From positions 62,001-126,000 of the forward strand of contig JBAMJV010003975.1 in assembly GCA_037951105.1 (NCBI GenBank): a stretch of DNA of 64,000 nucleotides, read 5' to 3'. A program made the position numbers and the translations under genes. Source of the stretch: Echinarachnius parma. Its lineage: Eukaryota > Echinodermata > Echinoidea > Clypeasteroida > Echinarachniidae. The notes below the pieces were generated by a model. The model searched no databases, was not told where the DNA came from, and worked only from the letters and a program-made list of their open reading frames with translations. Below are positions 1 through 64,000 of this stretch, one piece after another (within the stretch, counting starts at the first letter, position 1; the number at the start of each line of letters is the position of its first letter).

Positions 1-284
1 CATTCACTGGTACATGACATTAGATTTCTTTTATTTATTCATGTGCCCCTTGAACAAATGACATTCATGTGAATCAATGCCAGTTATGACAATTCAAATC
101 ACAACTCAAATCGTATCTGTTTTCTAATGCCTTTTAATAAGTATGATATAAGTATGTATGTATGCCCATTCATGTAATTTTGTGTTAATGTATATGCTTA
201 AATTGTGTATTATAATGTTTACAAAATTAATTTGCTTATGAATCTAATGTTATTGCTCTTCTGTTTTGCTTGTAAAGCGCATTG

Positions 285-345
285 ATAGTTCTCACCAGTT
301 CTGAAATGCGCTATATAAAAATCAGCTATTATTATTATTATTATG
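285..345 (+). repeat. SINE/LINE-like 3' tail ending in (ATT)n
   Basis: The stretch reads like the conserved 3' end of a short retroposon: a GCGCTATATAAA core followed by an ATT microsatellite tail. The same tail occurs inverted near 41711-41765 and, split by another transposon, at 54875-54904 plus 55463-55495. Recurrence in three places is seen directly. That it is a retroposon tail is inferred. Confidence 0.5.
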
Positions 346-504
346 ACACATTCTAATTTCCTGGACAGCCAAATAGCAAATGCAACGAGTATTGACTGGA
401 GCCACTGATGGCTCGCAACAACGAGGTGGGTTCTATGTAACTTGTTGGCAACGAGATAATGTGATTTCTGCACATACCTGGTTACTGTATTAGTTAGGCA
501 AAAT

Positions 505-675
505 GTTAATCTTATAGTGTGCCCCCCAATAATTTGAAGAAAGAAAAAATCAATGAAAAACATACGGTGTAATTTGTTTTAAAACAAAGAAATACATAAA
601 GGTGTGCCCCCCTAAAAAAACAATTGTATGCCCCGCAAATCAGTCCGACTAGGCTATACCCCACTGATCAGCATT
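505..675. repeat. Poly-C containing MITE-like fragment
   Basis: Two GTGTGCCCCCC motifs and a right end reading GGCTATACCCCACTG resemble the poly-G/poly-C elements at 36217-36455 and 43654-43873, whose ends are CAGTGG. The left end is not clear. Confidence 0.35.
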
Positions 676-1159
676 CAATGCATTTCCTTCCCTTCCCTCC
701 CATCTTATGAGCAGATAACAACAAAAAACAAATAGCTTTTTCCCCCCATAATCATCACCACCATCATCATCTCATGCGCTACAACAACACTCAACCATCC
801 TCACTCAATGTTTTTCCCTCACTTCAGTTCTCCCCTCTTTTCATAGGTGAGGAAACGTCTGAAATTATCGGCGTGATATTTTTTTTGGGCTGCTGACAGC
901 ATTTAAATTGAATAATAGCCCTGGGGAATAGGGCAGAGAAGACACAGCGAGATCCATAGGCTTCTCCAACCCCCCATCCCATTTTAAAGGAACTGGTTAT
1001 ATCATTGATGTTAAATACAGTGCAATAGTATTAGCAGGATGGTCGAGCCATATTAGCAGTAGGCTGTAACGGTATCACCTTTTGATAGTTTTTGATAAAT
1101 ACAAACAAAAATACCACCATCCTCTTCATCACACACATACATGGATCAACTTCATAATA

Positions 1160-1640
1160 ATTTGTTACCAAGTTCCTTTAAGGTTTAAATCTTCATTATC
1201 TTCCCCACCACCACCTCAACCATCATCATCAGTCATTACGGTACCACTACCATTATCATATTCAATGTCACATACAGTACATAGATTGGACTAGTTTTTG
1301 TACTGATATTCAAAATCAGAAATAAAGCTTTGCAATTTGATGTCCGACAATGTTTATATTTACCAAGTTCCTTTAAGTTTAGTTCTTCATTACCTTCCCC
1401 CACCACCACCTCAACCATCATCATCAGTCATCACCATCATCATCAGTCATCATCACCATCACCACTTTCACCACTATCGTCTTCATCACACACATACATG
1501 GATCACACTACCAATGTATCAACTCCGAAATAAACAGATTTGCAACTTGACCTCCAGGTCTTAATGTTACCAAGTTCCTTTAAATTTAGTCCTTCGTAAC
1601 CATCCCCACCACCACGTCGATCATCAGTCATCATCACCAC
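1160..1640 (+). repeat. CAT-rich degenerate tandem repeat, three units
   Basis: A unit starting TTACCAAGTTCCTTTAA and continuing into CACC and CATCAT runs recurs at about 1165, 1360 and 1567, so the period is near 200 bp. Short ORFs rich in His, Ser and Pro here are products of the repeat and not genes. Confidence 0.7.
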
Positions 1641-2077
1641 TACCATCATCATCTTCACCCCCATCCTCTCTCATCCTCATCTTCACCCCCATCCTCTCTC
1701 ATCCTTTACTGCAAGAGCACTCCTCCCTACTTATTCCCCAGGGTGGGGGAGGAAGACTGTCTCGAGAAATCAGTGAAAGTATTTGTTACCATCGGCTCTC
1801 AAATTGAATGAAAGTATTACTGGGCAAGAGAAAGGCGGAAGAGAAAGGCTCTCTCTCTCTCCCACCATAGTTGCATTGATGCATACGTGCATGCAGTTAA
1901 TTTGGGCTTTTTGAACTTCTGCTTCACATTATCCTAATTCTTTCAGTCTTATTGACAGTTTTTAAAGTGATGCCCATGCACACTCTCATCTAGCACCATG
2001 GCCATTTTGATAGAAAAATCTGTTTTGCTATGTGCACTGAATGTATGCATATAACACATGTGTGAGAAACATTCTGA

Positions 2078-2699
2078 TACTTCTAGTAAAGATGAAATGC
2101 AATCATAATTCTTTGAAAATATGACAGCTGTATTATTGTACCACAGGATTTTGCATAGCAATACAAATTAAAAGACAATTTCATTACAATTCCTTGTGGA
2201 TTTTAATTATATTGAGCATTGCAATTTTTTTTTACTTGTAGAAAAGAAGAAATGCAATTATAAATCTTTAAAAAAGCTTTGTCATATTTCACCACAGGAT
2301 TTTGCTCAGTGATACAAATTGAAAGATGATTTCATTACAATTTGTTGAAATCTTTATATATATTGCATCACCGAATTGTGCATTTTGTGCATAATTCTTT
2401 TAGAAAAATATGCATATTACTTTCAAAAAACATTTTGATAATTCTAGGAAAGCTGACATAGATGATAATTCTTTGAAAAATCAGTGTCATATTGCACCAC
2501 AGGATTTCGAATTGAGTAATAGACATTGAAAGACAATTTCATTACATTTTTTGGCAATCTGTTTATTCTATTGCATCTCTAGCTAGCGCTAAAAACTGAC
2601 AGACGAATACAATTCCTTGAGAAATCTGTGTATATTGCACCACGGAATATTGCCTCTATCTAGTGATATCAATTGAAAGACGATTTTACTACACCAGTG
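2078..2699 (+). repeat. Degenerate tandem repeat, about 160 bp x4
   Basis: Four units share the landmarks TTCTTTGAAAA, then CACCACAGGATTT, then TTGAAAGACAATTTCATTAC. They begin near 2078, 2237, 2440 and 2587. The units differ substantially, so the array is old. Confidence 0.75.
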
Positions 2700-3299
2700 C
2701 TTCATACGATACATATTGTACACGTATAGAAGTGGCAATTCAAGGGCATCTGCGATTCTGCCTCCTTTATTGGACGCGTGTGCATGGCAATGATTGACCA
2801 ATCGTTGCTCTAATTGGACGGCTCTCCTTATCGCAGTCTATTTCGGGAAGAGTTCTAAGTTAAAGCCCCAAAATAGTTTTTGGAAATCTGCTACTATTTA
2901 ATAATTCAAGAAAACCATCAACATCACGTGACCACCGTCACGATGTAATAAAATTCAAACGCAATCTGGTAAATACGGTAGATTTGTTCTCTTTGTAATA
3001 ATGAAATGATAGAGTAGATATTATGCATATGAATGCTCTGGCTGGTCATGTAATGTATTGTCCCACATATTCATAATTGTGTGGGCTTATGGTATCTTTG
3101 TCGGGGCAGCCAGATAATGTTACTGTGAATTATTTGAGTCCAGATCTTAATTTTCAATAACAGATTATTGATTGTGTCTTTTCTTTCACCTAGGCAATTA
3201 TATTCTTTCATATTGTGAACAATTAACCCGCTCCCATTGAGGTTCTGAAATCTCCATTGAACTCCATAACTCACCCGGTTCCCGTAGTCAAGGGGTTAA

Positions 3300-4065
3300 A
3301 TGCGGAAATGGTTTGATTGTGTTTTTGTTTCAGACATTTCTTCAAACTTTTGTCTAGCTTTAATGCCACTTGTGTCATTTGCAATCTTGCCTCCTTCCGA
3401 GCCAGAGCAAATAGTCCAGTGCATTAGGTTGTTAGTGGTTTAGGTCCCTTGGTAAAATCCACTTTTTGTTTTTAGTCTCTTTTTCGTTTCAATTATTAAT
3501 CAAGTGCTCATCAATGTACAAAGTATGTAGACAGTAGGGCTACTAGGGTGTCATATATTCTTTTACATTGTTTGAAATTAAACACAAATATTTGATTGAT
3601 TTTTTTTTTATAGTTTCTCCAAATTGTTGTGTATCTTTAATACCACTAGTTTGTCATTTACAATCTTGCCTCCTTTTTAGCCAGATTATCTGCAATGAGA
3701 GTAAACAGTCGGTTTAATCCACTTTTTGTTTTTAGTCTCCATTTCGTTTCAATTATTAATGAAGTGCGCATCAGTGTAGACAGTAGGGCATGGTGTCATA
3801 TATTCTTTTACAATGTTTGAAATTAAACACAAATATTTGAATTTTGTTTTGTTGTAGAGGTTTACTGAAAACGGTGGTTACGCTTTAATGCCACCAACTA
3901 GTGTGTCATTCACAATATTACAGATTGTCTGCAGCGAGAGCAAACAGTCCAGGGCATTAAGTTGTTAGTGGTACGTCCCTCGGTTTTAATAATCCACTTT
4001 TTGTTTTTAGTCTCTATTTCGTTTCAATTATTAATGAAGCGCTCATCAAGGCACTAGGGCATGGT
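3300..4065 (+). repeat. Tandem repeat, about 250 bp x3
   Basis: Three units carry TTTAATGCCACT, then ATTTGCAATCTTGCC-like sequence, then CCACTTTTTGTTTTTAGTCT followed by TTTCGTTTCAATTATTAAT. They begin near 3300, 3580 and 3845. Spacing between matching landmarks is roughly 230-270 bp. Confidence 0.8.
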
Positions 4066-4524
4066 GTGCATTATGCAGCGAGTCATCAGCAATACTTAAT
4101 GTAGTGTAAAGGTGCCCTCATGATGAATTTATATCAATATTTATTTACATGTCTGTGTATAATTTTACAGGACAGTATGTACAATTTCCAAAAATATCTG
4201 AATTTATAGAACCATTTGCAAATAATGGCAATCAATTTTAATTAAAATTCTCCCCTTTTAAATTCAACATCTATGACTTGCACATTTTTATTATTTTATA
4301 GGATGTCAAGCTTTTGAACGAACCACTAGAGATGCAAGTGAAGTTTGTCTAATTAAACAAAGCTACATTACTAGATCCCTTTAAATATCTGAAACAGATC
4401 ATGGATTTTCTTCTTATTATAATTTCATGTTTTTTTAACAATTTCAACAATTTAGAAATGTAATTGTACTCTAAAGACACTCTGTCCCAAACTGCCTCTC
4501 TATTGTTTTATTTTTGTTATGTAT

Positions 4525-4909
4525 TAAAGGGATCTAGTAACTTTGTTGCCATGTGCAAAAAGTGATGAGTGGTTGATACCATGTTGTTATCTGATACATG
4601 TCCACTGGGTGTTCTGTGAAAATTTCAAGTTGAATGGACCTTATACAGTATGGCCGAGTAATGAGCAAAAATGCAAAGTGATATTCACTAACTCATTGCA
4701 CTCACTTTGTACACAGTTTTGACGGTCCAGTGGATAATTTAACATCTGAACACTTCAATCGTAAATATCTTTTTAACGAAAGGGAAATTTGAAAAACCAA
4801 AACCTGTCCCATGCTTTTATTGTTAATACGAACACAACAAAGTATGAGGGAACCGCTAGAATTCCAATTGGATTTTGAGGATTTAGACAATGATACTAAT
4901 TCCCTTTTT
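4525..4909 (+). mobile_element. MITE family B (AAAGGGATCTAGTAAC ends), copy 1
   Basis: It starts TTAAAGGGATCTAGTAAC and ends with a degraded inverted version (ACTAATTCCCTTTT). It is the same family as the elements at 22963, 25058, 30386, 39928 and 55634. No ORF. Interior landmarks such as GAGGGAACCGCTAGAATTCC are shared with the 39928 copy. Confidence 0.8.
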
Positions 4910-5140
4910 AAAAACGTTATTTGTCAATTTATGAATTTCTTTCATTCATGCTACTTGATTTCCACTAAGCCCCAGTGTAATTTTAACTGCATAGCCCATT
5001 TTTGAAATCAGTTTGATTCTGACATAACATACATTTTTAAATGATAGAATTAGCAAAGTAATTTTGTGAATGGCCCTTTCTTTGTCAAGAGTTCTACATC
5101 TAACCTAGATTTCAACTACATTTTTTTGCAAAATTTACAG

Positions 5141-5280
5141 AGCCGTGGTCAGTCCCATCATCGATGTGATCAACATGGACAACTTTTACCACGTAGCATC
5201 CTCAGCAGACCTGCATAAATTTGATTTGATAATATCATTTGGTTTGAAAATAACGTTGTTGTTAAAAGTTTTTATTTGAT
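5141..5280 (+). pseudogene. Partial tandem duplicate of the 5320 GALNT2 exon
   Basis: From 5141 the sequence closely matches the exon at 5320: in frame it reads [24 protein letters not shown], and then diverges. Intron sequence before the two is also alike (CATCTAA and TTCAAC landmarks), so a segment of about 190 bp was tandemly duplicated. In this copy the acceptor context became AAATTTACAG. After Leu the reading frame runs into unrelated sequence and stops at 5280. No good GT donor is apparent where homology ends. It lacks the [14 protein letters not shown] part of the real exon, so it should be non-functional unless spliced to a cryptic donor. Confidence 0.75.
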
Positions 5281-5319
5281 TTGACATCTAAGCTTGACTT
5301 CAACCTTATATTTTTGCAG

Positions 5320-5495
5320 GATTATAGAGCGGTGGTCAGTCCCATCATTGATGTAATCAACATGGATAACTTCCACTATGTGGCGGCCTCGGCAGACCTC
5401 AAGGGCGGCTTTGACTGGAACCTGGTCTTCAAGTGGGACTACATGACGCAGACTGAGCGCAACAGTCGCAGGTCCAACCCCATCGGTCCTATTAG
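5320..5495 (+). CDS. GALNT2: GALNT2-like polypeptide N-acetylgalactosaminyltransferase, visible exon 1 of 8 (catalytic domain)
   Basis: This is the first exon in the window of a Golgi type II membrane enzyme that transfers GalNAc from UDP-GalNAc to Ser/Thr, starting mucin-type O-glycosylation. It encodes 58 residues: [18 protein letters not shown], then [18 protein letters not shown], then NPIGPIR. The motifs are diagnostic of the GT27 family and, from memory of the human protein, nearest GALNT2. The acceptor is TTTTTGCAG just before 5320 (phase 0) and the donor is AG|GTGAG at 5495 (phase 2). The signal anchor, stem and DxH metal-binding motif belong to exons upstream of the window. Across the eight exons 993 nt are coding: 330 residues plus stop, as expected for the C-terminal 60 percent of a protein of about 570 residues. 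A partial duplicate lies 190 bp upstream. Confidence 0.95.
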
Positions 5496-5555
5496 GTGAG
5501 TTGTTTAGTCTTTACACGTTCACAATAATAGTCAGTTTATGTTTATTGGATATTT

Positions 5556-5683
5556 AGTTAGTTAGTTGGATGGATGGATAGATGGATGGATTGTTAAATT
5601 GATTGACCGTACTCGGAGATTAGTTGATTAATTGATCGATTGATATTGATTGACTGATTGATTGATGGATGGATGAATTGATG

Positions 5684-5761
<78 letters not shown>

Positions 5762-5762
5762 G
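5556..5762 (+). repeat. (ATTG)n microsatellite
   Basis: Degenerate GGAT/GATTG repeats pass into a near-perfect run of ATTG tetranucleotides from about 5684 to 5760. The long SINQ-repeat ORF on the minus strand is a product of this run. Confidence 0.95.
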
Positions 5763-6024
5763 TGTGTGACTGTGTGATTGTGTGGTGCTTTGTGTTTTGT
5801 TGCCCACATTAAACTTGTAAAGGGAATCATTATCCCTTGCCTATGGGGACCTGGTTGGTTCTCTAGAAATTATATGGGAACTTCAGAATCTCTAAATGGA
5901 ATAGGTTGATTCTTTGGCTTCTTTTAGGCATTTCAAGTGGCTGATTCACTAAGCCCCCTTCTGCACAGTTCAGGAAAGCTGTACTAGCGTTCATTTTATA
6001 ATTTTGTTCTTTATTGTTGTTACT

Positions 6025-6750
6025 AAAGCGGTGGTCACAACCCGCCGTACTTGCAAGTGCGTGCCCCGTGCGTGCTGTCTACTTGCAAAAACGTGGGCAA
6101 AATTTGGGTATCCGTACGTGGTGAGTACCGACTCAGTACCGACTCAGTACGGATTTGGGAGCACGCAGACACGACGTAGCACTTTTAATGCACGAGGAAC
6201 TTTCGCTGCGTTTTCGCTGCGTTCTACAGCCAATGAGCGCACGTGCGTGCTGCGCACGTGATAAGTGCGTGGTCCGTGCTTACTCGGCACTTCCCCAGTT
6301 CAACTGACCAATGAGCACGCAGAACTCACGTGGACCGTACCGAGTAAGCACGTGCTCCGCACTTACAACGCACGTTGTGCGCACTGATTTCTGCAGTATA
6401 ATATGAGCAGAAAAGGTTGTTCGCACTTGCACGCACTTAGTGAGTAAGGACACCGTACGTGAGCAGCACGGCCTCCGTACGATAACGTGGCAACCGCACG
6501 GAGACCGTACGTTGTAAGCACGTTGTAAGCACGTACAACGCACTTACCACGTGCGCAACGTACGATGCACGCAACCGCTCACGGCCAGGCGTGGCGTGCG
6601 GGCCACGCACTTACACCGTGCGTTGACGGTACTCCTTCCCTGCTCTTGCCACTCCCTCCCCACGTTTTCGGAAAAACGTAGCGGCCGTGGCCTCCCCAAA
6701 AAACGTACGGACTAAAAACACGCACGATGGGTTGTGACCAGGGCTTAAAG
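6025..6750. mobile_element. Non-autonomous DNA transposon with GGTCACAACCC ends, packed with ACGT motifs
   Basis: The ends are inverted repeats: GGTGGTCACAACCC on the left and GGGTTGTGACCAGGGC on the right. The interior is rich in CGTAC, CACGTG and GCACG, unlike the AT-rich flanks, and has many imperfect internal inverted repeats. The TIR resembles that of the element at 51985-52283 (GCCCTGGTCACAATG). No credible transposase ORF. Confidence 0.75.
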
Positions 6751-6893
6751 AACATGATTGTATTTTTCAGAGCCTCTGTCTACACCCCTCTTCATTCACT
6801 TTTAATGCGCACTAAAATATTCATAAAATGCTTTGATGAATTGATGACTACTTTTCTTTGGTGAAACTCTGTGCGTAAGTGTGTGGTGTGGAT

Positions 6894-6912
6894 GGGGGGG
6901 GGGGGGGGGGGG
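6894..6912 (+). repeat. Poly-G run, 19 bases
   Basis: An uninterrupted G run inside the large GALNT2 intron on the sense strand. It has G-quadruplex potential. Assembly length may be unreliable. Confidence 0.9.
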
Positions 6913-7459
6913 TTGGTTCGTAACTTTGCCTGCTTCTGTTGAATGTCTGTGCCTGTTTCATAGAGCTTATATCACAATGATATTTTATTTTAATTTTAGA
7001 AAAGGAGCATCTGAAAGATAAATGTTATTTATTCCCTGAGCACTGTAGGCAGTGAATCAATAGGACAGGGTAGTGAGTGTTGCTTTGGACGAGGACATCG
7101 TCGTTGACGAGAGTACTAGTTTCATATTCATACTTCTATCAATAGAGCTCTCTATTTGCTCTCAATGTTTACTTGACAGAATTGCACATTGCGCTGTCCA
7201 AGACATGTACAATTTATATTCGGCTCTTGTAGTCATATTTGAACTGAACATTTAAAGGAGAAATTTCCCCATGGACAAACTACTTTTGATTATATTCTCT
7301 GTACATAAAAACCGAATTTCAAGCCAATTTTGCTGGCATTTGTCCTATGAGCAAGGGAGGAGCATCAACATGATGTAGAGGTTTGAATCTTTACATTTTT
7401 GTGAAAAAGATTCCAAAATATAATTTTCCTCTAAACATTTAAGCAAATTATAGGAATGT

Positions 7460-9900
7460 GTTGAAAATTGATGGATTCATTATTTGACATGTGTGTGTCT
7501 CCGGTCCCAAGCATGAGATGCCCTCGAGTCAATCATCTACAGGTGCATGGACCCTTTTCCATCCCGCTACTTCCTCTCTTTATTCACAACCAATGGTTGT
7601 ACCAGAAAATTCAGCACACACACATGCTGAAGATCATCTTCAGCATATGGATTTTGATCAAGACAATTATTGTCAAAGAATATGAACTCATCCAGGAATA
7701 CATGATTATGTTGTGATATGATTATTAATTTGACATTTAAAAATGTAATACTTCTAGTCACCTTTCCACCCCTTTCGCCTATCTTTTCTGTACAGTTTCT
7801 TTTCTGTACAGTTGTGCCTAAAATTTCAGCACACATACTGGATTTAAAGGTTCAGGATATTTCACAGATTATTTAAACAACATTTTTTTCTAAATCTCAT
7901 GTGTAACTTTAAAGTAGGAATGAATTTGTTGTGAAATGATTGATTACTAAATGTGTATTGTTGGCATTTTCGTTTGTGTCTCAAACATGAACTGCTCTCG
8001 AATCACATCTGATTCCCTTTCCATTCACCTCCTCAATATTCAAAAACTCAATCTACAAATATATTTAAATGACTTATGAAATAAATGATGTTATATTTGA
8101 GGAGCCCTGTTGGGGGGTTATCTTGTCCCAAGCATTGAATACCCGCAGGTCATATAAACATTCTTTTACACCCCCTTCTCTCCCCTACCCCTAAATAATT
8201 TGTTGTGCCTGAAATTCATAATTCATGTAGTTGTTTGGGTTCTATTATGGTCTTGTGTGTCTCACATAATATGTGTCTCATATTTGGGGGGTTATCTTGT
8301 CCCAAGCATTGAATACCCGCAAGTCATATAAACATTCTTTTACACCCCCTTCTCTCCCCTACCCCTAAATAATTTGTTGTGCCTGAAATTCATAACACGT
8401 AGTTGTTTGGGTTCTATTATGGTCTTGTGTGTCTCACATAATATGTGTCACATATTTGGGGGGTTATCTTGTCCCTTGGAAGCATTGAATACCCACAAGT
8501 CATATGAACATTCTTTTACACCCCCTTCTCTCCCCTACCCCTAAATAATTTGTTGTGCCTGAAATTCATAACACGTAGTTGTTTGGGTTCTATTATGGTC
8601 TTGTGTGTCTCACATAATATGTGTCACATATTTGGGGGGTTATCTTGTCCCTTGGAAGCATTGAATACCCACAAGTCATATGAACATTCTTTTACACCCC
8701 CTTCTCTCCCCTACCCCTAAATAATTTGTTGTGCCTGAAATTCATAACACGTAGTTGTTTGGGTTCTATTATGGTATTGTGTGTCTCACATAATATGTGT
8801 CTCATATTTGGGGGGGGGGGGTTCTCTTGTCCCAAGCATTGAATACCCGCAAGTCATATAAACATTCTTTCACACCCCCCTGTTCTCTACCCCCACTAAA
8901 TAATCTGTTGTGCCTGAAATTCATAACACGTAGTTGTTTGGGTTCTATTTTGGTCTGGTGTGTCTCAAAGATTGAATGCCCTCCATCACATCATCTTGGC
9001 ATCTCCCTTCCCTCCCCCCATCCTCTCCTCTAAGTTTACCCTAACGTGGTTGTGCTAGAAATTCCTTCAGCACACGTATTGTACATGATGCAGAGCTTCC
9101 AATGCACATATATGTTGTAATGTAAAAATAAAATATTAGAAATATACAATTATTTAATCCATTCAGGACTGATTGATTTTACCAATATGTGTTCTCCATA
9201 GACCCTAGCCTGAGTATTTTCAGGACCATTAATGTTTATTACTGGTGTCTTAAACATTGAATGCCCTCGATCGTGCATCATCCTGACCTTCCCCACATTT
9301 CCTTTTAAATTTTGTTTATCTCAACATATTTTTGCTAGTAATTGAGTACACACATTCCGTTTATGTTACTAAACGTACTTTAAACTTGCCTCTAAACATT
9401 TTAAAACGTCTCTCTAAAAAAACATTACAAACATTTAAACGTTAATCTTTTTTTTTTAGTTTAAATGTTTGAATGTTTTTTAAATGTAAAAGTTTTGACT
9501 CTAGTCTGCATACAAGTCTACGTTTATGTGTGAAGCCATGAAAGTTTAAATATTTCAGAAACTTGCCTCAAAATAGAATAACTGAGAGAAATGTATTGAT
9601 CGATTATCAATTCAATATTTGTATTCCATCTCCCACCAATCTCTCCCCTCTTTTTCCCCCAACATCAGTTGTGCTAGAAATTCTGTCCAAGCATATGAAG
9701 TAGAATTTCTATAAAGCAAAGTTCTGCATTTTTATTAGAAAAGGAAAATGTCTAAAGATAACAAAAATCATAGGAATATGTTTTGATTTGATCGATTACC
9801 AATTTGTCACTTTTTATTCCCTCAACCCAGCCAATCTCTCCCCTCTTTTTCCCCAACATCAGCCGTGCACCATTTAAGCTAGAAATTCAACACACGCATA
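7460..9900 (+). repeat. Ancient tandem array region with a young 173 bp x5 core
   Basis: Landmarks such as GTGTGTCTC, CAAGCATTGAATGCCCTCGA and GTGCTAGAAATTCAGCACACA recur irregularly from 7490 to about 9890. They look like diverged monomers around the well-conserved core at 8111-8970. Confidence 0.6.
8111..8970 (+). repeat. 173-176 bp tandem repeat, five units
   Basis: Units begin TTGGGGGGTTATCTTGTCCC near 8111, 8284, 8457, 8631 and 8807. Each carries GAATACCCGCAAGTCATAT, then CTCTCCCCTACCCCTAAATA, then AACACGTAGTTGTTTGGGTT. Neighbouring units are almost identical, which points to recent expansion or homogenisation. Confidence 0.95.
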
Positions 9901-9910
9901 TCGACGGTTG

Positions 9911-10365
9911 AGAGGGGAAAAGGGCGTTAAGCCACTGTTTTTTGCTAAATTGAGTTCTAGCCACCATCTTGTTGGTTGGACTGGACGTCTTCTCTATGTG
10001 ATGCAAAATGTTCAGATAATAATGGTCACTAATTTGGGGAATATTTATCAAAAATAAAAGAGACTCCAAAAGAGGTTCTACTACAACTAATGCCAACATG
10101 CACCGGTGGGGGCTTAGACCTTCCCCGGCCTGCACATGTTGTTCAAGGTCTGAGCAAACTGCCACCCACCCACATCAACTACGAGTGCCCCATCCTTCGC
10201 CCAACCCGGTATCCCCAACCCAAACCCAAACTTACCCGACACAATTTACTGGCTGCAAAATTTGCGGGATGTTGCGTAGATATACAAAGAAGAAGAAGGT
10301 TCTACAAGGCTCCCCAACTTTGAAAATGATTATCTCAGAAGTGCACAAAGTGACTTTGCACCCTT
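9911..10365. mobile_element. MITE family K (AGGGCGTTAAGTCAC-type ends), copy
   Basis: The left end AAAAGGGCGTTAAGCCACTG and the right end AAAGTGACTTTGCACCC are degraded inverted repeats. Interior landmarks (TTGCTAAATTGAGTT, ATTATCTCAGAAGT) are shared with copies near 14443, 16436, 32944 and 47463. Confidence 0.55.
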
Positions 10366-10579
10366 TTTGTTTTCAAACCCACGATATGAAGTAGAGGTTC
10401 CTTGGGAGAACATCTCAGATGTTTTCTGCCCCTAGGGTAAATTTGTTTTCCTTTAGAAAAATCAGGCTATGATACTCGCCTCGCAGATCATGATATTTTA
10501 ATGAAGTCTCTCTGACAAGCAAACACCCGATATGAATGCATCATGTATACTGTGCATAGTAGTTCATGAGTTTTTCTAT

Positions 10580-11460
10580 GTTCCCTGTGTCCGGCAGAAT
10601 GAGAGAGAGAAAGAGCAAGGGGATATAGGGGGAGAGATGCAGAGAAAAGGTAAAAGAAAGAAAAAGATCTTGAAGGAGAAGATCTAAATAAGACATGAAC
10701 AAAGGAAAAGAGAGACTATTTACTAAGAAAGGAAAGTGGTTGAGAGAAAGGTGTTTGGAGGGAGAGATGGGGAGAAACATATTGAGAGTTCGGAAAGAGA
10801 GACCTGTTAGAGAGAGGAGATACAGATATAACTAGAGATGGAGATCTAGAGAAAATGATGTAATGAAACAAACTTTAAAAGAGAGGGGAAGAAGATAGAG
10901 ATTCAGACGAAGATTATTAGGGAGAGATAACGTTAGAATCAGATTTAGAGAAATATATTAAGGGAGAGATAGTGTTAGAAAATAGAGAAATATAATGCAA
11001 CAGAGAGATTGGGAGAACTAGAGAAAAAGAGAAGAAAAAAAAGAGAAAAATGAGATGAGAGAGACAGACACTTGGATGCTGAAGGGTAAGAGAAAAGGAA
11101 AGAGCGAAGGAAAGAAAGAGATTTGGAGAAAGATTTGGGGAATGAGATTCATGCAAAGTTATATTTCAGAGCAGAATCTATAAGAGAGAAAAGATCATCT
11201 GGGAAGATAACGGGATAGAGAGGGGGATAAAGATTCAATGAATTTGATAATTAGAGGAGAGAGCTTTAGATTGCAACTAAAGGGATGGAGAGAACAAGAT
11301 TCATAACTTGTAGACGAAATTCAAGAGAAAGAATTATATTGTAGAGAAGATACTGAGATTTAAAACTTATAACGAAGAGAGATAGAGGGGAAAAATAAAT
11401 GGGAAGATAAACAAAGAGAGAGAGAGGGAAAGAGTTAGAAAGATAGATTTGCACGCTCTT
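10580..11460 (+). repeat. Purine-rich GA tract, about 0.9 kb
   Basis: The plus strand is dominated by AGAGAGA and GAAAGA motifs with very few pyrimidines. This is a degraded GA microsatellite or satellite. The Ser/Leu/Phe-rich minus-strand ORFs here are artefacts of composition. Confidence 0.85.
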
Positions 11461-11757
11461 TGAATATATACTGTCATCAGTTGTGCGCATCACACCTCAC
11501 AGTAGCATCTGCTTCGAGAAGATCTTATTGTGAAATGTCACACTAGCTGTGAAAATTTGAATCTGATCTGACGCTAATTGGTGAAGTGTTTATTTGCTTT
11601 GTGCATCAGCCATCATGTCTTCATTTTCTCCCCTCTTTCTTCCTGTTTTTGGATGTATTCTTTTTTTTTGTAATGCTAGATGTGGAGTGTTATTTTTGTA
11701 GCAGAAGGATGTCATTCAGAAAGAAATAATCTCAAATTATCATTACTGCATAGTCCA

Positions 11758-11932
11758 GGGTCCCGTTGCAGAAAGAGATGCAATCGATTGCAAAGTTGCA
11801 ATTAATTGAAAGTCAGAAAATGTGCGCATTTGAACCAATCAGATGTTCGCTTTTAGTCACATGATCAGACTTACAATTAATTGCAACTTTACAATCGATT
11901 GCATCTCTTTCTGCAACGGGGACCATGGTGTT
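11758..11932. mobile_element. Palindromic MITE (CCCGTTGCAGAAAGAG ends)
   Basis: The left arm runs CCGTTGCAGAAAGAGATGCA, then ATCGATTGCAAAGTTGCAAT; the right arm is its near-perfect inverted copy ending TCTTTCTGCAACGGGG. The arms are about 50 bp around a core of about 70 bp. A decayed relative lies at 48100-48215 (CAGAAAGAGATGCAATCGAT). Confidence 0.85.
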
Positions 11933-12267
11933 GCAAACAGCAGTTAACATTCTTTATACCTGTTACCTACTAGATTTTGCAATTTAGTATTAATACAAGA
12001 CCTACAAATGTACATGTACCAGGTTTCCATCTCTAGGCAAAGGGTTAAAGTAAAACAATCTCAGAATAAACCAAGAATTTCACAATGCATGCACATACCT
12101 TGTATGGATATGCGGGACAGTATTCCATTTAAAGATATTTTTTGATGTATAAACAAATTGTTGAAATTAATAATAATATTTCTCTAATAGTGTTTTTCAA
12201 AACTTTGGCATATGTCCTATTACTATTAATTTCTTTTAAAGCAAGTTACAGCAAAAAAAATCATTGG

Positions 12268-13333
12268 TCAGGCAGAGATGCCAAGTAGTACGTTTTTGCC
12301 ATATTTAGTACGTTTTTTTGATGTAAATCAGGGCTGTGAGATCTCCGATTTTACGCGGAATTCTGATTTTTTTTTTCCTCAAACAGCAATCTTCATTTTC
12401 TGATTCCCCCCCCCCCCCCGATCCGATCCCATCATGATTCAAGAATTTGCCGATCTGATTTTTCGATCCGATCATCAAGGTCGGTTACAGTACTAAGCTA
12501 AGTCACCATCTGGATACCCTCTACCATGGAATGTATGGGCAATTGAATTTGAAGATTTGATTTCACAAAAACTTTTTCAGCTCTTCATAACTGAAACGAA
12601 CTTGATTTCACTACAAACTGTGATAGTTGTCTGGTGTTATTTCGACCTGTCACTAGCAAATACCAGGTTCCAGGCAGCAGATTATATTGAAAAGCACACT
12701 GGTTGTCCTAGATGTCAAGTTTCAAGCCTCAGGTATCAAGGTATGAAACAATTCTGTAAAAAATAAAAAATAAATTATCCAAAAACCAACCATTTTAAAT
12801 TGAAAGAAATGGTTTCCAAAATTAGCCTAGATTGCACCAGAGAGCATCTAGAACCCCAGAGCTCTAGGACTCCGGCCTAAGGGACTTCGCGCTTCGCTCA
12901 AGCACTTTTCATTTCAGATTTTTTCAGATTTTTTTTCAATCTTGCTCTCACACCCCTGGTAAATACGGCAGTACGTTCATCATTCTTTTTTTTTCTTTTT
13001 TTTTCTTTCTTTCCTTCTCCTTCCCACCATATAGTAACGGTGAAAATGGCAAAAGAATTAGGTTGAACCTGAAAAACTATTATTAAAGTTATAAATTGGA
13101 AATATATTTATAAGCAAAACAAACTCATAAAACGCTGTGTGATTGACTGAATCAACTTTATATTAACGCAAACGTAAAGAGTATTTTTGCTGCGCGAAAA
13201 TAACTTCGCGAAAAAATATGATTTTTTAGTACGTTGGCTGCACTGAAAATACTTTTTTGGGGTCCAAAATACTGTTTTTTAGAGCTCAGATTACTTTTTT
13301 TGGTTTGTGAAGGTTGGCATCTCTGGTCAGGCA
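12268..13333. mobile_element. TIR element (GGTCAGGCAGAGATGCCAA ends) split by a nested insertion
   Basis: GGTCAGGCAGAGATGCCAA at the left is inverted at the right as TTGGCATCTCTGGTCAGGC. TAGTACGTTTTT-type sequence lies inside both ends. A second TIR element at 12329-12958 sits within it. No transposase ORF. Confidence 0.7.
12329..12958. mobile_element. Nested hAT-like element (CAGGGCTGTGAGATC / CTCACACCCCTG ends)
   Basis: It starts CAGGGCTGTGAG and ends CTCACACCCCTG. The hexamer GTAAAT directly abuts both ends, consistent with all or part of a target-site duplication. CAGGG termini are typical of hAT elements, whose duplications are 8 bp. Only six bases match here, so the class is tentative. 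A poly-C run of 14 lies inside. Confidence 0.6.
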
Positions 13334-14071
13334 AATTGAAAATAAAAAGTCCTCAAAAGATTACCTTTACATTTCTGAGGGAACATGAAACAAAAACATA
13401 AAGAAAGTGTAATTATCTGCCCTCAAAAAAATCAAACCAGAAAATGCAGAGAATGTTACTATTGAATTAACTGCAATATCTTAATTGTATTTTTACCCCA
13501 TTGCCATATATAAGTCTTGTTTTTAAATCATTCAATTTGTATACACTGTACAAGTATTTCTTTGAATATATTTATTTTGTTTATTTTTTTTCCATTACCA
13601 CATTTAAAGTGCTTATTACAAAATGTCATAGATAATGAAAACGAGAAGACATGGTCTAAGATCTTGATAAAAATATAAGAAAGTGTACAATGTATATGTT
13701 TCACTTTCACAGGTGTGCACAAATTAGGTCTGCTTTGAGGTGCCGAAGGTGCTTATCACTTTTTAATCTAGTTTTACCAGTTAGTAGACTTGCACTTATA
13801 TTAAATTGTATGCTGACCTTTTTAACGTGTACCAGCAAAATACTGGACTAGTTTTTTTCGAGGAGTTGGCAAGCTTTTTAATAAGATCATGGGTTATTTA
13901 GGAGTTGACCTACATAAAATTGTGGAACTCATAACAATGACAAGAAATGTCACAAGTTTGTCAAAATATTCATTGAAATAAGAGCAAATATTTGCCTATT
14001 TACATTTTGTTTTTGAACCCATTAAAAGATAAGGTTTAGGAGTTGACCTACATACAGTATATATATTGGTG

Positions 14072-14280
14072 GAGAAAGAGAATTAGGGCGCTACTCACTT
14101 TTTTGTACTTCAGAGATAATCAAGTTCATAGTTTTGAACCCGTAGAAACCAAATTTAGCTCTTTTTAAAAAATTTTGATAGATATTGAAAATCATCTGAA
14201 AATTGACATTACATAGAGAAGGATCCAACGTACAAGATAGGAACTCAGTTTAGCCCTCCCAAAAAAATATTTTGCATGAT
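14072..14280. mobile_element. MITE family K, decayed copy
   Basis: The left end GAAAGAGAATTAGGGCGCTA and a trailing TTTAGCCCTCCC form weak inverted ends. ACTTCAGAGATAATCAAGTT matches other family K interiors in opposite orientation. Confidence 0.4.
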
Positions 14281-14442
14281 AATGCCAGCATCATTTTTAT
14301 TTACAATATATATACTTGACAACAAAATCTAGTATGATGTAAAGTTTGTGTAGATGCGAAAGGTTGTATGAACCAATAACATTGCCTTTAAATCTCATCA
14401 GGAGTGTGTGTACATGTACATTATGCATTATATTGTCAGGTG

Positions 14443-14678
14443 ATAGTGATAAGGGCATTAAAGCAGTGTTTTGCTAAATTGAGTTACATGCATACCATGC
14501 ATCTTGTAGATCGAGGCTTCCTCTATTTAAAGCCGAATTTCCAGGTAACAATTATCTATAGTTTGTGAAATCATTACATTTGGTTTCTACATTGTTCCCA
14601 ATCTTAAATTAACATGATTAACTCAGAAACTGTACAAGAAGTGACCTAGCTAGAGCCCTTCTTTTACTCATTCGGTGA
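14443..14678. mobile_element. MITE family K, copy
   Basis: It carries AGGGCATTAAAGCAGTG, TTTTGCTAAATTGAGTTA, then TTAACTCAGAAACTG and AGTGACCTAGCTAGAGCCC, in the same order as the 16436 copy. Confidence 0.5.
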
Positions 14679-14700
14679 TATAATCTGCACTCTCTAATAT

Positions 14701-14983
14701 ACCCCTTTCACAGTGGCCTGATTGTAATTGGGTGCATCCAGACGCAACGGCCACTGAATGGTCGATAGGAGAAATTTAGCTTAGAAAGAAGAGAATTAGG
14801 CGCAAAATTTGCACGTGATATCGCTGGCAGAGGCTCGCCGAGCGAATCAATTTCTCTGGTGAAATTACCTTAGTATGAATGGTACACGCGAGCACGCGTC
14901 GGATTCACCTTTGCAATACATAAGCCCAATTCTATCAATATTTTTCATCAGTGTTTTACTGATAGAGCCACTATGAAAAGGGT
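14701..14983. mobile_element. TIR element (ACCCCTTTCACAGTGGC / GCCACTATGAAAAGGGT)
   Basis: Short inverted ends bracket 283 bp. The left portion (GGTCGATAGGAG to AGAAAGAAGAGAATTAGGCG) is paralleled at 28328-28460, a truncated relative. No ORF. Confidence 0.7.
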
Positions 14984-15967
14984 CTCGGTCGAGAGTAAAC
15001 ATCTTCACAGTCGCAGTGCATCAGGGAGGTGATGCCTGTTTGAAGTCAGGGTTGCCCTTGAATTCAAGACAATGTGATTTGCACATAGCACATGCATTCA
15101 AGATCACAACCCCCCCTGCTATAGACATGCGGCACAGATGTTTCCAATTATTTCCTGCCGCGGGATGATTACTAATCCACCTGTGTTGTTGCGAGAAGCT
15201 TGCCTAGACATTGTTACGGGGTACGGGGTACGGTAGTGTGCCATTTTTTCCCAGCCCCTGCATGGACGCATACACGTCAAGTCATCCTTCCAAAGTACAT
15301 TATCTATCGTATACTCAGAATGAACTTTAACCGAAGAACATTGCTAGTAACTATGATTCACACATGTATGATACAGTACTATTTATGTGTCAATTCTCCC
15401 CAGATAACAAATCAGCATACAGCCACAAAAGGCTACAGTCATGTAAATATATGACTTTGCATGCATGCGCACAAATCGTGCTTCGGCAACTTTGTGCCAG
15501 TTTCCGTTCAGATGAAATTAGACACAGGAATGAAAAGTGTAATAACAACAGCCTCACCTTATTAAAGCAATACAGAAAAAAAATACAAAGTCTTTATTGG
15601 GCTATGGAAAATCTAAATTTACTAAATGTAAGATTTGTTCTTGTTATTTGGTAAAAATATGATTTTCCAATCCTGACCCTGCAATGTTGATAATTATCTT
15701 GATTCTAGTAGGGAACAGGTTAACAATTTTTTTGGCATGGACATATTATCAATTTGAGTACATAATCAATATATTAAAATAGTACATTATCAATTTGATA
15801 TCTAGGCGGTGGTTATTTCAGTAGACTTTTCTAGATTACTGTAGAATGGATTAGTGCAGAAAAGTCAGCACTTGGTGTTTGTTCACAGATCCTTCCTCTC
15901 TCTGTACAGGTTCGTTTTACATGTAATATCCTGTTGAGTGATTCACGCTAACCAATTATGTTTTTGG

Positions 15968-16391
15968 TTTAAAGGGGACCACCAGGCAAAGAACAACACA
16001 TAATAATATGTTTTGGTACCGTTTTGTGATATCAAATAGATACCCAACATTTTGCAAAGGGTTGTGTAATTCATTAACAAAGCAATTAATTACCACCACG
16101 GAACCACTATTATTTCCTGGTTCCGTACGGGCCAAACATTTGCGAGTGCGCCAATGCTATTCACGCGTACGTTTGGAGACAATAGAACCCCGGACGATTG
16201 GTTCGCTCTGGACAAAGTAGTCTTCGTTCATGCAGACCAATTAACGCATGCTTTAGAATGGTGATGTGTTTTTCAATTATATATTTGTTTTCTGGAAACA
16301 TATTTTTGTGAACTTGTTGATGGAATGGACTACTAAAGATGTTACCTTTCATTTATAAAAATATTATTTTTGGGTGGTGGTACCCTTTAAC
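15968..16391 (+). mobile_element. MITE family C (TTTAAAGGGGACCACCA ends), copy 1
   Basis: The left end TTTAAAGGGGACCACCAGGC and the right end GGGTGGTGGTACCCTTTAA are inverted repeats. A second copy lies in the opposite orientation at 34731-35029. Confidence 0.85.
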
Positions 16392-16435
16392 TTTGTATAA
16401 AAGGCAGGCAGACTGTTCATATACATGTCAGTATA

Positions 16436-16668
16436 AAGAGTGAGAAGGTCGTGAGAAGTAGATTTTGGGCTAAATTGAGTTAAACTGTATTCTATCTTGC
16501 AGGTTGGAGCCTTTTCTATAGATGTGATATCAAATTTGCAGGTCATAATCATTTCTAATATTGGAAAAAATGTATCAAAAATTAAAGAGAGCTACTGTAT
16601 GATATTTGGTGTCATGATTATCTCAAAAGTACAAAAAGTGACTTAGCGCCCCTCTCTTCCTCACCTGA
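16436..16668. mobile_element. MITE family K, copy
   Basis: It contains GGGCTAAATTGAGTTAAACT, TTATCTCAAAAGTAC and AGTGACTTAGCGCCCCTCTC, the best preserved right end of this family in the window. Confidence 0.5.
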
Positions 16669-16929
16669 CCATGGCATAGACACAACAGGTGGTTTGATGT
16701 AGACCCACAAATAGAAAATGATTAACCCCTGATAAGAATGTTGATAAGTGCTAACTTTATATACAACTTCCATGACAAGGCTTGAGATATCAATTAATTT
16801 GTTGTCACTGATGACCCAGTTATGCACCAAGTAATTTTATATTAGATTTTACTCATTATATGTGGAGCCATACAGCTAAAGATACATATATGTGGAAAGT
16901 TGTTTGAATATTGTAGGCTCAAAAGTGCT

Positions 16930-17310
16930 GTAGTGGAAAAGATAAAATCCGGGGTGGGGGTAGGTATGTGCCGCCTCAGGGTTCCAATGTAGGGGGATCC
17001 GGAGCGAATCGACATATTTGAAAGGGGGGTCTCACGAGCTGATCCCCGGCGCCACGCTTGCAAGGGGGGACTCCGGCGGCTGATGGAATTCACTACCAGC
17101 GGACAAAGTGGAACGGGGCAGACTGGCCAATATTTAGGATTCTGGGGGTCTCTGGAATGGCGGAACGGCTAATATTTGGATTTTGGGGGTCTCCGGAACA
17201 AAAATTTGAGCTGAAAAGGGGGCCAACTATTATAGTGGCAGGTATAGGGAGTACCCTCCCCCCCCCCCCCCCCCCCCCACCCCCCGGGATAAAATTGTTT
17301 GTGACTGACA
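16930..17310 (+). repeat. GC-rich repeat island with poly-C run
   Basis: Composition changes sharply to GC-rich. A unit like GGCGGAACGGCTAATATTTG is tandemly doubled (17105-17205) with GGGGGTCTC motifs, followed by a run of 21 C at 17258-17278. The overlapping ORFs on both strands look compositional, not genic. Confidence 0.55.
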
Positions 17311-19980
17311 ATTTTGGGTTAAAACCTTTCAGATTTTTAGGTTCTGCTCTCCGTACTTGCTCACATCAAATAAGAAATATTCCTAGTATGTTCTAAATAC
17401 TGTAGAAACACAAGCTAATATAGAAGTTCTGTAATTTGGCAACTGGGGCGGGTACATACAGAGTGTTAGTGCAATCTCAGCGATACTTAACCTATTTGCG
17501 TGGAATTGTCGGCTTATTTTCTGCATTTAAAAATTCAGTTTATGCCATCTAAACCTTCTTTTAAATTATTTCAAAGATATCATTCAGGACCAATATTCAT
17601 GATTTCCATGTACATTTTCCCAAACTGTGTTAGATGTAAACCATTAAACAAGTCTGCAATACATACATGTCTTCGGATGCCAATTCAGGCAAATAAAAAT
17701 GTTGCATCGACCCCTTGTGTACAGAAATCTGGTTGGATATATACAAAGGGACTTCAGAATCTCAAAGGAAATAGGTTAATATAATTATTTTGCCATATTC
17801 CTACAGTAGGTTTAAATTTTTGAGCCCTCTGTTTCAATGCTTAGTTCTTACTCCATTCCCAGAATAGCAATGATTCAGTAATATCTGTATGCATAGAATT
17901 TTAGTCAGTGAACATTGTTTAAAACAAATTGTTTCATCATTTCTCAAACATTAAATATGTGGAAGGCCTATTCTAAAATAAATAAATTTGATTGTGAAAA
18001 GGTAAACAAAAAACAGTTTGTAATTATTTTTCTCCTCAAGATATCATATTCTCGTTGATAATTTCCTTTTCGACTTAACGTGCATTGTAACTGTAAATGA
18101 TTGAATGACGGAACAGAAGTGACCAAATATTGTTTACCACCTTGGGGGCGGCATTATGATATTGCAGCGATTGAGAAAATTGTTGTGATTACAAACTCGG
18201 GTCAGAAAAATTATGGAGGAAAAAAGGTTGAGAGGTTTTTGCCTAGGGGGCAAGCGATGCTTTTCTCGTCAATTTTCATAAGAAGGGCAGAGCCTCAGAG
18301 GGAAGATGAAAAGATAAGTGTGGAGGAGGTGAAGGAGGAGGAGATAGATGATGATGATGATGAAAGTGTTTTTGTAGTACGGAGGGCATCGCAGGCATAT
18401 AGGTCCCTATTATAACACCTTTCTATCTCTCCAAGAAGATGAGATGTTTCTCTAACCAAGAAGTACATGTAACCTTCATGTAGGATTGCCAGTTTATCAA
18501 GTTATTTAAATCAAATGGTTAATGTCCATCTTTCCGAGTGGAGTAGAAAACAAACAAACAAACATTAACAACTCAAACATAAAAAAACAATATTGTAGCA
18601 TTTTGTGTAACTTTGCACTCTATCACTCAACGCTTTTTCAGTACTGTTCATCAGCTTTTATAGAAAGAAGATTATTTTCTAGATGTGATGTTGAGATGCT
18701 CAGGACTACCCTCTCCACATTATCATGAATCTTGTAGCTTTATGATGAATGGATATTGCTTACCGGAGCTGTATAGCTCGCTCCTTGCTAGCCTTTTGAC
18801 AGGGCTTCACATCTAAAATGGCACGAACGACTGGTGAGAACGTCCATATCACACAAGCAGTGGCAGCCACAAGGCCTTTACACATCTGCCTTCCCCTCTC
18901 CTGAATTCCTCTTCCATTATGGTAGATAAATATTAATTCCTCTACCATTATGGTAGATGTTTATCTAGTATAAGACACAAGCATTGACATATATTGGTTC
19001 AACATTGTGTTGTGTTTGCGCAAGTTTTTTTTTGACCAGCAAAGCGACGGTGAAACTCATTGGTCAAATCTCGCAGAACTTTTATATCAATAATTGATGT
19101 TGAGCAGTTCGGATGGGAAAAGGCCTCGTTGCTGCAGCTCCCCCTATGCGCCACTGTTTTATACTGTTTATTTATTTCACCGGTCATTTCTAACATGTAG
19201 ACACGGGGACTTGTCGCAAGGCTAGCTTCTTGCCAGAGGGATGCTTTGATTTGGATGTTTATGGTCAGGCAAGATGCGACCAACCCCTAAAGCCCCACAT
19301 GCACACTTCTTTAAATGTCTTGTGGGGGATTCTAAGACATTCATTGTTTAATAAATGGGGGCTATTTCAAGTTGATGCGCAAATACTGTCCTGTTGATGT
19401 CCTAATCCAGATCTTGTATTCGTACTGATTCCTTGTGGTTCACCTAAAATAATTGCCACTAATGGCACGGTCACACATATGTGACGCAGGCCCTTGCATT
19501 GAAAATGAATTTTAAAAATGGAAAATAAAATCATCAGTGCGTCGTTGTGCGCCCAACTTTCGTGCATTCACAAAAAATCCTGACGCACACTGCGAATGAG
19601 AACGAATGCATATAGCGTTGGTCCAGCGTGCTTGACACATGAGTAACGAATGCTGATGCACAGCTAGCGAACGACAACGTGCATGCCGTGCATTGTGCAT
19701 ATATATGACTGGGGCATAAGGGACTGGGGCTTCAATACTCGGCAAGGTTTCATGACCTGCAAATTGGACTTAGAGGGCTCCAGGGAAAGGTAGACTGAAG
19801 TGTTTGTGAACATGAATATTATACCTGTAGGGCTACAGGTAGGATTATCATACATGTATAGCCCTTGCTTTACCTTGCTCTTTGCTAATTTATTGGGAAA
19901 TGAATGATACAAATGGGATGATCTCTTTGAGGGATTGGCTCCTATTTCTTTTACAGTTTTAATGGGAAGGTTTTGTTGCG

Positions 19981-20495
19981 GTACACTGTTAAAACGCTGT
20001 GTAAAAAAACGCTGTGTAAAAATGGTTGTTGAATCTTTTTATACAACCTTAGGTGTAGCATGATTAGTTGTAGAAAGAAGGGTTGTGTAAAGCGGCCATT
20101 GTTCAAGCGTTGATTAAACGTGTTAAATCACGTGATAGTTTCGACCGCGAAATCATCGCGACAAAACCCTTTTTGTCCCACTGCAAACCAAGCGAAACGA
20201 GATAGCGACGAGGTAGTGTGTTAGTCTTATAACCCAAAGGTCCCCGGTTCGATTCCAACTTTGCCGTTTTATAGTACAATCATTTTTGTATTTGCCATTT
20301 CAACAACAGGGTTGTTTAAAATCTATTCTAAACAATGGTTGTATACAAAATTAAAACAACAGTTGTGTAAACTTTAAACAACTGTGGTTGTTGAATGTTT
20401 TCAACAAGAGTTGGATGGTTCATATGTTAAACAGCGGTTGTAGAAAATTTTCAACAAGTTGTTGAATTTGTTTACACAGCGTTTTAACAGTGTAC
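19981..20495. mobile_element. MITE with perfect 25 bp TIRs and an internal tRNA relic
   Basis: Positions 19981-20005 (GTACACTGTTAAAACGCTGT then GTAAA) are the exact reverse complement of 20471-20495. If the outer TA is the target duplication, the element proper begins CACTGTTAAAACG, as in Tc1/mariner-type MITEs. Inside are many short ACAACC and GGTTGT inverted motifs and a tRNA-like segment at 20203-20266. Confidence 0.85.
20203..20266 (+). other. tRNA-like relic with A-box and B-box, Met-like
   Basis: The B-box GGTTCGATTCC (20246-20256) is perfect and an A-box-like TAGCGACGAGG lies at 20203. The middle GTTAGTCTTATAA resembles the anticodon arm of tRNA-Met with CAT changed to TAT. Acceptor, anticodon and T stems pair poorly, so a working tRNA is unlikely. 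It could still bind TFIIIC. Confidence 0.5.
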
Positions 20496-21107
20496 GATAT
20501 AAGAGGGGGCTAGAGACTGAAGAAAGTAAGTAGTGTGCACACAAAACAGACAAACAAAAATATCCTCGTTGCTTAATATATCCTCGTGTTGACACGTTTT
20601 TTTATGCAACAGAATTTTCAGCAACATGCATGGTTATAAAGTAATATTGTTAGCCTTTGTAATGTTTGCAGCATTTTCTAAATATGTGAGATTTCAAGCA
20701 TCGAAACCTATTGAATTCCTAAGGGAACTGTGCTATTGATATCACCATCAATGGGTGTTTGAGCTCTAGCCAATACTAGTTTAATAAATTTGCCTTTTCT
20801 TCGATGATTGCTTTTTTTTGCAATAGCGTCACCCACTACTTGAGGTGATGTGAAAGTGTCTTCATTTGTTTCTTTTTGCTGAGCTGTGCCGTTGTGCTGT
20901 GTGGAAATCAAGAACACCTCAGGAATAATAAAATACAAAATAAAAAACCCTCATTGAAATTGAATAAAGCTAGAGAGTGGATCGAGAGCATCATGCTGTT
21001 GAGGTTAAACATGTGCCAATGATACACCTCCAATTTAATAGCAGTTCTAGTTACGGATATTCATGCCAAATTTATTATCTTGGTCGCAGTGCCGAGTTGA
21101 ATTTATA

Positions 21108-21358
21108 AAGGCCCAGTCACATTTCACTGGATAGCGTAAACTGGTGCCCCACGAATAGGACATTTACAAAATCAAATTATCCAGCGGTGAAAGTCGTCTC
21201 CATTGCTTCATGCACAGAACATTCCGCTGGATAGAACGATGTACATTGCCTGACAAGGAGCGGACAAGAAACGCATACGAATGGAGACGAACGGATTGAA
21301 AATGTTACACTCCGCCGAGCATCCGTTTACGCTATCCGGTGATATGTGACCGCGCCTT
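21108..21358. mobile_element. MITE (AGGCCCAGTCACATTTCACT ends)
   Basis: The left arm AGTCACATTTCACTGGATAG then CGTAAAC is matched inverted at the right by GTTTACGCTATCCGGTGATA then TGTGAC. Total is about 250 bp with extra internal ATCCAGCGG-type inverted motifs. Confidence 0.8.
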
Positions 21359-21940
21359 CAGCAATATAGGACTGTGAGAGGGTGTGTTCTCATCATTCAT
21401 TGAGCTCTTTCTTGCCTAATAAATTCACGAAGACCCCAAGAATCGAAAACCCATTTAAATCAAATAAAGCTAGAGTGCTTTCTTTACTTGTTTTTTTAAG
21501 TTTGTCAATGATGCACTTTGAAGTTATATAGTAGCTAAAGTTTGATAGCCTTTCAATTGATTATTTTGGTCCCAGGAGTAGAATTTAAGCAATTGGGGGA
21601 AACTGCTAGAAAGATAAATACTCATCTGTCTAAGATATTCCTTGCGTAATTCAGAACTACAGTATGTACAGTGTTGTACCTCAATAATTGAACACCCATT
21701 GAAATCCAATTAAAGCTGGATATCTTTCTAAGTACTGGCTTGTTGAAAATGCTCATTGTAAATGAGGTGAAGTTTGACATTCTGTCAAGTGATTATTGGT
21801 CACAGTGCTCTGTTGAATCTGCAACTTGGAGAGACTGCGAGGTACATGTATTATCATCTGTTCTATTTTCCTCACCAATATCAGAAATACATTGATCAGG
21901 AATTGAAAATCCATTGAAATCAAGCTTTCTAATCAAGTAC

Positions 21941-22440
21941 TAGGGGTGTTTCACAAGTTGAGCTTAGATTTATGTAGCAGTCACACCGCCAAACCGAATC
22001 CAAACCGACACGAGACCGAATAATTCGGGGACGTTCGGGGTGCTAGCGGTTTGGTGTCGGACTGGTATGGGGAATTGTCGGTCTCTTTTGTTGTGACTGC
22101 TAACCCTGGTTCGGTCTCTTGTCGGTGCCCGATATAGTGGAAGTTCGGTCTGGTTTCGGTTTGTATTCGGTTTGGCGGTGTGACTGCTACATCTTGAAAG
22201 TTATGGAAAGCCATTTGTAGTCTTGGGATTACAAATTATTCATATATTTCATATATTTGAGACTTTAATTTATTTTACATAATAATACTATTCGATCTTG
22301 ATCTTGTGAATAGATTAAATAGTTATTTTTTAAACACAATCTAATGTTGTATTTAAAGAATAATGTATAAATTGTACATAGCAAATAATGCCTTTCCATG
22401 ATTTTAAGTCCAACAAAGGATCGTTGTGAAACACCCCCTG
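21941..22440. mobile_element. MITE family E (AGGGGGTGTTTCACA ends), split by a nested MITE
   Basis: It starts AGGGGTGTTTCACAAGTTG and ends TTGTGAAACACCCCCTG. The interior GTTATGGAAAGCCATT matches copies at 31755 and 56041. Between about 21973 and 22191 it is interrupted by an unrelated palindromic element. Confidence 0.85.
21973..22191. mobile_element. Nested MITE (TGTAGCAGTCACACCGCC ends)
   Basis: TGTAGCAGTCACACCGCCAA with CCGAA is inverted perfectly at the right end as TTCGGTTTGGCGGTGTGACT with GCTACA. The body is full of CGGTCT and CCGA motifs. It lies inside the family E element. Confidence 0.9.
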
Positions 22441-22469
22441 GTTGTTTACAAAGGATCTTGCTAACTTGT

Positions 22470-22602
22470 AGACAAACCTGTGTGTAGTCACCACAGAAGT
22501 AAAGAAGTGGCTACTGTAGGCAGGTGACCTCTATCTACAGGTTCCATAACATTGGGTTTTTTTCTCTGCAAGGTGGCCACTAAGACAGGTTTGACTGTAC
22601 CA
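22470..22602. mobile_element. MITE family G (CAAACCTGTGTRTAGTGACC), copy
   Basis: ACAAACCTGTGTGTAGTCACC at the left and AAGACAGGTTTGACTGTA at the right are inverted. Copies at 25688 and 41969 share CAGGTTCCATAAC inside. Confidence 0.7.
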
Positions 22603-22962
22603 AGCTGAAGTTCGATATTCTGTCAATTGATTATTTTGGTTACATTGTTCTGTATAAAAAAAAGGGTGGAAAAACTAGAAGTAATTTGGAGGCACTGCGA
22701 AGGGATGTGAATTATCAGCTTTCTTTATGAGCACTGTTTCTTGTCATCGAAGGTAAGACGACCCAGAGAATCGAAAACTCATTGAAATCCAATATAGCTG
22801 GAGAGCTTCCACGGTCATTTGGTAACGGTTGCTAATGATGCTCATGCCCCCGGCAACCGCTGCCAGATGTCTAATGTTTCCAAACTTTATCTCTTTTCCG
22901 TGTTTGTAGCCACTACAATGTATCCACACTGCCTCACGCTCTGATTGCGTAGAGATGTGCTT

Positions 22963-23198
22963 TAAAGGGATCAAGTAACTTGTTTGACACATGTGCCAAA
23001 ACTGACGAAGTGTTGATAAAATGTGTATTTCTGTGATCTGTTTGTATGTCCACTGAGTGATAATTTTTGTATTTCTATGATATGTGTATTTCTGTGATCT
23101 GATATGTCCAGTGAGTGATGTGGGAAAACTCCATGGTTCTATAACTTCAAAGTCATTTTTGTGAATGTTGACAATGTTTAATACTCGATCCCTTTAAA
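22963..23198 (+). mobile_element. MITE family B, shortened copy
   Basis: TTAAAGGGATCAAGTAACTT at the left and ACTCGATCCCTTTAA at the right. A GTGTATTTCTGTGATCTG segment is repeated inside. Shorter than the roughly 385 bp copies. Confidence 0.75.
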
Positions 23199-24553
23199 GG
23201 CACATTATCAGACTGTATTAAGACATGTGATACTCTTTGGTTGGTACAGTAGGTAACGTTCATGCCTTGCTTATTATCGGTATTAGGCTTATCATGATTG
23301 ATTTAAAAGCACTGACTACTAACCGCATCATTAAGTTGCCTTCTCATCTGCAACCCAAACATGTGATGCGTTTACCAGTAATTTCCAGTTGATGTATCGA
23401 AAATATTTATAAGAGAACATGTATCATTAAAGAGGCTTACATATGGAGATATACTGAAAATTAAGATGATTTTAATAAGAAACACTAGAATTGAAAACGT
23501 GAAATAAAATCATTTAGAGGCTTACATCAAAAAATATATCAATACAGACGATCATAAAAAAAAGAATAAGAAACACTGGAATAGTCTATTCTGCATGTTA
23601 TCTGTAATAAATATTTGTAGTTAGTAAAAAGTATAATTTTCTCAGGCACCTAAAAGTAAATGCCCCAATCAGGACTGGTCCCGAAAATGTTGGGGCTAGG
23701 GCCTGGGGCTCATCTTGAATGGGTCAAAACATTAAATATTGCAACTGTTCTTATGTACATGTGTACTTTGCTTGTTATTTTAATCTCTGATAAATTTACT
23801 TTGTCCAAACTATATTTTCTCCTCCCATAAAGCTACATGTATATCAACGCTAAAGAGAGATGACTAATTCTAGTGGCACGCTACCTAATGATATAGATAG
23901 TAGGGCCATCAGTATAATTATGCTTAGTGCTTGTGCATCGTATGCGCAGTTTAATGAACCTTCTTATTGCATCAAGTAATTGCGTGTTTGAGGTTGGTTA
24001 AATGTACGTCTTACGTATGATTGAATTATCTGTTGCAACTGGCAAAATGTGCTGGCAAATTGCAGATCTAGCTGTAATTGGCTTTTCTCCGGAAAACTAC
24101 ATCGGTATTGGCGGCAATATGGCGTGCGTGTAGACAATTTAGCGGATCTCAATCGTCTGCGGAATCGCCCGGAAAATGTTTAATTCCCTACCCTGTATTT
24201 CATGTTGAACACATGTATACAAACTTTATACATGTAGCAAATTGAACACTAGTACTAAATTGGGGACACTAATTTGCTTTATTTCAATTTCAGAAAATAA
24301 AATAAACAAGGGGAGGCAAAATGACTTGCTTTAAACAGACAATGTAGTCTATATGAGATCGTAATTGTTGAATTGGTTGAATCACCATAGCATTTTCATT
24401 TTGATATAGTCTTCATTTACAGAACTTGGTAAAAAATGTAACATGCGTACACTTGATTAAATACAAAGGACTGCACATCAACAAGTTTGTTGTGCTTTTA
24501 ACAGAAACACCTGTATTACAATATGCATTTAATATTTTTAAATATTTTTAAAT

Positions 24554-25047
24554 AAAGTGATCCATTAACTTTATATGTTTTTTTTCTTTTCTGAAAGTGA
24601 TATTTGAGACTTCAATCATATACCAATGAAGGAAGATTCTCCTGAAAGATCAGAGGAAGTTTCATAGAAAAAGAACACAGTTTTCTAGTGACAAAAGTGA
24701 ACATTTATGTCCGGTGTTATCACGAATGTCTGCCCATTGATGTTGAGTACAATTGTTAAGGAATACTTTTCATTTCAATATTTAGATATCTCCATAATTA
24801 GGCAGATACTAGAAAAATACAAACTCATTTAATTTGTATGTTACCATATTAAAAACCAACCATTTATTAAGCTTTTCAGTTCAATCTTTAAGATATCTCC
24901 ATAATTAGGCAGAAACTTCAAAAATGAAAACCATTTCATTTTTCTAGTACCATATTAAAGCCAATCAACCATAAGGTACAAGAGAATTGTGCGAGTTCCC
25001 GCCTCCTAGTGACTTTGGTAAAATTTGATAAAGTTAATGGATTACTA
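24554..25047. mobile_element. MITE family D (AAAGTGATCCATTAACTT ends), copy
   Basis: AAAGTGATCCATTAACTT is inverted as AAGTTAATGGATTACT at the right. GATATTTGAGACTTCAATC and ATCTCCATAATTAGG are shared with the copy at 39235. Confidence 0.8.
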
Positions 25048-25057
25048 TTTTTCTTTT

Positions 25058-25358
25058 AAAAAGGGATCTAGTAACTGTGTGAAAATTTCATGGTAAATGG
25101 ATGTTATGTGCAAAATGCATTGATTTTCGCCAACTCTTTTAACTGACTTTGTACACAGTTATATAAACTATCCAGAAGATAATTATAAATCTGAACACTT
25201 CAATGATACATATCTTTCAAATGGAAGAGAAATTTAGAAAACCGAAAAACTGTTCCATGTTTCTATTGGAAATTAGAGGTACACAATGAAGTATGTGAGA
25301 ACCGCTAGAGTTCTGAGTAAGTTTTGAGGAGTTTGACAATGTTACTAGATCCCTTTAA
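25058..25358 (+). mobile_element. MITE family B, copy
   Basis: AAAAAGGGATCTAGTAACTG at the left, GTTACTAGATCCCTTTAA at the right. It sits 10 bp from the family D element before it. Confidence 0.85.
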
Positions 25359-25687
25359 GAGCGTACGTAGGTGGATGGAAGGTGGGAGGAAATCTTAGAT
25401 ATGTGAAGATACTGAAATGAAGAGATGCAGCAGGGATTTCCGTTTGAATTAGAAACTTTTTTCCCATAAATAATCTCTTCCCCCGCATGAATAGCCCATG
25501 TGATGGTATAAAACATGATGTTTTTTATTCAATTTTAGAAAAAGAAAGGCATGCATAAACGGCAAAATTGCTTGCTTGCAGACAGTGTAGTCTGTAGATC
25601 GTAATTGTTGAATTGGTTGAATCACCAGAACATTTTCATATTTTTCTGTTTAAAAATACAATAATGTACTGACAGTTTATTATCATA

Positions 25688-25837
25688 CAGTCAAACCTGT
25701 GTATATCGACTACCTAGGGAAACAAGAAAAGTGGTCACCTCTAGAAACAGGTTCCATAACAAAGTTTGTTTATTCACTTTACTATAGGCAGGTTGGCTGC
25801 TATAGAAACGTGACCACTAAGACAGGTTTGGCTGTAT
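25688..25837. mobile_element. MITE family G, copy
   Basis: AGTCAAACCTGTGTATATCG at the left and AAGACAGGTTTGGCTGTA at the right are inverted. The interior has CAGGTTCCATAAC. Confidence 0.8.
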
Positions 25838-25857
25838 ATACAGCACAGATTTCTATT

Positions 25858-26326
25858 AAAGGTGAATGACAGTAGTGGGAAACGCCCCACCCCCTAAACA
25901 TGAAATGTACGCTCTTATCACCAACCATGTGAAAGAATATAGTTTTACTAATATGGGATTATACAAATTTGGCCAAGAAACCGCCTACTAATTGATATAT
26001 TTGCAAAATTATAAATTGATCTGTTGCGGATAGATATCGCCAACGCAGAATCGCGCATACGCTACGTGCAATTTGACCGCGTGCGTTCGATATACGGGCT
26101 TGTCCCCAGCTTGTCGATATCTCCAGTCCAGCGCTAGCGGCGCGAACGGGCGGTGGATTTATACATTTCACGGGCGGGTATTGGATTTCTTCCGATATTT
26201 CTGCATTTAACGCATCGTTAGGTTCGGATTTTACCACACAAGCCCCTTTTAGATACATATTCAACAATATTGATCAATTATAAATGTTTTCTGTAACTAT
26301 CCCAAAACTGTTATTCATCTTTAAGA
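25858..26326. mobile_element. MITE family J (TTAAAGRTGAATRACAGT ends), copy
   Basis: The left end AAAGGTGAATGACAGTAGTG is inverted at the right as AACTGTTATTCATCTTTAA. A second copy lies at 60781-61280. Both share ATGTGAAAGAATAT and CTACTAATTGATATATTTGC. Confidence 0.75.
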
Positions 26327-26929
26327 AAATACTGCTGAAAACTGCTTATCTACTAAATATCCCCAATGTGGTAAAATGAGAGTCGTATGCCTAGCTCCCA
26401 ATCCTAGCAGGATCTTCGTCAGGGCAAATGACACAGATTTCTGTTAAAAATGCAATCAAGTACTGACAATTATATTCAAAATATAAAAAACTTAAAAATG
26501 CAACACACACACGTACATGTACATCTTTTTTATGTAGTGCGTCTTCATCTATAAATTTGTTTTTCATAAATCGACCACACGACCGTATAAAACACGATGA
26601 TGTATGGACCGGTCTCTAAAATTGGATGCCTGACCTGGCTCGTTTTTCACTTGAACGAAGCGCTTTAATGAGATGACATGAATGATAAATACTGCTTTCA
26701 TTACCCGAGCGTGCAGTCACCAAATTTGAGATGACCAATTTAGGAGAATGCTCATACATACATGTATTAAGGAACTAGATAGCCATTTGTATAGATAATT
26801 TTGTTGGGTTAGAGCAAGGAGGGCGTTATTATCTTAACATGATTACCTCCGAAGTATGACAAATTACAATAATGGCCTTCTGTTTCTCAACAGACTATTT
26901 CTAAGAGGGCAAAGGTGTTCACACACAGC

Positions 26930-27189
26930 ATGTGACCGGCTATAGCAAAACCCTGCACTTGTCGGTTAAAAATAAAAATGTAGATTATCATACCATTAGA
27001 AAGCCATCATTACAAGCTTTCATTTGATGCTTTGTTCTAACGATTTGGTCAATAATTGGCAAAGATATGATTATTTCAATTTTATAATCATAAGTCTTTT
27101 ACACACATTTATATGAGAACTTAAAATGCCCATTTCTTCAATACATTCATTACCGACAAGTGCAGGGTTTTGCTATTGCCGATCACATA
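26930..27189. mobile_element. MITE family A (TGTGACCGGCTATAGCAAAA ends), copy 1
   Basis: About 260 bp. The left arm TGTGACCGGCTATAGCAAAA CCCTGCACTTGTCGG is inverted at the right. Other copies start at 32131, 35836 and 46994. The flanking TA or CA suggests TA targets. No ORF. Confidence 0.9.
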
Positions 27190-27364
27190 TAGTGTGATTC
27201 TTTGTTATTTTTGTGTATGGGGGAAGGGTGTTCTGTGGTTTTTTTTTTTTTATATCAAACTTATACTGTAGTTTATTGGAGCAGTTTTCTTTCTCCTAAC
27301 CCTCTTGATATGAAAAAAATACACTCCTGATCCATGTTCAGTTATAAAGTACGACCTGGCTTTG

Positions 27365-28200
27365 GAGTAACTTAATTGTCGGCCTAAAACATTCTCGGGC
27401 TATAATGTAGTGTATTTGTTGGCATGTTTGTGTGGATACATACATGTACCAACGGAAAGTATTCGAGAACGAAATATAGTATGTCTTAAATTGAACTTGA
27501 AGCCAGAAATGTTTTGTCAGTCTAAAGCACACTCAGTCTTTGAAGCCAAGAGTAACATGCTTGGGCTATTGAAGTGTGTTTGTTGGATGGTTTGTGTGGA
27601 TACTGTATACAAACCCAAATTATTTGAGAAAGAAATATATTATGTCTTGAATCAAAGCCAGGCGTATGATATCTTGTCAGCCTAAAAGCACACTCAGTCT
27701 TTGAAGCCAAGAGTAATTTGTCGGCCTAAAACATACCTCGGCTATAATTCAGTACACTTGTTGGAATGTTTCTGTGGATAACATTACCAACTCAAAGTAT
27801 TCGAGAAAGAAATGTATTATGTCTTGAGTTGAAGCCAGAAATGTCTTAACCAACTAGAGCACACTGTGTCTTGCTTTGAAGCCAAGAGTGAATTGACAGC
27901 CTAGAACACAAATCGTTGAAGCCAGGCAAGAGTAATTTGTCGGCCTAAAACATACTTGGGCTATTGAAGTGTGTTTGTTGGATGGTTTGTGTGGGTACAT
28001 ACATCATGTACCAACCCAATTAAGTATTATGTCTTGAATCAAAGCCAGGCATATGATATCTTGTCAGCCTAAAGCACACTCAGTCTTCGAAGCCAAGAGT
28101 AATTTGTCTACACTCCCAGATCCCTGGTCGGCCTAAGACATACTCTGGCTATTGAACTGCATGTGTTTGTTGGATAGTTTGTGTGGGTATATGTATACTT
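27365..28200 (+). repeat. Degenerate tandem repeat, about 170-200 bp, 4-5 units
   Basis: GTCGGCCTAAAACAT, TGTTGGATGGTTTGTGTGG and AAGCACACTCAGTCTT recur in order near 27370, 27540, 27720, 27940 and 28130. The ORFs on both strands follow the repeat. Confidence 0.8.
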
Positions 28201-28327
28201 ACCACCCACAAGGGGAAGTTCACAGGCTGAGGGTAATGAGCAGTCAAGGTTGAGATCTAGGTAGAGATAGACCCTTTCAGACAGATTAAAGCGAATGTTT
28301 GAGTATAAACACATACTTGTAGTTGTA

Positions 28328-28460
28328 TACCCCTTTCATAGTAAGCTAATTTTCATCGGATGCGTCCGGACGCATCCGATGAAACAGCCACTATGAATGG
28401 TACATAGGAGTAATAGCCGATAGAAAGAAGAGAAATAGGCGATGAAATTCTCCTGCTCAA
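28328..28460. mobile_element. Truncated relative of the 14701 TIR element
   Basis: TATACCCCTTTCATAGTAAG, then a short perfect palindrome CATCGGATGCGTCCGGACGC, then AGCCACTATGAATGGTA and AGAAAGAAGAGAAATAGGCG, parallel to the left part of 14701-14983. Confidence 0.55.
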
Positions 28461-28917
28461 GAGCAAGGAGGGTATTACTTGCAGAAGACATTTTATTCAG
28501 ACAGATAAAGCAACTGAGTACATACATGTATACTGGCAGAAGAGATTTTGTTCAGACAGAAATAAGCCTCAAAACCATCATCATAGTTCAATAGTAACGG
28601 CAGAACATTCTCAAAACAGTAATATATCTTTCTGCAATATTAGGCAAGTATTTCCTATGAATTCATGAATTTTAAAAAGACAACATCTTGAGTATAATAA
28701 AGAACAATTTGAGAATAATGAGGAAGTTTCAGGATAAAATTCTCGCGTTCTTTGAGTGCCAATCTCCATGTTTGCTGTCTTGCCAAATGCGCTGATTGGC
28801 ACAGATCGTTCAATGTTTATACTATAGTTTGAAGAATCTATTTAAAAGTTTACAAAATGTCAGCGTATGTCATTTCTCAGTATGCATTATGATTTCATTC
28901 ATTTTCCTATTCGGCAG

Positions 28918-29021
28918 AACACCAATGATTGCAGGAGGCCTTTTCACGATATCCAAACGATGGTTCGAGGAACTCGGAAAGTATGATCTTATGATGGATG
29001 TCTGGGGTGGAGAAAATTTAG
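28918..29021 (+). CDS. GALNT2: GALNT2 visible exon 2 (Gal/GalNAc-T motif, first half)
   Basis: This 104 nt exon completes Arg with its first base and encodes [20 protein letters not shown], then [14 protein letters not shown]. The DVWGGEN segment is the conserved start of the Gal/GalNAc-T motif; its acidic and Asn residues lie in the UDP-sugar site in known GT27 structures. The acceptor is TTCGGCAG and the donor is G|GTAAGT, leaving one base of the next codon. The [12 protein letters not shown] stretch is the most diverged part relative to what I recall of vertebrate GALNT2. Confidence 0.96.
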
Positions 29022-30385
29022 GTAAGTTAATTAAAGAAGAAAGAAAAACAATAGTAGTTTGCTAGTTTGCAAGAAATTAAATACATTTTAATTAAAAACT
29101 ATTACATTTATTGTGTTACTTTTAGATACATATCATAGCTTCATTTGATCATAATTATACTGGTTTACAAACATTATTTCAGATGTACATATTGTACTCC
29201 TTGCCAGATGATATGTAGAGTGACTATTACAAATATTGTTTGTAACAAAATATAATTCACCACTTGGAATTCATTCATTTGAAATTTATAGCCATAATCT
29301 GAAAACAGTAAGTACTGGAAAATATAATTTCATGAAAAATTGTATGGTATACGGTATAATGAAGATCTGTACAATTATGTCTACCCTACTCAAAGGAATC
29401 ATAATTATCATAATATAATATAGTGCTCTTTGGAGATGGAGGTTGCTATGGTGTGTAAACGTACCAGATGCTTGTCATATGAAGTGTGCCCCCCCCCCCC
29501 CCCCTCTATTCCACAACACGCACCCATCCCTTGCTGATCTTGTCTACACCTCCTCCAAGGGAAGATGAATGTTTTATGGTACAAAGTGCAGAAAACCCAA
29601 AAGGCATGAATAAAACATGTCCCCAGGAACACGGGAACACGGTTCAGGAGAGTGTCTGCACTTTAAAGGGATGATTCTGTTGCATTTTAATTTGTATCTC
29701 ATCTTTGATCATATCTGCTTGTAATACGGACGTTAACACTTAGCCTTATTTTCTACAAGCCTGTTGCTCCCAACACCTCCGGAAATGCTGTATAGTGTAC
29801 AATTGGACCCCTTTCTGTGTATATCAAGGAAACATTCCTGATCCGTTGGCATAATTTTTTAAAACATGTTTTGACAAATTCATTTTTCTTTTGAAAATCT
29901 GAAATGTGAACATTCTATCACCAGATGGTACTATTTTGAAGGCTAATTTCTCACTTTTGTACAATGATCATTTATTTTTAAAGTGAGATCTTCCAATGAT
30001 GAAAAATAATATTTTTGTTTTAAACCCATTGCTTACGGGAACCGGGTGGGCTATGTACAAAGTCTATGGGGATTTCAGAATCTCGTAGTGAACGGGTTAA
30101 TTTCGTAAACGTGTTCATGCATCAATTTAGGTGGGTGATCCGTTACTGGTTGAGCTATGGTAAATGAAATAATTTTCAGCAAATTTTACAAAATGGATAT
30201 AGACTTTGACATGATTTCATTATTCATTTAGTTTCATTCTTGCTTAGTGGATTCTCTGTTCAAATTATAGCTCGATTTCATGTGAAGCACTCTCCAAACC
30301 CAGACAAATTCGCTTGGATTCTTCTTAAATTTGGGATCAATTTCCTGTGAAGCACCATCCAAACCAGAACAAATCTCTTGCGACC

Positions 30386-30784
30386 GTTAAAGGGATTTAG
30401 TAACATTAGCCAAAACTTACTTCTAAAGAACTATAGTGGTTATCTCATACATTGTTGCATTAGCATTACCAATAGAAGCATGAAACATTTTTGTTTGTTT
30501 TTTCAACTGTCCCTTTAGTTAAAAAGATATTAACGAAAGAAGTGTTCAGATTTTTAATTATCCAGTGGAAAGTTATAACTGTTTACAAAGTGAGTGCAAT
30601 ACGTTACCGAATATCACTTTGCATTTTCCCTCATTACTAGGGCATATAATATTAATTTAACATGAAATTTCACACATTACTTTAATATAGTGGACATATA
30701 TCAGATCACAGAAAAATACACATTTTATCAACAGTTCATAACATTTTGCACAAGTTTGTCAACAAAGTTACTAGATCCCTTTAA
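30386..30784 (-). mobile_element. MITE family B, inverted copy
   Basis: TTAAAGGGATTTAGTAACAT at the left and AAAGTTACTAGATCCCTTTA at the right. Interior sequence aligns in reverse with the 39928 copy (for example GTTTACAAAGTGAGTGCAAT). Confidence 0.85.
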
Positions 30785-31754
30785 CATGAATCCTACCAGC
30801 AGGAAAAAAGTCCACAAGAGTGAAACGCTTGTCTGGTGGTAATACTTTATTTACATGTAATGCCATATTAATGAAGTTGTGACGATGTGATATGGTTGAA
30901 GTGGGGGGCGCATGCATGCAGGCAGAATTGAGACGTGATATTATTATCTCCTGGAAGGCACAGGAAAAAGATATATTACTCAAATTGCGGAGAAGTGCTG
31001 AACAAGCAAGATCTAGATTTATCATATTTGGAAGTTGTTTATGAATATATGGAATACTTGCATGTTTTTACAAATATGTGCAATGTTCAAAGTTACCCAC
31101 AGTGTCTACACATGAGGCATATTTGCATAGTGTCTTGTTGATCAATCATTTCATTTTGCAAATGCCTAGATAGATATAATTTGTTATTTGACAGATACTG
31201 TATATATGGAGATATTTTCATAAATCATACATATTTATGTAAAATTTGAATTTTATTTTATTAAATGTATCAAACAGTTGTTTGTGTGATCTGAATAAGC
31301 ATTGTCTTTTATAGTGTGATGTACATCTGTTGCCAGAGATAAAGGTTTTATATCCTGGGGCCATTTTTCAAGCTTGCCTTCAATAAATTAGCATGCTGGG
31401 TTTTTTACCAAGGAGATTCAAGCTCTTTGGTTTTACTTTTATATAGAGCTGTACAAATTATTGGGCTTGTTACTTTGAGGAGCCCTGTTTGATGCTCAAG
31501 CCCAATACCAAGCCAATTAGGCTCAACTTTAGCGGTGGCCCGGGTGCCAGTTGCCCCTAGAAATGCTGTCGGTCTGGCCGCCTGAAAATTGTCAAAAAGT
31601 GGCATGACTAGCCACTAGAAATTCCAATAAGATGATCATGATAATTACAGTGATATTGAATTGATGCAACATTTTGGCCAATAGGAGATCCAATAAACCA
31701 CCTGAAACTCATGATTAGGTAGCCATGCAGGCCAGAAAAAAATTTGCTAAGGCC

Positions 31755-32070
31755 AGGGGGTTGTTTCACAGAGATTCGAAGCTGGACTACTCTTTATAAA
31801 GTTGTACCTAAAAATTATGGAGAGCCATTAGTTTCTTTGTAAAATTGTTAAAATAGTTCTTTTGAAAAGGCATAAAGTTTGATAAAAATCAGTTACATTG
31901 TATATTTGTTATTACCATGAATCCTTGAAGTAAAGTGATATTATTTTATTTGGAAGTCTCTTGGCTTTTGAATATGGTTTATTCCAAGGTATCAAATGGC
32001 TTTCCATACCGATAGTTGTCAGGTATAACTTGAGAGTTAAGTTCAACTTAGAATCTGTGTGAAACACCTC
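31755..32070. mobile_element. MITE family E, copy
   Basis: AGGGGGTTGTTTCACAGAGA at the left and TCTGTGTGAAACACCTCC at the right. TATGGAGAGCCATTAGTTTC is shared with the 56041 copy. Confidence 0.85.
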
Positions 32071-32130
32071 CAGGCCCTACCAGCCCCCTGTATTTCCTCA
32101 CTGCATGTTGCATACATGTCTGCTTTATTG

Positions 32131-32388
32131 TATGTGACCCGCTATAGCAAAACCAGGCACTTGTCGGTAATTCATGTTTTGAAGAAATGGGCATTTTAAG
32201 TTCACACAATGTGTTTAAAAGACCATGATTGTAAAATTGAAACAATCATATCTTGGTCAATTATTGACCCATTAGTTAGAACAAAGCATCAAATGAAAGC
32301 TTGTGATGAGGCTTTTTAATTGGTTTGAAAATGTACATTTTGATTTTTACAGACAAGTGCCGGGTTTTGCTATAGCCGGTCACATATA
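32131..32388. mobile_element. MITE family A, copy 2
   Basis: It starts TATGTGACCCGCTATAGCAA and ends TTGCTATAGCCGGTCACATA, with the same interior (CATCAAATGAAAGCTTGTGA) as the other copies. Confidence 0.92.
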
Positions 32389-32943
32389 CCCTAATAACAT
32401 ATTAGGACTACATTGAAGCCTGTACATTTGATTAACTTGATTGGGATAACGATCAAGTGTCGGAACAGTAGTTGACACTATAATTGTACCTGTGAAACAA
32501 ATAAATCAATTATTAATAAATTGATCTGAATATTATTCATAGTGTAAACTGTTAATGTAGATGTGGAAAGGCTAATAATATGTATCAAACTCGATAATAG
32601 CTGCAGTTGAGTTTACCATTATTGGGGCCTCCTACATGTAAATTATTGACCAGATTATATTTGGATATTAAGGGTAAAGGGGGGTTGGTACATAATACAT
32701 GTACCTCTGAGTTATTGCAGAGTATCATAAATGTTAGATGGGAGCCCTTTCCCTTCCTCTCTGCAAGTGAACTGAGCGATTACCTACACTTGATATCTGG
32801 CAGGCGCCACATCAATTCCAGCGCCTTTATTGCCCTGGTCGGGAGGCTGGGCTGGAGAAAGGGGGGGTGGCTGTGCACATGAACTAAGGGGGTGATATCA
32901 AAGCTATGAGCCGCCCCTAACGCATTATGAGCAGTGCTTGTTG

Positions 32944-33292
32944 TGTCGGGTGAGAGTAAGAAGGGCGTTAAGTCGATTTGGGGCCAAACTGTGTTCTGCA
33001 TAAAACAACGTGTACATGTATGTCAGAGCCTTCTCCGTTTCAAATTTCAAAAACCTGTCAAATTGTCGGGTTATAATTATTTCCATTTTCGGAATTAATT
33101 ATCAAAAATAAATAAGTCCTAAGAGCTACATGTACATCAATTGTCTTTCTCTATATGTATAAAAGGCTCAAAAATAAATGTGAGCTACATCAATTGTCTT
33201 TCTATAGATATATAATTCAAGGCTTGCCTACTTTGATTCTTTGAACATGAATATCTCAGAAGAACAGAGAGTGACTTAGTCCCCTTCTCTTT
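32944..33292. mobile_element. MITE family K, copy
   Basis: The left end GAGTAAGAAGGGCGTTAAGTC is matched inverted by the right end GTGACTTAGTCCCCTTCTC. A CTACATGTACATCAATTGTC stretch is doubled inside. Confidence 0.6.
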
Positions 33293-33638
33293 CTCAACCG
33301 ACGGACGATATGAGTAAGCTTGGGATCGACTCGACTATGCACACTCCCGCTAGGAATAGGTGATAAATCCTCTTGCGCATGTGATTAAGCCCTAATCTGC
33401 AGGGGGGCATACTTATATATACTCCGTATCATTATTGCTTGTTGAGACGTAGTCTATTTTTGATGGATAGTGCACCATCAATTTATGCAGTGAGTTCAGT
33501 CCTCCAATATTAGGGTTGTTGATATTGGTTTATGATCTTTGGTACAGGTAGTGGGTAAAAGTAATGAGTAAACTTGAGAAATAATTTTATTTTTAAACTT
33601 TGTGAAAATGAAACAAGATAATATGACTTATGGATTAG

Positions 33639-33857
<219 letters not shown>

Positions 33858-34730
33858 TAAATTGTATACTGTATTTCGGGAGCTACTTTTCCAGCTCGCC
33901 TACATGAAAATATAACTCTAGATTTGTTTTTCATTGAACACTATATGCAAATTTTACAGGAGCTCTTTTGAGCATTTTGGGGTCTAAATTGCCTTGAGCG
34001 CCCATGTACTTGTTTTCATTGGTACAGTCAGTGAGTCGAGACTTCTACATATATAATACATGTACAATTTGTGTTTGTGTAGGATTTATGTGATTGAAAT
34101 TAAGGTTTTGACCGTAAAATTCACTCATATTAATAACGCAAACAAATTATGTCAAATTGTAAAATATAGATTTATATTGCTTTTGATTTTGCCAATTTTG
34201 TTTGCAACCTAAACTGAACAAATGTTGTTGACATTCTATGCAATAGATCTAAAACTATTGTGCATAACATTTTTTTTTTCTCGCCAAATCTGAGATGTCG
34301 GATAATAAATTGCTGTTAATATTGAAATTCCTAAAGCATAATGATGATTGAAAAATAAGTAAGCGAAAAATTCCAGCGTTTGTCTCCCCTTAGTATAATG
34401 TACCAGTACATTTACTCCTCAATGTGCTTGATTCAGATTGACACGTGTATGATCCCCCACATGCTCTCCTCTTTCCTCTCTTAAATATTGTCTTTGTTGC
34501 CATCCCATATTTCTTTCATCATATGTTCTCTTTTTCATCACATCTTGTTTCATTATTTGTACTGGCCTCAATTCTCTCCTACTATTTTTAACTAGCATAA
34601 CAAAAAATTAGGGTCAAACCTAATTGCATTATTTGTTTGACATTCTATATTGTTATCAGTTGAGTATCATGTATTATACACATACATGTATATCAATTGT
34701 GCTTTGTACAGGTTATGTTCATTCATTTCC

Positions 34731-35029
34731 TTTAAAGGGTACCACCACCCAAAAATAATATTCTTATAAATGAAAGGTAACATCTTTAGTAGTCCATTCC
34801 ACCAACAAGTTGAGAAAAATATGTTTCCAGAAAAATGTGTATAATTGGACAACGGCATCACCAAACAAAATCATGAGTTCATGTTGGTTCCCAAAGTGGT
34901 GGTAATTATTATTGTATTGTTTATGAATAACACAACCATTTGCAAAGTGTTGAACATCTATTCAATATCGCACAACAGTACCAAAGCATATAGTTATGTG
35001 TTGTTCTTTGCCTGGTGGTCCCCTTTAAT
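34731..35029 (-). mobile_element. MITE family C, inverted copy
   Basis: TTTAAAGGGTACCACCACCC at the left and TGCCTGGTGGTCCCCTTTAA at the right; the reverse of the 15968 copy (for example AACATCTTTAGTAGTCCATT). Confidence 0.88.
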
Positions 35030-35144
35030 GTACTACATTCACCTATTCATTGTGTTAGATTCAGCCCGACGTGGAGGTAGTGAGATGAATCTAATTGGCA
35101 TTTGATGGTTGAGCAACCAAGAGTTAAATCACTTTAAACATACC

Positions 35145-35835
35145 ACTTCACTCTTTCATGTCTCCCTTCTCTCGCTCTCCTTCTCCCCTCTTTCGTTATC
35201 CCTCCAGTATCTTTCGTTATCCCTCCAGTATCTTTTGTTATCCCTCCAGTATCTTTTCTCTCCTCCCCCTTCTCGTAATCATGTCTCCCTTCCCTTTCTC
35301 TCCTATTTCCATCTATTGTTATTCCTCTGATATCTTTTCTCTCCTCCCTCCTCCCCCTCTATCTCATCTCTCCTCCGTCTATTTATCCTTGCCCCCTCTA
35401 TTCTCCCCCGTCTCTTTCCCTTCTCGTCTCTCCTCTCTCCCTATTTATATCTTACAGTTGCTTTCTTGCTCCCCCTCCCCCACTCACCCTCTCCTTCTCC
35501 CCTCTTTTGTTATCCCTCCAGTATCTTTTGTCTCCTCCCATCGCCTTCTTTCTCATCTCTCCTCCGTCTATTTATCCTTTTCATCATCTTGCCCCCTCTA
35601 TTCTCCCCTCTCCTCTCTCCCTATTTATATCTTACAGTTGCTTTCTTGCTCTCCCTCCACCACCCACCCTCTCCTTCTCCCCTCTTTTGTTATCCCTCCA
35701 GTATCTTTTCTCTCCTCCCCCTTCTCGTAATCATGTCTCCCTTCTCTTTCTTTCCTATTCCCTATTCCTATTTCCCTATTCATCATCTTTCCCTTCTTGT
35801 CATCACTCTCTTGTCTGTCCCTCTTTCCCTATTTA
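35145..35835 (+). repeat. Pyrimidine-rich tandem repeats (CT tract)
   Basis: TTATCCCTCCAGTATCTTTT, CTCTCCTCC and CTCCGTCTATTTATCCTT recur many times, including a doubled block of about 175 bp (35455-35630 versus 35632-35740). It continues after the MITE at 36088-36220. It lies on the sense strand of the GALNT2 intron. Confidence 0.88.
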
Positions 35836-36087
35836 TATGTGACCGGCTATAGCAAGACCCGGCACTTGTCGGTAAAAATCAAAATGTAGTTGATGTTCAC
35901 ACCATTAGAAAGGCCTCATCACAAGCTTTCATTTGATGCTTTGTTCTAACTAATTGGTCAATAATTGGCGAAGATATGATTGTTTTAATTTTACAATCTT
36001 TACACACATTGTGTGAACTTAAAATGCCCAATTCTTCAAAACATGAATTACCGACAAGTGCCGGGTTTTGCTATAGCGGGTCACATA
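35836..36087. mobile_element. MITE family A, copy 3
   Basis: TATGTGACCGGCTATAGCAA at the left, TTTTGCTATAGCGGGTCACA at the right. It was inserted into the CT-rich repeat, which resumes on the other side. Confidence 0.92.
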
Positions 36088-36216
36088 TCTTTCTGTAGCT
36101 GTCTTGCTCCCCCCTCTCTCCCCTTCTCCCCGTCTCTGTATGCCTATCTATTTTAGTCCCATCTTTCCTCACTCTTCTCTATTATTATCCTTTTATCTAT
36201 TTATATACTCTTTTCT

Positions 36217-36455
36217 CTCCCCAGTGGTGTACAGTAGTGTGGTCGGACTGATTTTTTTATTTTTTTTTTGGGGTGGAGGGGGGGGGGGGGGGGGGGGTTG
36301 GGGGGGTGTGGGGGGCCATGCAAATTATTGGAGAGGCATTAAAAAAAAAATGTTATTGATGTTCCCCTATAGTATTTTTTTATTTTTTTATTTTTTGGTC
36401 AAACTATTGGGGGGCACGTATCCCCCTCCCCCCATAGCTAATGTTTGTATACCAC
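36217..36455. mobile_element. Poly-G MITE (CAGTGGTGTACA / TGTATACCACTG ends)
   Basis: CAGTGGTGTACAG at the left and TTTGTATACCACTG at the right bracket G-rich sequence with a run of 20 G (36278-36297) and CCCCCTCCCCCC near the other end. CAGTGG ends recall hAT elements. Confidence 0.6.
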
Positions 36456-36499
36456 TGTCTCTCACTCTGACTACATTTTTGTCATTTTATTGGATCCAG

Positions 36500-36592
36500 G
36501 AATACAAGGCGAGCTGCGGAAGTGTGGATGGACGAATTCAAACAATTTTATTACGCTGCTGTGCCTTCTGCAAGAGGCGTTCCATATGGAAA
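36500..36592 (+). CDS. GALNT2: GALNT2 visible exon 4
   Basis: This 93 nt exon encodes [20 protein letters not shown], then [10 protein letters not shown]. The [11 protein letters not shown] and YYAA motifs are conserved in GalNAc-transferases; VPSAR and VPYG favour GALNT2. The acceptor is GGATCCAG, an unusually weak pyrimidine tract next to the poly-C/G element. The donor is AA|GTAAGA. The two leftover bases AA form Asn with the next exon. Confidence 0.97.
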
Positions 36593-37478
36593 GTAAGAAA
36601 CAATATGACTCACTACGTGAAGCGAAGTTCAGCTTTATAAATGAGGTGTAAAATTTGATAATTACTGGAGCACTAGCATTTTTGTAACCTCTATTATAAG
36701 ATGTTAATTTTGGAGCTTAAATTTGTCACTTACCGAAAATATTGGATAAATAATTATGCATTGTACATGTAGTGAAGTTTTAGATTCATGGTAGTTTTTC
36801 ATTCACCCCTCTCTTTTTTCAAGTATAAAATGAAGTAGATTTAATAGATATTTCTTTTTTACAAATCATTTATTTAATTACATATTACTGAACATTCTAG
36901 TTTGCACATCTTGTGTTCTACGTGTATGATAATGACATCTAAATGAATACTATTCAATATCTTGTATTACGTCTGAATGAAGGCTAGATTTGTTTCAAGT
37001 TGTTATACGGTTGAGACCGAAAAACATGGCTTATGACTGCAGATCACGTCTCCAATAGCTCCTCATTTATAGCGGTTTTCCTTGTGAAAGCAATGTCAGA
37101 AATTAAAACAAAAATAAAGTGGCCCAGTTGGGCAAGTAAAAAAGAGATTGATCAAATTTTGCTGGGTCTAAATCGGAATTGAGTTGCCCCAAACAAGTGA
37201 AAACAATGAAAAGTCTGTAAATTGTAGTTGCCCAGTCAGGCAAGTACAAATTTGATGCCTTAAGAAGGTAAGTTGAAGTTAATTTTGGTGGTCCTAGGCC
37301 AGCGGGGCCTGTGCTAATACTGAGCCCTGGTTAATAAAATGGTTTTGATGAGAGATTTTGTTTTAAGTAACTCGAGTGAATGTTGTGGGGTTGCTTTATT
37401 ACTCAATTAATGATCACAATTATTCAATTATATGTTTTACTTAATTTCTTTCTTCTTTTTTTCCCTATTTTTCTTCAG
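36593..37478 (+). other. GALNT2: GALNT2 intron, 0.9 kb
   Basis: AT-rich DNA with a good polypyrimidine tract at the 3' end (CTTTTTTTCCC to TTCTTCAG). No repeat family was recognised apart from AGTTGCCC-type phrases (37120-37260) that recur near 38040 and 45610-45700. Confidence 0.85.
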
Positions 37479-37562
37479 CATCCAAGCAAGAACAGAACTA
37501 AGGGAAAAACTCCACTGCAAACCCTTCAAGTGGTACCTTGAAAATGTGTATCCAGAATTGAG
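37479..37562 (+). CDS. GALNT2: GALNT2 visible exon 5 (end of catalytic domain)
   Basis: This 84 nt exon encodes [20 protein letters not shown], then ENVYPELR. The [15 protein letters not shown] motif marks the end of the catalytic domain and the linker to the lectin domain in GT27 enzymes. The acceptor is TTTTCTTCAG and the donor is AG|GTATGC. Phase 2 at both ends keeps the frame. Confidence 0.98.
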
Positions 37563-37877
37563 GTATGCTTTCATGTTTTAAGATCAATCAGAATCGCTCT
37601 ATATATTTTGTTAGATCTGTATTTGTGCTTAATTATATTGCCTGAACATGATAGGGTATTTCCTGTTTCGAAATTGCTCATTGAAGTTTATATTTTCAAC
37701 TGAGATGTCAAAGTTTACTTGTTCTCCTCAATTTAATCTTGAGTGGTTCCGCCGAAGGGAAGGAAGGTAACAAGGTGGTCACATGTATGTATGTATACAA
37801 GCCTCCAAACTGAAATTCACGAAACTAGTAAAATATTGAATGTTCAAATTTACTTGCCCGAACAGAAAAGGCACTTG

Positions 37878-37904
37878 CCCCCCCCCCCCCCCCCCCCCCC
37901 CCCC
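37878..37904 (+). repeat. Poly-C run, 27 bases
   Basis: Uninterrupted C run, i-motif/G4-prone on opposite strands. It follows ACTTGCCC phrases. Confidence 0.9.
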
Positions 37905-38494
37905 TCAAAGAAAAAAAAGTGAAAAAAAAGTAAAATTAATCATGCTAGATAGCTGCTTGGCAGATTTCTAGCTCGGATTCTAATATGAGAGTTAAACAAG
38001 GAATTACATTATTTTTCTCTTGTATTTGAACAGAAATGTTAGTTGCCCAATCGGACAACCAAACTTGACTTTTCACGAAGTTATACTTGCCTAACATTAA
38101 TTTTTACTTAACCTACATCGATTTTTTACTTGCCCAGACAGGTGGGCAAGGGCTAGTGTTGAACCCTGATGTATAAAATGGGAATGATACAAAATACTGC
38201 TGAAAATCTACTATGATAACTCCTGTGTAATAAAATGAGAGTCAATATAGGGCTTACATTTTTGTTGTCCTAGCAGAATCTTCTTCAGAGGCTAAATGAC
38301 AAAAGGTACATAGAGACACAGTCACAGACAGCTGGAAAAAGAGGAGGATGCATGTATTAAACAGTATTAGAATTGTCAAAACGATTGTCAATACTATTGT
38401 CAAATATAAAATGGGAATGAATGATTGACAGTTTTCAGCATTTATTATTAACCCAGACATAGAGTGGTGAAGTGTGATGTCATAAATGATGTCA

Positions 38495-38845
38495 TAAACA
38501 TTTTTTTTTTTTTTTTTCAAATTTTGACTTCATTTTCAGAAAGAGCATAACAAATTATGTCCAAATACCGAAAATCAAAGGAATATATTTCGTATTGGCC
38601 GAGATATGCCCATCCGAATGATTTTTTGGTCAATGGGCAATCAGTGTTATAGTGCACTGGTTCCTAAATTTAGGAACCAGTGCATTATAACACTGATTGC
38701 CTATTGAAGTAAAATTCATTCGGATGGGCATATCTCAGCCAATACGTAACCTATTCCTTTGATTTTCGGTATTTAGACATTATTTGTTATGCTCTTTCTG
38801 AAAATGAAGTCCAAATTTGAAAGTTCTAAAAAAGTGTTTTTATGA
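38495..38845. repeat. Loop-less palindrome with arms of about 150-170 bp
   Basis: The two arms meet at TTCCTAAATTTAGGAA, centre between 38668 and 38669, with no spacer. Arms share CTTCATTTTCAGAAAGAGCA, CCGAAAATCAAAGGAATA, ATATGCCCATCCGAATGA and CAATCAGTGTTATA in mirrored order, with few mismatches. The outer parts both carry TGACGTCAT/TGATGTCAT-type sequence. Possibly a foldback transposon. Confidence 0.95.
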
Positions 38846-39234
38846 CGTCATGGCTTCTGTACTCTATTAGGACTAAGCCTGAGATACATGACAATATTTC
38901 TTCCGGGGTAAAAAAATCTGTCAACAAATCTTGTCCTAAAATTGACAGCTGATAACAAAAAAAGAAGATGCATAGTAATGCAAGTTATGGTGTTTGGTGT
39001 GCCTGAAATATGATGAATCCGAATCGGAACTTCAGGCAAAACATTCATTACGAGGGGATTATAAAAAAGGAAGAAAAAAAAGTGTTTCCATTCTCAATAA
39101 ACATCATACTACAAAATGTAGTCATGTGCCGAAATGTGCAATCTCTGCAGAAATGAGTTTTTAAGTGGACAATTAGCCGTAATTGCAGGGCTGTGCTAGA
39201 CTCTGTATGACCTTTTAATATTGAAGGTTGCTAG

Positions 39235-39659
39235 TTAAAGTGATCAATTAACTTCGAAGGAGGTTTCCAACAGTGATATTTGAGACTTCAATCGTGTACC
39301 AATATCACGATATCACATCTGAATAATGCGTGAAAGTTTCATTGAAAAAGAACGCTGTTTACCTTGTGAACAAAGTGAAAAATTATGTTAAATTTTGTCC
39401 CTGATCGTTTGCGTAAAGTATCCAAATTTTGATACTATAAACGATCTAAGTATCTGAAATTGGATACTTATGACTGCAATCAAAAAGTATTTCGGCATGC
39501 CAATGGAATCTTTAAGATCTCCATAATTAGGGAGATATTTTAGAAATCAAAACTCATTTCACTCTTCTGTCACCAAAAGCCAAAAAACAAGGTACAAGAG
39601 AAATGTGACAGCTCCAAGTGATTTTGTTTTAACTCAACAAAAATACTGGATCACTTTAA
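39235..39659. mobile_element. MITE family D, copy
   Basis: AAAGTGATCAATTAACTTCG at the left and CTGGATCACTTTAA at the right. The interior matches the 24554 copy. Confidence 0.75.
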
Positions 39660-39927
39660 TGACAATATGAGCATGGTTCCATGTTTTGGCATCTTGTAAA
39701 TTACCTGTGTAAGGTAGTTTGGCGCTGCAGTGGATATTGCTTTGGTGATGTTATTTTCTCAGTCTGTTTTCTTCCTTGTTTGGCTCAATCTTGAATAATG
39801 TATTTATTAACTGACAGTCAAGGGCAGACCGTGATTACATATTAATTTTTGTATTACGCGCGTACATGTATCTCAAGGAATATGGCTTGTTGTATTATGT
39901 AATTTAAGAGAATTAGGCGATGCTGCC

Positions 39928-40313
39928 TTAAAGGGATCTAGTAACTTTGTTGACATGTGCAAAAATTCATGAGTGGTTTATACAATGCATATTGTTGTTA
40001 TCTGATATGTCCACTGGGTGTTGTGTGAACATTACAAGTGAAATGGACGTTATATGGCCGAGTAATGAGCAAAAATGCAAAGTGATTTTCACTAACTCAT
40101 TGAACTCACTTTGTACACGGTTTTCGCGGTCCAGTGGATAATTTAACATCTGAACACTTCAATCGTAAATATCTTTTTATCAAAAGGGAACTTTGAAAAA
40201 CCGAAACCTGTCCCATGCTGTTATTGTTTAATACGAATACAACAAGCTATGAGGGAACCGCTAGAATTCCAATTGGATTTGAGGATTTGGACAATGTTAC
40301 TAAGTCCCTTTAA
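39928..40313 (+). mobile_element. MITE family B, copy
   Basis: TTAAAGGGATCTAGTAACTT at the left, GTTACTAAGTCCCTTTAA at the right. It aligns through its full length with the 4525 copy. Confidence 0.9.
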
Positions 40314-40714
40314 TGTGACTTCTAAATCCCTTCTTGCATAACTGAAAGACGATGCATGGAAATGTGTCAGAGTTTGACTGCCACAAGGATGTTAAATCCG
40401 TACAAGAGAAATAAGAAATGTCAGAGATTCGAAAGAGCCTCACAAGACGAAGCAGCCTGTATAACTGAGATTTATCCTGATTACTTGTATACGGCTCCTA
40501 CTTACACTAGCAGATGAGCACTTTACGATTAGTTGCAGTATATTACCACTATACTTCCTAAGAGAAAAGAAATGTTGATTTTAATTAGATGCACAGCTCT
40601 TCAAACCAAATTGTCAACATTTCTGACAATTAATGCATGCTCAAATGCAATTTTGAATACTGGACTGAATAATATTGTGGGAGAGTTGGGGTTTAATCCT
40701 CCACATGACATCCT

Positions 40715-40970
40715 CCCCCCCCCCCCCCCCCCCCCCCAACAAAAAAAGAAAAGAAAAGGACAAAATAAGAGAATTAATAAATAAAACAAATTAAAAAAAA
40801 AAAATAATACAAAATAATACAATACAAAAATGAAACTAAAAAATAAAAGAGATAACAAAATGGACTGAGCCCCCAAAAATTTGTATGGACCTCCCCCCTC
40901 CCAGTTGGTATGGATAACCTCCAAGCTTGTTATCTGCCCCAACTTTCCCTGCCTCCCCCCCCCCCCCCCC
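40715..40970 (+). repeat. Two poly-C runs flanking an A-rich stretch
   Basis: 23 C at 40715-40737 and 16 C at 40955-40970, separated by AAAATAAAA-type low complexity. The Phe/Leu- and Gly-rich minus-strand ORF is an artefact. Confidence 0.85.
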
Positions 40971-41710
40971 ACCACCCCCTAAACGTCCCCATCCCCACGC
41001 TTTTGGAAATTGTTCATCATTGCATGTGGGTATTGCACTATAAAGTTTGTTATACCAAGTATGACACTGTATCCTCTACAGGTTAATGTAATGTCTATTT
41101 ATAGCAGCATCATTACTCCATCATGATGTTGACGCTGAGGTGATGCTGAAAAGTTTTCTCATTAAAAGCCGAGATTGATTCCTTGCGTATTCCTTTTCAT
41201 TTTCTTCAGGAAGGTGGGGGTGGCAGACCTCATTTTTTTTTAAAGAGAAATTGACACTTTTCTTTTTTGTTTTGGATGCGAGGCTCATTATCTTTGATCT
41301 TTTTTTGTTTCTTAGGTCTCATTATGTTGGGAAATTGATAATTTTCTGTTTTGTTTGAGGGGCAGGTAACTCTATCTGTTTTTTGATTATAGTCATTTTC
41401 TAGAGGTTATTTTGATATGTACTGAAAAATAAGGGCCCTCATTAAAAGTGACCTTCGCATATTAAAGAGTTATTTAAATGAAGTCCATTATTTTTCAGAT
41501 ATTCCATTTCCTGTATTTAAAAAGTATTGTCTGAAATGATGTTTATCTCTGCACGTCTGTTACTGGGAATGTTAAATGTGTCACTGTATCTAAAAAAAAA
41601 GTGTCTGTTACACATTTTATATGAACAATTGGAAACAAATCTTCATCTTAACTAAATATATATATACACCAAAGGGTGTGAAAAGTTTTTGTTTTAAACA
41701 TTGAAATACT

Positions 41711-41765
41711 GTAGTAATAATAATAATAATAATAATATATTTGATTTATATACATGTAGCGCCTT
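41711..41765 (-). repeat. Inverted SINE-like tail with (TAA)n
   Basis: TAATAATAATAATAATA is followed by TTTGATTTATATACATGTAG and CGCC, the reverse of the tail at 285-345. Confidence 0.5.
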
Positions 41766-41968
41766 ATATAAAAATTATCTCTAATATGAAATTATCTCTG
41801 TAAGTGTTTATCTTATTGATGACCTGTTTTAATCTGCAATTACATAAACAGATTTGTAATAAATGTATACTGTTCAAACTGCCTAAATATTGTGTAACTA
41901 CATGTAGCATTGAATGGGTTAATGTCACTTTCTAGAAGTGATTGATTGATGTTCAACTTCTATTAAGT

Positions 41969-42135
41969 CAAACCTGTGTATAGTGACCACCAAAATAGAG
42001 CATGAAAGGTGACCACTGTAGACAGGTGACCTCTATAAACAGGTTCCATTATCCATAACATAAGTTATTCTCTGCAGGGGATCACTTTTGGTTGCCACTA
42101 TAGTCGGGTCAGTTGCTGTAGACAAGTTTGACTGA
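41969..42135. mobile_element. MITE family G, copy
   Basis: AGTCAAACCTGTGTATAGTG at the left and TAGACAAGTTTGACTGAA at the right, with CAGGTTCCATTATCC inside. Confidence 0.8.
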
Positions 42136-43653
42136 AATTACAACATTGCAAGTACAGGCAAATAGGCAAAACAGTTTAGGGGTAAGGTCATTTTGCCTGA
42201 ATAACATCAAACTTGTATTACATTCAATTTTTGTTAAGAGCTGTTTTTACCCCCAAAATGTGCTTGATATAATGCTAAAATGAGTTGATTGTGCCTCTCC
42301 AATTCATGTTAGCTTTATTCAGTTGCAGCTTTGTTAACCCCTTGAATAAGGGAGCCAGGTTGGTTGGCTACAAATAGATGGGGATTTCAGAAACTCGAAG
42401 GGAACGGGTTGATAAAAGCGACTTCAATTTCTGTCTTTCTCACTCTCCCTCTCTCTCTCTCCCTCCCTCTCTCTCGTTCTATCCCAAGGTTTGTTGGGAT
42501 ATCAGTTTCCCATCACTTCTAATTAAAAAAACCTACCAAATGGCAATAAAGACATCAATTTTATACATTTCACGCTGTGAATTATCAACTAGGTCATTGG
42601 ATGCTTGATTTCATGCAATCAATATTCGACAAAGTGGAGAAAAAAAAAATGGTGCGTGCAAGTGTACTTATGACATTTGGAAAGAAGTATTGATTATGTA
42701 CGGAATGAAAGCTTTGTTTTTCACCCACGCTATCGGACTTCAAACACCTGACAGCTTTAGCCAAGGTTAACACCAAATTGTCTCTCTCCCTCTCTCTCTC
42801 TCTTTCGCTCAGTCTTGGCAAAACAAAATACATGGGAGCCTAGCAATATATTAGCTATATTTATATGTTGTTGCTTGTATACATGTATGTAAGTGTAATT
42901 TATATACATGTAGTATAAACATGTTGTCTAAAGGTTTAAAGGGATAGCTAAGTTTTGGTATAGAGGGGGCACTTCAAGAATTGTAGTTCCTGACTGGATA
43001 AATTATGAAGAATGCGATTTCTTTTTGTAGACTTACATATTGAATCCCTTCCTTTCATAAAAAAAAACAAAACATATATCTGAATGTGAAGAATTTAAAA
43101 TTCAATGAAGTAGTACTAAAACATTGCCACATTTTTTCACTTTTGGATTGTGGCTTTGAATAACTTACATTTATTATTTATCAAAATAGGCGTACGTGGG
43201 CAGCCGCAATTTGATCACTCTTCCTCTGCCATGGGTTATGGTGAAATTCGAGAACCAAATAATTGAATAAAAACAGTCGTTCTCATGTTTATTTTATAAT
43301 TTACAATCACTCAAAATAACAACTTTTGCCAGTACAGGAACAAGCTAGCTTGCCGGACTTAGTTAAGCTTGCCGACGGGGAGTCTGACGTCATACGCATA
43401 TTATTTGCATACATTACCGAAGCGGTCTATTGTAAATGTGTATATAGTGGTGCCTCCTGCATTGTAATGTGATTGTTTACACTACATGTAAATGAACTAC
43501 TGATAACAACCTAGCCCAAGGATGGCTCTAGTACATTATACAGTGATGTACATGTAGCCTAGCTCTGGGTTTGCATTCGCTCACATTGAATTGGCAGCGC
43601 CTTAATTCAATTTAGCGTCTTCCTTTCCTCACCATATTTGTCTAGACTTCATT

Positions 43654-43671
43654 TCAGTGGCAAAGCTACAT

Positions 43672-43702
<31 letters not shown>

Positions 43703-43873
43703 GGGGGGAGGGGGGAAGGCACATGCCCCCCCCCCCCCCATAATTTGACAAAAACAGTAACAAAACATTAGGGAAAATCTGTGAAAAAATACAGAAATAC
43801 AGAAGGTGCGCCCTCCCCCCATGATTTGCGTGCCGCCCGCTCCCAAAAAAGTCCGTCCACGCTACCTCACTGC
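43654..43873. mobile_element. Poly-G/poly-C MITE (CAGTGGCAAAGCTAC ends)
   Basis: CAGTGGCAAAGCTACATGG at the left is inverted at the right as CCACGCTACCTCACTG. Inside are 30 G at 43672-43701, then GAGGGGGGAG, then 14 C at 43726-43739, so the G and C runs could pair as a hairpin. Confidence 0.65.
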
Positions 43874-43964
43874 TTCATGTTGTATGATCATGTACACATA
43901 CATTATTTGTTTGTTTTGCACAGAGATGATGTTGGCCACAGTGGAGTGTTAAGTGTTATTGAAC

Positions 43965-44216
43965 TTAGCGGTGTAGCTACCTGGGGTGGGGTGGGGGCAG
44001 GGGGGGGGGGGGGGGGGGGGTTGTTAAAATGAATAAGATGACAAAAGGGTATTAAAAGTGATATAAGGTAATACGGTAATACCCCTCAAGTTTGTCAGAA
44101 CCTATAAGGAAACATAAGGGTATAAAATGAATATAGTATAGAGTGATAGAGTGTATCCCCCCAAATAACCGATATGTAGTGTGCCCCCCCCCCCCCCCCC
44201 CCATCAGTCAGATTTG
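43965..44216. mobile_element. Second poly-G/poly-C element (AGCGGTGTAGCTACCTGG start)
   Basis: The start resembles the 43654 element. It has 21 G at 44000-44020 and 19 C at 44184-44202. The right end is not clear. Confidence 0.5.
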
Positions 44217-44788
44217 GTATGCTGCACCTGAAGACAGAAAATGAACCCATAGTATGGCTAGAGTGCAGTGACGCGTGGATGAGGGGTCACGTGTGCACGC
44301 AAATGTGGCGATTCAGTTGGCAACGGAACGGACGTTAAGTTGGCCCATTACCGTTGTGTTATCGAGGAAGATAACGTGAGCTCGAGGTACGCGTATACGC
44401 AGATCGAGTTACGCGTATACGCAGATCGAGTTTATATCGCTTGAGTGAGCGTCCTCTTCCCTTACCGTACCCATGTGAAAGCTGCTTTCTGTTAGTCTTC
44501 TGAGAATGAGGAACAATACTAGAATGACTAGTTGTCCTCAGGAGCATAGCAAACAGAAAGTATGACATGTTTATTGTTCATTTGCTTTATTATGATACTT
44601 CTTGTCATTATAAAGCAAACCTCAAGTTAATATAGATTTTAAAGAAAACTATAGTACAACAAAATTAGACAATGATTGATGAATGATACATGAAATTTGA
44701 GGTTGATTAAACAAAATATTTTACTTGTATTCTATTAAACCAACAACTTTATGAATGTTTTTGTTTTATTTGTTTATTATTAATGCAG

Positions 44789-44915
44789 AGTACCAGATAA
44801 GCAAGATGTAGCATTCGGGTCAATCCAGCAAGGCTCGTTGTGTATGGACACTTTAGGACATGTACACCAGGGAACGCTAGGATTGTACGAGTGCCATAAT
44901 AGCGGCGGAAATCAG
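44789..44915 (+). CDS. GALNT2: GALNT2 visible exon 6 (ricin-type lectin, alpha repeat)
   Basis: This 127 nt exon starts the C-terminal ricin B-type lectin domain: [20 protein letters not shown], then [20 protein letters not shown] then NQ. LCMDTLG is the CLD-type motif and [10 protein letters not shown] leads to the QxW of the alpha repeat. That motif, completed by the next exon, reads QEF, so the usual Trp is Phe. The acceptor is TTAATGCAG. The donor CAG|GTAAGT is strong and leaves phase 0. Confidence 0.97.
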
Positions 44916-45771
44916 GTAAGTTGGATCTTTGGAAAAATCAAAGAAAAAAATAAAAAGCACAGGAAAAAAAAACTTAGATGAGGAAGAAGAACGATAATAC
45001 ATGTATGTTGATCTTTAGAACTAAGCGTTTACACTGTAGTGTTTGCATAAATACAGTGAGGTTCTATGTGTGTGGGTATATCAGGGCATGTACACAAAAA
45101 AACAGGGTTGTTGTACGAGTGCCACAATAGTGCCATAATAGGTCAAATTTGATATCTGATTCTGAAAAATGTAGACAATAAAAGTTCATAGAACGAAAAG
45201 GGCACTAAATAAGAAAATAACATGACCATATATAATTTACATGGTTGTACAAATATCTGAGCGCCCCAGTGTATTGGAAGTGACCAGTTGAAAAGGTTTG
45301 GTCCTTGAATTCAACAATAGAATCATAAAAAAGAAAATAACTTTATTAGGTAAACCACAGTTTACATTTTTTTTCTGTTGCAGTATTTTGATCCGTGTAA
45401 CAAAGATTTCTCACATTTGTTTTCCTTGGTCTCCTTCCAAAACCTCACAGTAGGCAATTAAGCACAGTCCCACTGGCCCGGGGATACAAAAAATGAGCTT
45501 CATGCCACTTAACCTGTTCAGGACTGGTCCCGAAAATACTGGGGCTTGGGTCAATGGAGAATAATGTTGTAGCAAAATCTGTCAGTCCTGAACTGGTTAA
45601 ATTTATTGAATATGAAAATATACTTGCCCGACTAGGTAATCATATTGAACAGATACATTGTATGAACCTCTATTTTACTTGCCCGACAAGGCCACTATGA
45701 AAAAAAAAGTAAATTTCTAGCATTGCAGTAGATAAAACCAAATACTATTGGTTTATCCTTTTCCAACGCAG
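44916..45771 (+). other. GALNT2: GALNT2 intron, 0.9 kb
   Basis: It contains a short inverted repeat with ends TTAACCTGTTCAGGACTG and CAGTCCTGAACTGGTTAA (about 45508-45600). The same motif occurs near 9164, 23668 and 48980. No exon. Confidence 0.85.
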
Positions 45772-45891
45772 GAGTTTTCATTCACAAAAGAGAAGCTGGT
45801 GAAGCATTCTGACCTGTGTCTTACTGTGACGGAGAGAAAACCTGGCACACCCATCAAACTGCAGGGCTGTCAGTCTCACGATATAAATCAG
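45772..45891 (+). CDS. GALNT2: GALNT2 visible exon 7 (lectin beta repeat)
   Basis: This 120 nt exon is exactly 40 codons, phase 0 at both ends: EFSFTKEKLVKHSDLCLTVT, then ERKPGTPIKLQGCQSHDINQ. It has DLCLT in the CLD position of the beta repeat and ends just before QKW, supplied by the last exon. VKHSDLCLTV and IKLQGC are close to vertebrate GALNT2. The acceptor is CCAACGCAG and the donor CAG|GTAAGT. Because both introns are phase 0, the next exon can be swapped with the duplicate at 46058 without changing frame. Confidence 0.97.
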
Positions 45892-46057
45892 GTAAGTGAA
45901 GGCATCAAAATTATCTATAGCGGGAGGCAGCGGGATCTCGCTTGGAACGGTTTTGTGCGCACTTGAGAAAGACTCGGCTCAAAAATCGTTCCAAGGGCAG
46001 TGCCTAGCTGAGAGAAACAATTGCCCGAAACAAGTTTTTATTGTTCTCTCCAACCAG

Positions 46058-46303
46058 AAATGGGACCAGCTGAACAACAAGCAAATGTTCCGCTTCGTCA
46101 GCTTTGACCTCTGCCTGGACAGTAGGGACCACAAGAATTGGGGCCTTCAGAGGACCATTTCATAAAAATTGTTAAAGTGCCCATTTGTTGTAACTAGTAG
46201 GTCAACAATCAATCAGCATTGAGCATTGCAGCTTTTGCCATGGTAGTTACAATAATAGGACACTTAGTTTTATGAAACGGGCCACAGGTGCAGACTTGTG
46301 ACC
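46058..46303 (+). pseudogene. Duplicate of the terminal GALNT2 exon, interrupted by a MITE (possible alternative last exon)
   Basis: From 46058 the sequence repeats the true last exon with about seven mismatches over 93 bases: KWDQLNNKQMFRFVSFDLCL, then DSRDHKNWGLQ. At CTTCAG (46145-46150) homology breaks off and resumes at 46288 with GTGCAGACTTGTGACC, the next bases of the real exon. The 137 bp between are a small TIR element plus a CAG repeat, so a transposon landed in the copy. The reading frame enters the insert and ends at a TAA at 46163-46165 after RTIS. A usable acceptor (CTCCAACCAG) precedes it in the right phase. If used as a terminal exon it would remove the gamma-repeat QQW motif. 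No nearby poly(A) signal was seen. Confidence 0.85.
46151..46287. mobile_element. Small MITE inside the duplicated exon
   Basis: GGACCATTTCATAAAA at the left is inverted at the right as TTTTATGAAACGGGCC, with further arm matches (TTGTAACTA / TAGTTACAA). CAG on both sides may be a 3 bp target duplication. It supplies the in-frame stop of the exon copy. Confidence 0.8.
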
Positions 46304-46397
46304 AAATAATAATTTTGCTATGGCTACCAAACGTTTAGATCATCTTTTTTCCCCATTATCTAACCTTGCACTATCTTTCTCTTCCTTGTTTCTCCAG

Positions 46398-46559
46398 AAA
46401 TGGGACCAGCTGAACAACAAGCGAATGTTCCGCTTCGTCGGCTCCGACCTCTGCCTGGACAGCAGGGACCACAAGAATCGGGGCCTGCAGGTGCAGACGT
46501 GCGACCCCCACACCCTGACGCAGCAGTGGAAGTTCTCAATGACCAACATTGCCCACTGA
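46398..46559 (+). CDS. GALNT2: GALNT2 last coding exon (lectin gamma repeat, stop)
   Basis: This 162 nt exon gives 53 residues and TGA (46557-46559): KWDQLNNKRMFRFVGSDLCL, then DSRDHKNRGLQVQTCDPHTL, then TQQWKFSMTNIAH. It completes the beta-repeat QKW and holds the gamma-repeat CLD (DLCLDSR) and QxW (QQWKF). Length and ending agree with GALNT2 family C termini. The acceptor TTTCTCCAG has a strong pyrimidine tract. It is more GC-rich than its surroundings. The similar sequence at 46058 is a tandem duplicate. Confidence 0.97.
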   Translation, partial: KWDQLNNKRMFRFVGSDLCLDSRDHKNRGLQVQTCDPHTLTQQWKFSMTNIAH

Positions 46560-46679
46560 CACAGGCACAACACGCTTTCAGCAGCAGCGCTCTCTCTCTC
46601 TGTGTGGTAGCACTGCACTGATCTCTGTGAAAACAAAACATATCTGGATTATCGCTTGGAAAGTTTATATGCAAAAACC

Positions 46680-46685
46680 AATAAA
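46680..46685 (+). promoter_or_regulatory. Candidate GALNT2 poly(A) signal AATAAA
   Basis: The first AATAAA after the stop, 121 bases downstream, is followed by a T-rich stretch (CTTTTTTCTGTCCTTTTC) that could be the downstream element. Later AATAAA motifs exist, so use is unproven. Confidence 0.45.
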
Positions 46686-46993
46686 TGCCTTTTTTCTGTC
46701 CTTTTCTAAACATAAGATACCATCATATAAACATCACAAAAAATCTTGTCTCTTTAATAATCGATACCTTAATCATCGCATATTGAGGTATATTTTTGAA
46801 GATTTGATTTTAAAGTATCGCACATTTTTGTTTATAATTGTAATTGTTTTTCGACATGTTTGAAAAATCACATTTACAATCTTGAATTGTTAAAAATGTT
46901 TTTTATTGGTTTTTGCATTTAGACCCTTCACTCATTCCACGCTGTAGGGAGTCTTTACTGCAAATCTGGAATGTCGCGGTGATGTTCTGACCA

Positions 46994-47252
46994 TATGTGA
47001 CCGGCTTTAGCAAAACCCTGCACTTGTCGGTAATTCATGTTTTGAAGAAATTGGCATATTAAATTCACATAAATGTGTGTAAAAGACCTATGATTGTAAA
47101 ATTGAAACAATCATATCTTTGCCAATTATTGACCAATTTGTTACAACAAAGCATCAAATGAAAGCTTGTGATGAGGCCTTTTTAATGGTATGAAAATCTA
47201 AATTTTTATTTTTACCGAAGAGTGCAGGGTTTTGCTATAGCCAGTCACATAT
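46994..47252. mobile_element. MITE family A, copy 4
   Basis: TATGTGACCGGCTTTAGCAA at the left, TTTTGCTATAGCCAGTCACA at the right, flanked by TA. Confidence 0.92.
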
Positions 47253-47462
47253 GATTAGGCCCCCGCCCCTCAGTTACTCCACACTGAAGGGTAATTCCAG
47301 ACCAGATTTAATTTCTTTCCAACAGAATAACAAGAATGGGGGCCTAATCATGACGTTGGCCCATCGATGTCCTCATTCTAGATTTGCAAAAAAAATCCCT
47401 ATGTATAAAGAGTTGTCGCCACTGAGAGGCCATATTACCACACCCCTGATATTGTTCTACTG

Positions 47463-47745
47463 TTTTGTAGGGCGAAGGGCGCAAAGTCATTTTTTGCACT
47501 TCTGAGATATTCACATTTAAAGTTTGTGCGCCTTGCAGAAACCAAATTTAGCTCTCTTTGTTATTTTTGGCTAAATATTCTCGATATTAGAAATGATTTT
47601 TATTGTTTAAATATTTGGCAATGCACAGAGCAGGCTCCTACCCAGGAGATGGTATGCAGAACTCAACTTAGCAAAAAATGTACGTATCACTATCACCCAA
47701 TACAACTAGGTTTTTACTCGCTGTAAGGTGAAAGAGAATGATATT
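47463..47745 (-). mobile_element. MITE family K, inverted copy
   Basis: AGGGCGCAAAGTCATTTTTTGC then ACTTCTGAGATATTCA is the reverse of the 16436 and 33250 interiors. It ends near AACTCAACTTAGC and GGTGAAAGAGAA. Confidence 0.45.
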
Positions 47746-48099
47746 GTCATGGGTGTGGTAGTATGGCGGATCCACCGCATCACTTTTGGATCGTCAGCTG
47801 ATAATCCATCTTGATTTGTTTGTACTATTGAGATCAGTGGTGCTCATCAGTGATGTAGTCAAGACCCTATGAATTCCACTAGTGCGTTTTTTCACAGCGA
47901 ATCAAACATCCACTGTTTAACCTATGTCGGTGAAGTACCTATTCAAATTGGTTGCCACAATATAACTGTCAACTTAACTTTTATTAGGGCATTTGTGACT
48001 ATTGACAGTAGGTCTCCAGTGACGACTTTCCTTTAGAGCAGTGGCGGCCATCGAAAAAATGGGTCTCCAGAACGAACCCCTAGACAAAGATCTCACATC

Positions 48100-48215
48100 T
48101 GTGCCCCAGAAAGAGATGCAATCGATTTCAAGTCCGATCATGTGACAAGATGCGCACATCTGATTGGTTCAATGCATACATTTTCTGGTTTGCAATTAAT
48201 TGTCTTTCTTCAAAT
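48100..48215. mobile_element. Decayed relative of the 11758 palindromic MITE
   Basis: CCCCAGAAAGAGATGCAATCGAT, then CACATCTGATTGGTTCAATGC, then TTTGCAATTAATTG follow the order of 11758-11932 in reverse. Confidence 0.6.
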
Positions 48216-48224
48216 GACCCAGGC

Positions 48225-48328
48225 CCCCGTAACATAAAGATTCAGAATTAATCGTACGATCAATCAATTGATTAATTGGAATTAATCAATCGTACGATTA
48301 ATCATGAATCTTTATGTTACAGGGCCCA
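48225..48328. mobile_element. Palindromic MITE (CCGTAACATAAAGATTCA ends)
   Basis: GTAACATAAAGATTCAGAAT, then TAATCGTACGAT at the left mirrors ATCGTACGATTAATCATGAA then TCTTTATGTTAC at the right. Arms of about 40 bp surround ATCAATTGATTAATT. Confidence 0.9.
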
Positions 48329-50049
48329 GGTCTAATCTTTGGACCTGTCTGGACTACATCACTGGTGCACTCCATAACATAACACCATCATAAGGCCTTT
48401 GTTTGTGTTTCTTGCAGGTTCTTTCCCCCACCCGTCTACTAACCCCCCCCCCCCCCTCCTCCCTGTTGCCCCTTTTCAGCATTTGTATTTTTCTACACAT
48501 CTGTACAGGATTTACAAAAAAAAATCACACAATATATATATATATACATATATATCAATAAAGAAATGAAAATGAGTTGTGAAATAGCACTATTAAACCG
48601 CTTAATTTCTGTTTGAATTATATTTTTTATGAAATTTCTTTCTTATCTGTTTTTTAGTATTGTCTCATGTTTCTTTTCAAGTATTATATTGTTTCCATTT
48701 GTGATTTGTTATCTCGCACTTGGTATTTTGAGAGATAGCAAGGTATGTTTTAATTTGCCAATTTTTTTTTTCTTCAAACAGTTAAGTTCCTGGCAAGACA
48801 TCTGATCTGTGTAGGTCTCCATTGCTACTCTCATCCTGATAAATAAACACACTCCAGTGCAATTTTGATTAAGTAAAAATATTTTCCCTGTAACTTGTTG
48901 TGCTTGCCTACAAGTTCAATTGTTGCACTGATTTAAATTTTTAAAATGATTGTAAATAAAACTTTGATAATTCTGTTTAACGTGGTCCAAGACTGATCCC
49001 AAAATACTTGAGGTCAGGTCTATGGAGAATGCTTTTTTATATCAATATCAAATCGTCTTTAATGGGTTATTGGTTTATAATAAAAAAAACTGCCAGAGCA
49101 CTAATAAAGATTGAGCACCATTAAAGAATCATGCCAATGGCATCTTTGACTGGAGAAATAATTAGGAATATCTGAAATGAGTAACTTTAGAATTTCAGAC
49201 CTGGTACAGCAATGTATAGCAACGCACAAAGTTAGGACTATAGTCTTCAGTCGTCATCTTGAAATGTCTTATTGGCACAATTTCAAAATGGGGCCCATAA
49301 ATAGCAAACTTCTTGCATTTCTGATTCATATTTTGTTAATACTTTTAGATAATGGTTTGTATTGATTTATGTTTTGGTTTTTTTTAGAGAAATTTGCCAG
49401 GTTAATAGGGCTGTTTGTATCTACATTGTACATGTTTCGGTCTGAAATTCTGTCTATGTTAGCATTTTCTAACAAAAAAATGGAACATGGCTTTTAGCAC
49501 TACATGTGTACATGTAGCTTTATAATTTGACTATCAAGGGCACAGTCTTTATATACAATGCCCTGCAATAAGATGTATGCAAAGCATGGTGTTAATTGTC
49601 CGTCCACACATATAGAAAGCTAATTCTCCCTTAAACATGCCTGTGACTTATTTCTAAGTCTTACAAATACATTTTTATTCAATAAAACCAGAACTCTCAC
49701 ATCATGTTCCGTGTAGTTACTGGAATTTTTTTCTGTATAGTGATGACGATCTTTTATTACAATCACACCACAATAAATTATGACTTGTTATTCATCTTGA
49801 TTCTTTGAAATTTGTGTTTGATAATCTTGCCTATTGATGCATACATGTACATGTACGAGCAATTGTAAAAGAGTTTATTGTTTAATCACGACGCTTTGCA
49901 AAAATTTGTGAAGTCTGTTTGTTGTCTTTAATATGTGCTATTAGATGCTTTCAGATTATAACGGGAATGATTTTATTGCTTCGTTCTGTTGCAATTTAGA
50001 AGACAAAATTTCAGTCTATGAGCTCAGATTATTTTATGTTTCTTGTTAT

Positions 50050-50250
50050 TTTTTTAACAATGTAGACAATTTCTTTCCAGTCTGAATCAAATTATTTTCT
50101 TTGTCTCTTGTTTATTGTTGCGATGTAGACAATTTCTTTCCAGTCTGAATCAAATTATTTTCTTTGTTTCTTGTTTATTTTTGCGATGTAGACAATTTAT
50201 TTCCAGTCTTATACTCCGATGATTTTCTTTGTTTCTTATTGTTATTTTTT
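50050..50250 (+). repeat. Tandem repeat, about 69 bp x3
   Basis: GATGTAGACAATTTCTTTCC then AGTCTGAATCAAATTATTTT recurs near 50062, 50125 and 50188 with TTTGTTTCTTG linkers. The last unit is more diverged. Confidence 0.85.
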
Positions 50251-50904
50251 TTGAAATAATAAATACAGTTTATAACCTTCTATTACAATCTGGCCTCATT
50301 AAATTAAAGAAAGATTGGTCACTATAATAAATGAAAAGAATTGATTAATATTGATTTAATTGTTGATATTGCCTATTTAGAGGAAAATAGCTACAATGAA
50401 CACAGTGTGGACCAGAGTTCCATACTTTATATTATGGTACATGATAACTTCTGGTATTAACGGTCTATATAACAATTAGAGTTTTTAAACATATTCAAAT
50501 CATATTTCCATATATATTGAACATCTGTAAAATAAATATTTTTCATGATGTATGGTAATCTGATTTTGATATTAAAGAGGAAAATATGATCGGGTCAATA
50601 TTAGCTGTAAATTAGCTACCAAAATAAATAGGGAATAATATGGACTAAATCGATAAAGGCTCTCAAAGGCCATGGCAAAATAAGGCTGGATTGTAATATA
50701 GAAATTAAAATAGATATTTATTGATCTAAAATTTGTAAAAAGTCAATACCAAATATATTTAAAGATAATGTTTCCACATATTTGTGTGAAGGAATTATCG
50801 CAGCAAAATACCGCTCTTCAAGAAAGCCAATAGAACCATGCCCAGACTTTGGTGCAAATTTCAAGCCAATACAATGGATTGGTACTTAGTTATTAACTTA
50901 TGTC

Positions 50905-51045
50905 CTTCAAATTTTTCTGCACGAGTAATTACTTTATCTATTAAAAATGCCATAGTAACTTTTATTTGAAATATTAAAATTTCCTTTCAATGTTTCTGCA
51001 TGAGTGATTACTTTATCTAATGCCATAGTGACCTTTTGTTTGAAA
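50905..51045 (+). repeat. Tandem duplication, about 75 bp x2
   Basis: TTTCTGCACGAGTAATTACTTTATCTA and TTTCTGCATGAGTGATTACTTTATCTA start two successive units, both followed by ATGCCATAGT and TTTGAAATAT. Confidence 0.8.
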
Positions 51046-51984
51046 TATCATTAAAATAATGTAGAGGTGTATTCATGACTAGGTTAAACTTTAAAGGAAC
51101 TTAAAAGAATACAAGGTATTTTGGCACTTATTCCATAGTTGATGACTTGTAAACTAGGTCTGCAGAAAAAAAAACTCCATGAAAATAAACACAGTAGTGA
51201 TTTTAGGCTAATTTTCTGATGCCAAATCTCACTTAGCAGCCAGTTTACGTCCCGCCCACATTTAGGGTCCAAAATCAGCAGCGCAATTGACACTTCATCG
51301 GCTTATGTCAACTAGAGAATTTAGAGAGGCGTCGTGTACAGAGACTATGGGGTTCTTTAGATGACGTCACACCAATAGAGGGCAGCATAAAAGGGGCGTT
51401 CCCAGGACAATTAGATATTTACTAATTACCCCAAAATTGATTGATTTCATGGGAAATGACTGCCAAATTCTTTTTCTTGAGGAAAAATTACATGTAGAGA
51501 GCCTAATTGTGAACATTGGGCCATCTAGACGCTGTAGTTCCTTTGATATCAGACCATAGGAATGCACTAAATGTGGACATTTACAATAAGATGTCATCTG
51601 CTGACACTCGTTCTAAACGCATAATGAAATCATCAAAACAGTGGTGTTTTTTCATTCTGCAAATATATCTTTTTCCAATTTTAAATTGCCATTTTACTAG
51701 GGTGTCTAATACTTCTATATTGTTCATTTGTAAGCCCCTATCTTTAAATTGATGCATGACTTTCCGTTACTTGTAATGTTCAATGAATTTCTACTTGAAA
51801 GTATTATTTGAATGAATTCAGCAAGTTTTTAATTGTAATATAGTTGTTTAGCTATATGAGAAAGAGATATATTATATGCAGGAAGTATTTAGCTTTATTT
51901 TTAGTTATGCAGTTTAGTAACGATATATTACAGTATGTCGCTGAAACTGAAATTTCCCTCAGTTTCATTTTTTTGCTCTCAATT

Positions 51985-52283
51985 AAGCCCTGGTCACAAT
52001 GAAACCCACGATAATTCTGACGTACAAAATGTACATTTTTATGTTGTGGTTACATTTTGTCCTACATGAGAAGTTGTCATGGAAGTGGTCGCAATGAAAT
52101 TTAGATGCTTTCACGACAGGAACAGAGAGAAAGAAGTCAGACAATGTTGTGGTTATGTTGCAGGTCTATCGTACAACACAAAATTTTGGACATCCATGTC
52201 ATGTAATTTTTCGTTCAAATGTCGTACGACTGTCATACGATGTTATCATGAACCTGTCATGGCTCCATTGTGAACAGGGCTGT
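51985..52283. mobile_element. MITE (GCCCTGGTCACAATG ends)
   Basis: AAGCCCTGGTCACAATGAAA at the left is inverted at the right as CATTGTGAACAGGGCT. Internal ACGACA and TGTCGTACGAC motifs repeat in both orientations. Its ends resemble those of the 6025 element. Confidence 0.85.
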
Positions 52284-53739
52284 AGTTTATAATGTGCCAA
52301 GCTGTGTGACTTTGTATGATTTATAAAACCATTGTTTTGAAAAACATTTATGGCGACAAATTTTGTGTTGAATTTGTTTAACGATCCCGAGGACGGTGTA
52401 TCGGATTGGGTTTATGTTATGATGGAGTTATTTTAAAATGAATTGTGCCTGTTAATTTGCGTTTCAAGAGGTATTCTGCAATTTTAAATGATTAAATGAA
52501 CTTATTAGTGATATCTAGTTTCAGAACACTTCTTGTATGTTCTGAATGGTCCAGTGAATTATTAATATTATGTGTTCTCTCTATAAGTTGCTTTACATGT
52601 AAGTGCAAACAACTCTTTTCCATGTGTTGATATGAGAACAATGCTTGTTCTTTCAAAACGTGGATATACAATGTAAATGCCCCAGTAGACTTGTACACAC
52701 GTATATCTGTTCAAATACATGTAGGTCTACTTATTATGATATTGAATTTAATATTTAGATCTATATTTAAATCTTTTGATAGATTTTTGAAGCATCTTGA
52801 CAACAGTGATTCAAAAATGTATCCAAATTATACCATTTTCTATGTCTTCATCTACTTGCTTAAATTTCCTTTTTTTCTTGATCTTCCATATTTTATCTCA
52901 TGATAAACAGAATTTCATTGTGGGATAGACATTTCTAAATTTCGAACTATTATGTAAAAAATAGGATTACATATAAACAGAACTTATTGTTTACTTGTAA
53001 GAGGTTGTACGTCGAGAGACATGTGTAACATTGTTCATGTAAGTGTGTCCAAATAATGAAGGGATACCGTATCGGTTTCCGCATTTCTCTTTTATTCAAT
53101 GTCCAAATTCTTCTCTTAGTCATGCCTTGGTCAAGAAATAATGGTATTATTATTAGTAGTAATGGAATGTAAATGTCTGATTTTATCAATAAATCTTTTT
53201 AAGATATGATATGTTTGGTTGTTGCTCTTGTTGTTATTTTTGGACCTGTGTATACTACAGTTGATCTTTGTATTATGGGGTATGGCAAATATGTTAAAAA
53301 GTATAATCAACTGTATAATGTCCCAGAGACACATACATGTACAGTCCCCGTCAAGCCTTAAGAGCCATATTTAAAGAGCCAGGTATTAAAGCAGATTAAG
53401 AAATTATGATTTTACAGTTTCACCTCATGGAATAGCCACGTCAAGACACTCGGCCACTCCCTCATACAAAAGCCATGTCGGTCAACAGGGCTGAATTTAA
53501 GTGGCATGTACATGTGCATGTATACCTAGTACCGACGTGTATTGCCACCTAAAAAAAATTGCCACAAAAATTCCAATACATGGCTCTTACGGCCTAGCTT
53601 CCTGTAAATGGCACATACATGTATACCCACGCAGTACCAACACGTATTGCCATGGAATAGCCTTCGAATAGCTCTGTTTCCCTGCATTCTACAAAAATAC
53701 CAATACACGGCTCAGGCTCTAGCAAAGCTTTACAGGCAT

Positions 53740-53995
53740 GTGTGACTGTAGTCTAGGATCGAGACCCTCGATCGCATGCTGAACTCCGTCGCATCACCTC
53801 TAATAAATCCCACCACCCAACAAGAGAGATCTGCACAACGAGAGAGATCTGCACAACAGCAGTGACCGCTGCTAAAACGTGGCAGCAATCACTGCTGTTG
53901 TGCAGATCTCTCTCGTTGGCGGCGCTATCTATTATGGGTGGTGGGATTATTTTCAGCATGCGATCGAGGGTCTCGATCATAGACTAGTGTGACTG
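53740..53995. mobile_element. MULE-like MITE with perfect 9 bp target-site duplication
   Basis: The element 53749-53986 has ends TAGTCTAGGATCGAGACC and GGTCTCGATCATAGACTA, with arms of roughly 110 bp mirrored inside (ATCCCACCACCC, GAGAGATCTGCACAAC). GTGTGACTG abuts both ends exactly (53740-53748 and 53987-53995). Long TIRs and a 9 bp duplication are features of Mutator-like elements. Confidence 0.9.
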
Positions 53996-54187
53996 GGGAA
54001 AATAGAAAATGTGGTGCACAACTGGATAATGTGCTTTGCATGCCCAATAGAATAGTTCACCAATATTTTCAAATTCTATGCATATATCTCCATAAAAGTT
54101 GTTCCTGGCAACTTGGCTGCTTGCCAGAGGTTTGCCTGGCATAGCAACGACTAATGCATGCAAGGTGGATTCCAAGTATTGTATTCG

Positions 54188-54662
54188 CAGTGGAACCTCG
54201 TTAAAATGATGACCTTTGGTCCTTGGAAATTACCTTGTCATATTGGTAAACCATGTAATGAGTTTGATGACAAATCAATATTATATTCATGGGCGTCAAT
54301 CTGTAATTGATACCCATTCATCAAGGGGATGATCTATTCATTCATCCCCCCCTGATGAATAGGTATTACGTAAGTATCGACGCCCATGATTATATTGACT
54401 GTTAGAAGGGGTTTGGCAGAGCTGCCAAGTCTTCCTGATTTTGCAGGAGACTCTCTGAAAATAAACCAAGATTAATGCATCGGATTACATCCTATCAGAC
54501 AATCTACTGTACCTGTTTATTGTCATTCGGTTGTATGCATTTGATAGATATCTAGTCCCCGATTTCTGATTTGTCCAAATCGTCCCGATTGTTTAATTTT
54601 AATGCCGATAGCTCTGTTTTTTAATTTTTTATTACAGAGCTCTTTATAATAAAGTTCCACTG
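54188..54662. mobile_element. CAGTGGAAC-ended element split by a nested hAT MITE
   Basis: CAGTGGAACCTCGTTAAAAT at the left; the right end reads TAATAAAGTTCCACTG. A palindromic MITE occupies 54288-54391 inside it. No clear target duplication for the outer element. Confidence 0.55.
54280..54400. mobile_element. hAT-like MITE (CATGGGCGTC ends) with 8 bp duplication
   Basis: The element runs from CATGGGCGTCAAT to GACGCCCATG. ATTATATT lies directly on each side, an exact 8 bp duplication as expected for hAT. A second copy sits inverted at 63840-63941. Confidence 0.9.
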
Positions 54663-54874
54663 TACATGTCCATAAGGATAGTTTCGATAGTTTGTATTCA
54701 AGGCCTATATTTTTTTTTTAATGCAGCAGCCTAGTTACATTATAAGCGTTATTTCAGACGATAGGGCTGGGTACGCAACATAAAGATAATCTAAAAAATC
54801 ATCAGTCATCAGTCATAGCTCAACCATTTTCTATTTCTTTACTTCGTATACTCTCAATTTCCTTTTCTAAAGCA

Positions 54875-55495
54875 CTTAGAGTCTTGTTTGCATTAAGCGC
54901 TATACAGGGTGGCCCAAAAAAAACGCGGGGCACTTCCCAAAATAAAGTAACAAAATGAACATATCTAATCCATCGGATAGGGTGTCCTTTCCAATGAACA
55001 ACGATACCAAGAAAAGTAATTTTGGACGTGTAGTTTTTGTTTTAGGGCGCTTTGAGTGAGACCATGTCAGGTTCCTATCTTTGTCAATTTTTACCAAGTT
55101 AGTGCCTGATAAATGAGACTTACTGCCCGACATACCATTGAACACGCGAGTATACCGCGCGCCATTGTTAGTGTGCATTCAGCTGTGTGCCGAGCGGTGC
55201 CGAGAGAATGGGCATAATTGGTTAATAGTATGGTGTGCAGTAAGTCTCATTTATCAGACACTGACTTGGTAAAAATTGAAAAAAATAGGAACCCGACATG
55301 GTCTCACTCAAAGCGCCCTAAAACAAAAACTAAACGTCCAAAATTACTTTGCTTGGTATCGTTGTTCATTGGAAAGGACACCCTATCTGATGGATTAGAT
55401 ATGTTCATTTTGTTACTTTATTTTGGGAAGTGCCCCATTCCGTTTTTTTGGGGCCACCCTGTATAAATTTGTCATATTATTATTATTATTATAAA
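54875..55495 (+). repeat. SINE-like tail interrupted at TATA by a mariner-like foldback element
   Basis: Left of the insert reads AAGCACTTAGAG to AAGCGCTATA; right of it TATAAATTTGTCATATTATT with further ATT. Joining across the TA gives the same type of tail seen intact at 285-345. Confidence 0.75.
54903..55464. mobile_element. Mariner-like foldback element (TACAGGGTGGCCC ends)
   Basis: CAGGGTGGCCCAAAAAAAAC at the left and GGGGCCACCCTG at the right are inverted, with arms of about 230 bp (for example CATCGGATAGGGTGTCCTTT mirrored by AAAGGACACCCTATCTGATG). TA on each side is a typical Tc1/mariner target. The arms contain mirrored ORFs without transposase motifs. Confidence 0.92.
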
Positions 55496-55633
55496 GACTT
55501 TTTTTTAGTCGACAACTAGAGTTACGTAACTTATAGTTGGTATGTAATTAATGCTTACCCAGGTAACCATAGTAAGTGACTAGGAAAACTTTGTGTTGCT
55601 TTAATACTTAGCCTATATCCTTAGAATGGAACT

Positions 55634-56012
55634 ATTAAAGGGACTTAGTAACATTGTCCAAATCCTCAAAATAAAATTGTCATTCTAGCGGTTCCCTCGT
55701 ACCTTGTTGTATTCGTATTAACAATAAAATCATGGGACAGGTTTCGGTTTTTCAAATTTCCCTTTCGTTACAAAGATATGTACGATCGAAGTATTCAGAT
55801 AAGATTATCACTTTGCATTTTTGCTCATAACTTGGCCATGCAATGTCCATTTGACTTGAAATGTTCACACAATACCCTGTGGACATATGAGATAACAACA
55901 ATTTACATTGCATCAACCATTCATCACTTTTTGCACATGTCAACAAAGTTACATTGCATCAACCATTCATCACTTTTTGCACATGTCAACAAAGTTACTG
56001 GATCCCTTTAAA
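55634..56012 (-). mobile_element. MITE family B, inverted copy with internal duplication
   Basis: ATTAAAGGGACTTAGTAACA at the left, AAAGTTACTGGATCCCTTTA at the right. A 46 bp segment (TTACATTGCATCAACCATTC to GTCAACAAAG) is tandemly doubled near its right end. Confidence 0.9.
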
Positions 56013-56040
56013 GCTAGTGGGGTTTTATGAATATGGGCCC

Positions 56041-56470
56041 AGGGGGTGTTTCGTAAAGATTCAAAGTAGAACTTAACACTTAAGTTAGACTTAAACATTA
56101 TGGAGAGCCATTAGTTTCATTGTAAAATTGTTTAACAAGTTAGCATGAAAGTTCATCTGTACTGGTATTTCATAAGAATTAGCATTTCAACAATGATCAA
56201 TCTTTGCGTCACAAAGGTTAAGTCGGGTCACCACGCTGACGAAGGCTGTAGATGACGGCCACAAATTTGGAGAGAAATATTTGTATTGTGGTGATCAAAA
56301 GTTTAAAATGCTAATTCTTGTTAAACAAGTTCTGAAATGTTGTGGAAAGTTTCAAATATTCGCATTTTGGCTCTTTATGTTTAATTATAAAGCTATAAAA
56401 TGACTTTCCATATTCTAAGTCCAACTTAGGATTTAAGTTTGACTTCGGATCTTATCGAAACACCCCCCTG
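56041..56470. mobile_element. MITE family E, copy
   Basis: AGGGGGTGTTTCGTAAAGAT at the left and TCTTATCGAAACACCCCCCT at the right are inverted. It contains an inner inverted pair TAGCATTTCA... and GAATTAGCAT-type sequence. Confidence 0.88.
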
Positions 56471-57930
56471 GTCACCAGGTATGGGATGCCCATACATTTG
56501 AATATACATGTACAGTATGATGAACCAGTCTCTTTGACTTATTAACTAATATAATAATGCAGCATACAAAGTGAAGTAACTAAAGAAAGAAAGCATGACA
56601 ATATACTTGGTCTTTTTGACTACTTGTATTTACAACTGATGTACATGTATTTACAGATCTACAAAAATGTGCTTTATTGTGCTGTAAATTAAAAATGACA
56701 TGGCAAAAGTAATCCCCCTGTCTTTATGGGGGTAAATATCCAGTTTGGACGGGTGAGCTAACTTATCACCTTTAAAACTTTTTTTCTGAAAACAAACATT
56801 CATTGTAATTTTTAAAAATTGGAAATTAAAAAATTAAGAATTAAATTGTAAACAATAACATCTGAATACTTTAGTCAGGCATGAACATAATACAGTAGTC
56901 TCCACTCCAGGTGGCAACATTAAAAAGGTACACCCAAAAGGGGTAGGATTTGACCAAACATTTCCTAAAGTTTCTGTACGAATTGTCACCACTTTATCTC
57001 GTACTCCTTGCACAAAGCCTTCTCGATTGGGTGGCAACAACTGTTGTTGTTTTTCATTGAGTTATTCTCCATTCAAGGGGTGTCCCAGTAAACTTTGTAA
57101 AAGAAATGAATTTCAAGCAAAATATAAACTCATTTTAGTACCGAGATATTTGACCCACTCTTTGAGATACATTTTCCTAAGAACTGGGACACCTACAATG
57201 TTGTCAACAAATTGTATGAGCCTCATATTCACTAAAATTCAGTTAAATAAGAAATATTGTCTACATCTGGTACAATGGCTGGATGTTTTCAAATGAGTTA
57301 CTTTAGGAAGACGCAAGACTTATTATAGTCTGTCCACAAATGAAAATGTTGAAAATTTGCAGCATTTATCTTTATTTAAAGAAACAAAGGGAGAAGAAAT
57401 TGAAGAATATCTTATGGTCAAACAAAGAAATTGTTAAAGATATAACCAATTTCTATGGTTATATTTAAATACATGTATAACAGCTACTGAATCTTAAATT
57501 TAGCTGACAAACTTAAAGCCCACCGAAAATTGCTTGATCTGGTTTTGAACTGATAAATAATTTACTCAATAGGAACTCACTTATACTACCTGATCTAAAT
57601 ATGCACATGTTGCTTTAGATCGGGTAAGCAGTTGCACATAGAGTGCAGTGTGCTTAATAGGTATTGCTTTCAAAAAATCATGAATCGACGATATTAGGTC
57701 ATAAACATAGGCACATACATATACATGTATATTTAGTAGCTGAAAGAAGCTAAAATGAAGAATGCAGAGAAGTACATTGATGCAATTTATGAATGACATT
57801 CATAAAGCAACATTATTTATGATATTTTGTTCACTATGGTTATAGAAATATTACAGGATTCCCTTTCACAGACATCTCCAATTGTTCCTTTCTTTCTCCT
57901 TTGAAAGAAAAATACAAAATAAAAACAAGT

Positions 57931-58284
57931 TTAAGTGAGGCCTGTAAAGTGTCAGATATTGCCCAAAATGACATTTGAGACTTCAATCCTGTACCAAAAT
58001 CATTGTAAGATATGTCTGAATGATGTGTGAAAGTTTCATTGAAAAGGAACACTGCTTTCATGGTTAAAAAAGCGAAAATATGCGTCAGCCTTTAGAACGG
58101 ACGTTTATGAGGTTTATGACCGTTTGAATGATAGATATCGTCATACTAAAGGGGCATTTGAAAAAATCTAACCCTATTTTATTCTTCTCTTACCATAATC
58201 ATAAGCTAAACAACACGGTAGAAGAGAAACGAGGAAGCTCCAAGTAATTTTTGTGGAGTTTGACACTTTACAGGCCTCACTTTA
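57931..58284. mobile_element. MITE family D relative (TTTAAGTGAGGCCTGTAAAG ends)
   Basis: TTTAAGTGAGGCCTGTAAAGTGTCAG is exactly mirrored at the right by TGACACTTTACAGGCCTCACTTTAAA. The interior GAGACTTCAATC and GTGAAAGTTTCATTGAAAA match family D copies. Confidence 0.9.
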
Positions 58285-58514
58285 AACACAATATGCAAAG
58301 TCTTTTCACTTTAACTTAACACTGTGTGCGAAGCATGACTCATTGACTGCTTCAAATTGCAACACTTCAAGCATTCTTTTCTGTTAACTCTGTCATAAAA
58401 TTCCATTTTGATACACTACTAAGTGGTCCATGAATACACACTTTAATCATACAGCATCGCTTCAGAAATACAAATGAGTGGCTTTAATATCATAAAAAGA
58501 AATATATATACAAG

Positions 58515-58699
58515 CATCACTGGTGTAGATCCTTACATGATACCTATCTTTCAGGGGCAAGAAATTAAGAGCTCACCCCCCCCCCCACCCCACATTCTGA
58601 CATAATACCTATTGTTCAAGGGGAGAATTAAATGATCAGCCCCCCAGCCCCCCACACGAACCATAGGTATCACTTAAAGATCTACACCAGCGATAAGCA
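58515..58699. mobile_element. Small TIR element with poly-C
   Basis: GCATCACTGGTGTAGATCCTTA at the left is inverted at the right as TAAAGATCTACACCAGCGAT. It lies just beyond the ERH stop codon and may fall within its 3' UTR. Confidence 0.7.
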
Positions 58700-58782
58700 T
58701 TTACAAAACGAGTACAGGTAATAAAGGCAGCGTCCAATGTTGTTGTTGTTGATGTTAATTGTTGGATGCTGTTCTCTGTGGG

Positions 58783-58879
58783 TTACTTAGATGCTTCTTT
58801 ACTGAGAGTCACATAGATTTTCTCCTTGATCCAGTCTTTGTTCTTTGGCACGTAGAAGCACTTTGAATCCGAATCGAGT
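58783..58879 (-). CDS. ERH: ERH last coding exon (exon 4)
   Basis: On the minus strand this exon encodes LDSDSKCFYVPKNKDWIKEK, then IYVTLSKEASK, with TAA at 58785-58783. NKDWIKEKIYV is the hallmark C-terminal strand-helix of the ERH family, preceded by a variable loop as in other ERH proteins. The acceptor is CCTTCTCCAG and the first base A completes Val from exon 3. No AATAAA lies close downstream; ATTAAA variants occur near 58442 and 58482 (minus strand). The tail SKEASK differs from the RRQAQQ-type tail I recall in vertebrates. A nonsense-bearing copy of this exon lies 180 bp upstream. Confidence 0.97.
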
Positions 58880-58999
58880 CTGGAGAAGGGGAGGAGACAA
58901 TGATGAGTTAAAGAATAAAGAGTATTAAAGTGGCTTTTGAAAATTAGTTTATCATTGAGGACAGCAAGAGAAATACAGGACAAAACACGATTTGAGATG

Positions 59000-59045
59000 T
59001 TTTCCTTGATCTAGTCTTTGTTCTTTGGCACGTAGAAGCACTTTG
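59000..59045 (-). pseudogene. Broken tandem copy of ERH exon 4
   Basis: The copy reads KCFYVPKNKD and then TAG where the true exon has the conserved Trp. Homology to the true exon is nearly perfect for about 45 bases and begins exactly 180 bp away, then ends. It cannot give a normal ERH C terminus. Confidence 0.85.
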
Positions 59046-59239
59046 TAGGGAAACAACCACCATAGCCATAGGCAGGTTTGCTGCTATAGACAGGTGGCCA
59101 AGATAGGTAATTTGGAATTTTGACAGATAGTGTTTTAATTCAATCCATGGAGTAAAACAAACTTTCACGTAGGGTAAAATTCAACCCTCCAATGAAAATT
59201 GTACCCAAAATGTATGTCAGTTTGACACCAGAGACCCAA

Positions 59240-59335
59240 CTTATACAAGACATGACAGATTGTGCATTTTATCGACAAATTCAAAGAGCTCACTGATGTC
59301 GTAGGTTATGGATGGGCTGTTGGGGTGAAACTGCT
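59240..59335 (-). pseudogene. Partial copy of ERH exon 3, copy 1 (open frame)
   Basis: It encodes [20 protein letters not shown] then MHNLSCLV, almost identical in protein to the true exon, with no stop. The 5' part of the exon ([11 protein letters not shown]) is replaced by unrelated sequence. The donor position reads GTATAAG, slightly shifted from the true GTAAGT. Confidence 0.85.
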
Positions 59336-59365
59336 TGTTCTTTAGTTCTTTAAACCCGAGACCCG

Positions 59366-59480
59366 ACATACACTAGACATGACAGATGGTGCATTTTGTT
59401 AACAAATTTGAAGAGCTCACTGATGTTGTACATGATAGATGGACTGTTGGGGTGCAACTGCTTCAGAACTTTGATGTTCT
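59366..59480 (-). pseudogene. Partial copy of ERH exon 3, copy 2 (open frame)
   Basis: It encodes HPNSPSIMYNISELFKFVNK then MHHLSCLV with a GTATGT donor. Several charged residues are changed (D to N, E to K, D to N), unlike copy 1. It is truncated at the same 5' point. Confidence 0.85.
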
Positions 59481-59617
59481 GTTCTTTTAGTTCTTTGACT
59501 AACTTTGGATTTTTGACAAATATTGTGCTAATTCAACCCAAGGTGTGAAATAATCTACATGTAGGACAAAAGTCTCACAAGAATTCAACCCTTTGTTGGT
59601 TTTGACAACCGACTCCT

Positions 59618-59710
59618 CACTTACACTAGACATGATAGATCGTGCATTTTACTGACGAATTCAAAGAGCTCGCTGATGTTGTATGTAGGTGAAACTGCTT
59701 CAGAGCTTGA
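59618..59710 (-). pseudogene. Partial copy of ERH exon 3, copy 3 (internal deletion)
   Basis: About 17 bases (the PNSPSI segment) are missing. The remainder reads [19 protein letters not shown] and ends at a perfect GTAAGT donor. Confidence 0.85.
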
Positions 59711-59859
59711 TGTTCTTTGACCAACTTTTGAACTTTGACAAACAGTGTACTAATTCAACTCATGGAGTTAAATAACCAACGTGTAGGGTAAAATTTAACC
59801 CTCAAATGAGAATTTAACCCTAAACATATGACAGTTTTGACACCCAAGACTTGACTTAC

Positions 59860-59980
59860 ACTAGACACGACAGATCGTGCATTTTGTCGACAAATTCGAA
59901 GAGCTCACTGATGTCGTATGTGATGGATGGGCTGTTTGGGTGCATCTTCTTCAGATGCTCCTCGAAGATCCGACAGATTC
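59860..59980 (-). CDS. ERH: ERH exon 3
   Basis: On the minus strand this 121 nt exon completes Gly and encodes [20 protein letters not shown], then [19 protein letters not shown] with two bases of Val. [20 protein letters not shown] is the central signature of ERH, a small dimeric nuclear protein linked to transcription, splicing and mRNA handling. The acceptor is CTTGCTCAG and the donor is GT|GTAAGT. It is the only complete member of a local set of four exon-3-like sequences. Confidence 0.98.
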
Positions 59981-60150
59981 CTGAGCAAGGGAGGTATAGA
60001 GAACAGAAGTTGTAATGTCAGATTCTATCATAGCAAGGACTAGATTACACATTTCTGAGGTTACAGATTGCTGAGTAGGGGAGGTATAGAGTACAGAAGT
60101 TGTGATGTCACATTCCTTCTTAGCAACGGCAAGGTTACAAATTTCTGGCT

Positions 60151-60316
60151 TGCTTGACCAGGGCTGTAGTCGAGTAGATACAAGTTCCAAGTCCAGCATC
60201 ATGAATGAAATAGCAGGTTCCTGTTTGTTTTACATTGTGACTCGGCAGAGTGTCCGAGTCACGAGACCATCAAAAGCAGTCTCGAGTCCAGACTCGACTA
60301 CAGCACTGTGCCTGAC
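60151..60316. mobile_element. hAT-like MITE (CAGGGCTGTAGTCGAGT ends)
   Basis: The element 60159-60308 starts CAGGGCTGTAGTCGAGT and ends ACTCGACTACAGCACTG. Its flanks TGCTTGAC and TGCCTGAC match at 7 of 8 bases, a near-perfect 8 bp duplication. Inner CGAGTC motifs give a second inverted layer. Confidence 0.85.
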
Positions 60317-60780
60317 ATTAAGAACCATTACCCGTGGCAATTGGCAAAGAATAGCTATGACACATAAGGCTACATCTTAAAATAACTTTACTATATCTAT
60401 TTATTCCAATAGGGTTCCTTAGTAGTGATGTCACATTCATTTGTTAAATAACAGAGTTGTGGTTAGAACTAAACAACTTGCCTTTGATTCAGGCTTTCGG
60501 TAGTGGGTTGGAGTTGGACTGGACAATTTCCCCCTCTTAGCAATTGCTAGCTCTGAAATGTTTGGCTTGCCCAACATTGTTTAGAATCATAACCCGTGGC
60601 AGTTACTACAGCCTGGGCTAAACATTAGCACTGGTCTGCAGGCCTATTCAAAAATTAATCCGTCAAATTTAATGCTACTTAATAATCTCTTACAATCTAT
60701 TTTTTAAATTTAAAAGCCAATAGATTCCTGAGCAGGGGAACACAGTTATGAATGAACTATTGGTAAAGCAAGGTTTGATG

Positions 60781-61280
60781 TTAAAGATGAAGACCAGTTT
60801 TGGAAACACCCCCCTACCAAAAAATGAAATGGAAGAGCTCTTATTACCAATCATGTGAAAGAATATGTTTTTACTAATACGGGATGATAACAATTTTGCC
60901 GGGAAACCTCCTACTAATTGATATATTTGCTAAATTATCATATCGATCCGGCCCGGCTAGATATCTCGCCGATGGTTGTATGGTTGATACAGCCACGTGT
61001 GATGCGTGTAAATCCTATAGCAAATGCGCACATGGTAATTCGCCCAAGCCAATCGCTTGAACGAGCGTACGAATGTGGCCAGCGTAGACGGGCCAAGCTG
61101 ACGGTGAATTTAGGCTCAATGTCAGCGCCTTTCATAAACGTTTTTACTGATTTTTCTGCATTTGACGATAGTACGGTTCAGATTTTTCCACACACGCTCC
61201 TTTTTATGTTATTTCAATAATTCTAATCAATTAGTTTGACCAATAAAGCTATTTCCCACTACTGGCCTTTCCCTTTAAGA
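60781..61280. mobile_element. MITE family J, copy
   Basis: TTAAAGATGAAGACCAGTTT at the left and CCAGTAGTGGGAAA-type inverted sequence at the right (CCACTACTGGCCTTTCCCTT). It shares ATGTGAAAGAATAT and CTACTAATTGATATATTTGC with the 25858 copy. Confidence 0.75.
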
Positions 61281-61495
61281 GTGATGGCCCGAAGCCACAG
61301 ATATTGATGTTGCGCCACCAAACAATTACGAAAGGTGGATTTTGATGGCCCAATTGGGCCACCAAAATTGTGTACGCATCTGCAATTTGTATAATGTGCA
61401 TAACATTAAATTACAAATTTATGTAACTATTGTTTTGTTTTAATCCTAGAATATCACAAACATAAATGTGCGGTAGGCTTAACACAGCTACATAC

Positions 61496-61583
61496 CTTCC
61501 ATACATTCCTTGATGCTATTATAGTCTGAGTACGTCTTAGACTCGACTGGAGTCGATGGTTGAATCAGCAAAATTGTATGAGC
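61496..61583 (-). CDS. ERH: ERH exon 2
   Basis: On the minus strand this 88 nt exon encodes AHTILLIQPSTPVESKTYSD, then YNSIKECME plus one base of Gly. HTILL.QP and the TYSDYNSIKECMEG stretch are the N-terminal signature of ERH, where only the initiator Met and one small residue precede HTILL. The acceptor is CTTGCAG and the donor G|GTATGT. The exon starts in phase 0 with GCT (Ala), so the Met must come from an upstream exon. Confidence 0.97.
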
Positions 61584-62093
61584 CTGCAAGGGAGTACAAA
61601 ATACAATTATGGCATTGTTAACGAATGATTAGACAAGTTGCCCTAAGCCCTATTCCCATACTGACAATTTGTTAACGGCGAACTGCAATGAATGTCAACG
61701 AGTTGGAGGAACGAATCAATATGACATCAACTGAAGTGTGGTAGTGCACTTGCGCTGTAAGAATACAGTGTACATTGCCTTGGCAATGTCATACTCCAAT
61801 ATCTTTTGGACTATCACATAGCCTTCTTTTAAAAAGTGCTGATATTTCTGAATTTGTCTCCCATCAAAACTAAATCGACTCTGGATTATGAAGATGTTTT
61901 GAATTGCGACTAAATTAAATTAAGGAAAGGAATGAATTCTGGTACGATTTAATTCAATTATTTCTGTGGGTTAACAACAGCTGGACAGTACACTGTCACT
62001 GGTCACTGTTTTTTACCGTTTAGTTTTAAATTTGTTCTGGTTTGTGGGCCCAGGGATGTCATTCCTCTGATTCATATCGCATGTGATGTTGGT

Positions 62094-62652
62094 TGAACTA
62101 AACTGGGTTCCAAAAGAAACTTATCACTTCTTCTGAGCGACGCTCACTAAAATCCATAGCATCAAATTGAATCATATTTAGACACAGATAAGCTATCATT
62201 CTCCTTATGAAGCATATCTGAAAAAATGAAAGGTTGCTTTTGCCAAAAAAAGAGAAAAATGCGATGGAATCGCTACAGGTCACTTTACAAAAATCACAGA
62301 AACTGCTCGCTGCGAACCTCCACGAAATGCGGTCTATTCAGAACTTTCAATAGCTATTCATTCAACATCAAAGGCGGGTTATGTAACCACCAGGATGGCT
62401 ATTGTCCGTACCGAGCTCCGGGCCGTGCCCGGAAAGCGAGCAGTTTCTGTGATTTTTGAAAAATTACCTCTTGCGATTTCACCTTATTTTATTCTTTGTA
62501 GACTAAATCAAACATAATTTTGTTTAGATGTGCATGCTGAGGAATATTATAGCTAATGTATGCTCAATTATGATTTATTTTTATGCTTTAGATTTTAATC
62601 TGTGTCGCTCTGAAGAAGTGATAAGTTTCTATTGGAACCCAGTTTAGTTCAG
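62094..62652. mobile_element. Long-TIR element (TGAACTAAACTGGGTTCC ends)
   Basis: TGAACTAAACTGGGTTCC then AAACTTATCACTTCTTC at the left is mirrored at the right by GAAGAAGTGATAAGTTTC then GGAACCCAGTTTAGTTCA. TIRs are about 40 bp. No ORF beyond short ones. Confidence 0.9.
62288..62458. mobile_element. Nested hairpin element (CAAAAATCACAGAAACTGCT ends)
   Basis: CAAAAATCACAGAAACTGCT CGCT at the left is an exact mirror of AGCGAGCAGTTTCTGTGATT TTTG at the right. It lies in the middle of the long-TIR element. Confidence 0.85.
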
Positions 62653-63201
62653 TTGAACGTTTTTATTAGAAATGTAATATTTATCATTCGGACATGCATT
62701 TGTTAACAAGTTTATAACATTACATAAACAGTATGTTGTCGTTGATACACCAGATGGTGGCCTGTAATTTACCTAGAAGAAGAAGACATGATATTATATC
62801 GATTATTATTAACATCATATTTCATAACAAATGTCTGATTCTGAATCTGAATGATAAATTTTATACAATCGTTCTTCTGAATTGAACTAGCTTTGTACCA
62901 CACATTTTATTGATGTCATATGTCGCTAGAAGGGGCTGCATTGACAGTGTTTTACATTAATAATTAACGTAAAGAGACCACATAATTGAGATTTCCGTCT
63001 GCGCCAACATGGAACAGGTACGTCGCCGTACTTACACCAATAAGTGCATATGGGACTGCAGTAAAATAACGCCACTTCAAAGAATTGCTTTAGATCAAGA
63101 ATATAAACATTTTCACATGATATCGCATTCACTTATACAAGAATATAATTATGTTATTACTTAAATGAATAATGTGTATTAACTAATCACGTTAATGTTA
63201 C

Positions 63202-63204
63202 CAT
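63202..63204 (-). CDS. ERH: Proposed ERH initiator codon, exon 1
   Basis: On the minus strand TTATAAAATG is followed at once by GTAACA. An ATG with the splice donor directly after it would join in phase 0 to the GCT that opens exon 2, giving Met-Ala-His-Thr-Ile-Leu-Leu and a 102-residue protein, close to the 104 of human ERH. It is the only ATG-GT found between 61584 and 63300 on this strand. GTAACA is a moderate donor, so this is a good but unproven choice. Confidence 0.6.
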
Positions 63205-63330
63205 TTTATAACTTGTTTGAAGCGAAGCAAGTAGACGTCTTGTCACACGCGCAAATAATGGTCATTAGTCTTATTTTCAGGCTGAACGCGATCGTTGATC
63301 GTCGACGTCACGCGTCGTCAGATTGGACTA
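63205..63330 (-). promoter_or_regulatory. ERH: Candidate ERH promoter / 5' UTR with CRE and CCAAT motifs
   Basis: The stretch is richer in CpG than its neighbours. Read on the minus strand it holds a CCAAT box (ATTGG at 63322-63326), a TGACGTCG CRE/ATF-like site (63303-63310) and ACGATCGCG-type sequence, then leads to the proposed ATG. The arrangement suits a housekeeping promoter. The start site cannot be placed. Confidence 0.45.
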
Positions 63331-63837
63331 GACTGAGGCAAAAGAGTTCAAGTTCAAGTCCAATATAACATTTATTTCCAAATATTTTCAATATCACACA
63401 TTAACAAAATTTGCAACAATATAATTGGAGGTGAACATCTCTGAAAGCACAGCTTGAATCGAGAGCCTTATAGCCTTATTATCAAGAACCTTATAGGGGG
63501 TAACAGACAACACATCACGAAAGGACTAGAGGCATAAACAAGAGAACAAAGGCTAGGCAAAAGAGGTAATGTTTCATGAAGAAAAACAAATATGCACCCC
63601 CAAATATAATATTCGCAAACTGATTATACAGTTCAAACAATGCATCAAATGTCATATTATTTATTATTCAACTATATACATTTAAGTATTCCAGCCGTAG
63701 ACAAGACGGCCAAATTCCCCAAGGAGCGAAGCGACCGAGAGGGGGAGGGTGATGGAAGGGTGTGGTGGTAGGTTGATGTTTGCCCCTGTAATGATTTTGC
63801 AATGTTTTTGAAATTATGCAATCTAGTGCATACTTAG
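63331..63837. other. Upstream region of ERH, nothing recognised
   Basis: AT-rich DNA with a GCGAAGCGACCGAGAGGGGG patch near 63725. No exon, TIR pair or second copy was found. Confidence 0.5.
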
Positions 63838-63949
63838 CATGGGCGTCAATACTTACGTAATACCCATTCATCAGGGGGGATGAATGAATGGATCATCCCC
63901 CCCCCTGATGAATGGGTATCAATGACAGATCGACGCCCATGATACTTGG
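63832..63949. mobile_element. hAT-like MITE (CATGGGCGTC ends), second copy
   Basis: The element 63840-63941 runs from CATGGGCGTCAATACTTACG to ATCGACGCCCATG, opposite in orientation to the copy at 54288. The flanks ATACTTAG and ATACTTGG agree at 7 of 8 bases. Confidence 0.88.
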
Positions 63950-64000
63950 GAAGGAAATTTGGCTTGACATGAAGTAAAATCTGAGTTATCTTGTCCAAAG

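Follow-up and report, generated by a model that had tools for sequence, protein, structure and literature searches.

A tandem array of truncated exon 3 copies, probably degenerate pseudo-exons, in intron 3 of an ERH gene of Echinarachnius parma

Overview

Intron 3 of an ERH gene of Echinarachnius parma contains three partial copies of exon 3, and the array, its boundaries, the divergence of its units and the broken state of several of their parts can be seen directly in the DNA. Given these broken parts and the lack of any usable-looking acceptor, we assign a probability of about 0.65 to the reading that the copies are at present degenerate tandem pseudo-exons removed together with the intron; this estimate concerns the present state of the array and overlaps with the alternatives considered below, which concern its history, so that the probabilities of all of them do not sum to one. 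According to this reading, a segment that begins within exon 3 and extends ~150 nt into intron 3 would have been duplicated in tandem, repeatedly and long ago. As the unit would start inside the exon, the acceptor and the first residues would be present only in the leftmost copy, which is the true exon 3, and the other copies, cut at about the same point, would now be degenerate pseudo-exons spliced out with intron 3.

The ERH gene and its paralog

By means of tblastn and a gene model we located an ERH gene on the minus strand of the window, i.e. the whole 64-kb stretch of DNA analyzed (contig C3973), with the following exons:

61583-61496, minus strand: ERH exon 2, encoding AHTILLIQP...KECMEG and ending in phase 1 (tblastn and gene model)
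59980-59860, minus strand: true exon 3 (T), complete, with a pyrimidine-rich acceptor and a GTAAGT donor
58879-58783, minus strand: true exon 4, with the stop codon (tblastn, self-alignment and gene model)

The true exon 3 measures 121 nt, and is entered in phase 1 and left in phase 2. In silico splicing, with the first Met assumed, yields a protein of 102 aa that is covered in its entirety by the Pfam domain PF01133 (ER) at 139 bits (cut-off 25) and is matched by solved ERH structures, the best with an E-value of 4e-42 (1w9g). A review of ERH describes, for the human gene, a phase-0 intron after the start codon and a phase-2 intron in the codon of Val-71, and the phase-2 intron of our gene model falls in the Val-71 codon as well. 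Exon 2 begins directly after the position expected for the Met codon; exon 1 itself was not found. A candidate for it, ATG-GTAAG at 68112 in the flanking DNA outside the window, was not accepted, since by eye it resembles ~58170-58240 and was taken for a dispersed repeat.

A second, diverged ERH gene, comprising exons 2-4, is present on the minus strand of another contig (C302, 5903-6926 of the stretch analyzed there); the same review speaks of a single ERH gene in most genomes. This paralog has one exon 3, and the 30 kb examined around it contain no other copy of that exon, which supports the pseudo-exon reading of the array in the first gene. In an ERH family search of the 1.2-Gb genome all 16 candidates were scored and 6 matches were listed, all of them on these two contigs, and the matches listed included neither a second haplotype nor additional ERH exons; the same search missed copy 3 of the array and exon 4 of both ERH genes, so that its silence elsewhere is weak evidence.

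Architecture of the array

A self-alignment of 58700-60200 recovered five between-unit pairs with E-values from 4.6e-54 to 2.1e-27, which excludes a chance likeness of the units and confirms what an earlier note on this DNA had described, namely four exon-3-like stretches, three of them truncated. All four lie on the minus strand, in 59245-59980, and in the direction of the gene their order is true exon 3, copy 3, copy 2 and copy 1, the last being closest to exon 4. Besides the true exon, the array comprises:

59859-59726, minus strand: intron part of the true-exon unit, with which intron 3 begins; its homologs follow copies 3 and 1
~59718-59625, minus strand: copy 3, a partial exon 3 with a GTAAGT donor and a broken frame; upstream end approximate
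59624-59505, minus strand: intron part of the copy 3 unit, differing by 25% from the T unit and by 29% from that of copy 1
~59480-59372, minus strand: copy 2, a partial exon 3 with an open frame and a GTATGT donor; upstream end approximate
~59339-59245, minus strand: copy 1, a partial exon 3 with the GT of the aligned donor lost; upstream end approximate
59244-59110, minus strand: intron part of the copy 1 unit, differing by 22% from the T unit

The tandem unit consists of the 3' part of exon 3, the donor and ~135 nt of intron, in register across the copies, an arrangement that supports the pseudo-exon reading. The earlier note had treated the copies as exon sequence only, and this needs correcting: in every unit except that of copy 2, the homology runs on past the donor into the intron. 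Copy 2 has no intron part behind it; the join reads GGGTTTAAAGAAC, and the missing intron was probably lost by a deletion between two GTCAAA-like words. With the unit boundary lying inside exon 3, the extra copies share roughly the same cut, and only the leftmost stretch, the true exon 3, is whole. The claim that the copies lack the 5' half accordingly stands as far as the common truncation of the three is concerned, with the amendment that copies 2 and 3 keep slightly more, i.e., by eye, CTGAAG-CAG plus a weak upstream match to GAGGAGCAT. We also considered whether the 5' segment of the copies (KELKEQN... in copy 2) represents the ICRIF half of exon 3, and rejected this, as by eye its DNA continues the intron part of the unit.

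Within the core, copy 1 has 27 of 28 residues as in the true exon 3, in line with the earlier description of its protein as nearly unchanged; copy 2 matches at 23 of 28, and copy 3 at 19 of the 21 that it keeps. Copies 1 and 2 are open across the core, as had been noted. Compared with copy 2, copy 3 misses 16 nt (counted by eye) between the LKQFH stretch and the rest, in HPNSPSI, and its frame is broken by this loss. The donors of copies 2 and 3, likewise recorded before, are consensus-like and stand at the aligned place, where copy 1 reads CTTGTATAAG and has lost the GT. Tandem Repeats Finder reports 42 rows (overlaps included) in the 64 kb, of which six have units of 90-180 nt, two of these lying at the ERH gene, so that local duplication is ordinary in this window.

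Other repeats in the window

Two further duplications involve the exons of the gene:

58995-59045, minus strand: partial copy of exon 4, 51 nt, in intron 3, 94% identical, with TGG changed to TAG
59973-60147, minus strand: two tandem copies of a 90-nt segment made up of the last part of intron 2 and the start of exon 3, 84% alike over 85 nt

The partial copy of exon 4 is less diverged than the exon 3 array. The 90-nt duplication spans the acceptor of exon 3, and 60712-60739 matches the acceptor region a third time over a short length. Elsewhere in the window, 62094-62651 is a large fold-back with 165-nt arms that are 75% complementary and 63-nt inner arms that are 83% complementary, at a spacing of 123-228 nt, and at 8110-8967 a 176-nt unit is repeated 4.9 times in tandem, with 94% matches. 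The stretch 57930-58285 forms an element with 25-nt inverted ends that are 96% complementary, and DNA beside the paralogous ERH gene matches part of it, plus further places in the window and the flanking DNA; its sequence suggests a dispersed mobile element.

Age of the copies

The intron part of the true-exon unit differs from that of copy 1 at 30 of 135 sites (22%) and from that of copy 3 at 31 of 122 (25%), and those of copies 1 and 3 differ from each other at 35 of 121 (29%), all counts including the donor and the last two exon bases. The copies are therefore old, and the recent duplication that had been offered to account for their retained frames is not supported. Differences at third codon positions amount to 8/28 between T and copy 1, 6/28 between T and copy 2, 6/21 between T and copy 3, 9/28 between copies 1 and 2, 6/21 between copies 1 and 3, and 7/21 between copies 2 and 3. 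Gene conversion from the true exon, another early proposal, would have drawn the third positions together too; as they diverge about as much as the intron, conversion is not what keeps the cores alike, and we reject it as the main cause and have no need of it.

Splice anatomy

The tracts at the acceptors of exons 2, 3 and 4 contain 76%, 82% and 94% pyrimidines, respectively. AGs in the phase of exon 2 (phase 1) are present upstream of each copy, and within 110 nt their tracts contain 24-59% pyrimidines; no pyrimidine-rich acceptor was found at any of the three copies among the AGs in this range. Splicing of an extra exon in frame after exon 3 was considered and rejected: exon 3 ends in phase 2, and of the 25 AGs listed in the 110 nt before the three copies, 20 have phase 1 or 0 and the 5 with phase 2 are 58-100 nt upstream of the core. 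With no good acceptors, the donor of copy 1 lost and copy 3 frameshifted, the copies display the broken splice sites or frame by which a pseudo-exon is recognized. Copy 2 fits least well, as its donor and frame are both intact, which speaks against the pseudo-exon reading, and only its acceptor marks it as one. It is the only copy that could replace exon 3 in frame, and would do so from a poor acceptor, the ICRIF residues being lost. From this anatomy we infer that the copies are not spliced today.

Codon pattern and history of the copies

A neutral substitution pattern is expected of pseudo-exons, though it does not define them, and this is where the array departs from expectation. Between T and copy 1 the differences at codon positions 1, 2 and 3 number 1, 0 and 8. 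At positions 1 and 2 together they amount to 1/56 for T and copy 1, 5/56 for T and copy 2, 3/42 for T and copy 3, 5/56 for copies 1 and 2, 4/42 for copies 1 and 3, and 4/42 for copies 2 and 3. The contrast between 1/56 at these positions and 30/135 in the intron for T and copy 1 (Fisher p 0.0002) is partly due to the constraint on the true exon itself. When the comparison is restricted to the three copies, third positions account for 13 of 20 changes (P 0.004), or for 12 of 19 with the donor codon excluded (P 0.007). Equal rates at all codon positions, which the earlier note had named as the mark of passive debris, are thus not what we find: third positions diverge like the intron and positions 1 and 2 hardly at all, a pattern that resists an interpretation as pure debris.

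We further compared codon models in which the copies evolve neutrally with models in which their omega is free, with base frequencies set by us and the paralog on C302, whose silent distance to the true exon is not computable, as sole outgroup. Under a clock (15 rooted topologies of the four exons, kappa fixed at 3), lnL rises from -259.98 to -254.31 with one free omega of 0.2 (2dlnL 11.3). With the intron included, it rises from -623.40 to -616.52 at equal rates (omega 0.28, 2dlnL 13.8) and from -621.68 to -616.01 with a free rate (omega 0.2, 2dlnL 11.3). A separate omega for copy 1 (0.07, with 0.30 for the others) improves the clock fit by a 2dlnL of 2.1 only. When single copies are left out, again at a kappa of 3, omega is 0.29 without copy 1 (p 0.022), 0.19 without copy 2 (p 0.004) and 0.29 without copy 3 (p 0.020). 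In the models that assume no clock, with kappa fitted, freeing all copies gives a 2dlnL of 11.9, 7.5, 11.7, 5.1 and 2.7 over five topologies, and the best neutral and best free fits over the five differ by 6.4. The lowest values belong to a topology in which the copies leave the functional lineage one by one (topology E), with 1.6 when copy 1 is free and 2.7 when all copies are. The comparison of synonymous and non-synonymous change that had been proposed as a check consequently favors coding use under a clock, at an omega of ~0.2-0.3, and depends on the tree when none is assumed. All these substitution tests rest on 27-28 codons of a case picked for its open frames, so that their figures overstate the signal to an unknown extent.

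The alternative that survives best is that the copies were debris from the start, their deficit of amino-acid changes being chance brought forward by the selection of a striking case, and we consider this unlikely, if less so than the other alternatives. Several of the amino-acid changes in the copies, D10N, D19N, E16K and D23N, are by eye CpG G-to-A decay, as expected of idle methylated DNA. The open frames mean little, since in simulations under 24 neutral settings, with 400 runs each, copies 1 and 2 were both free of stops in 54-84% of runs, and the dependence on the tree without a clock is also in keeping with debris. Against it, the observed summed ratio of changes at positions 1 and 2 to those at position 3 was reached in 0-1.0% of the simulated runs, and in at most 0.5% under the 12 of the 24 settings that include CpG hypermutation; T and copy 1 differed by no more than one change at positions 1 and 2 in 0-2.75% of runs, and the clock test stays at p < 0.025 with any one copy omitted. 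These results, with the excess of third-position changes and the rejection of an omega of 1, argue against copies that have been idle ever since their duplication. The non-neutral pattern weakens the claim that they were always idle and leaves the claim about their present anatomy unaffected. Past coding use of the copies is possible, and on the codon pattern there is a real chance that some of them were once translated.

A more specific and less probable alternative, which we would put at about one chance in five, is that the copies are real second halves of an alternative exon 3, now or until fairly recently, with exon 2 spliced through a phase-1 AG to a copy and on to exon 4; selection at the protein level would have held the codons while the third positions drifted, and copies 1 and 3 would have broken since. 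The omega of ~0.2 under the clock, with 1 rejected whichever copy is dropped, is as this alternative predicts, and so are the near absence of changes at positions 1 and 2 between T and copy 1 beside intron-like third positions, the donors of copies 2 and 3 in their place, and the AGs in the phase of exon 2 upstream of each copy, though the frame of copy 3 is broken further on. The absence of a pyrimidine-rich acceptor at every copy and the present breakage of copies 1 and 3 speak against it, and the included product would be without the ICRIF part of the helix. The truncated boundary common to the three copies (by eye) would moreover require selection on an already truncated exon, the signal comes from a 27-codon sample picked for kept-looking frames, and it fades under topology E when no clock is assumed. 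The alternative transcripts suggested in the earlier note thus draw support from the clock models, and the splice anatomy is against their present use. In its fullest form, intron 3 would be an array of truncated alternative exons translated for much of its history, copy 2 perhaps to this day, giving rise to ERH variants that differ in the second half of helix 1, a combination that we regard as doubtful and somewhat less probable again. The main text of the ERH review does not contain the word isoform, and we found no literature on ERH together with exon duplication.

Least probable by far is a fusion of two tandem functional ERH genes of mainly silent divergence, in which a deletion placed one exon 3 ahead of the 3' half of the other, a junction that was later propagated through the array. 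Such a fusion would account for copy 1, with 22-29% silent and intron divergence and 1 amino-acid change in 28, but the junction upstream of the cores is common to the three copies (by eye), which calls for one truncation before they split, no second exon 2 is seen, and of exon 4 there is only the 51-nt piece that is 94% identical.

Comparison with known systems

Intragenic tandem duplication arises by unequal exchange or slippage. The ERH array resembles its products in its head-to-tail units with common boundaries and in the further tandem arrays of the window, and differs in that coding sequence from a highly conserved gene is part of the unit. Should the array be ordinary, it would illustrate clearly how duplication of an exon-plus-intron unit with a boundary inside the exon yields pseudo-exons truncated at one point.

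In mutually exclusive exons as they are generally known, both splice sites are kept in each copy. The three extra copies of ERH exon 3 are without an acceptor and the first residues, and none is a complete exon with acceptor and donor. What they share with the mutually exclusive tandem exons treated in PMC9013439 and PMC9741552 is the tandem repetition of a single coding exon, with aligned donors in two of the copies. A genuine constraint signal would mean, unexpectedly, that a very conserved protein connected with splicing once possessed, or still possesses, tandem alternative exons.

The closest counterpart of the preferred reading, i.e. degenerate tandem pseudo-exons, is provided by Exonize (PMC12343006), which seeks exon-like matches in introns, including degenerate or pseudo-exons derived from tandem exon duplication. 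The ERH array consists of exon-homologous sequence that is repeated head to tail within an intron of the gene itself, and like the pseudo-exons described there its copies are intronic, partial and decayed. Unlike them, its unit starts inside the exon and carries intron sequence along, it is present in three extra copies, and its codon pattern suggests constraint. Degenerate tandem pseudo-exons as such are, going by the description of this tool, a known kind of structure for which means of detection exist.
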